Shown: in pieces, positions 1 to 42,603 of the stretch
Layout: every line of letters begins with the position of its first letter
Numbering within the stretch: the stretch's first letter is position 1
From: an uncultured Blastococcus sp.
GTDB taxonomy: Bacteria; Actinomycetota; Actinomycetes; Mycobacteriales; Geodermatophilaceae
Direction: 5' to 3'
NCBI GenBank assembly: GCA_902805535.1
Contig: CADCTN010000079.1
Coordinates: 1-42,603, forward strand
Length of the DNA stretch: 42,603 nt
Translations under genes and position numbers: made by a program
Notes under the pieces: generated by a model
What the model saw: the letters and a program-made list of their open reading frames with translations, nothing else
Told to the model about the DNA's origin: nothing
Database searches by the model: none

Positions 1-1
1 C

Positions 2-847
2 ACCATCGGCCGCGAGGCCTACATGGACGCCGGTGACACGTTCGGCGACGTCGCGATCCTGCTCGATGCCGACAGCCCCACCGAGGTCCTCCAGCAGGCC
101 GCCACCCTCGAGCAGCTCGGCGAGGAGCGCACGCAGGTGCTGGGGCAGCTCGAGGTGGCCGAGGCCCAGGTTGCCCGGGCCGACGAGGCCGCCCGCACCG
201 CCGTGGCCGAGCGCGACCAGCTCGCCCACGCCGCCGCCGAGAAGCAGGCCGCCGCGAACGCGCAGCTGACCGCCGCGCAGGGAACCTACGACGCCGTCGC
301 CGCCGAGAAGGCCGCCCTCGACGCCCAGCTGCGTGAGGCCGAGATCCGGCTGCTGACGCTGCAGGGCGAACGGGACGCCCAGGCCGCATGGGACGCCCAG
401 CAGGCGGTGGCTGCGGCCGCGGCGCCCACGCTCCGCGCCGCCGGTGGCGCCGTCGCCCCGACCACCGGCCGGGTCACCAGCTGCTACGGGTCCCGCTGGG
501 GCACCCTGCACGCCGGTGTCGACATCGCGGCCCCCATCGGCACGCCGGTCTACACGCCCGAGGACGGCATCGTCCTGCAGGCCGGCCCCGCCAGCGGCTT
601 CGGCCTGGCCGTCGCCGTCCAGCACGGGGACGGGACCATCACCGTCTACGGGCACGTGAACCAGATGTTCGTCTCCGCCGGCCAGGTCGTGCAGGCCGGC
701 CAGCAGATCGCCGAGGTGGGCAATCGCGGCCAGTCCACCGGTCCGCACCTGCACTTCGAGGTGCACACCGGCGGCCTGTACGCCAACCGGGGCAACCCGG
801 TGCCGTGGCTCAGCGCCCGCGGCATCTCCCTCGGTGGGAGCTGCTGA
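2..847 (+). CDS. M23 family metallopeptidase with coiled-coil N-terminus (5' end outside window)
   Basis: The frame is open from the first bases of the window, so the true start lies upstream; the ATG at 23 is probably internal because the preceding codons continue a plausible helix. The visible N-terminal ~130 residues are Ala/Glu/Gln-rich heptad-like coiled coil, as in PcsB/RipA/EnvC-type cell-wall hydrolases. The C-terminal ~120 residues form a LytM/peptidase M23 domain: the LHAGVD segment carries the HxxxD zinc ligands and GPHLHFEVH carries the HxH motif. The family cleaves peptidoglycan cross-bridges outside the membrane, and the coiled coil usually regulates or localises the enzyme. A signal peptide would be expected upstream and cannot be checked. 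The hydrolase family is clear; the exact substrate is not. Confidence 0.88.
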   Translation, partial: TIGREAYMDAGDTFGDVAILLDADSPTEVLQQAATLEQLGEERTQVLGQLEVAEAQVARADEAARTAVAERDQLAHAAAEKQAAANAQLTAAQGTYDAVAAEKAALDAQLREAEIRLLTLQGERDAQAAWDAQQAVAAAAAPTLRAAGGAVAPTTGRVTSCYGSRWGTLHAGVDIAAPIGTPVYTPEDGIVLQAGPASGFGLAVAVQHGDGTITVYGHVNQMFVSAGQVVQAGQQIAEVGNRGQSTGPHLHFEVHTGGLYANRGNPVPWLSARGISLGGSC

Positions 848-891
848 GCCCTCGTCGAACTGGGTGCGGCGAGCCGGGCCGGATGCTGCGG

Positions 892-1767
892 TCAGCTCTT
901 GCGCAGGAGCCGGCCCAGCATCCCGCCCGCGCCGCCGACGGTGCGCGCGGCGAGCTGAAGGATGGGCCCGCCGGGGATGCCCGGCACCGCCTGCACGATC
1001 GGGGCCAGCCGCAACAGGCCGCCGACGTCGTGGACCTTGAGCCTGCGCAGGGCCACCGCGGGCACCGGGTTGATCCGGCCCGAGGCGGCATCCAGCAGGA
1101 GCTCCGCCGAACCTTCCACCGCGGGCCCGTCGATCCGGCCGGGGGACTCCTGCCGCACCGTCCACCCGCCGCTCGCGGACACGAAGGTCCAGCCGCCGTC
1201 AGGGGTGGCGAGCGTGACCGCCCCGTCGATGGACAGCGACGCGGCCAGCGCACCGGTCACATCGGTCAGCGCGGCGAGGCCGGACTGCAGGACCTCCGGC
1301 GGCGGGGGAGCCGCACCGCAGGAGACGAGGTCCAGGCCGTGGACGGCGAGCTCGTAGGCCTGCCCGAGGACGACGCTCAGCAGCGGGATGCGGCCCACGA
1401 CCGACACGGTGAGGGCGGTGTCGAGCTCCTCGGGCTCGTCGGCCAGGAAACGGGCGGTGGCCTCGCGGTTGCGGCGCAGGCCGGCGAGGACCTCCGCCCG
1501 GGACGCATCGCGGTGCGCGGCGGTGACCCGGGCGTTGGTGGCGTCGACGTCCGGCACCGTCCCCGTGCCACCGGCGCGCGCGGAGGCGATCAGGCCGGCC
1601 ATGGCGGTGTGGTCGTCCCAGCAGCCCAGGTGCACGCAGATCTCGTGTGCCCGCCAGCCCCCGAGCCGGGAGGCGTGGGTCAGGTCGACTGACCCGGCGC
1701 GCTCGATGAACGCGTCCCACGCGCCCAGGACCCGGTCTGCGACCTCGTCCCGGCCGGCGTCCGCCAT
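892..1767 (-). CDS. DinB/MDMPI-type enzyme (maleylpyruvate isomerase family)
   Basis: The protein is 291 aa from ATG 1767. The frame stays open upstream to 2040, but that part is Arg/Pro-rich, runs under the divergent gene and does not look coding. The N-terminal ~150 residues resemble the mycothiol-dependent maleylpyruvate isomerase N-domain (DinB-like four-helix bundle): the HEICVHLGCWDDH segment and the later AYELAVHGLDLV segment supply the expected metal-binding histidines. The C-terminal ~100 residues are compatible with the SCP2-like or MDMPI C-terminal domain (GAVTLATPDGGWTF). Actinobacteria have many paralogues, few characterised; some use mycothiol as thiol cofactor. The gene stands alone and diverges from the cyclase gene. 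The family call is fairly safe; the substrate is unknown. Confidence 0.75.
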   Translation of the reverse strand: MADAGRDEVADRVLGAWDAFIERAGSVDLTHASRLGGWRAHEICVHLGCWDDHTAMAGLIASARAGGTGTVPDVDATNARVTAAHRDASRAEVLAGLRRNREATARFLADEPEELDTALTVSVVGRIPLLSVVLGQAYELAVHGLDLVSCGAAPPPPEVLQSGLAALTDVTGALAASLSIDGAVTLATPDGGWTFVSASGGWTVRQESPGRIDGPAVEGSAELLLDAASGRINPVPAVALRRLKVHDVGGLLRLAPIVQAVPGIPGGPILQLAARTVGGAGGMLGRLLRKS

Positions 1768-1930
1768 GCCCTGGTGTCCTCGCACGCCTGCCGCCCTACC
1801 CCTGCGGCGCCCGGGCAGACGTCGAACCCGGAGGCGGGGGAGTGGCGCTCGCCACGGCCCCGTGCTGGACGCCCCCCTGAGGGGTGACATCGAGGTCAAG
1901 GACCGGCGCCGTCGGGCCGATCGCCGGACT

Positions 1931-3070
1931 GTGACCGTTCGACTCCCTGGAGACCGCCGCGGGGCCGACGCGCCCGCCGCTCCCAGGTCCGGCTTCTTCT
2001 CCAGGATAGGTGCCGCCCTGCTCGCCGGCCTGTACCGCACGCTGGCCGAGGACGCCGATCGGGCCGCCTACTGGGTGCGCCACGTGCGCAACGGTGTGCT
2101 GCTGACCGAGATCGCCGCGTGGTCGACCGTCGGATACACGTTCCTCACCGAGACCCCGGCCCGCCACCACCCCGTGATCCTGGCGCTCGCGGGCGTTGTG
2201 ATCGTCGCCGTTCCCGGGCTCCTCCTGCTGCCGCTGCACGAGATGATGCGGGACTCCCGCGGGCCGACGCTGTTCTACCTGTGGAGCTGCACGACGACCG
2301 TCGTGGTCATCATCGGCACGCGACTGGACGGGGGCGCGTCGAGCCCGCTCGACGGTCTGCTCTTCGTGACGCTGACCTTCACGGCGGTGGCCTACTCCCC
2401 GTACGGCGTGGTGGCCACGGGCGTCATGATGACCAGCAGCTACTTCCTCTTCGTCGAACTGCCCGGCGTGAGCACCTCGGGACTGTTCTTCCTCACGTTG
2501 CTCGGCTCGATCACCATGATCTGCGCCCTGGCCTCCGCCAACTCCTGGGCGGCCCACGACCGGCAGGTCATGCTCATCCGCACTCAGGAGACCCTCGCGG
2601 CCACGGATCCGCTCACCGGCATCCCCAACCGGCGGGCCTTCATGGACCGGGTGGCGAGTGCGGTGCGCGACGCGGCCCGCGACCAGCGGACCGCCGTCTG
2701 CCTCGTCGACCTCGACGGGTTCAAGGCCGTCAACGACGCCGGCGGGCACGCGGCCGGCGACGCCATCCTGAAGGCCGTCGGCATCGCCCTGGGAGGGGCG
2801 GTCCGGGAGACCGACACCGTCGCCCGGCTGGGCGGCGACGAGTTCGCCGTCCTCGCCGACGCCTCGGCGGGCACCTCGGGCGAGATGCTCGCCGAGCGCC
2901 TCCGGGCCGCCGTCGCCCACGCCGGGGGCGTGGCAGGGGTGACCGCCAGCGTCGGGGTGGCCGAGGTCGAGCCCGGGGACGACGTGGAGGCGCTCATGCA
3001 CCGCGCGGACGCCGCCATGTACCGGTCCAAGACCGCCGGCGGGAACCGGGTCAGCAGCCTCGCGTACTGA
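1931..3070 (+). CDS. Membrane-anchored diguanylate cyclase (GGDEF domain)
   Basis: From GTG 1931 the protein is 379 aa; another in-frame GTG at 1862 is possible, and neither has a strong ribosome site. Residues ~55-205 hold about six hydrophobic segments forming a membrane sensor domain I cannot assign to a named MASE family. From ~residue 223 a GGDEF domain follows (DPLTGIPNRRAF opening). The catalytic GGDEF motif is intact at residues 301-305, and RETD at 292-295 sits exactly five residues before it, matching the RxxD inhibitory I-site. The enzyme should make cyclic di-GMP from two GTP at the membrane, with product feedback. There is no EAL domain. The signal sensed is unknown. Confidence 0.9.
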   Translation: MTVRLPGDRRGADAPAAPRSGFFSRIGAALLAGLYRTLAEDADRAAYWVRHVRNGVLLTEIAAWSTVGYTFLTETPARHHPVILALAGVVIVAVPGLLLLPLHEMMRDSRGPTLFYLWSCTTTVVVIIGTRLDGGASSPLDGLLFVTLTFTAVAYSPYGVVATGVMMTSSYFLFVELPGVSTSGLFFLTLLGSITMICALASANSWAAHDRQVMLIRTQETLAATDPLTGIPNRRAFMDRVASAVRDAARDQRTAVCLVDLDGFKAVNDAGGHAAGDAILKAVGIALGGAVRETDTVARLGGDEFAVLADASAGTSGEMLAERLRAAVAHAGGVAGVTASVGVAEVEPGDDVEALMHRADAAMYRSKTAGGNRVSSLAY

Positions 3071-3447
3071 GCCGCGCGGCGCGCCTCCCGTCCTCCCGCG
3101 GGTCGCTGGATGACTCTGCGTGATGGCACGGGCGGTATTGCTCACACTACCGACGATCGCCACCCGGCCGGCTGCGCGATGGCGGGGGCGTGGCTCCGGG
3201 CAACTCGCCAGGATGGGTGGACGTGTCTCCACGAGCGTGATATTGGCGCTTGACCAGCAACTAAGCAGGACGGAGATGACCTTCAGTCACATTCGCACCA
3301 TCCGTCCCAGCCGGGCTGGCGCGATCCCCCCTCCATCGTGCACACTGGTCCCAGGAGCCCTGCTCCGTCATTGCCGAATACAGCGCGTCACCGAGTCGAC
3401 TGGTCCGTAGGGGAAGACGAGACCAATCGAGTCGATGGAGGTGCCTC
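3071..3447. other. 377-bp gap with nested hairpins
   Basis: No convincing coding frame on either strand. The gap carries the leader of the DUF3145 gene. Two structures stand out: a nested inverted repeat at 3268-3307 (outer arms GGACGGA and TCCGTCC, inner arms TGAC and GTCA) and a hairpin at 3319-3341 with a C-only/T loop. No clear -35/-10 pair is visible, although a TTGACC hexamer lies at 3250-3255. Confidence 0.5.
3319..3341 (+). other. Hairpin with C-rich loop, 6C-RNA-like
   Basis: GCGCGAT (3319-3325) pairs with ATCGTGC (3335-3341), including one G-T wobble, around the 9-nt loop CCCCCCTCC. Hairpins with six or more loop cytosines are the mark of the actinobacterial 6C small RNA, but that RNA has two such hairpins and I find only one here. 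It may be part of a leader or small RNA ahead of the DUF3145 gene. Low confidence. Confidence 0.25.
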
Positions 3448-3948
3448 GTGCAGCGACGGTCTACCCAGGGTGTCGTCTTCGTGCACGCGTGCCCGAAGGC
3501 GCTCTGCCAGCACGTCGAGTGGGCGCTCGAGCGCGTCGTCGGCGCGCCGGTCTCCCTGTCGTGGGCTGACCAGCCCGCGGCACACGGTTCCTACCGTGCC
3601 GAGGTGGCCTGGACGGGTGCGCCCGGTACCGCCGCTCGGTTGGTCGCTGCCCTCCGGGCGTGGCCGATGCTGCGCTTCGAGGTCACCGAGGAAGCCAGTC
3701 ACGGCAACGACGGCGAGCGGATGTCCTACGTGCCCGGTCACGGGGTCTTCCGCGCGCCGACCAGCGCCAACGGCGACATCATGATCAGCGAGCAGCAGCT
3801 CCGGCAGCTCGCCGCGACGGCCTCGTCGGCCGAGGCCTTCCGGCACGGCGTCGACGAGCTCCTGGGCGCGGCGTGGGACTCCGACCTCGAGATCTACCGC
3901 CACGCCGGCGACGGCAGCCCGGTCACCTGGCTGCACCAGGTCGTCTGA
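3448..3948 (+). CDS. DUF3145 domain-containing protein
   Basis: 166 aa, starting at GTG 3448 with GGAG seven bases upstream. The opening RSTQGVVFVHACPKALCQHVEWA and the central MSYVPGHGVFRA segment are characteristic of actinobacterial DUF3145 proteins, which as far as I recall often lie beside the FAS-II/accD block, as here. There is no signal peptide or membrane segment, so the protein is probably cytosolic; the function is unknown. It is convergent with accD, separated by a strong hairpin. Confidence 0.85.
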   Translation: MQRRSTQGVVFVHACPKALCQHVEWALERVVGAPVSLSWADQPAAHGSYRAEVAWTGAPGTAARLVAALRAWPMLRFEVTEEASHGNDGERMSYVPGHGVFRAPTSANGDIMISEQQLRQLAATASSAEAFRHGVDELLGAAWDSDLEIYRHAGDGSPVTWLHQVV

Positions 3949-4008
3949 GATCACAGCTCCGCTACGACCCGCCCCGGTGCCACGGGCAGTCGTCGTAGCC
4001 TGAGAACC

Positions 4009-4049
4009 GGTCGTCCGGGCGCCGTCGGGGAAGCGGCGTCCGGACGACC
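4009..4049 (+). terminator. Intrinsic-type terminator hairpin between DUF3145 and accD
   Basis: Two 16-nt arms (4009-4024 and 4034-4049) pair with a single mismatch around a 9-nt loop, followed by a short T/C-rich run. It lies 60 bp past the DUF3145 stop and 46 bp past the accD stop on the opposite strand, so it may serve both convergent genes. Confidence 0.75.
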
Positions 4050-4094
4050 TCTCTCGTCGGTGAGGTACGGCAGGGGCCCGGCAAGGGCCCCGCC

Positions 4095-5507
4095 TCAGAG
4101 CGGGATGTTCCCGTGGGCCCCACGCCCGGGAGGAACGGCGGCGAGCGCGGCGACCAGCCTGCGCCTGGTCTGCGACGGCTCCACCACCTCGTCCACGACG
4201 CCGATCTGCAGCGCCCGGTTCACGCCGCCGGCGATCCGCTCGTGCTCCTCGGCGAGCTGCGCGTGCAGCGCCTCGCGCTCGCCCGGCGGGACGGCGGCCA
4301 GCTTCTTGCGGTGCAGGATGCCGACCGCGGCCTTCGCGCCCATGACGGCGACCTCGGCACCGGGCCAGGCGAACACCGCGGTGGCCCCCAGGGATCGCGC
4401 GTTCATCGCGATGTACGCGCCGCCGAAGGACTTGCGGGTCACCAGCGTCACCCGCGGGACCACCGCCTCGGCGAAGGCGTGCAGCAGCTTCGCCCCGCGC
4501 CGCACCACGCCGTCCCACTCCTGGCCGACACCGGGCAGGTAGCCGGGCACGTCGACGAGCACGACCAGCGGCACCCCGAAGGCGTCGCACATGCGCACGA
4601 ACCGGGCGGCCTTCTCCGCCGAGGCGGAGTCCAGGCACCCGCCCAGGCGCAGCGGGTTGTTGGCGATCACCCCCACGGTCCGTCCGGCCAGCCGCCCGAG
4701 GGTGGTGACGACGTTCGGCGCGAAGCGCGGGTGCATCTCCAGGCCGGGGCCGTCGAGCAGGGTGGCAATGAGCGGCTTCACGTCGTAGGCGCGCTGCTTC
4801 TGCTCGGGCAGCAGTGCGCCCAGGTCGACGTCCGCCTCGTTCTCGACCGACGCGAAGGTGCCCTGGGCTGCCAGCAGGTCCACCGCCATGCGGGCGGTCT
4901 CCAGCGCCGCCGGCTCGGAGTCGGTGACGACGTGGACGACGCCGCTGCGCCGGCCGTGCGTGTCGGGGCCGCCCAGCTTCTCCTGGTCGACGTCCTCACC
5001 GGTCACCGAGCGGACGACGTCGGGACCGGTGACGAAGACGCGACCGGCCGGCCCCATGATCACCAGGTCGGTCAGCGCCGGTCCGTAGGCCGCGCCGCCG
5101 GCGGCCGGGCCCAGGACGACGGAGATCTGCGGGATCCGGCCCGAGGCCCGGACCATCGCCGCGAACACCTCACCGACCGCGTGCAGGGCGGTGACGCCCT
5201 CGGCCAGCCGGGCGCCGCCGGAGTGCCAGATGCCGACCGAGGGCACCCGCTCGCGCAGCGAGGTGTCGATGGCGTCGACGATGTGCCGGCAGCCGTCGAC
5301 GCCCATGGCGCCGCCCATCACCGTCGGATCGGTGCAGAAGGCGACCACCGGGCTGCCGTTCACGGTGCCGCGCGCGGCGAGGACGCCGGAGGTGTCGCGG
5401 GCGGCGAGGAGCTGCACCGACCCCGGGTCGAAGAACCGCTGGAGGCGGTCCTCGGGGTCGCGCGGGTCGGGGGTCGGCAGGGTGGGGGCGGCCTGCACGG
5501 TTGTCAC
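4095..5507 (-). CDS. accD: Acyl-CoA carboxylase carboxyltransferase (beta) subunit, AccD6-like
   Basis: 470 aa, with a GAGGAGAGCTC ribosome site just upstream of ATG 5507. The protein has the two crotonase-fold carboxyltransferase halves. The first has the oxyanion-type glycine cluster in LGPAAGGAAYGPALTD and the GPDVVRSVTGEDV segment; the second has TRKSFGGAYIAMNA and FAWPGAEVAVMG. It transfers the carboxyl group from biotin on a separate AccA/AccB-type alpha subunit to acetyl-CoA and/or propionyl-CoA, giving malonyl-CoA or methylmalonyl-CoA. Its place as last gene of the fab cluster matches mycobacterial accD6, the malonyl-CoA supplier for FAS-II. The biotinylated subunit is not in this window. 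Substrate preference cannot be read from sequence alone. Confidence 0.92.
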   Translation of the reverse strand: MTTVQAAPTLPTPDPRDPEDRLQRFFDPGSVQLLAARDTSGVLAARGTVNGSPVVAFCTDPTVMGGAMGVDGCRHIVDAIDTSLRERVPSVGIWHSGGARLAEGVTALHAVGEVFAAMVRASGRIPQISVVLGPAAGGAAYGPALTDLVIMGPAGRVFVTGPDVVRSVTGEDVDQEKLGGPDTHGRRSGVVHVVTDSEPAALETARMAVDLLAAQGTFASVENEADVDLGALLPEQKQRAYDVKPLIATLLDGPGLEMHPRFAPNVVTTLGRLAGRTVGVIANNPLRLGGCLDSASAEKAARFVRMCDAFGVPLVVLVDVPGYLPGVGQEWDGVVRRGAKLLHAFAEAVVPRVTLVTRKSFGGAYIAMNARSLGATAVFAWPGAEVAVMGAKAAVGILHRKKLAAVPPGEREALHAQLAEEHERIAGGVNRALQIGVVDEVVEPSQTRRRLVAALAAVPPGRGAHGNIPL

Positions 5508-5554
5508 GAGCTCTCCTCGCTGGGCGGGACGGGGCCGGGCTGTCGGGGACGGCG

Positions 5555-5596
5555 TCTAGGCCGGGTACATCTAGGCCGGGTACTTCTAGGCCGTGG
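5555..5596. repeat. 15-bp tandem repeat spanning the fabF stop codon
   Basis: The unit TCTAGGCCGGGTACA occurs at 5555-5569, again at 5570-5584 with the last base changed, and a partial third copy starts at 5585. Each copy holds CTA, which is TAG on the minus strand. Because the unit length is a multiple of three, fabF is followed by two further in-frame TAG stops. Confidence 0.85.
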
Positions 5597-6827
5597 TGAA
5601 GACGAGCGCGATGTTGTGGCCGCCGAAGCCGAAGGAGTCGTTGACGGCTGCCGTGAGGGTGGTGCGCCGGGGCTCGTGGCGCACGATGTCGAGCGCCTGG
5701 ACGGCCGCGTCGTCGTCCGGGTTGTCCAGGTTGGCCGTCGCCGGCACCACCTGCTCGCGCAGCGCCAGGATGGTGAAGATCGACTCCAGGGCGCCGGCGG
5801 CGCCCAGCAGGTGGCCGGTCTGGCTCTTCGTGGCGCTCACCAGGACGTGGTCGCCCAGCGAGGAGCGGATCGCGGCCGCCTCGGCCGTGTCGCCGACGGG
5901 GGTCGACGTGGCGTGGGCGTTCACGTGCCCGATGTCGGCGGTGCTGAGCCCGGCGTCCCGGATCGCGGCGGTGATCGCCCGGCCGGCGCCCTCGCCCTCG
6001 GGGTGGGGGGCGACGAGGTCGTAGCCGTCGGCGGTCGCGCCGGCGCCGGCCAGGCGCGCGTGGATGCGGGCCCCCCGGGCCTTCGCCGCGTCGGCCCGCT
6101 CGAGCACGATGCAGGCCGCGCCCTCGCCGAGCACGAAACCGTCGCGGGCCTTGTCGAACGGGCGGGAGGCGCGCTCGGGCTCGTCGTTGCGGGTGGACAT
6201 CGCGCGCATCGCGGCGAACCCGGCCATGGGCAGCGGGTGCACGCAGGCCTCGGTCCCGCCGACGACGACGACGTCCGCGCGGTCGAAGCGCAGCAGGTCC
6301 AGCCCCCAGCGGATCGCCTCGGCGCCGGACGCGCAGGCGCTGACCGGGGCGTGCACGCCGCCCTTGGCGCCGATGGCCAGGCCGACGGCCGCGGCGGGCC
6401 CGTTGGGCATGAGCATCGGGATGGTGAAGGGGGAGACCCGCTTGGGGCCCTTCTCCTCCAGGACGTCGTCCTGGCCGAGCAGGGTGAGCGCGCCACCGAT
6501 GCCGGTGCCGATGACGACGGCGACCCGCTCGGCGGGCACGCCGGCGTCGGCGGCCCCCGAGTCCCGCCACGCCTCCTCGGCGGCGATCACGGCCACCTGC
6601 TGGCTGCGGTCCAGGCGCCGGGCGCGCACCCGGTCGATCTGGTCCGCCGGGTCGGTGGCCAGCCGGGCCACCAGCTGGGCGGGGTAGTCCTTGATCCAGT
6701 CGTCGGTGATCCGGCTGACCCCCGACCGCCCGGCGAGCAGCGCGTCCCAGGTGCTGGCGACGTCGCCGCCCAGAGGCGTGGTGGCACCGAGTCCGGTGAC
6801 GACGACGTCGGTGACGGACGTGCTCAT
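5586..6827 (-). CDS. fabF: Beta-ketoacyl-ACP synthase II (FabF/KasA type)
   Basis: 413 aa, normal for the family, with an AGGAGG ribosome site a few bases before ATG 6827. The thiolase-fold catalytic triad is intact: nucleophile Cys165 in APVSACASGAE, His305 in HVNAHATSTP and His339 in KSQTGHLLGAAG. The enzyme condenses malonyl-ACP with growing acyl-ACP in the cytosolic type II fatty acid cycle. It lies 44 bp downstream of acpP and is co-oriented with fabH, fabD and accD. Only one KAS-II gene is present, unlike the kasA-kasB pair of mycobacteria. Confidence 0.96.
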   Translation of the reverse strand: MSTSVTDVVVTGLGATTPLGGDVASTWDALLAGRSGVSRITDDWIKDYPAQLVARLATDPADQIDRVRARRLDRSQQVAVIAAEEAWRDSGAADAGVPAERVAVVIGTGIGGALTLLGQDDVLEEKGPKRVSPFTIPMLMPNGPAAAVGLAIGAKGGVHAPVSACASGAEAIRWGLDLLRFDRADVVVVGGTEACVHPLPMAGFAAMRAMSTRNDEPERASRPFDKARDGFVLGEGAACIVLERADAAKARGARIHARLAGAGATADGYDLVAPHPEGEGAGRAITAAIRDAGLSTADIGHVNAHATSTPVGDTAEAAAIRSSLGDHVLVSATKSQTGHLLGAAGALESIFTILALREQVVPATANLDNPDDDAAVQALDIVRHEPRRTTLTAAVNDSFGFGGHNIALVFTTA

Positions 6828-6871
6828 GACGATTCCTCCTGGTGCTGCTGCCGGGCGGTGGTGGGGTGCTC

Positions 6872-7114
6872 TTACTGGTTCTTCTCGATGTAGCTGATCG
6901 CGTCGCCGACGGTCTTGATGTTGCCGAGCTCGTCGTCGGGGATGGCGACACCGAACTTGTCCTCGACGGCGGTGGCGATCTCCACCATCGACAGCGAGTC
7001 GACATCGAGGTCGTCGGTGAACGACTTCTCGGGGGTGGCGTCGGCCGGGGTCACACCGGCGACCTCCTCCAGGATTTCGGCGATACCGGCCTGGATGTCT
7101 GCGGTGCTGGGCAC
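6872..7114 (-). CDS. acpP: Acyl carrier protein
   Basis: 80 aa from GTG 7114, preceded by AGAGAGGAC. The protein is acidic, with the DSLS motif placing the 4'-phosphopantetheine attachment at Ser40 at the start of helix II. It ends close to the canonical ACP length and lacks the long tail of mycobacterial AcpM. It carries acyl intermediates for FabD, FabH and FabF, which flank it. Confidence 0.96.
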   Translation of the reverse strand: MPSTADIQAGIAEILEEVAGVTPADATPEKSFTDDLDVDSLSMVEIATAVEDKFGVAIPDDELGNIKTVGDAISYIEKNQ

Positions 7115-7199
7115 GCGGGGTCCTCTCTCTCGGATGGTGACGCCAGGCCGACCGGCCCGTCGTCGTCGTCCGGGACGCGTGTCCCGGCAGTCGGTGGGG

Positions 7200-8168
7200 T
7201 CAGGGCAGGACCAGGACCTGGCCGGCGAAGGTGAGCCCCGCGCCGTAGCCGAGCACGAGGGCGAGGTCGCCGCTCTTCGCCTCGCCGCTCTCCAGCAGCG
7301 CCGACAGCGCCAGCGGCACGGACGCCGACGACGTGTTGCCCGAGCGCACGATGTCGCGGGCGATGACCGTCCGTTCCGGCAGATTCAGCCGCTTGGCCAT
7401 GAGCTCGATGATGCGGAGGTTGGCCTGGTGCGGGGCGAAGACGTCGATGTCCTCGGGCCCCACGCCTGCGCGACGCATCGCCTCGACGAGGGTGTCGGTG
7501 AGCTTCGAGGTGGCCCAGCGGTACACCGCCTGGCCCGCCATGCTCATGCCCGTCTCACCCTGCGGGATGGCGATGGCCTCGTGCAGGTCGCCGTCGCTGC
7601 CCCACACGACCGGGCCGATCGCGGGCTCATCGGACGGCCCGACCACGGCAGCGCCGGCGCCGTCGGCGAAGATGATCGCGGTCGACCGGTCGGTCAGGTC
7701 GGTGTAGTCGGTCAGCCGTTCACCGCCGACGACCAGGGCGTTGCGCGCCGATCCCGAACGGATCGCGTCGGCCGCCGCACTGAGCGCATAGCACCAGCCG
7801 GCGCACCCGGCGTTGACGTCGAACGCGCCCGGTCGTGGCACGCCGATCTGGTGGGCGATGCGCGGAGCCAGACCCGGGATGGCCTTCGGCGGGCTGGTCG
7901 TGGCCAGCAGCACGAGGTCGATGTCGCTGGCATCGAGGCCGCTGGCTGCCAGCGCCTTGCCGCCCGCGGCGACCGACATCTCCACGAGCGTCTCGTCGGG
8001 CTCGGCCCAGCGGCGCTCGGCGATGCCGACGCGTGACTGGATCCACTCGTCGTTGGTGTCCATCATCTGCGCCAACTCGTCGTTGGTGACCCGCCGACGA
8101 GGGCGGTAGCTCCCGATGCCCAGGATGCGGGCGCCGGGGACGCCCTGCGGCAGCTGCAGTCCGGTCAT
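7200..8168 (-). CDS. fabH: Beta-ketoacyl-ACP synthase III
   Basis: 322 aa, with ATG 8168 overlapping the fabD stop as ATGA. The Cys-His-Asn triad is visible: Cys122 in NAGCAGWCYAL, His247 in FAPHQANLRI and Asn278 in RSGNTSSASVPLAL. The enzyme starts fatty acid synthesis by condensing an acyl-CoA with malonyl-ACP; actinobacterial members often prefer branched-chain primers, but that cannot be decided here. Overlap with fabD implies translational coupling. Confidence 0.95.
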   Translation of the reverse strand: MTGLQLPQGVPGARILGIGSYRPRRRVTNDELAQMMDTNDEWIQSRVGIAERRWAEPDETLVEMSVAAGGKALAASGLDASDIDLVLLATTSPPKAIPGLAPRIAHQIGVPRPGAFDVNAGCAGWCYALSAAADAIRSGSARNALVVGGERLTDYTDLTDRSTAIIFADGAGAAVVGPSDEPAIGPVVWGSDGDLHEAIAIPQGETGMSMAGQAVYRWATSKLTDTLVEAMRRAGVGPEDIDVFAPHQANLRIIELMAKRLNLPERTVIARDIVRSGNTSSASVPLALSALLESGEAKSGDLALVLGYGAGLTFAGQVLVLP

Positions 8169-9382
8169 ACCGAGACCTCCGGGTAGAGACGGGCGATGGG
8201 ATCACCGGCGTCCACGAGGTCGCCCTCGTGCACGAGCCACTCGGCCAGTACCCCGTCGTAGCCGGCGGAGACATGGACCTCCTCGCGGCGGCTCCGGATG
8301 AGGCCGAGGGGGGTGCCGGCCGGCAGGTGGCTGCCCTCGGCCACCTCGGCCGGCGAGACCGTGCCGCGCAGGGGGGAGACGACGACCCGCCAGTCGGGCA
8401 GGTGCTCGGCCTCGGGGCGGCCGCGCTCGGCCCCGATGAGCTCGCGAGCCCGGTCCAGGTCGCCGGGACCGGTCAACGCCACGATCTCGACCGCCTCGCC
8501 GTTGACCCGGTGGCCCTTCCACTCGCGCTTGGCCAGGCCGGCCAGGGCGCCGGCGGGCGGCAGCTCGATCACCGCGCTGACGCCGAGCTCGCGCATCGTC
8601 GCCAGGCAGGCGTCGAAGCGCACCGGGCTGGTGACCTGGCTGATCAGCCGGGCCAGCGCCTGGGCGCCGGTGTCGACCGCGTGGCCGTCGGCGTTGGACA
8701 GCAGCAGGCGGCTGGGCTCGGCCGGTCCGAGCCCGCCGACCAGCCCCTCGAGCTCGGTCCGCGCGGTGGACATGTACTCGGTGTGGAACGCGCCGGCGAC
8801 CGAGAGCGGCATGATCCGCGCCTTCGCGGGCGGGTCGGCCTTGAGCGCCGCCAGGCCGTCCAGCGCTCCGGCGGCCACGATCTGCCCGGCGCCGTTCATG
8901 TTGGCCGGGGTGAGCCCGTGCTGCGCGATCGCGGCGAGCACCTCGTCGGGGTCGCCGCCCAGGACGGCGGACATGCCGGTGGGCGTCTGGGCGCAGGCGG
9001 CGGCCATCGCCCGGCCGCGGACGGCGGTCAGTGCGATCGCCGCCTCGATGGAGAGGACTCCGGCCAGCGCGGCGGCGGTCAGCTCGCCCACGCTGTGCCC
9101 GGTGATGACGACGTCGCGCCCGGCGTGCGGGGCGTGCGACACCGGGCCGGGCAGGCCGCCGAGCTCGCGGGCCACGAACAGGCTCATCGCGACGACCAGC
9201 GGCTGGGTCACCGCGGTGTCCTTGATGGCCTCGGCATCGCCGGTGGTGCCGAGGGTCAGCAGGTCCGCGTCGGCGATGGCGCCGGCCCAGCGGAAGAAGG
9301 ACTCCGCGCCGGGCAGGTCGAGCCAGTCGGTGAGCATTCCGGGTTTCTGCGCGCCCTGTCCGGGGGCGAGGACGGCCAGCAC
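8165..9382 (-). CDS. fabD: ACP S-malonyltransferase with C-terminal biotinyl-like domain
   Basis: 405 aa from GTG 9382, which makes the conserved opening LAVLAPGQGAQ the N-terminus. The frame is open to 9478, and an upstream GTG at 9430 is possible; neither start has an ideally spaced ribosome site. Residues 1-315 are the acyltransferase: Ser97 in the GHSVG elbow and His200 in GAFHTEY. It moves malonyl from CoA to ACP. Residues ~333-402 look like a biotinyl/lipoyl swivel domain: VVSPLRGTVSPAEVAEG, then VSAGYDGVLAEWLVHEGDLVDAGDPIARL. At the hairpin where biotin domains have the MKM lysine this one reads SRREE, with Arg366 in place of the acceptor. Typical FabD is ~310 aa, so the extra domain is a fusion. 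Its role is unknown; docking with the carboxylase is a guess. Confidence 0.93.
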   Translation of the reverse strand: MLAVLAPGQGAQKPGMLTDWLDLPGAESFFRWAGAIADADLLTLGTTGDAEAIKDTAVTQPLVVAMSLFVARELGGLPGPVSHAPHAGRDVVITGHSVGELTAAALAGVLSIEAAIALTAVRGRAMAAACAQTPTGMSAVLGGDPDEVLAAIAQHGLTPANMNGAGQIVAAGALDGLAALKADPPAKARIMPLSVAGAFHTEYMSTARTELEGLVGGLGPAEPSRLLLSNADGHAVDTGAQALARLISQVTSPVRFDACLATMRELGVSAVIELPPAGALAGLAKREWKGHRVNGEAVEIVALTGPGDLDRARELIGAERGRPEAEHLPDWRVVVSPLRGTVSPAEVAEGSHLPAGTPLGLIRSRREEVHVSAGYDGVLAEWLVHEGDLVDAGDPIARLYPEVSV

Positions 9383-9446
9383 TCCTTCACCGTGCCAGTG
9401 ATCTTGCGGGCGCGGGGCTGTGTGCGGCACGAAAGCGCACCGGTGA

Positions 9447-9469
9447 ACTTTGTGGGAACCCTCCAAAGT
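9447..9469. promoter_or_regulatory. Imperfect 23-bp palindrome in fabD promoter region
   Basis: Outer arms ACTTTG and CAAAGT enclose 11 bases containing GGGAACCC, between fasR and fabD. A second short palindrome, AACGGCCCGTT, lies at 9481-9491. Both are placed where a regulator of the fab operon would bind. FasR as the ligand is inference. Confidence 0.4.
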
Positions 9470-9554
9470 CCGCGGCACGTAACGGCCCGTTCACGCCGCT
9501 GACTGGTGGGAAACACCTCATCCCCGTCCGGCGGTACCTCCGCCGGTGCCGTCG

Positions 9555-10736
9555 TCAGCGCCAGGGCGAGCGTTCGCGGTCCAGCTCGGCGAGGGCCAGG
9601 GCCACCTGCAGGGTCCAGCTGCCGCGCGGATCGGTCGGCGAGACGCCGGTGAGGTCGGCGGCCCGCTTGAGCCGGTACCGGACGGTGTTGGGGTGCACGA
9701 AGATGGCGCGGGCGCTCGCCTCCAGGTTCCCGCCGCTGGCGAGCACCGCGCGCACCGTCTCCAGCACCTCGCGACCCGCGGCCTGCAGGGGAGCGGCGAC
9801 GCGCTCGTACAGCGCGGTCCGGGCGAGCGGGTCGCCGTCCAGCGCCCGTTCGGCCAGCAGGGCGTCGGCCCGCACCGGCCGGGGCGCGTCGGGCCAGGCG
9901 CGGGCAGCGCGCAGCCCGGCCAGCGCCGCGGCCGCGGACTCACCGGCCCGGCCCAGTCCGTCGACCACGGGGCCGGTCACCACCGGGCCGTCCCCGAACT
10001 CCTCGCTCACCCGGTCGGCCGCCTCCGCCAGCTCCTCCACGCGGCCCAGGACCACCACCAGCTGGTCGGCGTGCACGCCGACCAGGACCTCGCTGCCCAG
10101 CGAGCGCGCGGTCCGGCGCACGGTGGCGTGCGGGTCGCCGGAGCCGGTGGGGGTCGCCCCGACCAGCACGAGCACCGGCGTGCTGGTGGCCCAGCCCAGC
10201 GCGGCGGCCCGGCCGGACAGCTCCTCGGAGCGCTCGCCGCGCACCAGGGCGTCGACGACCAGTGCCTCCAGCCGCGCGTCCCAGGCCCCCCGGGTCTCGG
10301 CGAAGCTGGCGTAGACGTGCGCGGTCGCGAAGGCCACCTCGCGGCTGAACTGCAGGACGGCCAGGTGCAGGGCGTCCTCGTCGCCCGGCTCGGCCACCGA
10401 GGACACGTGGTCCTCCAGCACGTCCACGGTCACCTGGATGAGGTCGACGGTCTGCTTCAGGGCGACGACGCGGACCAGCTCGCGCGGCGCCGCGCCGAAC
10501 ACGTCGCCGGTGAGGCGGGGCGGCTTCCCGGGGTTGCGGCACCACTCCACCAGGGAGGCGATCCCGGCCTGGGCCACGAGGGTCACCCAGGAGCGGCGGT
10601 CGGCCGGCATGGCCCGGAACCAGGAGAGCTGCTCGTCCATGCGGGCGACCGCGCGCGTCGCGAGCGCGCCCGAGGAGCGCTCCAGCCGCCGGATCGTGGC
10701 CTCGGACGGCGGGCGGTCGCTCACCCGGCTCATCAC
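9555..10736 (-). CDS. fasR: PucR/CdaR-type transcriptional regulator, likely FasR
   Basis: 393 aa from GTG 10736 (ATG 10733 is equally possible). The C-terminal region around residues 335-385 has the PucR-type helix-turn-helix (NLEASARAIFVHPNTVRYRLKRAADLTG). The centre resembles a GGDEF-like regulatory domain, and the N-terminal half is the DUF/RsbRD-like helical region found in this family. In Streptomyces coelicolor the PucR-like FasR lies directly upstream of fabD-fabH-acpP-fabF and activates it; the same order here supports the name. It should not be confused with the TetR-family FasR of mycobacteria. The effector is unknown, with acyl-CoA or malonyl-CoA as candidates. A 170-bp spacer to fabD suggests a separate fabD promoter. 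Confidence 0.85.
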   Translation of the reverse strand: MMSRVSDRPPSEATIRRLERSSGALATRAVARMDEQLSWFRAMPADRRSWVTLVAQAGIASLVEWCRNPGKPPRLTGDVFGAAPRELVRVVALKQTVDLIQVTVDVLEDHVSSVAEPGDEDALHLAVLQFSREVAFATAHVYASFAETRGAWDARLEALVVDALVRGERSEELSGRAAALGWATSTPVLVLVGATPTGSGDPHATVRRTARSLGSEVLVGVHADQLVVVLGRVEELAEAADRVSEEFGDGPVVTGPVVDGLGRAGESAAAALAGLRAARAWPDAPRPVRADALLAERALDGDPLARTALYERVAAPLQAAGREVLETVRAVLASGGNLEASARAIFVHPNTVRYRLKRAADLTGVSPTDPRGSWTLQVALALAELDRERSPWR

Positions 10737-10780
10737 GCGGTCAGCGTGTCACGGTGGGCGGCGTCGGGGAGAGTGGGGCG

Positions 10781-11476
10781 GTGGAGGTTCCCCCGGACGG
10801 CGCGGCGGCCGTCACCCGCACGCGTGCCCCGGCCCCGGTGCCGGTCACCGTCGGGGTCACCGCACTGAGTCTGCTGGTGCTCGCACTGCTCGGAGCCGGG
10901 ATCCGGAACTCCTTCGCACCCCAGCTGCGCCTGGACGCGGCGGTCAGCCAGTCCCTCTACGCCGGCGACGACCGGGTGCCGGCCCTCGACGTCCTGCTGG
11001 AGGTGCTGACCGCGCCCGGGCTGTCGTGGGTGCGGGTCGCGGTCTTCCTGCCCGTGCTGGTCTGGCTGGTCCGGCGCGGCTCCTGGTGGACGGCGGGCTG
11101 GCTGGTCACCGCGGTCGTCCTCGTCGCACCGCTGACCTCACTGCTGAAGCAGTACTTCGGCCGGGTGCGCCCGCCCATGGAGGACGGCGGTGCGCGGTAC
11201 GAGTCGCTGAGCTTCCCGAGCGGGCACTCCTCGGGCATCGCCACCCTGGTCACCGTCGCGCTGGTCCTGCTGTGGCCGTCGGTCAGCGCCCGCGCCCGGC
11301 GGTGGTCGGTCGTCGTCGGCGTCGTCCTGGTGGTGCTGGTCGGGCTGACCCGCATGTGGCTCGGCGTGCACTACCTGTCCGACGTCGTCGGCGGGTGGTC
11401 GCTCGGGCTGGCGTGGACCCTCGGGACGGCGCTGCTGTTCGGGGCCCTGCCCGGTGGCCGGGCGGCGCTCCGGTGA
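10781..11476 (+). CDS. PAP2-family membrane phosphatase
   Basis: 231 aa from GTG 10781, chosen because GGGGAGAG lies just upstream; GTG 10754 would add nine residues. About five to six membrane helices are visible. All three phosphatidic acid phosphatase type 2 motifs are present: K123-x6-RP at 130-131, PSGH at 146-149, and R191-x5-H197-x3-D201. The substrate could be undecaprenyl pyrophosphate, phosphatidic acid or a related lipid phosphate. It starts 44 bp from divergent fasR and overlaps the next gene by GTGA. Confidence 0.9.
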   Translation: MEVPPDGAAAVTRTRAPAPVPVTVGVTALSLLVLALLGAGIRNSFAPQLRLDAAVSQSLYAGDDRVPALDVLLEVLTAPGLSWVRVAVFLPVLVWLVRRGSWWTAGWLVTAVVLVAPLTSLLKQYFGRVRPPMEDGGARYESLSFPSGHSSGIATLVTVALVLLWPSVSARARRWSVVVGVVLVVLVGLTRMWLGVHYLSDVVGGWSLGLAWTLGTALLFGALPGGRAALR

Positions 11477-12021
11477 GCGGTCTCGACCAGCGCGTCGTGC
11501 TCGCGGCCGGCGACGGCTCGCTCGGCCCGCTCCTGCGGGTGGCCGACGACCGGCTGGACCCGCACGCCGGCTACGGCCGCCACGAGCACCGGGCCGTCGA
11601 CGTCGTGGCCGTCGTGCTGGCCGGCGGAGTGCGGCACCGCTGGGCCGGGGACGCCGAGCTCTGCGCGGGAGACGTCGCGGTGCTGCGGGCCGGCGCGGGT
11701 CTGGAGCACGACGAGGTGGCCGGGCCCGACGGGGCGCGGGTGCTGCAGTGCTACCTGCGCAGCGCCCGGCCGGGAGCGGACCCCTCGCACGAGGTGCACC
11801 GCCGGGCGTCGGGCTGGGTCGACCTGGGCCGCGTGGACGCGCGACTGTGGGTGGCCCGCCCGGGCCCGGGCTCCGCGGTGGCCGTGCCGCCGGGGCTGCT
11901 GCTGGTCCGCGGGGTGGACGGGGTCGTCGTCGAGCAGCAGGGCGGGCGCGACGTCGAGGGCCCGGCGGCCGTGCTGGTCTGGCAGCTTGACACCGAACGC
12001 CCAGCCTGGACGAAGGAGTGA
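11473..12021 (+). CDS. Pirin-like cupin domain protein
   Basis: 182 aa from GTG 11473, overlapping the PAP2 stop. The N-terminal half has a pirin-type cupin: GYGRHEHRAVDVVAVVLAGGVRHRW gives metal-binding histidines and VLRAGAGLEHDEVAG resembles the second cupin motif (pirins read GRGIVHSE). The second half is a weak cupin with few conserved metal ligands. Classical pirins are 230-300 aa, so this is a short, divergent form. Pirins include quercetinase-like dioxygenases and regulators; no reaction can be assigned. It is translationally coupled on both sides. Confidence 0.6.
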   Translation: MSGLDQRVVLAAGDGSLGPLLRVADDRLDPHAGYGRHEHRAVDVVAVVLAGGVRHRWAGDAELCAGDVAVLRAGAGLEHDEVAGPDGARVLQCYLRSARPGADPSHEVHRRASGWVDLGRVDARLWVARPGPGSAVAVPPGLLLVRGVDGVVVEQQGGRDVEGPAAVLVWQLDTERPAWTKE

Positions 12022-12023
12022 GC

Positions 12024-13277
12024 ATGGACCCGGCCGACCCGCAGGGGCCCGCGGCGAGCGGGCCGGCGGTGGGGGGCGCGGGGGTCCTCTCGCTGCTGTC
12101 CGCGGCCTACAACGACGCCGACCGCACCATCGACCTGCGCCGCCGGTTGCACCGCTGTCCCGAGATCGGGCTGCACCTGCCGCGCACGCAGGAGCTGGTG
12201 CTCGACGCCTTCGCCGAGCTGCCCGTCGAGGTGACCACCGGGAGGTCGACCAGCTCGGTGGTCGCCGTGCTCCGCGGAGCGCGGCCCGGCCCGACCTACC
12301 TGCTGCGCGGGGACATGGACGGGCTGCCGGTGCACGAGGACACCGGGCTGCCCTTCGCCTCCGAGCACCCGGGGGTGATGCACGCGTGCGGGCACGACAC
12401 CCACGTGGCCATGCTGCTGGGTGCGGCCCGGCTGCTCGCCGAGCGGCGCGACGAGCTCACCGGCCAGGTGGTCTTCATGGTGCAGCCGGGCGAGGAGGGC
12501 TTCCACGGGGCGCGGTACATGCTCGAGGAGGGCCTGCTGGACGTCGTCCCCGAGGCCCCGGTCAGCGGCGCGTTCGCGCTGCACATCTCCTCGACGCTGC
12601 CCAGCGGCAGCGTGCACGTCCGGCCCGGCCCGATGATGGCCGCCGCCGACCGGTGGCGGATGACCGTCCACGGCCGCGGGGGGCACGCCTCCGACCCCTC
12701 GGCCGCGGCGGATCCGATCCCGGTGGCCGCCGAGATCGTGCTGGCCCTGCAGTCGATGGTGACCCGCCGGGTCGACGTGTTCGACCCGGCGGTCGTCACG
12801 GTCGCCCACATCACGGCCGGCTCCACCGACAACGTCATCCCGGACACGGCGTTCATGGAGGGGACGATCCGGACGCTGTCGGCCGAGCGGCGGGCCGACG
12901 TCGTGGCCTCCGTGCGGCGGGTGGCCACGCACGTCGGCGCCGCGCACGGCCTGGAGGTCGAGTTCGAGCACGAGGAGGGCTATCCGGTGACCGTCAACGA
13001 TGCCGGTGCCGCGGCGGCCGTGCTGGACGCGGCGAAGGAGCTGCTGGGGGAGCGGGCCAGCACCCTGTTGCGCGCGCCGCTCATGGGCGCCGAGGACTTC
13101 TCCTACGTGCTGCAGCGGGTACCCGGTGCCATGGCCTGGCTGGGCGCCTGCCCGCCGGGGCTGGACCTAGCCACCGCCCCGGCGAACCACTCGAACGTGG
13201 TCGTCTTCGACGAGGAGCCGCTGCCGGCCGGGGTCGCGCTCTACGCCCAGATGGCGATGCGGGCCCTCGCCGGCTGA
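12024..13277 (+). CDS. M20 family amidohydrolase/peptidase
   Basis: 417 aa; ATG 12024 is preferred over GTG 12018 because AAGGAG lies five bases ahead of it. M20D-type metal ligands are visible: GDMDGLPVHE, HACGHDTH, PGEEGFHGARYM, FALHISS and the C-terminal NHSNVVVFDE. The central dimerisation lid begins with GRGGHASDP. The family hydrolyses N-acyl amino acids or related amides in the cytosol (hippurate hydrolase, IAA-amino-acid hydrolase relatives). The true substrate is unknown. Probably one operon with the PAP2 and pirin-like genes; a strong terminator follows directly. Confidence 0.9.
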   Translation: MDPADPQGPAASGPAVGGAGVLSLLSAAYNDADRTIDLRRRLHRCPEIGLHLPRTQELVLDAFAELPVEVTTGRSTSSVVAVLRGARPGPTYLLRGDMDGLPVHEDTGLPFASEHPGVMHACGHDTHVAMLLGAARLLAERRDELTGQVVFMVQPGEEGFHGARYMLEEGLLDVVPEAPVSGAFALHISSTLPSGSVHVRPGPMMAAADRWRMTVHGRGGHASDPSAAADPIPVAAEIVLALQSMVTRRVDVFDPAVVTVAHITAGSTDNVIPDTAFMEGTIRTLSAERRADVVASVRRVATHVGAAHGLEVEFEHEEGYPVTVNDAGAAAAVLDAAKELLGERASTLLRAPLMGAEDFSYVLQRVPGAMAWLGACPPGLDLATAPANHSNVVVFDEEPLPAGVALYAQMAMRALAG

Positions 13278-13327
13278 GGCCCCGTCCCCCACCCGCGTCC
13301 AGGGGGCGAGGGGTGGGGGACGGGGCC
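13278..13327. terminator. Perfect 17-bp hairpin between convergent M20 and aceE genes
   Basis: Arms at 13278-13294 and 13311-13327 are exact complements (GGCCCCGTCCCCCACCC and its reverse complement) with a 16-nt loop. The hairpin starts right after the M20 stop and ends five bases before the aceE stop on the other strand, so it can terminate both transcripts. There is no T tract on either side. Confidence 0.8.
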
Positions 13328-13332
13328 CTGAC

Positions 13333-16152
<2,820 letters not shown>

Positions 16153-16256
16153 CCGTCCATGGTCTCCCGTCGAGCCCATGATCGTCACGCCTACCCGCGG
16201 GTTGTGTGCCGAGTCGCGTGTGCACGGCCCCTGGACGGCCTCTCGTCGCGCGGCGG

Positions 16257-16284
16257 TTGCGCCACGCGCGCCATGCCCTACGCT
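16257..16284 (+). promoter_or_regulatory. Putative sigma-70-type promoter for the DUF3052-ahpE unit
   Basis: TTGCGC at 16257-16262 and TACGCT at 16279-16284 with a 16-bp spacer fit actinobacterial housekeeping promoters. A start near 16291 would give a leader of about 285 nt before DUF3052. Confidence 0.4.
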
Positions 16285-16376
16285 TCCGCCAGCAGTGGCT
16301 CGGAACGAGCCCTGCACCGCACGACCGGCCGCAGTGGCCGGGCGGTGCGCCTGTCGGAGAGAACGAGAGGGGTGAC

Positions 16377-16481
16377 ATGACCAGGCAGCGGGGAAGCCTC
16401 CCGCCGGTCGTGTCCGCCGCATGCGCCCTCGTACCCGACGCCGTCGGCAGGACCCCCGGTTCGCCGGGCTCGGACGCGTGA
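16377..16481 (+). CDS. Possible 34-aa leader peptide
   Basis: ATG 16377 is preceded by GAGAGGGGTGAC, a strong ribosome site at good spacing, and opens a 34-codon frame starting [10 protein letters not shown]. The sequence resembles no family I know and is rich in Pro, Ser and Ala. It lies between the candidate promoter and DUF3052, so it could be a translated leader or chance. Confidence 0.3.
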
Positions 16482-16575
16482 CCGTGACGCGTCCCCGCGC
16501 GGGCGGCGGCCCGACAGGGCAGCATCCACCCCACGACCGGTCAGCAGCAGGCCACTCCATGGAGGATCAGCAGGA

Positions 16576-16995
16576 ATGAGCGACGACAGCACCGGCATGG
16601 CGGCCCGGTTGGGCATCAAGCCGGGCATGGTCGTGCAGGAGCTCGGGTGGGACGACGACGCCGACGAGGACCTGCGCGACGCCGTCATCGACCTCTCGGG
16701 CAGCGAGATGGTCGACGAGGACACCGACGAGGTGGCCGACGTCGTCCTGCTCTGGTGGCGTGAGGACGACGGCGACCTCGTCGACGCACTCGTCGACGCC
16801 ATCGCCTCGCTGGCCGACGAGGGGGTGGTGTGGCTGCTGGTCCCCAAGTCGGGGCGGCCCGGCCACGTCGAGCCCGGTGACGTCACGGAGGCGGCGCCGA
16901 CCGCGGGCCTCTCGCAGACCAGCAGCATCTCCGCGGCCAAGGACTGGTCGGGAATCCGCCTGGTGACCCCGAAGGCAGCCCGGACCCGCCGCTGA
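16576..16995 (+). CDS. DUF3052 domain-containing protein
   Basis: 139 aa from ATG 16576 with GGAGGA upstream. It is an acidic small protein: ARLGIKPGMVVQELGWDDDADEDLRD at the start, ADVVLLWWREDDGDLVDAL in the middle, and a basic C-terminal end. The family is actinobacterial and, as I recall, lies next to ahpE and aceE in mycobacteria, the same arrangement as here. It is predicted cytosolic with no known function. ahpE follows after 15 bp. Confidence 0.88.
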   Translation: MSDDSTGMAARLGIKPGMVVQELGWDDDADEDLRDAVIDLSGSEMVDEDTDEVADVVLLWWREDDGDLVDALVDAIASLADEGVVWLLVPKSGRPGHVEPGDVTEAAPTAGLSQTSSISAAKDWSGIRLVTPKAARTRR

Positions 16996-17010
16996 GGCAC
17001 GATCGGGGGC

Positions 17011-17472
17011 ATGAGCCTCTCCGCCGGCGACGTCGCGCCCGACTTCAGCCTTCCTGACCAGGACAAGCAGGTCGTCTCCCTGGCCGAGCTGCGGGGGACG
17101 CCGGTCCTGCTGGTGTTCTACCCGTTCGCCTTCTCGGGGCTCTGCACCGGCGAGCTGTGCCGGCTGCGCGACGAGCTGTCGGACTACACCGACGCCGGCG
17201 TCCGCGTGTTCGCCATCAGCACCGACCCCGTCTTCAGCCTCAAGGCATTCCGCGACCAGGAGGGCTTCGGCTTCCCGCTGCTGTCGGACTTCTGGCCGCA
17301 CGGGGCCACCGCGCAGGCCTACGGCGCGTTCAACGACAAGGCCGGCATGGCCGTGCGCGCCACCTTCCTCGTCGACGCCGACGGGGCGATCGCCTTCGCC
17401 GAGGTCAACTCGCCCGGCGACGTCCGCGAGCAGTCCGGCTGGAAGGACGCCGTCGGCAGGATCGCCGCCTGA
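17011..17472 (+). CDS. ahpE: AhpE-type peroxiredoxin
   Basis: 153 aa, the size of mycobacterial AhpE. The peroxidatic cysteine is Cys45 in FYPFAFSGLCTGELC, the same number as in the M. tuberculosis enzyme; a second Cys at 50 may matter for thiol exchange. The fold signatures GDVAPDFSLPDQ and FAISTDPVFSLKAFR are present. It reduces hydroperoxides and peroxynitrite in the cytosol, probably recycled by mycothiol/mycoredoxin. Co-directional with DUF3052 and followed at once by a tRNA gene. Confidence 0.94.
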   Translation: MSLSAGDVAPDFSLPDQDKQVVSLAELRGTPVLLVFYPFAFSGLCTGELCRLRDELSDYTDAGVRVFAISTDPVFSLKAFRDQEGFGFPLLSDFWPHGATAQAYGAFNDKAGMAVRATFLVDADGAIAFAEVNSPGDVREQSGWKDAVGRIAA

Positions 17473-17505
17473 ACTCGCGGCCCGGGGTCATACCCTGGGC
17501 GCGCG

Positions 17506-17580
17506 GGGCGCGTAGCTCAGCGGGAGAGCTCTCGCCTTACAAGCGAGCGGTCGCAGGTTCGATCCCTGCCGCGCCCACCA
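17506..17580 (+). tRNA. tRNA-Val (anticodon TAC)
   Basis: A complete cloverleaf: acceptor GGGCGCG pairs with CGCGCCC, the D stem is GCTC/GAGC, the anticodon stem CTCGC/GCGAG carries the loop CTTACAA with anticodon TAC at 17538-17540, and the T arm is GCAGG-TTCGATC-CCTGC. The discriminator A is followed by an encoded CCA. A TACCCT hexamer at 17491-17496 is a likely -10 element. Confidence 0.97.
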
Positions 17581-17594
17581 CCCTCGGTCGAGGA

Positions 17595-17783
17595 CTACTC
17601 GCGGACGACCCAGACCTCGGCCGGCCCGCGCGAGGTCTGCTGCACCTGGCGGGGCTCGAACCGCTCGTAGACGCCGAACCAGCGAGGACCGTCGTAGACG
17701 AGCACGGACGACGTCAGCTGATCGGCGGGGACCTCGTCGACCTCGCCGTGCCGCGGGCCACCCCAGTGCGAGATCAACGACAT
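17595..17783 (-). CDS. Small conserved-looking hypothetical protein
   Basis: 62 aa from ATG 17783 (GTG 17792 would add three). It begins MSLISHWGGPRHGEVDEVPAD and continues with a beta-rich stretch (SVLVYDGPRWFGVYERFEP). The amino acid composition looks coding and there is no signal or membrane segment. I do not recognise the family. It lies tail to tail with tRNA-Val and 43 bp downstream of the esterase-like gene, so it may share that transcript. Confidence 0.55.
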   Translation of the reverse strand: MSLISHWGGPRHGEVDEVPADQLTSSVLVYDGPRWFGVYERFEPRQVQQTSRGPAEVWVVRE

Positions 17784-17826
17784 GCCGTTCACGGTAGTGG
17801 GCCCCGGCGCGGAGCCGGTGGCCGGT

Positions 17827-18636
17827 TCAGGCGGCGGTGCCGTGCTGGACGACCGGGTCGGCCGCGGACGGCACCGCCGGCTTCGGGAAGGCCGGCCGCA
17901 GGAACAGCGGGGCCTTGAACGGCTGCCAGGATCCCTCCCGCTGGGCCAGCCGGTCGGCGACCGCCCAGATGGACGCCGGGTGGTGGCCCAGGCCCAGGTG
18001 GCTGGCCATGACCGCGATGTTCTCGCAGCGCTCGCCGGGGGTCTCCAGGCAGGTCTGCCAGTGCACGATGCCGTCGTAGTGGGAGTAGATCGAGGTCGCC
18101 GGGACCGTCAGCGGGGTGTTCTCCGACTCCAACGGCAGCGTCCGGCGCTCCACGTGCAGGTGCGAGAAGCGGTCGAAGACCTTGCTCGCCCGGCTCTGGC
18201 TGTGCCGGGCCAGCCGGAACGGGCTGCCCAGGGTGACGACCTGGCGGACTGAGTCGGGGGAGCGGCGGGCCAGGTCGCGCGCGAAGATCCCGCCCAGGCT
18301 CCAGCCGATCAGGGAGACCGGGCGCTGGTGCTTGTCGGCGAGGTGGTCCAGCAGGTCGCGGGTGCCCTTCACGCAGGAGGCGGTGGGGCCGATGTTGCGG
18401 CCCAGACCCCACCCGTGGGTTTCGTAGCCGAGCTTGCGCAGCACGGCCCGCAGGGCGCGGGTGGAGGTGTCGTCGGCGAGGAAGCCGGGCAACACGAGCA
18501 CGGGGTGGCCGTCGCCGCGGGGCAGACGGGACATGAGCGGCTTGGCGGCCAGGTAGAGGCCGTAGTCACCGACCGCGCGCCCCGGCTCGGTGAGGTAGAG
18601 CGAGAGTGCGGGCCCGTCGTCCTGCTGTGCTGCCAC
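17827..18636 (-). CDS. Alpha/beta hydrolase, lipase/esterase-like
   Basis: 269 aa from ATG 18636, with a GCAGGAGGAC ribosome site. The nucleophile elbow GWSLGG places Ser113; the VLVLPGFLADDTSTRALRAVLRKLGYETHGW segment resembles bacterial triacylglycerol lipase and PGAP1-like proteins. The late SHLGLGHHP region probably supplies the catalytic His, and SHYDGIV the acid. No signal peptide is evident, so it is probably cytosolic or membrane-associated. It opens the lipid-type block and may be regulated through the palindrome 27 bp upstream. Confidence 0.8.
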   Translation of the reverse strand: MAAQQDDGPALSLYLTEPGRAVGDYGLYLAAKPLMSRLPRGDGHPVLVLPGFLADDTSTRALRAVLRKLGYETHGWGLGRNIGPTASCVKGTRDLLDHLADKHQRPVSLIGWSLGGIFARDLARRSPDSVRQVVTLGSPFRLARHSQSRASKVFDRFSHLHVERRTLPLESENTPLTVPATSIYSHYDGIVHWQTCLETPGERCENIAVMASHLGLGHHPASIWAVADRLAQREGSWQPFKAPLFLRPAFPKPAVPSAADPVVQHGTAA

Positions 18637-18662
18637 GTCGTCCTCCTGCTGCCGGCCGCCCC

Positions 18663-18684
18663 CTTGGTACGGACCTGTACCAAG
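18663..18684. promoter_or_regulatory. Palindromic operator candidate between divergent hydrolase genes
   Basis: CTTGGTAC and GTACCAAG form perfect 8-bp arms around a 6-bp spacer GGACCT. It lies 27 bp before the minus-strand esterase start and 122 bp before the plus-strand hydrolase start. Size and symmetry suit a TetR- or MarR-type dimer. No regulator gene lies beside it. Confidence 0.5.
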
Positions 18685-18805
18685 ATGGGACCTGGCTCAC
18701 ACTCCGGTCGTTCCGCAGCGCGGGCAGATGTTGCCCAAATGTGTCCTGCGTCATATCAGTCGTCCGCGTTCCGCGTCCGGTGCCGCAGCGGGTGAGGATG
18801 CACGG

Positions 18806-19720
18806 GTGAGTGAGAAGAGCGAGACGTACGGGCAGAGCCGGACGGTCGACCTGGGTGGCGACGTCCACTTCGTCGACTTCGGTGGCCCGGACGACGCCCC
18901 GACCATCGTCCTGGTGCACGGGCTCGGCGGCTCGCACCTGAACTGGGACCTGTTCGCACCGCTGCTCCGGCAGCATGCCCGCGTGCTGGCCCTCGACCTC
19001 CCCGGCTTCGGTCGCAGCGAGCCCGGTGGCCGCCGCACGACGGTGCAGGAGAACGTGAAGATCCTCGACCGGTTCCTCACCGAGGTCGCCGGCACGCCCG
19101 TGGTACTCATCGGCAACTCGATGGGCGGCATGATCTCGATCCTCCAGACGGCGGCTGCACCGAGCACCGTCAACGGACTGGTCCTGCTCGACGCCGCCGT
19201 GCCGGGCCCCCGGCGCGCGCTGGACCCACTCGTCGCCGTCACCTTCGCCCTCTACGCCGTCCCGCTGCTGGGGGAGCGCTTCCTGGCCCTGCGGCGCCAG
19301 CGGTCCACGCCGCTGCGGCAGGTCCGCGACGTCCTGCGGCTGTGCGGGGTGGACCCCGACACGCTGCCCGCGCACACCATCGGCCGCTCGATCGCCCTCA
19401 TCGAGCAGCGGCAGGACGTCCCCGCCATGGACAGGGCGTTCCTGTCCGCCGCCCGCTCACTGCTCCGGTTGCTCGCCGATCCCCGGAGCTACCGGGCGGC
19501 CATGGCGTCGATCCGGGTGCCCGTGCTGATGGTGCAGGGCGACGAGGACCGGCTGGTGCCCGTGTCGGCGGCCCGCGACGTCGCCCGCCGGCACCCCGGG
19601 TGGCGCTACCTGGAGCTGCCCGGCGTCGGTCACGTGCCGCAGCTGCAGGTGCCCGACGAGCTGGCGAGGACCGTCCTGGCCTGGCTCGACGAGACGGCGG
19701 CGGCCCGCGCCGCCGTCTGA
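18806..19720 (+). CDS. Alpha/beta hydrolase
   Basis: 304 aa from GTG 18806 with GTGAGGA upstream. Canonical fold: oxyanion HGLGG near 39-42, DLPGFGRS, nucleophile Ser105 in GNSMGG, acid Asp in QGDEDRLVPV and His in GVGHVPQ. It has the size and cap region of the epoxide hydrolase/haloperoxidase-like group, but there is no substrate evidence. Convergent with the SDR gene, ending one base before it. Confidence 0.88.
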   Translation: MSEKSETYGQSRTVDLGGDVHFVDFGGPDDAPTIVLVHGLGGSHLNWDLFAPLLRQHARVLALDLPGFGRSEPGGRRTTVQENVKILDRFLTEVAGTPVVLIGNSMGGMISILQTAAAPSTVNGLVLLDAAVPGPRRALDPLVAVTFALYAVPLLGERFLALRRQRSTPLRQVRDVLRLCGVDPDTLPAHTIGRSIALIEQRQDVPAMDRAFLSAARSLLRLLADPRSYRAAMASIRVPVLMVQGDEDRLVPVSAARDVARRHPGWRYLELPGVGHVPQLQVPDELARTVLAWLDETAAARAAV

Positions 19721-19721
19721 C

Positions 19722-20801
19722 CTACGTCGCGCGCCGGTCGGCCAGCGTGTCGCGGAGCGCCTCGAGGCCGCTGTAGCGGGGCTTCCAGCCCAGCTTGTCC
19801 CGGGCCTTGGTCGTGTCCATGATGGCCGGCCGGCTGGCCGCTTCCACCCACTCGGCGACGGGCGGGAGGAACGGCAGCCGCGACAACGCGCGCGCGGCGG
19901 CCAGCGCCGGTGCGGCCGGCAGGGGGATCGGCAGCGCCCCGAACTCGCGGGCCACGTCGGCGGCGGTGAGGATGCCGTCGCCGGCGATGTTGTACGCCCC
20001 GGGCGGGCCGGCGCCGAGGATGCACTGCACGAGCGCCCGGCCGACGTCCTCCTCGTGGATGAACTGCATCGGGAGCTCCGGGACGAACAGCGGCACGGGC
20101 ACCGGCAGGCGCCGCGGACGGCGGAACAGCATCCGGCCCAGCGGCGCGAGCGGGCCGGGCAGCACGTCCTTGCCGCCGACGGCGTGGGGGCCGAGCACGA
20201 CGGGCGGGCGGAGCAGGAAGAGGGCGATCTCGGGATGCCGGCGTGCCTGGTCGGCGAGCAGCTCCTCGAGCTCGGCCTTCTCCTGCGCGTAGAACAGCCG
20301 CGCGGCCGGGCGGGTGGGCCACTCCTCGTCGATCCGCTCGGGGTTGTCGGCGTGGAACCCGTACGCCGCGACGGAGGAGGCGTACACGAAGCGGTCGGCC
20401 CCGACCGTGGCGGCGGCGCCGAACACGTTGAGCGTGCCGTCGACGTTGATCGACCGGGTCGTCTCCCGGGAGGCGTTGCCGGTGATCATGAAGGCCAGGT
20501 GCACGACCACGTCGGCGCCGTCGAAGGCGGTCCGCAGCGCCTCCGGGTCCCGGACGTCGCCCTGCCGGTACTCCATCTTCGTCCAGCCGCGCTCGGCCGG
20601 GTCGAACGGGCGCCGGGCGATGCCGATGACCCGGCCGATCCGGTCGTCGTCCTGGAGCAGCGGGACGAGGCCGGACCCGAACGTGCCCGTCGGTCCGGTG
20701 ACGGCGACGGTGAGGGGCCGCTGGGCGTCGCCGGCCGGCTCGTCGAGCCCCCGGGGTCCGGAGCCGAGGGCGCCGGCACCGCGACGCTTCGTGGGGCTCA
20801 T
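19722..20801 (-). CDS. SDR-family NAD-dependent epimerase/dehydratase-like protein
   Basis: 359 aa from ATG 20801, overlapping the WS/DGAT stop as ATGA. The Rossmann glycine motif is VTGPTGTFGSGL, and DVVVHLAF plus YASSVAAYG follow the extended-SDR pattern; the usual catalytic YxxxK is represented by FYAQEK. The N-terminal ~28 residues are an unrelated Gly/Pro/Arg-rich extension. Probably acts on a small hydrophobic or sugar substrate; its partner gene suggests lipid metabolism. Substrate unknown. Confidence 0.82.
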   Translation of the reverse strand: MSPTKRRGAGALGSGPRGLDEPAGDAQRPLTVAVTGPTGTFGSGLVPLLQDDDRIGRVIGIARRPFDPAERGWTKMEYRQGDVRDPEALRTAFDGADVVVHLAFMITGNASRETTRSINVDGTLNVFGAAATVGADRFVYASSVAAYGFHADNPERIDEEWPTRPAARLFYAQEKAELEELLADQARRHPEIALFLLRPPVVLGPHAVGGKDVLPGPLAPLGRMLFRRPRRLPVPVPLFVPELPMQFIHEEDVGRALVQCILGAGPPGAYNIAGDGILTAADVAREFGALPIPLPAAPALAAARALSRLPFLPPVAEWVEAASRPAIMDTTKARDKLGWKPRYSGLEALRDTLADRRAT

Positions 20802-22315
20802 CGGGCGGCTGCCGAGGTCGTCTTCTTCGCCGGCCCGGTGGCGCGTCGCGGAGGGGCGTCCGCGCTCGCCTCCGCGGCCGTGGCCGCGTCGGCGGCGGTC
20901 TCGGCCTGCACCTCCGCCTGTGTCTGCTTCCGGGCCAGGGCCAGGAGCTGCTCGATGCTGCGCCGGATGCCCCCGGAGAGGACGTCGACGTCCGGGTAGC
21001 CATCGAAGTCGGCGTTGATCCCGAAGGTCATGGTGTTGAGGTAGGAGAAGATCCCGATCGAGCAGCGGGTGCCGCCGGCGATGGGCACGTAGGCCGTGGC
21101 GCTGGACATCCGCTTGCCCAGGACGTAGAGCGGCACGCGCGGCCCGGGGACGTTCGTGGTCACGGCCTGGCACCACATCTGGCCGGCCTGCAACGTGGCC
21201 CGCACGCCCAGGGACAGCAGGGTGGGTGCGATGAAGTTCCCCATCGCGATGATCGAGTTCGCGTCGACGGCCGACATCGCGCGCTTGTACTCGTCCATCT
21301 GCCCCCGGATCGAGCTGAGGCGGGCCAGGGGGTCGGCCAGGCCGACGGGCAGGTCGACGAAGACGGCCGACACCTGATTGTTGAGGCTGCCCTTCTGGTC
21401 CGGGCGGCGCACGGAGACGGGCACCATGGAGCGGACGACCAGCTTCTCCGACGACAGCTCGCCGCGGCCCTGGAGCAGGTCGCGGAAGCCGCCGGTGATG
21501 GCGGTCAGGACGACGTCGTTGACGGTGCCGCCGAACGCCGTCCGGACGGCCTTGAACTCCTCGAACTTCCCCTCCGTCCAGGCCCAGCGGCGGTGCGGGC
21601 CGATCGGGCCGTTGAGCGACCGTGCGGTGGGGGTGATCGCCTGCTTGGCCAGCGACGGGACCGACTGGGCCAGCGTCCGGCCCGACGCCGCCAGCTCCCG
21701 GACCGCCCGCACCGGGCTGCCGAGCCCCGGCGAGTTCGCCAGCTGCTGGAGCGGGTTGGTCAGGCTCTCGGTGACCGAGCCGGCCATGATCTCCAGCGTC
21801 GAGGGGCTGCGCCGCGGCGTCCAGTCCTTCACCGACTCGTGCGTGGCGTCGGGTTGCAGGTCGAACATCAGCTGCATCAGGTCCGTGCCGGCGACGCCGT
21901 CGACCATGCAGTGGTGGACCTTGGAGATGAGCGCCCACCGGTCCTCGGCCAGGCCCTCGACCAGCCACAGCTCCCACAGCGGTTTGGCCATGTCCAGGCG
22001 CTGGCCCAGGACGCGGCCGGCCAGGTTGCGCAGCTGCTCGTCGCTGCCCGGACGGGGGACCGCGGTGTGCCGCACGTGGTAGAGGATCTGGAAGTGCGGG
22101 TCGTCCACCCACAGTGGCCGGCCCAGCTGCAGGGGTACCGGGCGCACGCGCTGCCGGTACCGCGGCACCTTGGGCAGCTTGGCCAGGATCAGCCGCACCA
22201 CGTCGCCGTAGGTGGGGGCGGGTCCCTCGAACACCGCGACCGACCCCACGTGCATCGGGGTGTTCTCGCTCTCCGCGTAGAAGAAGCCCGCATCGAGTGC
22301 GCTCATCCGGTCCAC
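20798..22315 (-). CDS. Wax ester synthase/diacylglycerol acyltransferase (WS/DGAT)
   Basis: 505 aa from GTG 22315 with GAGGAG six bases upstream. The active-site HHxxxDG is present at 134-140 (VHHCMVDG), as is the second-half NVPGP signature. It opens with MSALDAGFFYAESENTPMHVG, as in mycobacterial Tgs proteins. The enzyme joins acyl-CoA to diacylglycerol or fatty alcohol to make storage lipid at the membrane. The last ~45 residues are an Ala-rich tail with KK/RR ends, absent from typical members. It is coupled to the downstream SDR and flanked by esterases. Confidence 0.93.
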   Translation of the reverse strand: MDRMSALDAGFFYAESENTPMHVGSVAVFEGPAPTYGDVVRLILAKLPKVPRYRQRVRPVPLQLGRPLWVDDPHFQILYHVRHTAVPRPGSDEQLRNLAGRVLGQRLDMAKPLWELWLVEGLAEDRWALISKVHHCMVDGVAGTDLMQLMFDLQPDATHESVKDWTPRRSPSTLEIMAGSVTESLTNPLQQLANSPGLGSPVRAVRELAASGRTLAQSVPSLAKQAITPTARSLNGPIGPHRRWAWTEGKFEEFKAVRTAFGGTVNDVVLTAITGGFRDLLQGRGELSSEKLVVRSMVPVSVRRPDQKGSLNNQVSAVFVDLPVGLADPLARLSSIRGQMDEYKRAMSAVDANSIIAMGNFIAPTLLSLGVRATLQAGQMWCQAVTTNVPGPRVPLYVLGKRMSSATAYVPIAGGTRCSIGIFSYLNTMTFGINADFDGYPDVDVLSGGIRRSIEQLLALARKQTQAEVQAETAADAATAAEASADAPPRRATGPAKKTTSAAAR

Positions 22316-22422
22316 GTTCTGCTCCTCGCCGCCCCTGGTCCCGCCGATCGGACCGGGGCCGTTCCACGTCGTCGGTGGCCGCTGAAGTCATGCGTGCCAC
22401 TGGGTCACTGCAAGGCGACCGC

Positions 22423-22438
22423 TGTGGCGCTCACCACA
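22423..22438. promoter_or_regulatory. Inverted repeat upstream of WS/DGAT
   Basis: TGTGG and CCACA flank CGCTCA, 108 bp before the WS/DGAT start. It resembles a small TetR-type half-site pair and is the only clear symmetric element in the 148-bp spacer. Confidence 0.3.
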
Positions 22439-22463
22439 ATGCACTGCCCCGGGTCCGGAGGGC

Positions 22464-23429
22464 TCAACCGGCCCTTCTCGAAGCGCCCTCGACGCGGTCC
22501 AGCAGGTCCGTCAGCGCGTCGTCGACGACCTGTCTGCGGGTCAGGTTCACGCTGTGCCCGGCACCGGGGACGACGACGAGCTCCGCGCCCGGCCCGATGG
22601 CCTCGGCCATCCGGCGGCCGTGGTCGGCCGGCGTGAGCCGGTCATGGGTGGCGGCGACGACCGTCACCGGCACCCGCCGCAGGACCTGCAGGGCCGCCGT
22701 CTCGTCGTGCTCGAGGAAGGTCGCGTAGAACGCCATCGTCACCGGCAGCGGGGTCTCCTCCAGCAGGTCCTGCACCAGTGCGACGCCGGCCGGGTCGGCG
22801 TCGTCACGGCCGAAGAGCAGCCGGCGGATGGCCCGCCGCCCCACCGCGGTGCCGCGCCGGCGGAAGCGCTCCAGCAGGGGTGCGCAGAGCTGGAGCAGCC
22901 GCAGGTACAGCGGGAGCAGGTGCAGCCGGCGCATCAGCTTGACCGCGAACCCGAGCGGACCGGTGTCGACCAGGCCGCCGGCGGAGGTGGCCAGCAGGAA
23001 CGCGCCGACCACCCGGTTGCCGAACAGCTCCGGCCGCTGCCGGGCCAGGGCCAGGATGCTCATGCCGCCCATGGAGTGCCCGGCCAGCAGGACCCGCCCG
23101 GTCGGGGCGACGGCGTCGAGCACCTGGCCGAGATCGCGGCCGGTGCGGTCGATCGTGGCCTTCGTCAGCGGCGTCCACCCGGAGCGGCCGTGCCCGCGCT
23201 GGTCCCAGAGCACCAGGCGCGCCCGGTTCCGGAGGGCGGCGCGCTGCAGCTCCCACTCGGCCAGCCGCGCGGTGAAGCCGTGGGAGAAGACGACGGTGAC
23301 CGGCGCGTCCTGGACCCCGTCGAACTCCACGTGCAGCGGAACGCCGTCGTCGGTGGTCACGGTGCGCGAGCCCGGCGGCGGGGGACCGGTCGCGCTGGGC
23401 AGGGACAGCGGTGGGACGTCGCTCGGCAC
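22464..23429 (-). CDS. Alpha/beta hydrolase
   Basis: 321 aa from GTG 23429. The core motifs are HGFTA near 50-54, WDQRGHGRS, Ser119 in GHSMGG, Asp in ATHDRLTP and the C-terminal His in GAGHSVN. The region around 155-200 (MRRLHLLPLYLRLLQLCAPLLERF) is a hydrophobic cap. It may hydrolyse acylglycerols or other esters, in keeping with the neighbouring WS/DGAT. Its sequence differs from the two other hydrolases here, so the three are not recent duplicates. Confidence 0.88.
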   Translation of the reverse strand: MPSDVPPLSLPSATGPPPPGSRTVTTDDGVPLHVEFDGVQDAPVTVVFSHGFTARLAEWELQRAALRNRARLVLWDQRGHGRSGWTPLTKATIDRTGRDLGQVLDAVAPTGRVLLAGHSMGGMSILALARQRPELFGNRVVGAFLLATSAGGLVDTGPLGFAVKLMRRLHLLPLYLRLLQLCAPLLERFRRRGTAVGRRAIRRLLFGRDDADPAGVALVQDLLEETPLPVTMAFYATFLEHDETAALQVLRRVPVTVVAATHDRLTPADHGRRMAEAIGPGAELVVVPGAGHSVNLTRRQVVDDALTDLLDRVEGASRRAG

Positions 23430-23474
23430 GGGCTCATCCCAGGGTGGGGCACCCCGTCCCGCAACCGGGAGGGC

Positions 23475-25454
23475 TCAGGGCCCGCCCCGCCGTCCGGGCG
23501 CGTTCTCGCGGACCAGCCGCCGGGCGGCGTCCACCTCGCGGGCCACCGGGGCGAGCACGCCCTCGGCGTGGATCTCGGCGTCGTCGGGGGCGCGGTGGGC
23601 CCGGACGTCCTCCTCCAGCTGGCGGATCGCCTTGCGCAGCACCGCGACGTGGGCGAGGTCGGGTGCCGGCTCGCCCATCCGCTGGGCGATGACCGCCTCG
23701 GTGACGGCGTCGGACGTGCGCTCCAGCTGGACGATCACCGGCCACCAGGCCGCGGCCCGGTTGCTGATCGGCGGCGGCTCGGCCAGGCGCCGCTGGAGCT
23801 GGGTCTGCAGCTCGGTGAGCGCCCGGTAGTTCTGCCGCCGGGCCCGGCGGCGGTCGGTCGGGCTGCCGGTGAAGGCGGCCTCGACGAAGGCGTCGAGCGC
23901 CAGCGCCGCGTCGCGCAGCGCGTCGTCCAGCGGTGCCCGCCAGGTCTGGGGCCAGAGCAGGTAGCCGAAGACGAGCACGACCGCGCAGCCGATGAGCGTG
24001 TCGGTGAGCCGGGCGCCGACCAGCCCCGGGTCGCTGGGCAGGGCGAGGTCCAGCAGCAGGATGATCACCGGCGTCTGGAAGACCGAGAACAGTCCGAAGT
24101 TGGCATTGCGGGCCCAGGGGAGCAGCGCGGCGAAGGCCGCCATGGCGACCAGGACCCAGGCGTTCCGCGGCAGGACCGCCAGCAGGGCCGAGCCGATCAG
24201 CACCCCGAGCAGCGTGCCGGCACCGCGCTGCACGGCGCGGGTGAACACCGACCCGAAGTCCGGCTTGAGCACGATCGCCACCGTCAGCAGCACCCAGTAC
24301 GGCCGCTCGATGGGCAGGTACTGGCGGGCGATCTCGGCGACGCTCATGCACAGCGCCAGCCGGACGGCGAAGGCGCGGCTCTCGGTGCTGGCCAGCGTGC
24401 GGTCGGACAGCTCGCGCAGCCGGGTCCGGAGGTCGACCTCGGGACGCTCCGCGGCCGCGCCGGCCCGCTCCTCCGGATCGCCGACGACGTTCCACACCAG
24501 GCGGATCCCGTGGCGGACCGCGCGCCTGCCCGGCGGGGCGTCGTCCAGCGCGGGAGGCCGCTCGCCGGTCAGCTCCCCGGCGCTCTCGATCGCCGCGGCC
24601 AGGGCGCGGACGGCGGCGACGTCGACCGGGTCGGGCGCCATCCCGGTCCGTGCGGCGAACACCGCGCCCTCCACCAGCGGGGCGGCCGCGTTGAGGACGC
24701 CGGCCAGCTCCGAGAGCTCCTTGATCCGCCCCGCGGACCGGCTGCGGCTGCGGATGACGCGGTCGTAGGCGGCGTTGAGCGCCGTGGTGAGTGCGCGCCG
24801 GCGCTCGTCGGACCGCTCGGTGCCGCTGGCCTCGAGCAGCTCGGCGATGCCGCGGAACACCGCCGCCACCGAGGTCCGGTCGGGGTCGAGCGGCTCGGTG
24901 CGCGCCTGCAGCAGCGTCGCCCCCGCCGCCCACACGGCGCCGCAGAAGAAGAACGCCACCTCCACCGGCAGGGACAGCGGCGTCACCAGCCCCGACGACA
25001 GCGCGGTGTAGATCAGCAGCTGCAGGGCGCCGAGGGAGAGGGCGGCGTTGATCGAGCTGATCAGCGCCGCCGCGGCCGAGAGCGCAGCGATCAGCACGAC
25101 CGGCACCCAGCCGCCGCCGGACGCGAACTGGCCGACGACCAGCCCCACGGCGCCGAGACCGATCGACGCGGCCGTGCGGCGCAGCCGGTCCCGCAACGGC
25201 CCCGACTGCGGGGCGAGGGCCGCGGCCAGCGCCCCGGTGGTCGCGAAGACGCCGGCGCCGAGGGCAGCCCCCGGCCGGACACCGCCCTCGACGACCACGG
25301 CGACGGCCAGCGGAGCAGGCACGGTCACGGCGAACCGGACGACGTCGCGCCACGGGATCGGCGGCGGGGTGGTCGGGATCAGCTCCTCGAGCCAGGCAGG
25401 CGCCCGGAGCCCGCGCTCCCGGGGCCCACGCTCCTGGGGGCCACGGTCCGTCAC
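23475..25454 (-). CDS. FUSC-family membrane protein (aromatic acid exporter/YccS-like)
   Basis: 659 aa from GTG 25454. Two membrane blocks of about five to six helices each (residues ~35-165 and ~365-500) are separated by a helical cytosolic region (~170-350), and a helical C-terminal domain follows. The second block holds the FUSC-like segments RPYWVLLTVAIVLKPDFGSVFTRAVQRGAGTLLG. The family includes putative exporters of aromatic acids and cell-envelope compounds. The N-terminus has a short ERGPRERG repeat. It diverges from the Nif3-like gene 64 bp away. The substrate is unknown. Confidence 0.85.
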   Translation of the reverse strand: MTDRGPQERGPRERGLRAPAWLEELIPTTPPPIPWRDVVRFAVTVPAPLAVAVVVEGGVRPGAALGAGVFATTGALAAALAPQSGPLRDRLRRTAASIGLGAVGLVVGQFASGGGWVPVVLIAALSAAAALISSINAALSLGALQLLIYTALSSGLVTPLSLPVEVAFFFCGAVWAAGATLLQARTEPLDPDRTSVAAVFRGIAELLEASGTERSDERRRALTTALNAAYDRVIRSRSRSAGRIKELSELAGVLNAAAPLVEGAVFAARTGMAPDPVDVAAVRALAAAIESAGELTGERPPALDDAPPGRRAVRHGIRLVWNVVGDPEERAGAAAERPEVDLRTRLRELSDRTLASTESRAFAVRLALCMSVAEIARQYLPIERPYWVLLTVAIVLKPDFGSVFTRAVQRGAGTLLGVLIGSALLAVLPRNAWVLVAMAAFAALLPWARNANFGLFSVFQTPVIILLLDLALPSDPGLVGARLTDTLIGCAVVLVFGYLLWPQTWRAPLDDALRDAALALDAFVEAAFTGSPTDRRRARRQNYRALTELQTQLQRRLAEPPPISNRAAAWWPVIVQLERTSDAVTEAVIAQRMGEPAPDLAHVAVLRKAIRQLEEDVRAHRAPDDAEIHAEGVLAPVAREVDAARRLVRENAPGRRGGP

Positions 25455-25518
25455 GCCCGCAGCCTGCCATCGACGCCTCGCCGTCCGCGGGACCGGGCGG
25501 CACCTAGAGTCCGGTGCC

Positions 25519-26370
25519 GTGCCCGTCCCCCTGCGCGAGGTCCTCGCCGCGCTCGACGCCCGCTACGCACCCGACCTGGCCGAGGACTGGGACGCGGTCG
25601 GCCTGGTGTGCGGCGACCCGGCCGAGGCGGTGGGCCGGGTGCTGTTCGCCGTCGACCCGACCAGCGCCGTCGTCGACGAGGTCATCGGCACGGGCGCGGA
25701 CCTGCTCGTGACGCACCACCCGCTGCTGCTCACCCCGGTCCACGGCGTGCCGGCCGACGACCCGAAGGGACGGCTGGTCCACCGGCTGGTCCGGGCGGGC
25801 GCGGCGCTGTTCGTCGCCCACACCAACGCCGACCGCGCCCCGGGGTGCGGGGTGAACGCCGCGCTGGCCGACGTCCTGGGCCTGACCGGTGCCGTGCCCC
25901 TGCAGCCGGCCGGGACGGACCCACAGGCCGGCCTCGGCCGCGTCGGGGACCTGCCCGAGCCGATGAGCCTGCGCGCGTTCGCCGAACGGGTGGCCGCGGC
26001 GCTGCCCGTGACGGTGGGGGGTGTCCGTGCCGCCGGGGACCCCGACCGCCTCGTGCGCCGGGTCGCGGTGTGCGGGGGGAGCGGGGGATCGCTGCTGGCG
26101 GCGGCCGCCGGGGCCGGTGCCGACGTCCTGCTGACCAGCGACCTCAAGCACCACCCGGTCTCCGACGCCGCGGAGGTGGACGGCCCGGCGCTGGTCGATG
26201 TCGCCCACTTCGCGTCGGAGTGGCCCTGGCTGCCGGTGGCCGCCGACGTCCTGCGCGCGGACCTCGACGGCCGGGTCGAGGTGGCGGTCTCGCGGCTGCG
26301 CACCGATCCGTGGACCCACCACGTCGGCCAGGACACGGCGGCGGCGGGGGACGCCCCGGCACGCAGGTAA
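25519..26370 (+). CDS. Nif3-like dinuclear metal center protein
   Basis: 283 aa from GTG 25519. Metal-binding signatures are visible: LLVTHHPLLLTP, ALFVAHTNADRAPGCGVN and the C-terminal DVAHFASEW. At ~283 aa it is the short form, without the PII-like insertion found in 370-aa Nif3 proteins. The family forms hexameric toroids and has been linked to GTP cyclohydrolase-type folds, but its reaction is not settled. It is followed nine bases later by the zinc-ribbon protein gene, the usual partner in actinobacteria. Confidence 0.9.
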   Translation: MPVPLREVLAALDARYAPDLAEDWDAVGLVCGDPAEAVGRVLFAVDPTSAVVDEVIGTGADLLVTHHPLLLTPVHGVPADDPKGRLVHRLVRAGAALFVAHTNADRAPGCGVNAALADVLGLTGAVPLQPAGTDPQAGLGRVGDLPEPMSLRAFAERVAAALPVTVGGVRAAGDPDRLVRRVAVCGGSGGSLLAAAAGAGADVLLTSDLKHHPVSDAAEVDGPALVDVAHFASEWPWLPVAADVLRADLDGRVEVAVSRLRTDPWTHHVGQDTAAAGDAPARR

Positions 26371-26379
26371 GTTGGCCGG

Positions 26380-27120
26380 GTGAAGGCCGACCACTTCGAG
26401 CAGCAGAAGCTGCTGGACCTTGCCGCTGAAGACGTCGCGCTGACCCAGCTGGCCCACCGGCAGCGGACCCTGCCGGAGGTCGCCGCCGTGGAGGCCGCCG
26501 CCGACGCCGAGCGGTCGCTGTCCGCCGGGGTCGTCCGCGCCGAGACCGAGGTGAAGGACCTGGGGCGCGAGGTGCGGCGCCTGGAGTCCGACGTCGAGAC
26601 GGTGCGCCAGCGCGAGGCCAAGGACCAGCGGCTGCTGGAGTCCGGCAGCGTCTCGCCCAAGGAGATGACCAACCTCCAGCACGAGCTCGACTCGCTCAAG
26701 CGTCGCCAGTCCGACCTGGAGGACCAGGAGCTGGAGCTCATGCAGCGCCTGGAGGACGCCGAGTCCGGGTTCGCGACGGCGCAGCAGGGCCTCGAGCAGG
26801 CCCGCGCCGATCGGGAGCGCGCCGAGCAGCAGCGCGACGACGCCCTGGCCGACATCGCCGACGGCACGAAGCGGCACGAGGCCGCCCGGGCGGAGGCCGC
26901 CACGAAGATCTCGGCGCCGCTGCTCGCCCTCTACGACCGCATCCGCGCGCAGACCGGCAGCACCGGCGCGGCGATGCTCCGGGCCCGGGCCTGCCAGGGC
27001 TGCCGGCTGGAGCTCTACGGCAACGAGCTCGCGGCGGTGCGCAACGCCGACCCGCACGAGGTCGTGCGGTGCGAGAACTGCGGGCGGATCCTCGTCCGCA
27101 CCGCCGAGTCCGGGCTGTGA
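26380..27120 (+). CDS. C4 zinc-ribbon coiled-coil protein
   Basis: 246 aa from GTG 26380. Residues ~30-175 are a long coiled coil rich in Glu, Arg, Gln and Ala. A C-terminal zinc ribbon uses Cys205, Cys208, Cys231 and Cys234 (ACQGCRLEL and CENCGRI). Homologues lie between Nif3-like and RNase HI genes in mycobacteria and Streptomyces. The fold suggests nucleic acid or protein binding; no reaction is known. It overlaps the next gene by GTGA. Confidence 0.9.
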   Translation: MKADHFEQQKLLDLAAEDVALTQLAHRQRTLPEVAAVEAAADAERSLSAGVVRAETEVKDLGREVRRLESDVETVRQREAKDQRLLESGSVSPKEMTNLQHELDSLKRRQSDLEDQELELMQRLEDAESGFATAQQGLEQARADRERAEQQRDDALADIADGTKRHEAARAEAATKISAPLLALYDRIRAQTGSTGAAMLRARACQGCRLELYGNELAAVRNADPHEVVRCENCGRILVRTAESGL

Positions 27121-28229
27121 GCCGCCGGTTCATCGTCGAGGCGGACGGCGGGTCGCGGGGCAACCCCGGTCCCGCCGGCTACGGCGCGCTGGTGCGGGAC
27201 GCCGAGACCGGCCGCGTGCTGGCCGAGCGGGCGGCGTCGATCGGGCGGGCGACCAACAACGTCGCCGAGTACGGCGGCCTGGTCGCCGGGCTGCAGGCCG
27301 CGCTCGACCTGGACCCGACCGCCCGCGTCGAGGTCCGGATGGACTCCAAGCTCGTGGTCGAGCAGATGTCGGGCCGCTGGAAGATCAAGCACCCCGACAT
27401 GCAGCAGTTGGCCGTGCAGGCACAGAAGCTCTCCCGGCAGCTGGACCACGTCCGCTACACCTGGGTGCCGCGGGCGCAGAACGGCGCCGCCGACGCCCTG
27501 GCCAACAGCGCCATGGACGGCCGGCCGGTGCACCGCGACCCGGCCGCGGAGGCCGTCGTCCTCGAGGACGACGTCCAGCCTGCCGCGGAGCCGGCGCCCG
27601 TGGCAGAGCCGGCGCCCGTGGTGACCACGGTGACCCACCTGCTGCGGCACGGGCAGACCGAGCACACCCCGGAGCGGCGGTTCAGCGGGCGCAACGACCT
27701 GCCCCTCTCGCGCACCGGGCGCGCCGAGGCGGAGGCGGCGGGTGAGCGGGCCCGGGCGCTGGGCATCGACGCCGTCGTCGCCTCGCCGCTGCGCCGCACC
27801 CGGGAGACGGCCGAGATCGTCGCCGCGGCCCTCGGGCTGCCGGTGACCCTGGACGACGACCTGGTCGAGCTCGACTTCGGCAAGCTCGAAGGCCTGACCT
27901 TCGACGAGGCTCGGGCCGCCCATCCCCTCGCCGCCCGCCGCTTCCTCGACGACGTCACGGTGGCCGCGCCGGACGGCGAGTCGATCGCCGACGTCAGCGC
28001 CCGGGTGGCCCGCGCGCGGCGGCGGATCCTGGACGGGCACGCGGGCCGCACCGTGCTGGTGGTCAGCCACGTGACCCCGATCAAGCTGCTGCTCGCGGCC
28101 GGGCTGGGCGCCGACGACGAGGTGGTGCACCGCGTCTTCCTGGAGGCGGCGTCCCTGTGCTCGGTCGCCTGGTCCTCCGACGGGCGCACGTCGGTGCGGC
28201 TGGTGAACGACACCTCCCACCTGCGCTGA
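27117..28229 (+). CDS. Bifunctional RNase HI / histidine phosphatase
   Basis: 370 aa from GTG 27117, overlapping the upstream stop. Residues 1-133 are a prokaryotic RNase HI domain with acidic residues Asp10, Glu51, Asp76 and Asp126. A Pro/Ala/Glu linker with a repeated AEPAPV follows. Residues ~170-370 are a histidine phosphatase with the RHG catalytic motif at 177-179 and the second His in VVSHVTPIK. The same fusion is known in M. tuberculosis Rv2228c, which hydrolyses RNA in RNA/DNA hybrids and has acid phosphatase (alpha-ribazole phosphatase-like) activity. Both active sites look intact. Confidence 0.95.
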   Translation: MSRRFIVEADGGSRGNPGPAGYGALVRDAETGRVLAERAASIGRATNNVAEYGGLVAGLQAALDLDPTARVEVRMDSKLVVEQMSGRWKIKHPDMQQLAVQAQKLSRQLDHVRYTWVPRAQNGAADALANSAMDGRPVHRDPAAEAVVLEDDVQPAAEPAPVAEPAPVVTTVTHLLRHGQTEHTPERRFSGRNDLPLSRTGRAEAEAAGERARALGIDAVVASPLRRTRETAEIVAAALGLPVTLDDDLVELDFGKLEGLTFDEARAAHPLAARRFLDDVTVAAPDGESIADVSARVARARRRILDGHAGRTVLVVSHVTPIKLLLAAGLGADDEVVHRVFLEAASLCSVAWSSDGRTSVRLVNDTSHLR

Positions 28230-28248
28230 CCTCCGTCGGGCGCTCCGG

Positions 28249-29001
28249 TCAGACGCGGGCGAACAGGTAGATCGCTACCCCGACGCCGAAGGTCACGATG
28301 AGGATCCGCAGCGGGCGGGCCGGGATGCGCGTGGCGATGCGGGCGCCGAGGAAGCCGCCGAGCAGGTTCCCCGGAGCGGCCACGGCGACGACGTCCCAGT
28401 GCACGTCCCCGAACAACCCGAAGACCACGATCGTCACGGTCGCGGTGATCGCCGACAGCGCGGACTTGAGCGCGTTGGCCAGCGCCAGCCGGTGCAGCGC
28501 GATGCCCAGCACCCCGACGAGGATGACGCCGAGGGCGCCGCCGAAGTAGCCGCCGTAGACGGTGGCGGCGAACAGAGCCAGGTAGACCCACCGGGGGTCG
28601 CGCCGGGGGCCGTTCGCGTCCTCCGCCAGCCGACGGGTGAGCAGCGGCTGGACGGCCAGCAGCAGGCTGGCGAGCAGGACCAGCACGGGAACCACGAGGT
28701 CGAACGCGTTCGACGGCGTGGTGAGCAGCAGGATGCTGCCCGCCGTCCCGCCGAGGAGCGCCGTGACCCCGAAGCGGACCAGCCGCCCGCGCTGCCCGAC
28801 GTACTCGCGGCGGAAGCCGGCCACCCCGCCGAGGTAGCCCGGCCACTGGGCCACGGAGTTGGTGACGTTCGCGGCGATGGGGGGCAGGCCGAGCGCCACC
28901 AGGGTGGGGAAGAGGATGAGCGAGCCGCCGCCCGCGACGGAGTTGATGACCCCGGCCAGGAAGGCCACGACCGCGGCGATGACCAGGTCGACGGCGGGCA
29001 C
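28249..29001 (-). CDS. TSUP family (TauE/SafE) membrane permease
   Basis: 250 aa from GTG 29001, chosen because upstream residues in the open frame have no membrane character and overlap the divergent gene. About eight hydrophobic segments, with the family opening GVINSVAGGGSLILFPTLVALGL and a second repeat GGYFGGALGVILVG. The family exports sulfite or organosulfonates, or carries other anions. No sulfur genes lie nearby, so the substrate is open. Confidence 0.9.
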   Translation of the reverse strand: MPAVDLVIAAVVAFLAGVINSVAGGGSLILFPTLVALGLPPIAANVTNSVAQWPGYLGGVAGFRREYVGQRGRLVRFGVTALLGGTAGSILLLTTPSNAFDLVVPVLVLLASLLLAVQPLLTRRLAEDANGPRRDPRWVYLALFAATVYGGYFGGALGVILVGVLGIALHRLALANALKSALSAITATVTIVVFGLFGDVHWDVVAVAAPGNLLGGFLGARIATRIPARPLRILIVTFGVGVAIYLFARV

Positions 29002-29068
29002 GACGGGCGAGCCTACGGCGAGGTCGGGGAGGGTGCCGCGTGGTCGACCGGCGCGGCACACTGCGCCC

Positions 29069-29785
29069 ATGCCGACTCCGCTTCCCGACGACTGGCAGCG
29101 CGCGCTGGTCGTGGCCGCACACCCCGACGACATCGAGTACGGCCTCGCCGCCGCCGTGGCCGTCTGGACGGCGAAGGGCAAGGAGGTGCACTACCTCCTG
29201 GCCACGCGTGGTGAGGCGGGCATGGCGGGCGTCCCACCGGCGGAGGCCGGTCCCGTGCGCGAGGACGAGGAGCGCCGCTCGGCCGCCGTCGTCGGGGTCA
29301 CCGAGGTCGAGTTCCTCGACCACCGGGACGGCGTCCTCGTGGCCGGGCCCGACCTTCGCCGGGACCTGGCGGCGGCGATCCGGCGGCATCGACCGGAGCT
29401 CGTCGTCACCGGCTACTTCGGGAGCACGTGGACCCCGCCGGGGGTCTCGCCGGCCTACGTCAACTCCGCCGACCACCGCGCGCTGGGGCAGTCCGTCATC
29501 GACTCCGTCGCCGACGCCGCGAGCGAGTGGATCTTCCCGGACCTGACCGAGGAGCGGTGGAGCGGCGTGCAGTACATCGCCGTCGGCGAGCTGACCGATC
29601 CACCGCACGAGGTGGACGTGAGCGACACCGTCGAGCTGGCCGTCGCGTCCCTGTCGGAGCACCGCCGGTACCTCGAGCTGCTGTCCGGCGACCCCGTCGA
29701 GCAGCAGGCACGCCAGGTCGTCGACATGTCGACACTGAAGGAGGACGGCGGCCGGCGGGTCGGCTTCCGGCTCTTCTGGGGCTGA
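29069..29785 (+). CDS. PIG-L family deacetylase
   Basis: 238 aa from ATG 29069. The zinc motif AHPDD is at 17-21 and the later SADHRALG supplies the third ligand, with ATRGEAG between. The LmbE/PIG-L family removes acetyl or acyl groups from GlcNAc-type substrates; actinobacterial members include mycothiol enzymes MshB and Mca. This one is shorter than MshB and is probably another paralogue. It ends 32 bp before rnpB and is divergent from the TSUP gene. Confidence 0.88.
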   Translation: MPTPLPDDWQRALVVAAHPDDIEYGLAAAVAVWTAKGKEVHYLLATRGEAGMAGVPPAEAGPVREDEERRSAAVVGVTEVEFLDHRDGVLVAGPDLRRDLAAAIRRHRPELVVTGYFGSTWTPPGVSPAYVNSADHRALGQSVIDSVADAASEWIFPDLTEERWSGVQYIAVGELTDPPHEVDVSDTVELAVASLSEHRRYLELLSGDPVEQQARQVVDMSTLKEDGGRRVGFRLFWG

Positions 29786-29802
29786 TGATCACCGCGGAGC
29801 CC

Positions 29803-29808
29803 TACACT
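29803..29808 (+). promoter_or_regulatory. Putative -10 element of rnpB
   Basis: TACACT lies nine bases before the first base of RNase P RNA helix P1, a good position for a -10 box. No convincing -35 hexamer is visible. Confidence 0.45.
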
Positions 29809-29816
29809 GATCGGCA

Positions 29817-30228
29817 CGACGGACGAGTCGGCTGGGCGGTCGCGTCGGCGGGGGAGACCCCGTCGCCGAGGAACGTCCGGGCTCCACAGGGCAGGGTGGT
29901 CGTTAACAGCGACCCGGGGCGACCCGCGGGACAGTGCCACAGAGAACAGACCGCCAGTGCTCGCACTGGTAAGGGTGAAACGGCGGTGTAAGAGACCACC
30001 GCGCACCGGGTGACCGGTGCGGCTCGGTAAACCCCACCCGGAGCAAGGTCAAGAACGGACGACGGTTCGCCGCCGTCCTGCGCAGGCGTTCGAGGGCTGC
30101 CCGCCCGAGCCTGCGGGTAGACCGCTGGAGCCTGCCGGCAACGGCAGGCCTAGATGGATGACCGCCCATCGGGAGGCCGTGAGGCGCCCGTGGACAGAAC
30201 CCGGCGTACAGGCCGACTCGTCCGTCGC
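29817..30228 (+). ncRNA. rnpB: RNase P RNA, type A
   Basis: About 412 nt. Terminal helix P1 is at least 15 bp: the 5' strand starting 29818 is an exact complement of the 3' strand ending 30226. Universal core blocks are present: GAGGAACGTCCGGGCTCC near 29867, ACAGAGAACAGACCGCC (CR II/III region), GGTAAGGGTGAAACGG, GGTAAACCCCACC and AGATGGATGACCGCC near the 3' side. This is the catalytic RNA of RNase P, which trims tRNA 5' ends. The last ~33 nt are duplicated at 38617-38648. Confidence 0.97.
30194..30226 (+). repeat. Direct repeat, left copy (inside rnpB 3' end): candidate attL
   Basis: Bases 30201-30226 are identical over 26 nt to 38623-38648, same strand. The match continues leftward as ACAGAAC versus ACAGAA with one base missing in the right copy. 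The copy lies in helix P1 at the 3' end of rnpB, so insertion there leaves the RNA intact. Similarity stops right after 30226. Confidence 0.85.
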
Positions 30229-30766
30229 CTGACGTCCGACCTGGACAGCAAGGCTCAGGAGCAGGCCGTTATCCGGTGAAGGTCAAAGGATGCCCGAGAA
30301 GGCCGCAGTGGCGGGCGTAGAGCCGTCGCGGGCGCCATGGCGTTGGCCTTTACGGCCGTTGTCGACTGAGAGCACATCGCGTTCTTCCTGGCCGCAGGTG
30401 TTCATGACGACGAGCTCCGCGATGCACGGGCTCGCGTCACGCGGTCCCTGCGACACGGTGGCGTGGAGGTTGAGCGGCTGTCGGACGAGGGGGCTGCGAC
30501 CGTCCGGCAGGGTGTCCCGGTTGTCCTACCCGTGCGGAAAGGTTCACCGGGCGGGACTTACGGGACGGCAGACGAAGCGCACCTGCTCTGCCCCGCACCG
30601 TGTCCGGTTGGGGGTTCCTCTTGCGGAACTGTCATCAGCGCCGGAAGCCTCCGGCTGATGGTGACACGTCAGGCGGAAGCTATGGACAAGCTGGCTCGCA
30701 GCGGGTAGCCGGGCGAAGATGCCGTCCCGGGTGGCTCCGTGTCGGCCGACGGGACCTGTACCGGGG
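30229..30766. other. Lower-GC, probably degenerate DNA between rnpB and thiD
   Basis: 538 bp with visibly lower GC than its surroundings (the line 30361-30420 is about 62% GC). It contains one interrupted frame (30337-30708) but no complete gene. I searched it for tyrosine recombinase C-terminal motifs and saw none. GACCTG/CAGGTC arms (30753-30758 and 30768-30773) overlap the thiD stop and could form a weak terminator. Confidence 0.5.
30337..30708 (+). pseudogene. Interrupted ORF remnant
   Basis: Frame MALAFTAVVD, then TGA at 30367-30369, then 113 open codons beginning EHIAFFLAAGVHDDELRD and continuing with GVEVERLSDEGAATVRQG. The first ~60 codons after the stop have a protein-like composition; the remainder is rich in Cys, Gly and Ser and looks random. 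No family is recognised. It may be a decayed island gene or only chance open sequence. Confidence 0.3.
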
Positions 30767-31585
30767 TCAGGTCTTCCACCAGCCGATGAAGTGGTGCACG
30801 GGGCCGTGTCCGGAGCCGATACCGAGCGACTCGCCGGCGGCGAGGGCGGCCTGCAGGTAGTCGCGGGCGCCGTCGACGACCGGCAGCCAGTCCACGGGGG
30901 GGTGCCCGCCCTGGCGGGCCACGAGCGCCGCTAGGGCGGATGACAGCGTGCAACCGGTGCCGTGCGTGGCGGAGGTGTCCAGCCGCGGGCGCGAGGTCAG
31001 CCGGACGCCGTCCGGGGTGGCCAGGACGTCCACGCTGAGGGCGCCGCCGAGGTGACCGCCCTTGGCCAGCACCGCCCGGGGCCCGAGCCGCAGCAGCGCT
31101 AGCGCCTGCTCCGTCAACTCGGCGACCGACGTGGCGGGGGTGGTGTCCAGCAGGGCCGCGGCCTCGGGCACGTTGGGCGTGATCAGGTCGGCGAGCGGCA
31201 GGAGGTCGGTCCGCACGGCCTCCACCGCGTCCTCGTCGACCAGTAGGTCCCCGCTCGTGGCCACCATCACCGGGTCGCAGATCACGGTCCCCAGACGCCG
31301 CGCGGCCAGCACAGCCGCCACCGCCCGCACGACCGGCGCGGTGCCCAGCATGCCCAGCTTGGTCGCCTGCACCGGCACGTCGTCGAGCAGCGTGCCCAGC
31401 TGCGCGCCGACGAACTCGGCCGGCACCGGGTGCACCCCGGTGACGCCGCGGGTGTTCTGCGCGGTCAGCGCGGTGAGCACCGCCGTCCCGTAGACGCCGA
31501 GGGCGCTGAAGGTCTTCAGGTCGGCCTGGATGCCGGCTCCCCCGCTCGGGTCGCTGCCGGCGACGGTCAGGGCCACGGCGGTCAC
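30767..31585 (-). CDS. thiD: Hydroxymethylpyrimidine/phosphomethylpyrimidine kinase
   Basis: 272 aa from GTG 31585, overlapping the upstream tenA stop as GTGA. A ribokinase-fold enzyme: GSDPSGGAGIQADLKTFSALG is the HMP-binding start, and THGTGCTLSSALAA carries the anion hole and catalytic Cys/Asp region. It phosphorylates HMP to HMP-P and then HMP-PP, the pyrimidine substrate for ThiE. It is the last gene of the tenA-tenA-thiD unit, fitting salvage of pyrimidine fragments. The length is standard for monofunctional ThiD. Confidence 0.96.
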   Translation of the reverse strand: MTAVALTVAGSDPSGGAGIQADLKTFSALGVYGTAVLTALTAQNTRGVTGVHPVPAEFVGAQLGTLLDDVPVQATKLGMLGTAPVVRAVAAVLAARRLGTVICDPVMVATSGDLLVDEDAVEAVRTDLLPLADLITPNVPEAAALLDTTPATSVAELTEQALALLRLGPRAVLAKGGHLGGALSVDVLATPDGVRLTSRPRLDTSATHGTGCTLSSALAALVARQGGHPPVDWLPVVDGARDYLQAALAAGESLGIGSGHGPVHHFIGWWKT

Positions 31586-32223
31586 CGGCCGCCATCCTGC
31601 CCAGAGGCGCCCTCGAAGAACGCGAGCTCGAGCTGCATGGCCCGACGGTAGGCCCGGCGCACCGCGGGCGTATCGGTCGCATGCCGGTCGAGCAGCCGCT
31701 CGAGGGTCGAGGCCAGCGCGTCGAACTCCGGCGCGGCGTAGGTCGTCATCCACTCGCCATAGGTGTCCTGCGCCTGCCCGGACAGCGCCTGGCCCAGATA
31801 GGCGTACAGCCGCATGCACGGGGTCATCGCGGCGCAGGTCAGGCCGACGTCGCCGAGCGAGGCGGTGGCGAGCAGGAAGTCGGTGTAGGCCAGCGTCGCC
31901 GCGACCGGCTCGACCGCCGTCAGGTCGATCCCCCACCGGGCGGCGTAGGAGTCGTGCAGCCGCAACTCCTCTCGGACGCCGACCAGCAGGTCGGCGAACG
32001 CCTCGAGCGAGGCGCGGTCCCGGCTGTGCGCGACAGCCCGCGCGTAGCCGCGGGCGAACGCCTCCAGGAAGAAGGCGTCCTGCGCGACGTAGCTCGCGAA
32101 CCGCTCGCGTGGCAGCGTCCCGTCGGAGATGCCGGTGACGAACGGGTGCGCCAGGCAGGCGGCCGCGAGATCAGCGTTGTCTGCCCACAGCCGGGCGGCC
32201 AGGCCGGGCGGCGTCGAGGTCAC
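31582..32223 (-). CDS. tenA: TenA family thiaminase II, cysteine type
   Basis: 213 aa from GTG 32223, overlapping the preceding stop. TenA active-site residues are visible: Asp49 in AQDAFFL, Cys136 in MTPCMRLYAYLG and the C-terminal glutamate region LELAFFEGA. TenA_C enzymes hydrolyse amino-HMP to HMP (salvage of degraded thiamine) and can split thiamine. Directly upstream of thiD, which would phosphorylate the HMP released. A second, different tenA precedes it. Confidence 0.93.
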   Translation of the reverse strand: MTSTPPGLAARLWADNADLAAACLAHPFVTGISDGTLPRERFASYVAQDAFFLEAFARGYARAVAHSRDRASLEAFADLLVGVREELRLHDSYAARWGIDLTAVEPVAATLAYTDFLLATASLGDVGLTCAAMTPCMRLYAYLGQALSGQAQDTYGEWMTTYAAPEFDALASTLERLLDRHATDTPAVRRAYRRAMQLELAFFEGASGQDGGR

Positions 32224-32816
32224 CGGGCGTCGACCGCCATGTCCCAGAATGCGATCTCGGCGGCGACCACCTCGAGGAAGAACTCGCCGGTGCCCACAGG
32301 GCCGGCGCGGTCCGCGACCACCTCCAGTGCGGCGACGTACTCGGCGAAGGCCGGCGCGGTCCAGTGCTCGATGAACTCCCGGTACTCCGGCGCGCCCGGC
32401 CGTGCACCGGACCACGCGTCGAGGTACGTCCGCTCGATCGTCCACAGCGCGACCAGCGCGGTCGGCACGTCGGCCGCGTCGAGGCGCTCGAGCAGCTGCG
32501 CGTACCGCGCCGTGGCCGGCAGCGCGGGCGCCGCCAGGTCCAGGCCCCGCGCGGCTGCCTGCTGCTCGAACCAGGCCAGCTCCTCGACCAGCGCCGTCAC
32601 GCCGCCGGCCAGCACCGGCTGTGCTTGGCGGGGCGCTCGGGCCAGCAGCCGGGCCTGGAAGCGGAGCAGGTCGGCGATGAAGCCCGCGTCCTGGACCAGC
32701 CAGGTGTCGAAGGCGGCCGCCGGCAGGGTCCCGTCCCGGACGGCGTGGAGGAACGGGTGGCCCACGGCTCGCCGCCACTCCGCGGGATGGCGCTGCGGCA
32801 GCTCGGCGACCGGCAC
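32220..32816 (-). CDS. TenA-like protein lacking the catalytic cysteine (TenA_E-like)
   Basis: 198 aa from GTG 32816. The fold markers are shared with TenA: VQDAGFI with Asp43 and the C-terminal EIAFWDMA. At the position of the catalytic Cys it reads VALWTIERTYLDAW, with Glu128, matching the TenA_E subclass. In plants, TenA_E proteins act on formylamino-HMP/amino-HMP; the bacterial role is less sure. It shares only modest identity with the neighbouring tenA, so the pair is not a recent duplication. A minus-strand TAGAGT at 32824-32829 would start transcription at the GTG itself, giving a leaderless mRNA. Confidence 0.8.
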   Translation of the reverse strand: MPVAELPQRHPAEWRRAVGHPFLHAVRDGTLPAAAFDTWLVQDAGFIADLLRFQARLLARAPRQAQPVLAGGVTALVEELAWFEQQAAARGLDLAAPALPATARYAQLLERLDAADVPTALVALWTIERTYLDAWSGARPGAPEYREFIEHWTAPAFAEYVAALEVVADRAGPVGTGEFFLEVVAAEIAFWDMAVDAR

Positions 32817-32869
32817 GGCGGCGACTCTACGAGGTGGCTAGGGTGGTTTCCGACACGGCCGCAGCCGTG

Positions 32870-32962
32870 TGCGGGAGCTCGGGGCAACCGGGCTGAGAGG
32901 GCGGCTGAGCGCGCCGCCGACCGCTGGAACCTGACCGGGTAATGCCGGCGTAGGGAGCGATC
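32870..32962 (+). promoter_or_regulatory. TPP riboswitch (THI element)
   Basis: The conserved blocks occur in order: GCTCGGGG (32877-32884), CTGAGA (32893-32898), a variable GC hairpin, GAACCTGACCGGGTAATGCC (from 32928) and GCGTAGGGAGC up to 32958. The AGGGAG at 32952-32957 is also the ribosome site for ATG 32963, so TPP binding would hide it directly; control of translation is the simplest model. A TAGGGT at 32839-32844 is a possible -10. It governs the cytX-thiE-thiO-thiS-thiG-thiE2 operon; the divergent tenA unit has no riboswitch. Confidence 0.93.
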
Positions 32963-34315
32963 ATGAGCACGTCGGGCAACATCGGCACGGCCGGGCCCAT
33001 CCCGGACGCACCGCTGACCCTCGCCGAACCTCCCCCGCGGACCCTGGGTCTGCGCGACGCTCTCGGCCTGTGGGGCAACCTCGGCGTCAGCCTGCTGCTG
33101 CCGGTGGCCGCGGTCTTCGTCGTACTGCCGGGGCGGCCGCTGTCGGAGACCCTTGGCGCGATCGTTTCAGGCGCGCTCATCGGGGCGGTGCTCCTGGGCC
33201 TGGCCGCGGCCGCGGGCGCCCGGGAGGGCGTGCCCGGCATGGTGCTGCTCCGCGGCCTGCTGGGCCGACGCACCTCCTACGCGCCCACCGTCCTCAACCT
33301 CGTGCAATGCGTCGGCTGGGCCACCTTCGAGATCGTCGTCATCGCCGAGGCCGCCTCCCGGGCGCTCGACGCGCCGCGCTGGCCCTTCGTGCTGGCCGCC
33401 GGGGTGCTGGCCACCGCGATGGCCCTGCGACCGCTCGGCGTCGTGCGGGTGCTGGCCCGCTACGCGGTCTGGGCCGCGCTGGCCGCGATCGTCTACCTCT
33501 ACGTCCAAGTGCTGGCTGAGCCGCTGCCGTCGCTGGAGGGCGGGGGCGCGACGTCCTTCTGGACGGCGACGGACATCGTCATCGCTCTGCCTGTCTCGTG
33601 GTTTCCGCTGGCCGCCGACTACACCCGGCACGTGCGCACGGGCCGGGCGGCCTTCGTCGGCTCGTCGGTGGGCTACGGGTTGGCGACCGTCGTGATGTTC
33701 ACGCTGGGTGTGCTGGCCCTGGCCGCCTACGGCAGCGCGGGCCTGGACGTCGTCGACGCGCTGCTGGCCGTGCCGCTGGGCGTCGTCGCCGTGCTGGTGC
33801 TGATCACCGTCGAGCTCGACGAGGCCTTCGCCAACGTCTACTCGACGGCAATCTCCGCGCAGAACCTGGTCGCCCGGCTCGACCGGCGGCTGCTGGCCGT
33901 GGGGGTCGGGACAGCGGCGACCCTGCTGGCGCTCTCCTTCGACATCGCCGCCTACGAGCCGTTCCTCTTCCTCATCGGTGCGGTCTTCGTCCCGTTGGCG
34001 GGGGTCCTCCTGATGGCCTACTGGTCGACGCCGCGCGGGCAGTGGGACACCTCGGACCGCGCGCCCGCGCGGCCGCTGCTCCTGCTGCCGTGGATCGCCG
34101 GGTTCCTCGCCTACCAGCTGACCCTGCCGACCTATTTCACCGGACGGGGCCAGAGCTGGACCGTCTGGTGGACCGCCCGGCAGGCCGACCTCGGCATCGA
34201 CCCGGGCAACGGCTGGTCGGCCTCGCTGGTCAGCCTCGCCGTCGCGACCTCGCTGACCGCGCTGATCGTGCTGCCGGGCCGGCGTCGGCGGCGTCGCAGC
34301 GGAGTGGTCGCATGA
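32963..34315 (+). CDS. cytX: CytX-type hydroxymethylpyrimidine transporter (NCS1 family)
   Basis: 450 aa from ATG 32963, inside the reach of the riboswitch. About twelve membrane helices; the NCS1 features LWGNLGVSLLLP near the start and SWFPLAADYTRHVR in the middle. CytX is the predicted carrier for HMP or its precursors and occurs widely under TPP riboswitches. It ends in a short poly-Arg tail and overlaps thiE as ATGA. Function rests on family and context. Confidence 0.92.
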   Translation: MSTSGNIGTAGPIPDAPLTLAEPPPRTLGLRDALGLWGNLGVSLLLPVAAVFVVLPGRPLSETLGAIVSGALIGAVLLGLAAAAGAREGVPGMVLLRGLLGRRTSYAPTVLNLVQCVGWATFEIVVIAEAASRALDAPRWPFVLAAGVLATAMALRPLGVVRVLARYAVWAALAAIVYLYVQVLAEPLPSLEGGGATSFWTATDIVIALPVSWFPLAADYTRHVRTGRAAFVGSSVGYGLATVVMFTLGVLALAAYGSAGLDVVDALLAVPLGVVAVLVLITVELDEAFANVYSTAISAQNLVARLDRRLLAVGVGTAATLLALSFDIAAYEPFLFLIGAVFVPLAGVLLMAYWSTPRGQWDTSDRAPARPLLLLPWIAGFLAYQLTLPTYFTGRGQSWTVWWTARQADLGIDPGNGWSASLVSLAVATSLTALIVLPGRRRRRRSGVVA

Positions 34316-34944
34316 ACCGGCCGCCCGTGGGACCGCTGCACGTCCTCACCGACGCGCGCGGCGGCCCGCAGGCGCTGGCGGCAGTGGCCGCGGCGGTGAC
34401 AGCAGGCGCGCCGGTCGTCCAGGTGCGCGCAAAGGAGTGCACCGACCGGGTGCTCTACGAGTTCGCCGGCCAGGTGGTGGACATCTGCCGGCCGACCGGG
34501 GCGACTTGCCTGGTCAACGACCGGGTGGACGTGGCGCTCGCCGTCGGCGCCGCGGGCACCCACCTCGGCGCCGGCGACCTGCCGGTCGCGGCCGCCCGCC
34601 AGGTGGCCGGCCCCGGCCACCTGATCGGCGGCACGGCCCGCGACCCCGAGCTGGCCCGCCGGCTGGTGGTCGAAGGTGCGGACTACCTGGGCGTCGGGCC
34701 GGCGTACCCGACCACCACCAAGACCGGTCTGCCAGATGCGCTCGGCCCCGCACGGATCGGGGCGGTGGCCGCGGCGGTGGCGGTACCGGTGATCGCCATC
34801 GGCGGGATCACCGCCGATCGGGTGCCCGAGCTGCTCGCCGCCGGTGCCGCGGGGGTCGCCGTGGTGGGCGCCGTCTCGGGCGCGGACGATCCGGCGGCGG
34901 CGACCCGGCAGTTACTCCGCGCCCTGGCCGGCGACGTCCGATGA
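34312..34944 (+). CDS. thiE: Thiamine-phosphate synthase
   Basis: 210 aa from ATG 34312 (ATGA overlap with cytX). TIM-barrel ThiE motifs: LVNDRVDVALAVGAAGTHLG, the diphosphate/thiazole loop GVGPAYPTTTKTG, and the phosphate-binding VIAIGGI and GVAVVGAV. It joins HMP-PP with thiazole phosphate to give thiamine phosphate. Coupled to thiO downstream, the gene order found also in mycobacteria (thiE-thiO-thiS-thiG). Confidence 0.96.
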   Translation: MNRPPVGPLHVLTDARGGPQALAAVAAAVTAGAPVVQVRAKECTDRVLYEFAGQVVDICRPTGATCLVNDRVDVALAVGAAGTHLGAGDLPVAAARQVAGPGHLIGGTARDPELARRLVVEGADYLGVGPAYPTTTKTGLPDALGPARIGAVAAAVAVPVIAIGGITADRVPELLAAGAAGVAVVGAVSGADDPAAATRQLLRALAGDVR

Positions 34945-36049
34945 ACGACGTCGCGGTGGCCGGCGGGGGGCTGATCGGGCTATCCGTCGCCTGGCGGGCG
35001 GCGCAGCGCGGCCTGTCGGTGACCGTGGTGGACGACGCCCCCGGCAGCGGGGCCTCGTCGGCGGCGGCCGGGATGCTCGCCCCGGTCACCGAGGTCTCCT
35101 ACGGTGAGGAGGCGCTCCTGCGGCTGTGCCTGGCTTCGCTGGAGCGCTACCCCGCCTTCGTCGCCGAGGTGGAGCGGGCCGGCGGGATCCCCGTGGAGCT
35201 GCGCACCATCGGCACCCTGGTCGTCGGCTTCGATGAGGACGACATGCGCGAGCTCGACACGCTGCACCGCTACCAGCAGGAGCTCGGCCTCCCCGTCGAG
35301 CGGCTCACCCCGCGGGAAACCCGCCGCCGGGAGCCCTCGTTGACCCCGCGGGTGCGCGGCGGGCTGGCCGTATCCGGCGACCACTCGGTCGACGGCCGCG
35401 GCCTGCACGCGGGGCTCTCCGCCGCGGCCGCGGCCGCGGGGGTGCGGTTCGTCCGCGAGCGGATCGGCGATGTGGAGGTGAGCGGCGGCCGGGCCGCCGG
35501 CTTGCGGACGGCGGACGGCACGCTGGTGCCTGCGGACGTCGTCGTGCTGGCGATGGGCGCCCGGAGCGCGACGCTGCCGTCGGTCGGCGCGCTGCCGGTG
35601 CGCCCGGTGAAGGGGCAGATCCTGCGGATGGCGGGGGCCGCCGGCCTGCTCGAGGGCACGGTCCGGGCCTTGGTCCGGGGCCGGCACGTGTACCTGGTGC
35701 CCTACACCGGGGACGGCCTGATCGTGGGCGCCACCGTCGAGGACCGCGGCTTCGACGCGGCGGTCACCGCCGGCGGCGTGCACGACCTGCTGCACGACGC
35801 GATCGAGGTCGTGCCCGGCGTAACCGAGTTGGAACTGGTGGAGACGCTGGCCCGCTGGCGCCCGGGCACCGCCGACAATGCCCCGCTGCTGGGAGCATCG
35901 GAGCTGCCCGGCCTCGTGCTGGCCACGGGGCACCACCGCAACGGTGTGCTGCTGACACCGATCACCGGCGACGTGATCGCCGAACTGCTGGCCACCGGCA
36001 CGCTGCCCGAGCTCGCCGGCCCCTTCACCCTCGATCGATTCGGAGGACG

Positions 36050-36053
<4 letters not shown>
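34941..36053 (+). CDS. thiO: Glycine oxidase
   Basis: 370 aa from ATG 34941, overlapping thiE. The N-terminal FAD dinucleotide fold is VAVAGGGLIGLSVAWRAA, followed by SGASSAAAGMLAP; the C-terminal ATGHHRNGVLLTPITGD is typical of ThiO. The enzyme oxidises glycine with oxygen to dehydroglycine, the imine needed by ThiG in aerobes. It overlaps thiS by four bases. Confidence 0.96.
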
Positions 36054-37643
<1,590 letters not shown>

Positions 37644-37814
37644 GTGTCCGGCCTGGAGTGCCCGGCCCCGTCAGTGTTGAGATCGGCCCTCGCTCGGGAG
37701 GTGGCGGCCATCGCCCGGGATATTGCCAGGGAGCCCACTGGTTGCCGCCCATGATCACGCTCATCCCAGGATCTGGCGCATTGGCCGATCCCCTCCGAGA
37801 CACGGCCGGTGCCT

Positions 37815-37850
37815 GAGCCAGCCATCAACGTCGTCGTAGCCGGTTGGCTC
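37815..37850 (-). terminator. Hairpin after the nucleotidyltransferase gene
   Basis: GAGCCAGCC (37815-37823) and GGTTGGCTC (37842-37850) pair with one wobble or mismatch, seven bases beyond the minus-strand stop. It may also end the thi operon transcript. The 214-bp gap 37644-37857 holds nothing else I can support. Confidence 0.4.
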
Positions 37851-37857
37851 ACCGCGG

Positions 37858-38403
37858 TCAACCTGGAAGGGTGCCAGTTCCCGGCCCCACGTCGTACGGC
37901 GGGAACAGTGGGGTGCCGAAGCGTCGATGCAGAGCAAGTACGTCGTGGTAGTCATCGTCATCGGGCTCGTAGCCTTGAGCGTGGGACTTGGCCTGGAAAG
38001 CCGCGGTGCAGCACGGGACCGTCCGGCCAGCAATCTGCCCGATGCCCTCGAGCGCGCCGACGTCGTAGGGCAGACCGCGCGGGCCGTATGTCTGAGTGCC
38101 ATCAGCAGCGAGGAAGGTCGCATCGAGGTCGACGAGGTGGTAGTCCACCTGCCGGCCTCGGTGATCGACCAGGACGGCGTTGAACTGGCTATCGACACGC
38201 ACGACGGTGAAGCCTCGTGCGGTGAGGGTGGCCAGCATCGCGCCGAGGGCGGTAACTGCCACGGCGATGTCGAGGTCAGCATGTGGTCGGGTCTGTTCGC
38301 CGAGCAGAGCGTCGACGCCCCACCCTCCATCCAGCCACAGGCGAACCCCAGCGGACTGCAGGACGGTGACGATCTCCAGCACGTCTTCAGCTGTGACCGG
38401 CAT
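37858..38403 (-). CDS. Nucleotidyltransferase, lincosamide/aminoglycoside-type
   Basis: 181 aa from ATG 38403. Residues 21-50 read RLWLDGGWGVDALLGEQTRPHADLDIAV: GGW, then D43 and D45 of the DxD metal site. This is the signature of LnuA-like lincosamide and ANT(2'')-like enzymes, which transfer AMP to a drug hydroxyl. The third acidic residue is likely in RQVDYHLVDLD, and the later PDDDDYHDVLAL is a C-terminal family feature. Chromosomal homologues are common and often have no proven resistance role. The 213 bp upstream (38404-38616) is about 60% GC in the sampled line, with small palindromes (GGTGATCACC, ACACA-ATTC-TGTGT) and no gene. The AGGAGG lies ~18 bases before the ATG. Confidence 0.8.
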   Translation of the reverse strand: MPVTAEDVLEIVTVLQSAGVRLWLDGGWGVDALLGEQTRPHADLDIAVAVTALGAMLATLTARGFTVVRVDSQFNAVLVDHRGRQVDYHLVDLDATFLAADGTQTYGPRGLPYDVGALEGIGQIAGRTVPCCTAAFQAKSHAQGYEPDDDDYHDVLALHRRFGTPLFPPYDVGPGTGTLPG

Positions 38404-38616
38404 CAGCCAAGTCTGGCCACCTCCTGCAGCACGGTCACTTCCATTACCGCGAGCGGATCCCTGGTGGTGATCACCTGGCGGCGTACTCAGCGCTCCGTCC
38501 ACACAATTCTGTGTCGCTCTCCACAACCGGCCCAACTCGGCTGGCGCGGGTCGGGTGAAGGACGGGCCGAAGACCGCTGTATTCGGCGAAGTCAATGATC
38601 GGTCCAACACCGGCGA

Positions 38617-38648
38617 ACAGAACCGGCGTACAGGCCGACTCGTCCGTC
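38617..38648 (+). repeat. Direct repeat, right copy of rnpB 3' end: candidate attR
   Basis: Exact 26-nt match (38623-38648) to the last bases of rnpB, plus ACAGAA to the left with a one-base gap. Nothing else of rnpB is present here. The copy ends three bases before the stop codon of the DUF4349 gene, which suggests that rnpB and that gene were once tail-to-tail neighbours. Confidence 0.85.
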
Positions 38649-38651
38649 CCC

Positions 38652-39510
38652 CTATCCCTGCGCCGCGACCGCGGTCCGCCGCCGCGCCAGCCGGATCGGC
38701 ACCAGCACCACCGCGGCCAGCACCGCGGCGACCGCCAACCACGGGAGCAGCACGCCGAGGACGACGACGACCGCGCCCAGGGCCGTGACCAGTGCCCGCC
38801 AGCCGGTGCCGAGCCCGTCGACGAAGCCGTCCGGCCCACCTGCCGGCGAGACGCCGAACGGCCGCAGGTACACGCTCAACGTCGACAGCTCCACCTGGTC
38901 GGCCAGCAGCGTCCGCTGGGACTGCAACGACTCAAGCTCCTGCTGGCGCTCGGACAGCACCTTCTCCGCGGTCAGCAGGTCCTCGGTGGTGGTCGCGCCG
39001 TCGATCAGCGTCTGCAGCCACGCCACCCGAGGACTGCAGCGCGGAGATCCGCGCGTCCAGGTCGACCGCCGTCGCAGTGACGTCGGAGCGGGACACCGAC
39101 ACGCTGTCGACGTCGCCGAGTTCCTCCAGGTCGGCCAGGACGCCGGTCAGCTCGTCCGAGGGCACCGGCACGACGAGATCGGCGCTCGCGCTGCCGTCCT
39201 CGCCGGACCCCGTCTGCTCGCTGCGCTGGTCGACCCGGCCGCCGGCGGACTCCACCAGCTGGCTCACCTGCTGGGCCCCGTCGGCCGGGTCCTCGACGGC
39301 GAGAGAGGCGGTCGCGGTCGTGATCACCCGGCGGTCGGCGTCAGCGGCGTCCGGCGCCACCTCGGCGTCTCCGGGAACCGCTTGTTCAGGAACGACAGCC
39401 CCCTCGCCGGGAACGCTGGCCGCACCGCTCGAGTCACCCGAGGGTCCGGTGCAACCGACCAGCACAGCCAGGACCAGGGCCGTGGCTGCCGTGCCGAGGA
39501 AGGGCCTCAT
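38652..39510 (-). pseudogene. DUF4349 lipoprotein, frameshifted
   Basis: The gene starts at ATG 39510 with a lipoprotein signal (MRPFLGTAATALVLAVLVGC, Cys20). The periplasmic-side domain runs to LDARISALQSS, and the rest (VAWLQTLIDGATTTEDLLTAEKVLSERQQELESL, a C-terminal membrane helix and a basic tail) continues in another frame. Removing one G from the GGG that is CCC at 39026-39028 on plus restores one continuous DUF4349 protein of about 285 aa. DUF4349 proteins are membrane proteins of unknown role with a central coiled coil. The shift is either real inactivation or a sequence error. Confidence 0.8.
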
Positions 39511-39620
39511 GGCTGGCGACGCTAGGCCGGTCATCTGCCATCCGACCACCGTCGATGCCTGATTCCTCCGGAGTCAGCTGCGACGCTGAGCCGACCACGT
39601 GCGCCTCGTGGCCGCGACGA

Positions 39621-39695
39621 TCAGCGCCGCTCGGAGTACAGCAGGCTCCGGAAAGCGTCCACGGTGATCGGGCCGCGGCACGGGCCGGTGCTCAC
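39621..39695 (-). CDS. 24-codon ORF coupled to the DUF2064 gene
   Basis: GTG 39695 overlaps the DUF2064 stop as GTGA and opens 24 codons ending at 39621 (GPITVDAFRSLLYSERR at the end). The overlap matches other coupled genes in this window, so it could be a small coupled peptide or the start of a gene now lost. The rest of the 181-bp spacer to the DUF4349 gene shows nothing. Confidence 0.3.
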   Translation of the reverse strand: MSTGPCRGPITVDAFRSLLYSERR

Positions 39696-40354
39696 GCGAG
39701 GCCCAGGGCGGCGGCGACCGACGTCACCGTGCGGGCGGTCCGGCTCTGCGGTGGGCACAGGGCGGCCACGGACAGGGCGTCGGGGAAGTGGTCGATGTCG
39801 GTCAGCTCCGGAAGGTCGATGACGGTGAGCCCGGTGGCCTGGAGTGCGGCGCGGGTGCGGACGGCGGTGTCGTCGCGGGACATGGGGACGTCCGTCAGCA
39901 CGGACGCGGGCGCGGCGGCGTGCAGCCCCAGAGCCCACCAGCCGCCGTCGGGCGCCGTGCCGAGCACCGCAGTGCCCGGCCCGCCGGCCTCCAGCAGACC
40001 GGCGCAGCGGTCCAGCAGCTCCGGTGTCACCTGCGGGGTGTCCATGCCGATGAGCAGCGTCGGGACGTCTCCGCCGGGCATCGCGTCGGCGAAGGCCGCC
40101 GCCAGCCGGGCGCCGAGGTCACCCTCCACCTGGGGGAACACGGCGAAGCCGTCGAGCTCCAGCTCGCCCGGCGGCCCGTCCAGCGCCACCACGCGGCGGG
40201 CCACCGGGGCCGCGCGTACGGCGTCGAGGGTGTCGCCCACCGCTGCCGCGGCGATGCCCGCGGCCTGCTCAGGGGTGCACGGCGGGCTCAGGCGGGTCTT
40301 GCTGCGCCCGGGCACCGGCGCCTTGGTGATGACCAGGACCTGGGTCGCCCTCAC
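39692..40354 (-). CDS. TIGR04282/DUF2064 glycosyltransferase-like protein
   Basis: 220 aa from GTG 40354, overlapping the upstream glycosyltransferase stop as GTGA. The opening ITKAPVPGRSKTRLSPPCTPEQAA resembles nucleotidyltransferase-fold proteins; IGMDTPQVTPELLDRC and GTAPDGGWWALGL are family signatures of DUF2064. The family has a GT-A-like fold and usually travels with a family 2 glycosyltransferase, as here. The donor and acceptor are unknown. Confidence 0.88.
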   Translation of the reverse strand: MRATQVLVITKAPVPGRSKTRLSPPCTPEQAAGIAAAAVGDTLDAVRAAPVARRVVALDGPPGELELDGFAVFPQVEGDLGARLAAAFADAMPGGDVPTLLIGMDTPQVTPELLDRCAGLLEAGGPGTAVLGTAPDGGWWALGLHAAAPASVLTDVPMSRDDTAVRTRAALQATGLTVIDLPELTDIDHFPDALSVAALCPPQSRTARTVTSVAAALGLA

Positions 40355-41025
40355 CGGGAGAGCACCGCTCGCATGTCGCGAACGGTGCGGACCGTGCCGA
40401 GCACGGTGCCGGTGACCTTGGAACGGCTGCCCGCGGTCCGCAGGCCGTAGTCGACGTCGACCTCCTGCACGCGCCAGCCGGCGTCGGCGGCCCGCGTGAC
40501 CATCTCCAGCGGGTAGCCGAACCGGCGGTCGGTGATGCCCAGGTCCAGCAGCGCCTGCCGCCGGCCCGCCCGCATGGGTCCGAGGTCGTGCAGACGCAGG
40601 CCCGTGCGCCTGCGGAGCATGCGGGCCAGGGCCAGGTTGGCCACCCGGGCGTGCAGCGGCCACGCACCGCGGACCGGCCGGCGCCGGCCGAGCACCAGGT
40701 CCGCCCGTCCACCGAGGACCGGGTCGGTCACCCGGGGGAGCTGTGCGGGGTCCATCGACCCGTCTGCGTCGCAGAAGCACACCACGTCGGCCGTCGCCGC
40801 CTCGATCCCGGCGTGGGCAGCGGCGCCGAAGCCGCGCCGCGGCACCGGGACGACGGTCGCGCCGTGGGCGGCGGCGACCTCCGCCGAGCCGTCCGTCGAG
40901 CCGTTGTCGGCCACGATCGCGCGGTAGCCGGCCGGCAGGCGGGAGAGCACCCACGGCAGCGAGGCCGCCTCGTCGAGGCAGGGGAGGACGACGTCGGCCA
41001 GTGCCGTGCCCTGGGGAGTCGTCAT
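40351..41025 (-). CDS. Family 2 glycosyltransferase
   Basis: 224 aa from ATG 41025. GT-A features: VVLPCLDEAASLPWVL start, VADNGSTDGSAEV, and the DxD-type metal site DAD 86-88 in FCDADGSMD. There is no membrane segment at the C-terminus, unlike many DPM1-type relatives. It probably transfers a sugar from a nucleotide to a lipid or small acceptor. Coupled with the DUF2064 gene; divergent from the membrane protein gene 79 bp away. Confidence 0.9.
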   Translation of the reverse strand: MTTPQGTALADVVLPCLDEAASLPWVLSRLPAGYRAIVADNGSTDGSAEVAAAHGATVVPVPRRGFGAAAHAGIEAATADVVCFCDADGSMDPAQLPRVTDPVLGGRADLVLGRRRPVRGAWPLHARVANLALARMLRRRTGLRLHDLGPMRAGRRQALLDLGITDRRFGYPLEMVTRAADAGWRVQEVDVDYGLRTAGSRSKVTGTVLGTVRTVRDMRAVLSR

Positions 41026-41104
41026 GATCAGTATTGGTACCCGAGCCCGGTTCCCGTGTCGACCGGTCCCCGCTATCCGGTAGTGCGGCATACGCTCGGG
41101 GGCG

Positions 41105-42472
41105 ATGAGCCCTGCGCCCGCCGACGTCGTGGACCGGCCACCGGCCCCGACGACCGGGCGCACGGCCGGGGGGCCGCTGGTCCTCTTCGTCACCCTGGGC
41201 GTCGGCGTGGTGTGGCTGCTCGGCCGGGCCATCACCCGTGACGGCGGAGACCTCCACCTCCGCGACGGCTACGTGCTGGTCGGCGGGTTCGAGGTCGTCG
41301 TCTCGCCGGGGATACTGCTCGCCCTGGTGTTCGCCGCCGCGGGGGTGCTGTTGGGCCCGCCGGCAGCCCGGCGGCTGTCCTGGCGGTGGCTGCTCTGCGG
41401 CAGCGCCGGGGCCGCCGCCGGTTGGTCCGTCGCGCTGGCCCTCAACGGCGGCTGGAGCCGGCTGGCATATCCGATGGCGAGCAAGCACGAGTACGTGCAC
41501 GACGTCGGCCGGGTCGACGGGATCGGGTCGTTCATCGCGACGTTCACCGACTCCGTGCCGGCCGACTCCGCCGATCCGTGGGTCACCCACGTCGCCGGTC
41601 ATCCGCCGGGCGCGTTGCTCTCGTTCGTCCTCCTTGAGCGGATCGGCCTCGGAGGTTCGGGCTGGGCCGCGGTCCTCTGCATCGCGGGGGGAGCGCTGAC
41701 CGTCCCCGCCGTCCTGGTGACCGTGCGTGCCGTCGCCGACGAGTCCGCAGCCCGGGCGGTGGCCCCGTTCGCCGTCCTGTTCCCCGGCGCGGTCTGGATC
41801 GCGACCAGCGCCGACGCCTTCTTCGCCGGGGTGACCGCCTGGGGCGTGGCGCTGCTGGCGCTGGCGGCCGTGCGAGGGCCGTCGCGGGCGGGCCGGCTGC
41901 AGGCCCTGGCCGGTGGCCTGCTGCTGGGGCTGAGCCTGTTCCTCTCCTACGGCCTGACCGCCGCGGGCCTGATCGCCCTTGGCGTCGTCCTGGTGCGGAC
42001 GCGGGAGCTCGGCCGGGGCGGGGTGCTCCGCATCCTGACCGCGGCGGCCGTGGGTGTGCTCCTGGTGTCCGCCGTCTTCACGGCCGCGGGCTACTGGTGG
42101 TTCGAGGGCATCGCCGTCGTGGGGCAGCGGGTCCGTGACGGCGCCGCCTACGACGACCGTGCCGCCCAGGCCGCCTGGTTCCTCGCGGGGAACGTCGCGG
42201 CGGGCGCCGTCGCCGCCGGCGCCGCGGTGGTCGCCGGCCTCGCCGGACTGCGCGGTCGCCTGCGCTGGCTGCCGCTGGCCGCGCTCGGCGGCATGGCCGT
42301 CAGCCAGCTGTCCGGGCTGGTCCTGGGGGAGACGGAGCGGATCTGGTTGCCGTTCCTCGTCTGGCTGCTGCCGGCCACCGCGTTCCTGCCGGAGCGGTCC
42401 GCGCGGTCCTGGCTGGCGCTGTCGGCGGCCCTGGCGATCACGGTCGAGGTGACGGTCCGCACGCCCTGGTGA
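41105..42472 (+). CDS. Polytopic membrane protein, GT-C-like
   Basis: 455 aa from ATG 41105; a TACGCT eight bases upstream suggests near-leaderless transcription. About eleven hydrophobic segments. The loop after the third helix has WVTHVAGHPPGALL with HPPG at 166-169, which resembles the THPPG loop of GT39/GT83-type polyprenyl-phosphate sugar transferases, and ETERIWLPFLVWLLP near the end is often seen in such proteins. The acidic catalytic residues expected in the first loop are not obvious (RDGGDLHLRDG is a candidate). The context of a GT2 gene and an epimerase supports envelope glycan work. No precise activity can be given. Confidence 0.7.
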   Translation: MSPAPADVVDRPPAPTTGRTAGGPLVLFVTLGVGVVWLLGRAITRDGGDLHLRDGYVLVGGFEVVVSPGILLALVFAAAGVLLGPPAARRLSWRWLLCGSAGAAAGWSVALALNGGWSRLAYPMASKHEYVHDVGRVDGIGSFIATFTDSVPADSADPWVTHVAGHPPGALLSFVLLERIGLGGSGWAAVLCIAGGALTVPAVLVTVRAVADESAARAVAPFAVLFPGAVWIATSADAFFAGVTAWGVALLALAAVRGPSRAGRLQALAGGLLLGLSLFLSYGLTAAGLIALGVVLVRTRELGRGGVLRILTAAAVGVLLVSAVFTAAGYWWFEGIAVVGQRVRDGAAYDDRAAQAAWFLAGNVAAGAVAAGAAVVAGLAGLRGRLRWLPLAALGGMAVSQLSGLVLGETERIWLPFLVWLLPATAFLPERSARSWLALSAALAITVEVTVRTPW

Positions 42473-42474
42473 AC

Positions 42475-42603
42475 CTAGGGCGCGGCCCGGAGCGGAGCCG
42501 TCGCGAAGTCCCGCATGCCCTCCTCGAAGCCGATCTCCGCCCGGAAGCCGAGGTCCTTCTCGGCCAGGTCCGGGCTGGCTACCACGTGCCGCACGTCGCC
42601 GAT
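42475..42603 (-). CDS. NAD-dependent epimerase/dehydratase, C-terminal end (cut by window edge)
   Basis: The last 42 codons, beginning at the window edge with IGDVRHVVASPDLAEKDLGF and ending at TAG 42475-42477. The GDVRHVVAS segment followed by AEKDLGFRAEIGFEEGM is the usual C-terminal part of UDP/dTDP-sugar epimerases (extended SDR). The gene is convergent with the GT-C-like gene, separated by two bases, and fits a sugar-nucleotide supply role. The start and active site are outside the window. Confidence 0.75.
   Translation of the reverse strand: MGDVRHVVASPDLAEKDLGFRAEIGFEEGMRDFATAPLRAAP

Follow-up and report, generated by a model that had tools for sequence, protein, structure and literature searches.

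A biotin carrier-like domain fused to the malonyl-CoA:ACP transacylase FabD of Actinomycetes is retained in dependence on the AccD of the fatty acid synthesis cluster

Introduction

Why should a malonyl-CoA:ACP transacylase carry at its C-terminus a domain built like a biotin carrier that has no lysine to accept biotin? The question is raised by fabD in the DNA analyzed here (the window), a stretch of 42,603 nucleotides from an uncultured Blastococcus sp. (assembly GCA_902805535.1, contig CADCTN010000079.1), in which the gene lies in a type II fatty acid synthesis (FAS-II) cluster with accD. The FAS-II pathway is taught as a set of free, diffusible enzymes in which the carboxylase releases malonyl-CoA and FabD picks it up. 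A carrier-shaped FabD domain that depends on the carboxyltransferase, if true, would be a natural link between both steps. A literature search that covered titles and the beginnings of abstracts, with most subscription journals outside its scope, revealed neither a FabD fusion with a biotinyl-like domain nor a contact between FabD and AccD among the matches listed. The sequence-only reading of the window had proposed that FabD is fused to a biotinyl- or lipoyl-like domain devoid of the acceptor lysine, and that this domain may dock to the carboxylase or to the acyl carrier protein.

Results

The fabD open reading frame (9382..8165, minus strand) begins with GTG and specifies 405 amino acids, which comprise a malonyl-CoA:ACP transacylase core (residues 1 to ~317) and the C-terminal biotinyl-like domain as judged by the reading frame, the TIGR00128 profile, sequence matches to FabD and an AlphaFold2 model. 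The core includes GHSVG (Ser97), AFHT (His200) and VRGR (Arg122), whose serine, histidine and arginine we take to be the catalytic motifs of FabD. TIGR00128 matched residues 3-286 with an E-value of 9.5e-48 and a score of 163.1 bits against a curated cut-off of 260.9, and the mdcH profile TIGR03131 gave 160.6 bits on the same protein, likewise below its cut-off. In a sequence search, the closest solved chains were FabDs: 1nm2 from S. coelicolor matched residues 2-317 (E 3.7e-79) and 2qc3 from M. tuberculosis residues 2-292 (E 4.8e-82). FabDs of known structure align no further than approximately residue 317. On this sequence evidence the gene is assigned as fabD, which fits its location with fabH, acpP and fabF, and the product is predicted to transfer malonyl groups from CoA to ACP. 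Its nearest named relatives are in Geodermatophilaceae, with 92% identity to Blastococcus litoris among the best 80 of 172 related loci.

In reading order, the cluster consists of a gene for a PucR-type regulator (9555..10736, minus strand; PF13556/PF17853), fabD, fabH (7200..8168, minus strand; PF08541/PF08545), which overlaps the fabD stop codon by four nucleotides (ATGA), acpP for an acyl carrier protein of 80 amino acids (6872..7114, minus strand; by frame translation with an assumed start codon and hand-counted coordinates), fabF (5586..6827, minus strand; PF00109/PF02801) and accD for a carboxyltransferase subunit (4095..5507, minus strand; PF01039, 406.8 bits). The last is one of four Carboxyl_trans matches genome-wide, and is the gene that tracks the FabD domain. 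A DUF3145 gene (3448..3948, plus strand; PF11343) is convergent with the cluster; this conserved neighbor and the regulator gene upstream of fabD were used as controls. Of 80 loci, 57 have a DUF3145 gene on the downstream side of fabD within 8.5 kb. The aceE gene for pyruvate dehydrogenase E1 (13333-16560, minus strand) is upstream of the cluster in the window and likewise in many of the 80 loci, a possible conserved link between the supply and use of acetyl-CoA. Elsewhere in the window, an open reading frame at 1388-3070 (plus strand) probably encodes a diguanylate cyclase, as its translation shows a GGDEF motif along with probable membrane-spanning stretches.

The C-terminal extension of FabD was analyzed by profile searches and structure prediction. 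The biotinyl-like domain occupies residues ~330-402 (8177..8395, minus strand) and is preceded by a linker of residues ~318-329 (8396..8431, minus strand) that is predicted to be flexible. Pfam Biotin_lipoyl (PF00364) scored 31.0 bits on the C-terminal 76 amino acids (cut-off 22.1, E 2.3e-7) and 26 bits on the whole protein, which also is above the cut-off. The domain scored about equally, at 32.8 bits (cut-off 22.2), with HlyD_3 (PF13437), a family that shares the barrel fold. An AlphaFold2 model of the isolated domain, made with 35 sequences, had a pLDDT of 95.7 and a pTM of 0.81. The domain also was well predicted in the full-length model (43 sequences, mean pLDDT 86), in which pLDDT values fell below 50 at residues 321-329. 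The top 50 Foldseek rows all were biotin carboxyl carrier proteins (BCCPs) or biotin-dependent enzymes, with 2evb as the best match (TM 0.84, E 7.5e-6), and VIA-align superposed the model on 1bdo with a Z-score of 12.9 and an rmsd of 1.3 over 71 residues. Periplasmic adaptors followed closely behind (4l8j, Z 12.0). Thus, the fold by itself does not single out a BCCP, as periplasmic adaptors with the same barrel score almost as highly. The domain nevertheless is confidently modeled with the flattened beta-barrel of the biotin carrier, which upholds the proposal that FabD is fused to a biotinyl-like domain; a model devoid of this barrel would have spoken against the proposal.

The residues that replace the acceptor site were assessed from alignments. 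Arg365 and Arg366 (8285..8290, minus strand) are placed at the hairpin tip, with Arg366 at the position of the acceptor lysine. Arg366 is in register with the biotinylated lysine, as the spacing is the same as in the EAMKM domains of the same genome. Among five other Biotin_lipoyl matches in this genome, one begins at a contig end, and the four that are readable all retain the lysine (EAMKM, EAMKM, ESMKM and the lipoyl-type STDKV). Lysine did not occur in the acceptor column in any of 144 aligned homologues of the FabD domain, and the domain in the window has no lysine at all. Biotinylation at a shifted lysine was discarded on these grounds. The loss of the acceptor lysine and its replacement by Arg366 were both part of the earlier reading, and homologues that keep the lysine, which would have contradicted it, were absent from the 144. 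Arg366 does not vary among 43 aligned sequences close to that of the window. Strict invariance is confined to these relatives: the wider family also includes glutamine preceded by an arginine. In 128 sequences from genomes with AccD, the acceptor column is occupied by arginine (105), glutamine (19), serine (3) or threonine (1), and arginine is present at the tip, either in this column or as the preceding residue, in 127 of the 128. The tip arginine is missing from 2 of 11 fused proteins in genomes that lack AccD (G372 and G309).

The distribution of the fusion was examined in a collection of 219 genome entries. This was a non-random sample that combined the best 80 of 172 related loci with hand-picked places chosen to cover families and contrasts. 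The fusion occurs in at least one genome of 32 of the 48 numbered Actinomycetes families. In the family of the window (f1, Geodermatophilaceae), it is in one piece in 33 of 35 genomes. Several Streptomycetaceae among the best 80 of 172 loci also possess it, including Streptomyces sp. SCUT-3, Yinghuangia soli and Streptantibioticus ferralitis. In Actinomycetota outside the class Actinomycetes, a related FabD domain was detected in 14 genomes of four families. Thus, the survey of Actinobacteria that the sequence-only reading had suggested shows a fusion that is widespread and repeatedly lost. That the fusion is peculiar to this genome is ruled out by its wide occurrence in relatives. A search for relatives of the domain in viruses gave 26 pattern matches, none of which was confirmed.

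The domain has been lost many times, even inside one genus: 18 of 29 genomes of g20 (family f14) possess it and 11 do not. In three loci, L068 (Geodermatophilus sp. TF02-6), L189 and L194, the domain appears to have been deleted in frame, and its last strand persists as a scar (RELIDAGDPIARLYPE, GTPGQPLAPIGG). In two other Geodermatophilaceae, L070 and L071 (= G155), fabD is cut short and the domain is encoded by its own open reading frame of 82 codons (L070:6936-7181 and L071:6936-7181) that overlaps the fabD stop codon and precedes fabH. A frameshift due to sequencing error is an unlikely source of the separate frame, as these are different genomes and both have the GTGA overlap. Both retain AccD. 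Between L070 and L071, the domain had a dN/dS ratio of ~0.50 and FabD a ratio of 0.31; the domain in three pairs of fused relatives gave values of 0.17-0.37. As the domain is separately encoded in these two genomes, it is conceivable that it could also act in trans.

The presence of the domain was compared with that of AccD after six of the 219 entries with unclear AccD state and two duplicates were dropped. Some AccD states were coded from genome-wide scans (E <= 1e-120) instead of from the cluster, and a weak match in the unfused genome G377 was scored as present. On this coding, AccD was present in 128 of 139 genomes with the domain compared to 32 of 72 without it (11 and 40 genomes, respectively, lacked AccD). 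In 80 loci that were hand-chosen to span families and read with flanks of up to ~8 kb, the cluster included accD in 39 of 40 fused loci and in 16 of 40 unfused ones; two of these 40 unfused loci (L218 and L227) end too early to tell. The relationship was repeated inside families. In f1, 34 of 35 genomes have AccD (E <= 1e-120), and the sole genome without it (G147, identical with L068 and L199, that is, Geodermatophilus sp. TF02-6) is also the sole one in which the domain is deleted. Cluster AccD accompanies the fusion in 5 of 5 Streptomycetaceae loci, and is absent from both unfused loci of f29. In f2, AccD is present in 8 of 8 genomes in which the FabD match reaches the end, a set that includes G027 with a stop codon inside this match, and in 0 of 3 unfused genomes that were read. 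The corresponding values for fused and unfused genomes are 2 of 2 versus 0 of 2 in f12, and 2 of 2 versus 0 of 3 in f41. Genomes G089, at a contig end, and G032 were left out of these contrasts as their fusion state was not visible. In g20, AccD was found in 10 of 18 fused genomes and in none of the 11 unfused, a pattern that appears as if AccD was lost first and the domain afterwards. In AccD-less loci with enough flank, fabH, acpP and fabF still adjoin fabD.

Correlated evolution of the two traits was tested on a tree of the FabD core and FabF with 157 taxa, in which 12 of 66 Geodermatophilaceae were kept. Pagel's test favored a model in which the two traits evolve dependently over one in which they evolve independently (LR 49.6, p 4.5e-10). 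When gains were forbidden, the rate of domain loss was 15.1 per unit length without AccD and 0.69 with it, an ~22-fold difference (p 2.9e-11). The dependence of domain loss on AccD persisted when f14 was omitted (p 3.7e-8) and inside f14 alone (p 0.004). The reverse dependence of AccD loss on the domain, tested alone with gains forbidden, was weaker (p 0.009; p 0.71 inside f14). On 80 taxa with enough flank, the link between AccD and the domain yielded an LR of 39.0 (p 7e-8), whereas three control neighbors on the same taxa showed no link with the domain: DUF3145 (p 0.31), the PucR-type regulator (p 0.45) and AceE (p 0.08). In g20, in which the AccD-less tips form three lineages of the tree, the ratio of domain to core evolutionary rate was 3.6 on AccD-less branches, 1.45 on AccD-bearing branches and 3.1 on branches with mixed descendants. 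Four AccD columns emerged as candidates for marking domain-bearing lineages and were set aside, as just 11 AccDs were from unfused loci and the window itself departs at the best column. Overall, these analyses show that in this non-random sample retention of the domain depends on the AccD of the FAS cluster, as an evolutionary dependence rather than a contact.

Other observations fit this relationship less simply. The 32 genomes that have AccD without the domain comprise families f3, f4, f7, f25 and f28, parts of f13, f26, f27 and f34, and single genomes of f8, f9, f14, f32 and f40. Thus, with 32 of 72 domain-less genomes keeping AccD, AccD does not need the domain. The domain occurs without AccD in the 11 of 139 genomes noted above, one of which (G214) has an intact domain and arginine loop, and G284 combines a partly deleted domain with AccD. 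Outside the class, the hairpin is shortened in L160-L169 and L173, and neither tip position is arginine in L170-L172. Across 11.6-12.3 kb downstream, no match to the AccD of the window was found in L355, L357, L358 and L359; L356 has a 27% match. As the out-of-class domains lack the arginine tip and four of the five larger loci are without an AccD match, AccD is hardly the original or only partner of the domain. The fusion may predate the link with AccD, and the arginine-tipped hairpin may characterize the Actinomycetes branch.

Discussion

The tendency of the domain to be lost or to decay with the loss of AccD suggests that the domain links FabD and the carboxylase. Two partners, the carboxylase and ACP, were envisaged at the outset, and the evolutionary evidence favors the former, specifically the AccD of the cluster. 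The explanation that is somewhat favored is that a biotin-less BCCP mimic docks FabD onto the AccD-containing carboxylase and probably hands over malonyl-CoA. In the proposed mechanism, FabD would bear this mimic on a flexible tether, and the mimic would be unable to accept biotin because arginine (or glutamine) replaces the acceptor lysine. Its docking site would lie on the acetyl-CoA carboxylase that includes AccD, at or close to where a real BCCP visits the carboxyltransferase, and the arginine-bearing tip of the hairpin would be the main contact. In real BCCPs, it is the hairpin tip that meets the carboxyltransferase. FabD thereby would be held where malonyl-CoA arises, such that malonyl groups may be passed to ACP locally along a shortened path. 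A more general form of this idea, put forward tentatively and with somewhat less than even confidence, is that much of the Actinomycetes builds a FabD-carboxylase assembly in which the mimic on FabD plugs into AccD through its arginine-tipped hairpin, that malonyl-CoA is made and used in one complex, and that the mimic is kept with AccD and tends to disappear after AccD is lost.

The main rival shares the partner and reverses the effect. The domain may be a decoy that competes with biotinylated BCCP by occupying its site on AccD, in which case carboxylase activity would be limited by how much FabD is present or by its state. A BCCP-shaped domain with arginine in place of biotinyl-lysine plausibly could compete in this manner, and regulation of the carboxylase would produce an equal evolutionary trace, with which all of the evidence that ties the domain to AccD fits as well. 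However, no result favors inhibition above tethering and permanent fusion to a housekeeping enzyme would be an unusual vehicle for a brake, and this explanation is considered unlikely. Contact with AccD is dispensed with altogether if the loss of AccD rewires fatty acid synthesis, by another carboxylase or altered regulation, and thereby makes dispensable a domain that serves FabD or a contact with ACP. Correlation does not equate to contact, the 11 genomes that retain the domain without AccD accord with an indirect link of this kind, as does the occurrence of the domain without a cluster AccD outside the class. Yet fabH, acpP and fabF stay beside fabD in the AccD-less loci with enough flank, the three other neighbors are devoid of such a correlation, and the tip that contacts the carboxyltransferase in real BCCPs bears arginine in all but one of the AccD-bearing sequences. 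Thus, an indirect link is judged unlikely.

Two further explanations concern the domain itself. A functionless evolutionary leftover retained by chance would fit the repeated losses, some of them natural deletions that left scars, and the dN/dS of ~0.5 in the split-out domain; this is made highly improbable by the presence of the domain in 32 of the 48 numbered families, by 16 columns that do not vary across 35 aligned domains and by the higher rate in g20 without AccD. That the domain is a working carrier with biotin, lipoate or some other modification on a different residue accords with its Pfam Biotin_lipoyl score, but is barely credible when all 144 homologues are without lysine in the acceptor column and the domain of the window is lysine-free. 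Docking of FabD onto the carboxylase is preferred among these readings. It would make channeling or feedback at the committed step testable through one domain of 75 residues or through one arginine, and close relatives offer natural comparisons in the form of deletions, split genes and genomes without AccD. The split gene of L070 and L071 would be useful for testing action in trans. The proposed coupling also is relevant to the supply of malonyl-CoA for actinomycete polyketides.

Among known systems, the locus resembles that of AccD6 in the FAS-II locus (AccA3-AccD6), as the AccD of the window is encoded in a similar locus that extends from fabD to accD. AccA3-AccD6 of M. tuberculosis is reported to supply malonyl-CoA for fatty acid synthesis and to elute as a ~700 kDa dodecamer (PMC5407890). 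In contrast to the window, three sampled f7 loci have cluster AccD and a FabD without the domain, and the proposed coupling therefore would be absent there. Compared with the FAS-II FabD proteins of known structure (1nm2 and 2qc3), the core and the serine, histidine and arginine motifs are common to both, whereas those chains comprise 317 and 303 residues and the FabD of the window has ~88 more, which are the linker and the BCCP-like domain. The domain in turn is similar in fold, size and flexible tether to BCCP and biotinyl domains, including E. coli 1bdo, P. horikoshii 2evb and those of the M. smegmatis carboxylases (9yx0-9yx4). It differs from them in that arginine, or glutamine in some homologues, takes the place of the acceptor lysine, and in that it is joined to FabD and not to biotin carboxylase.
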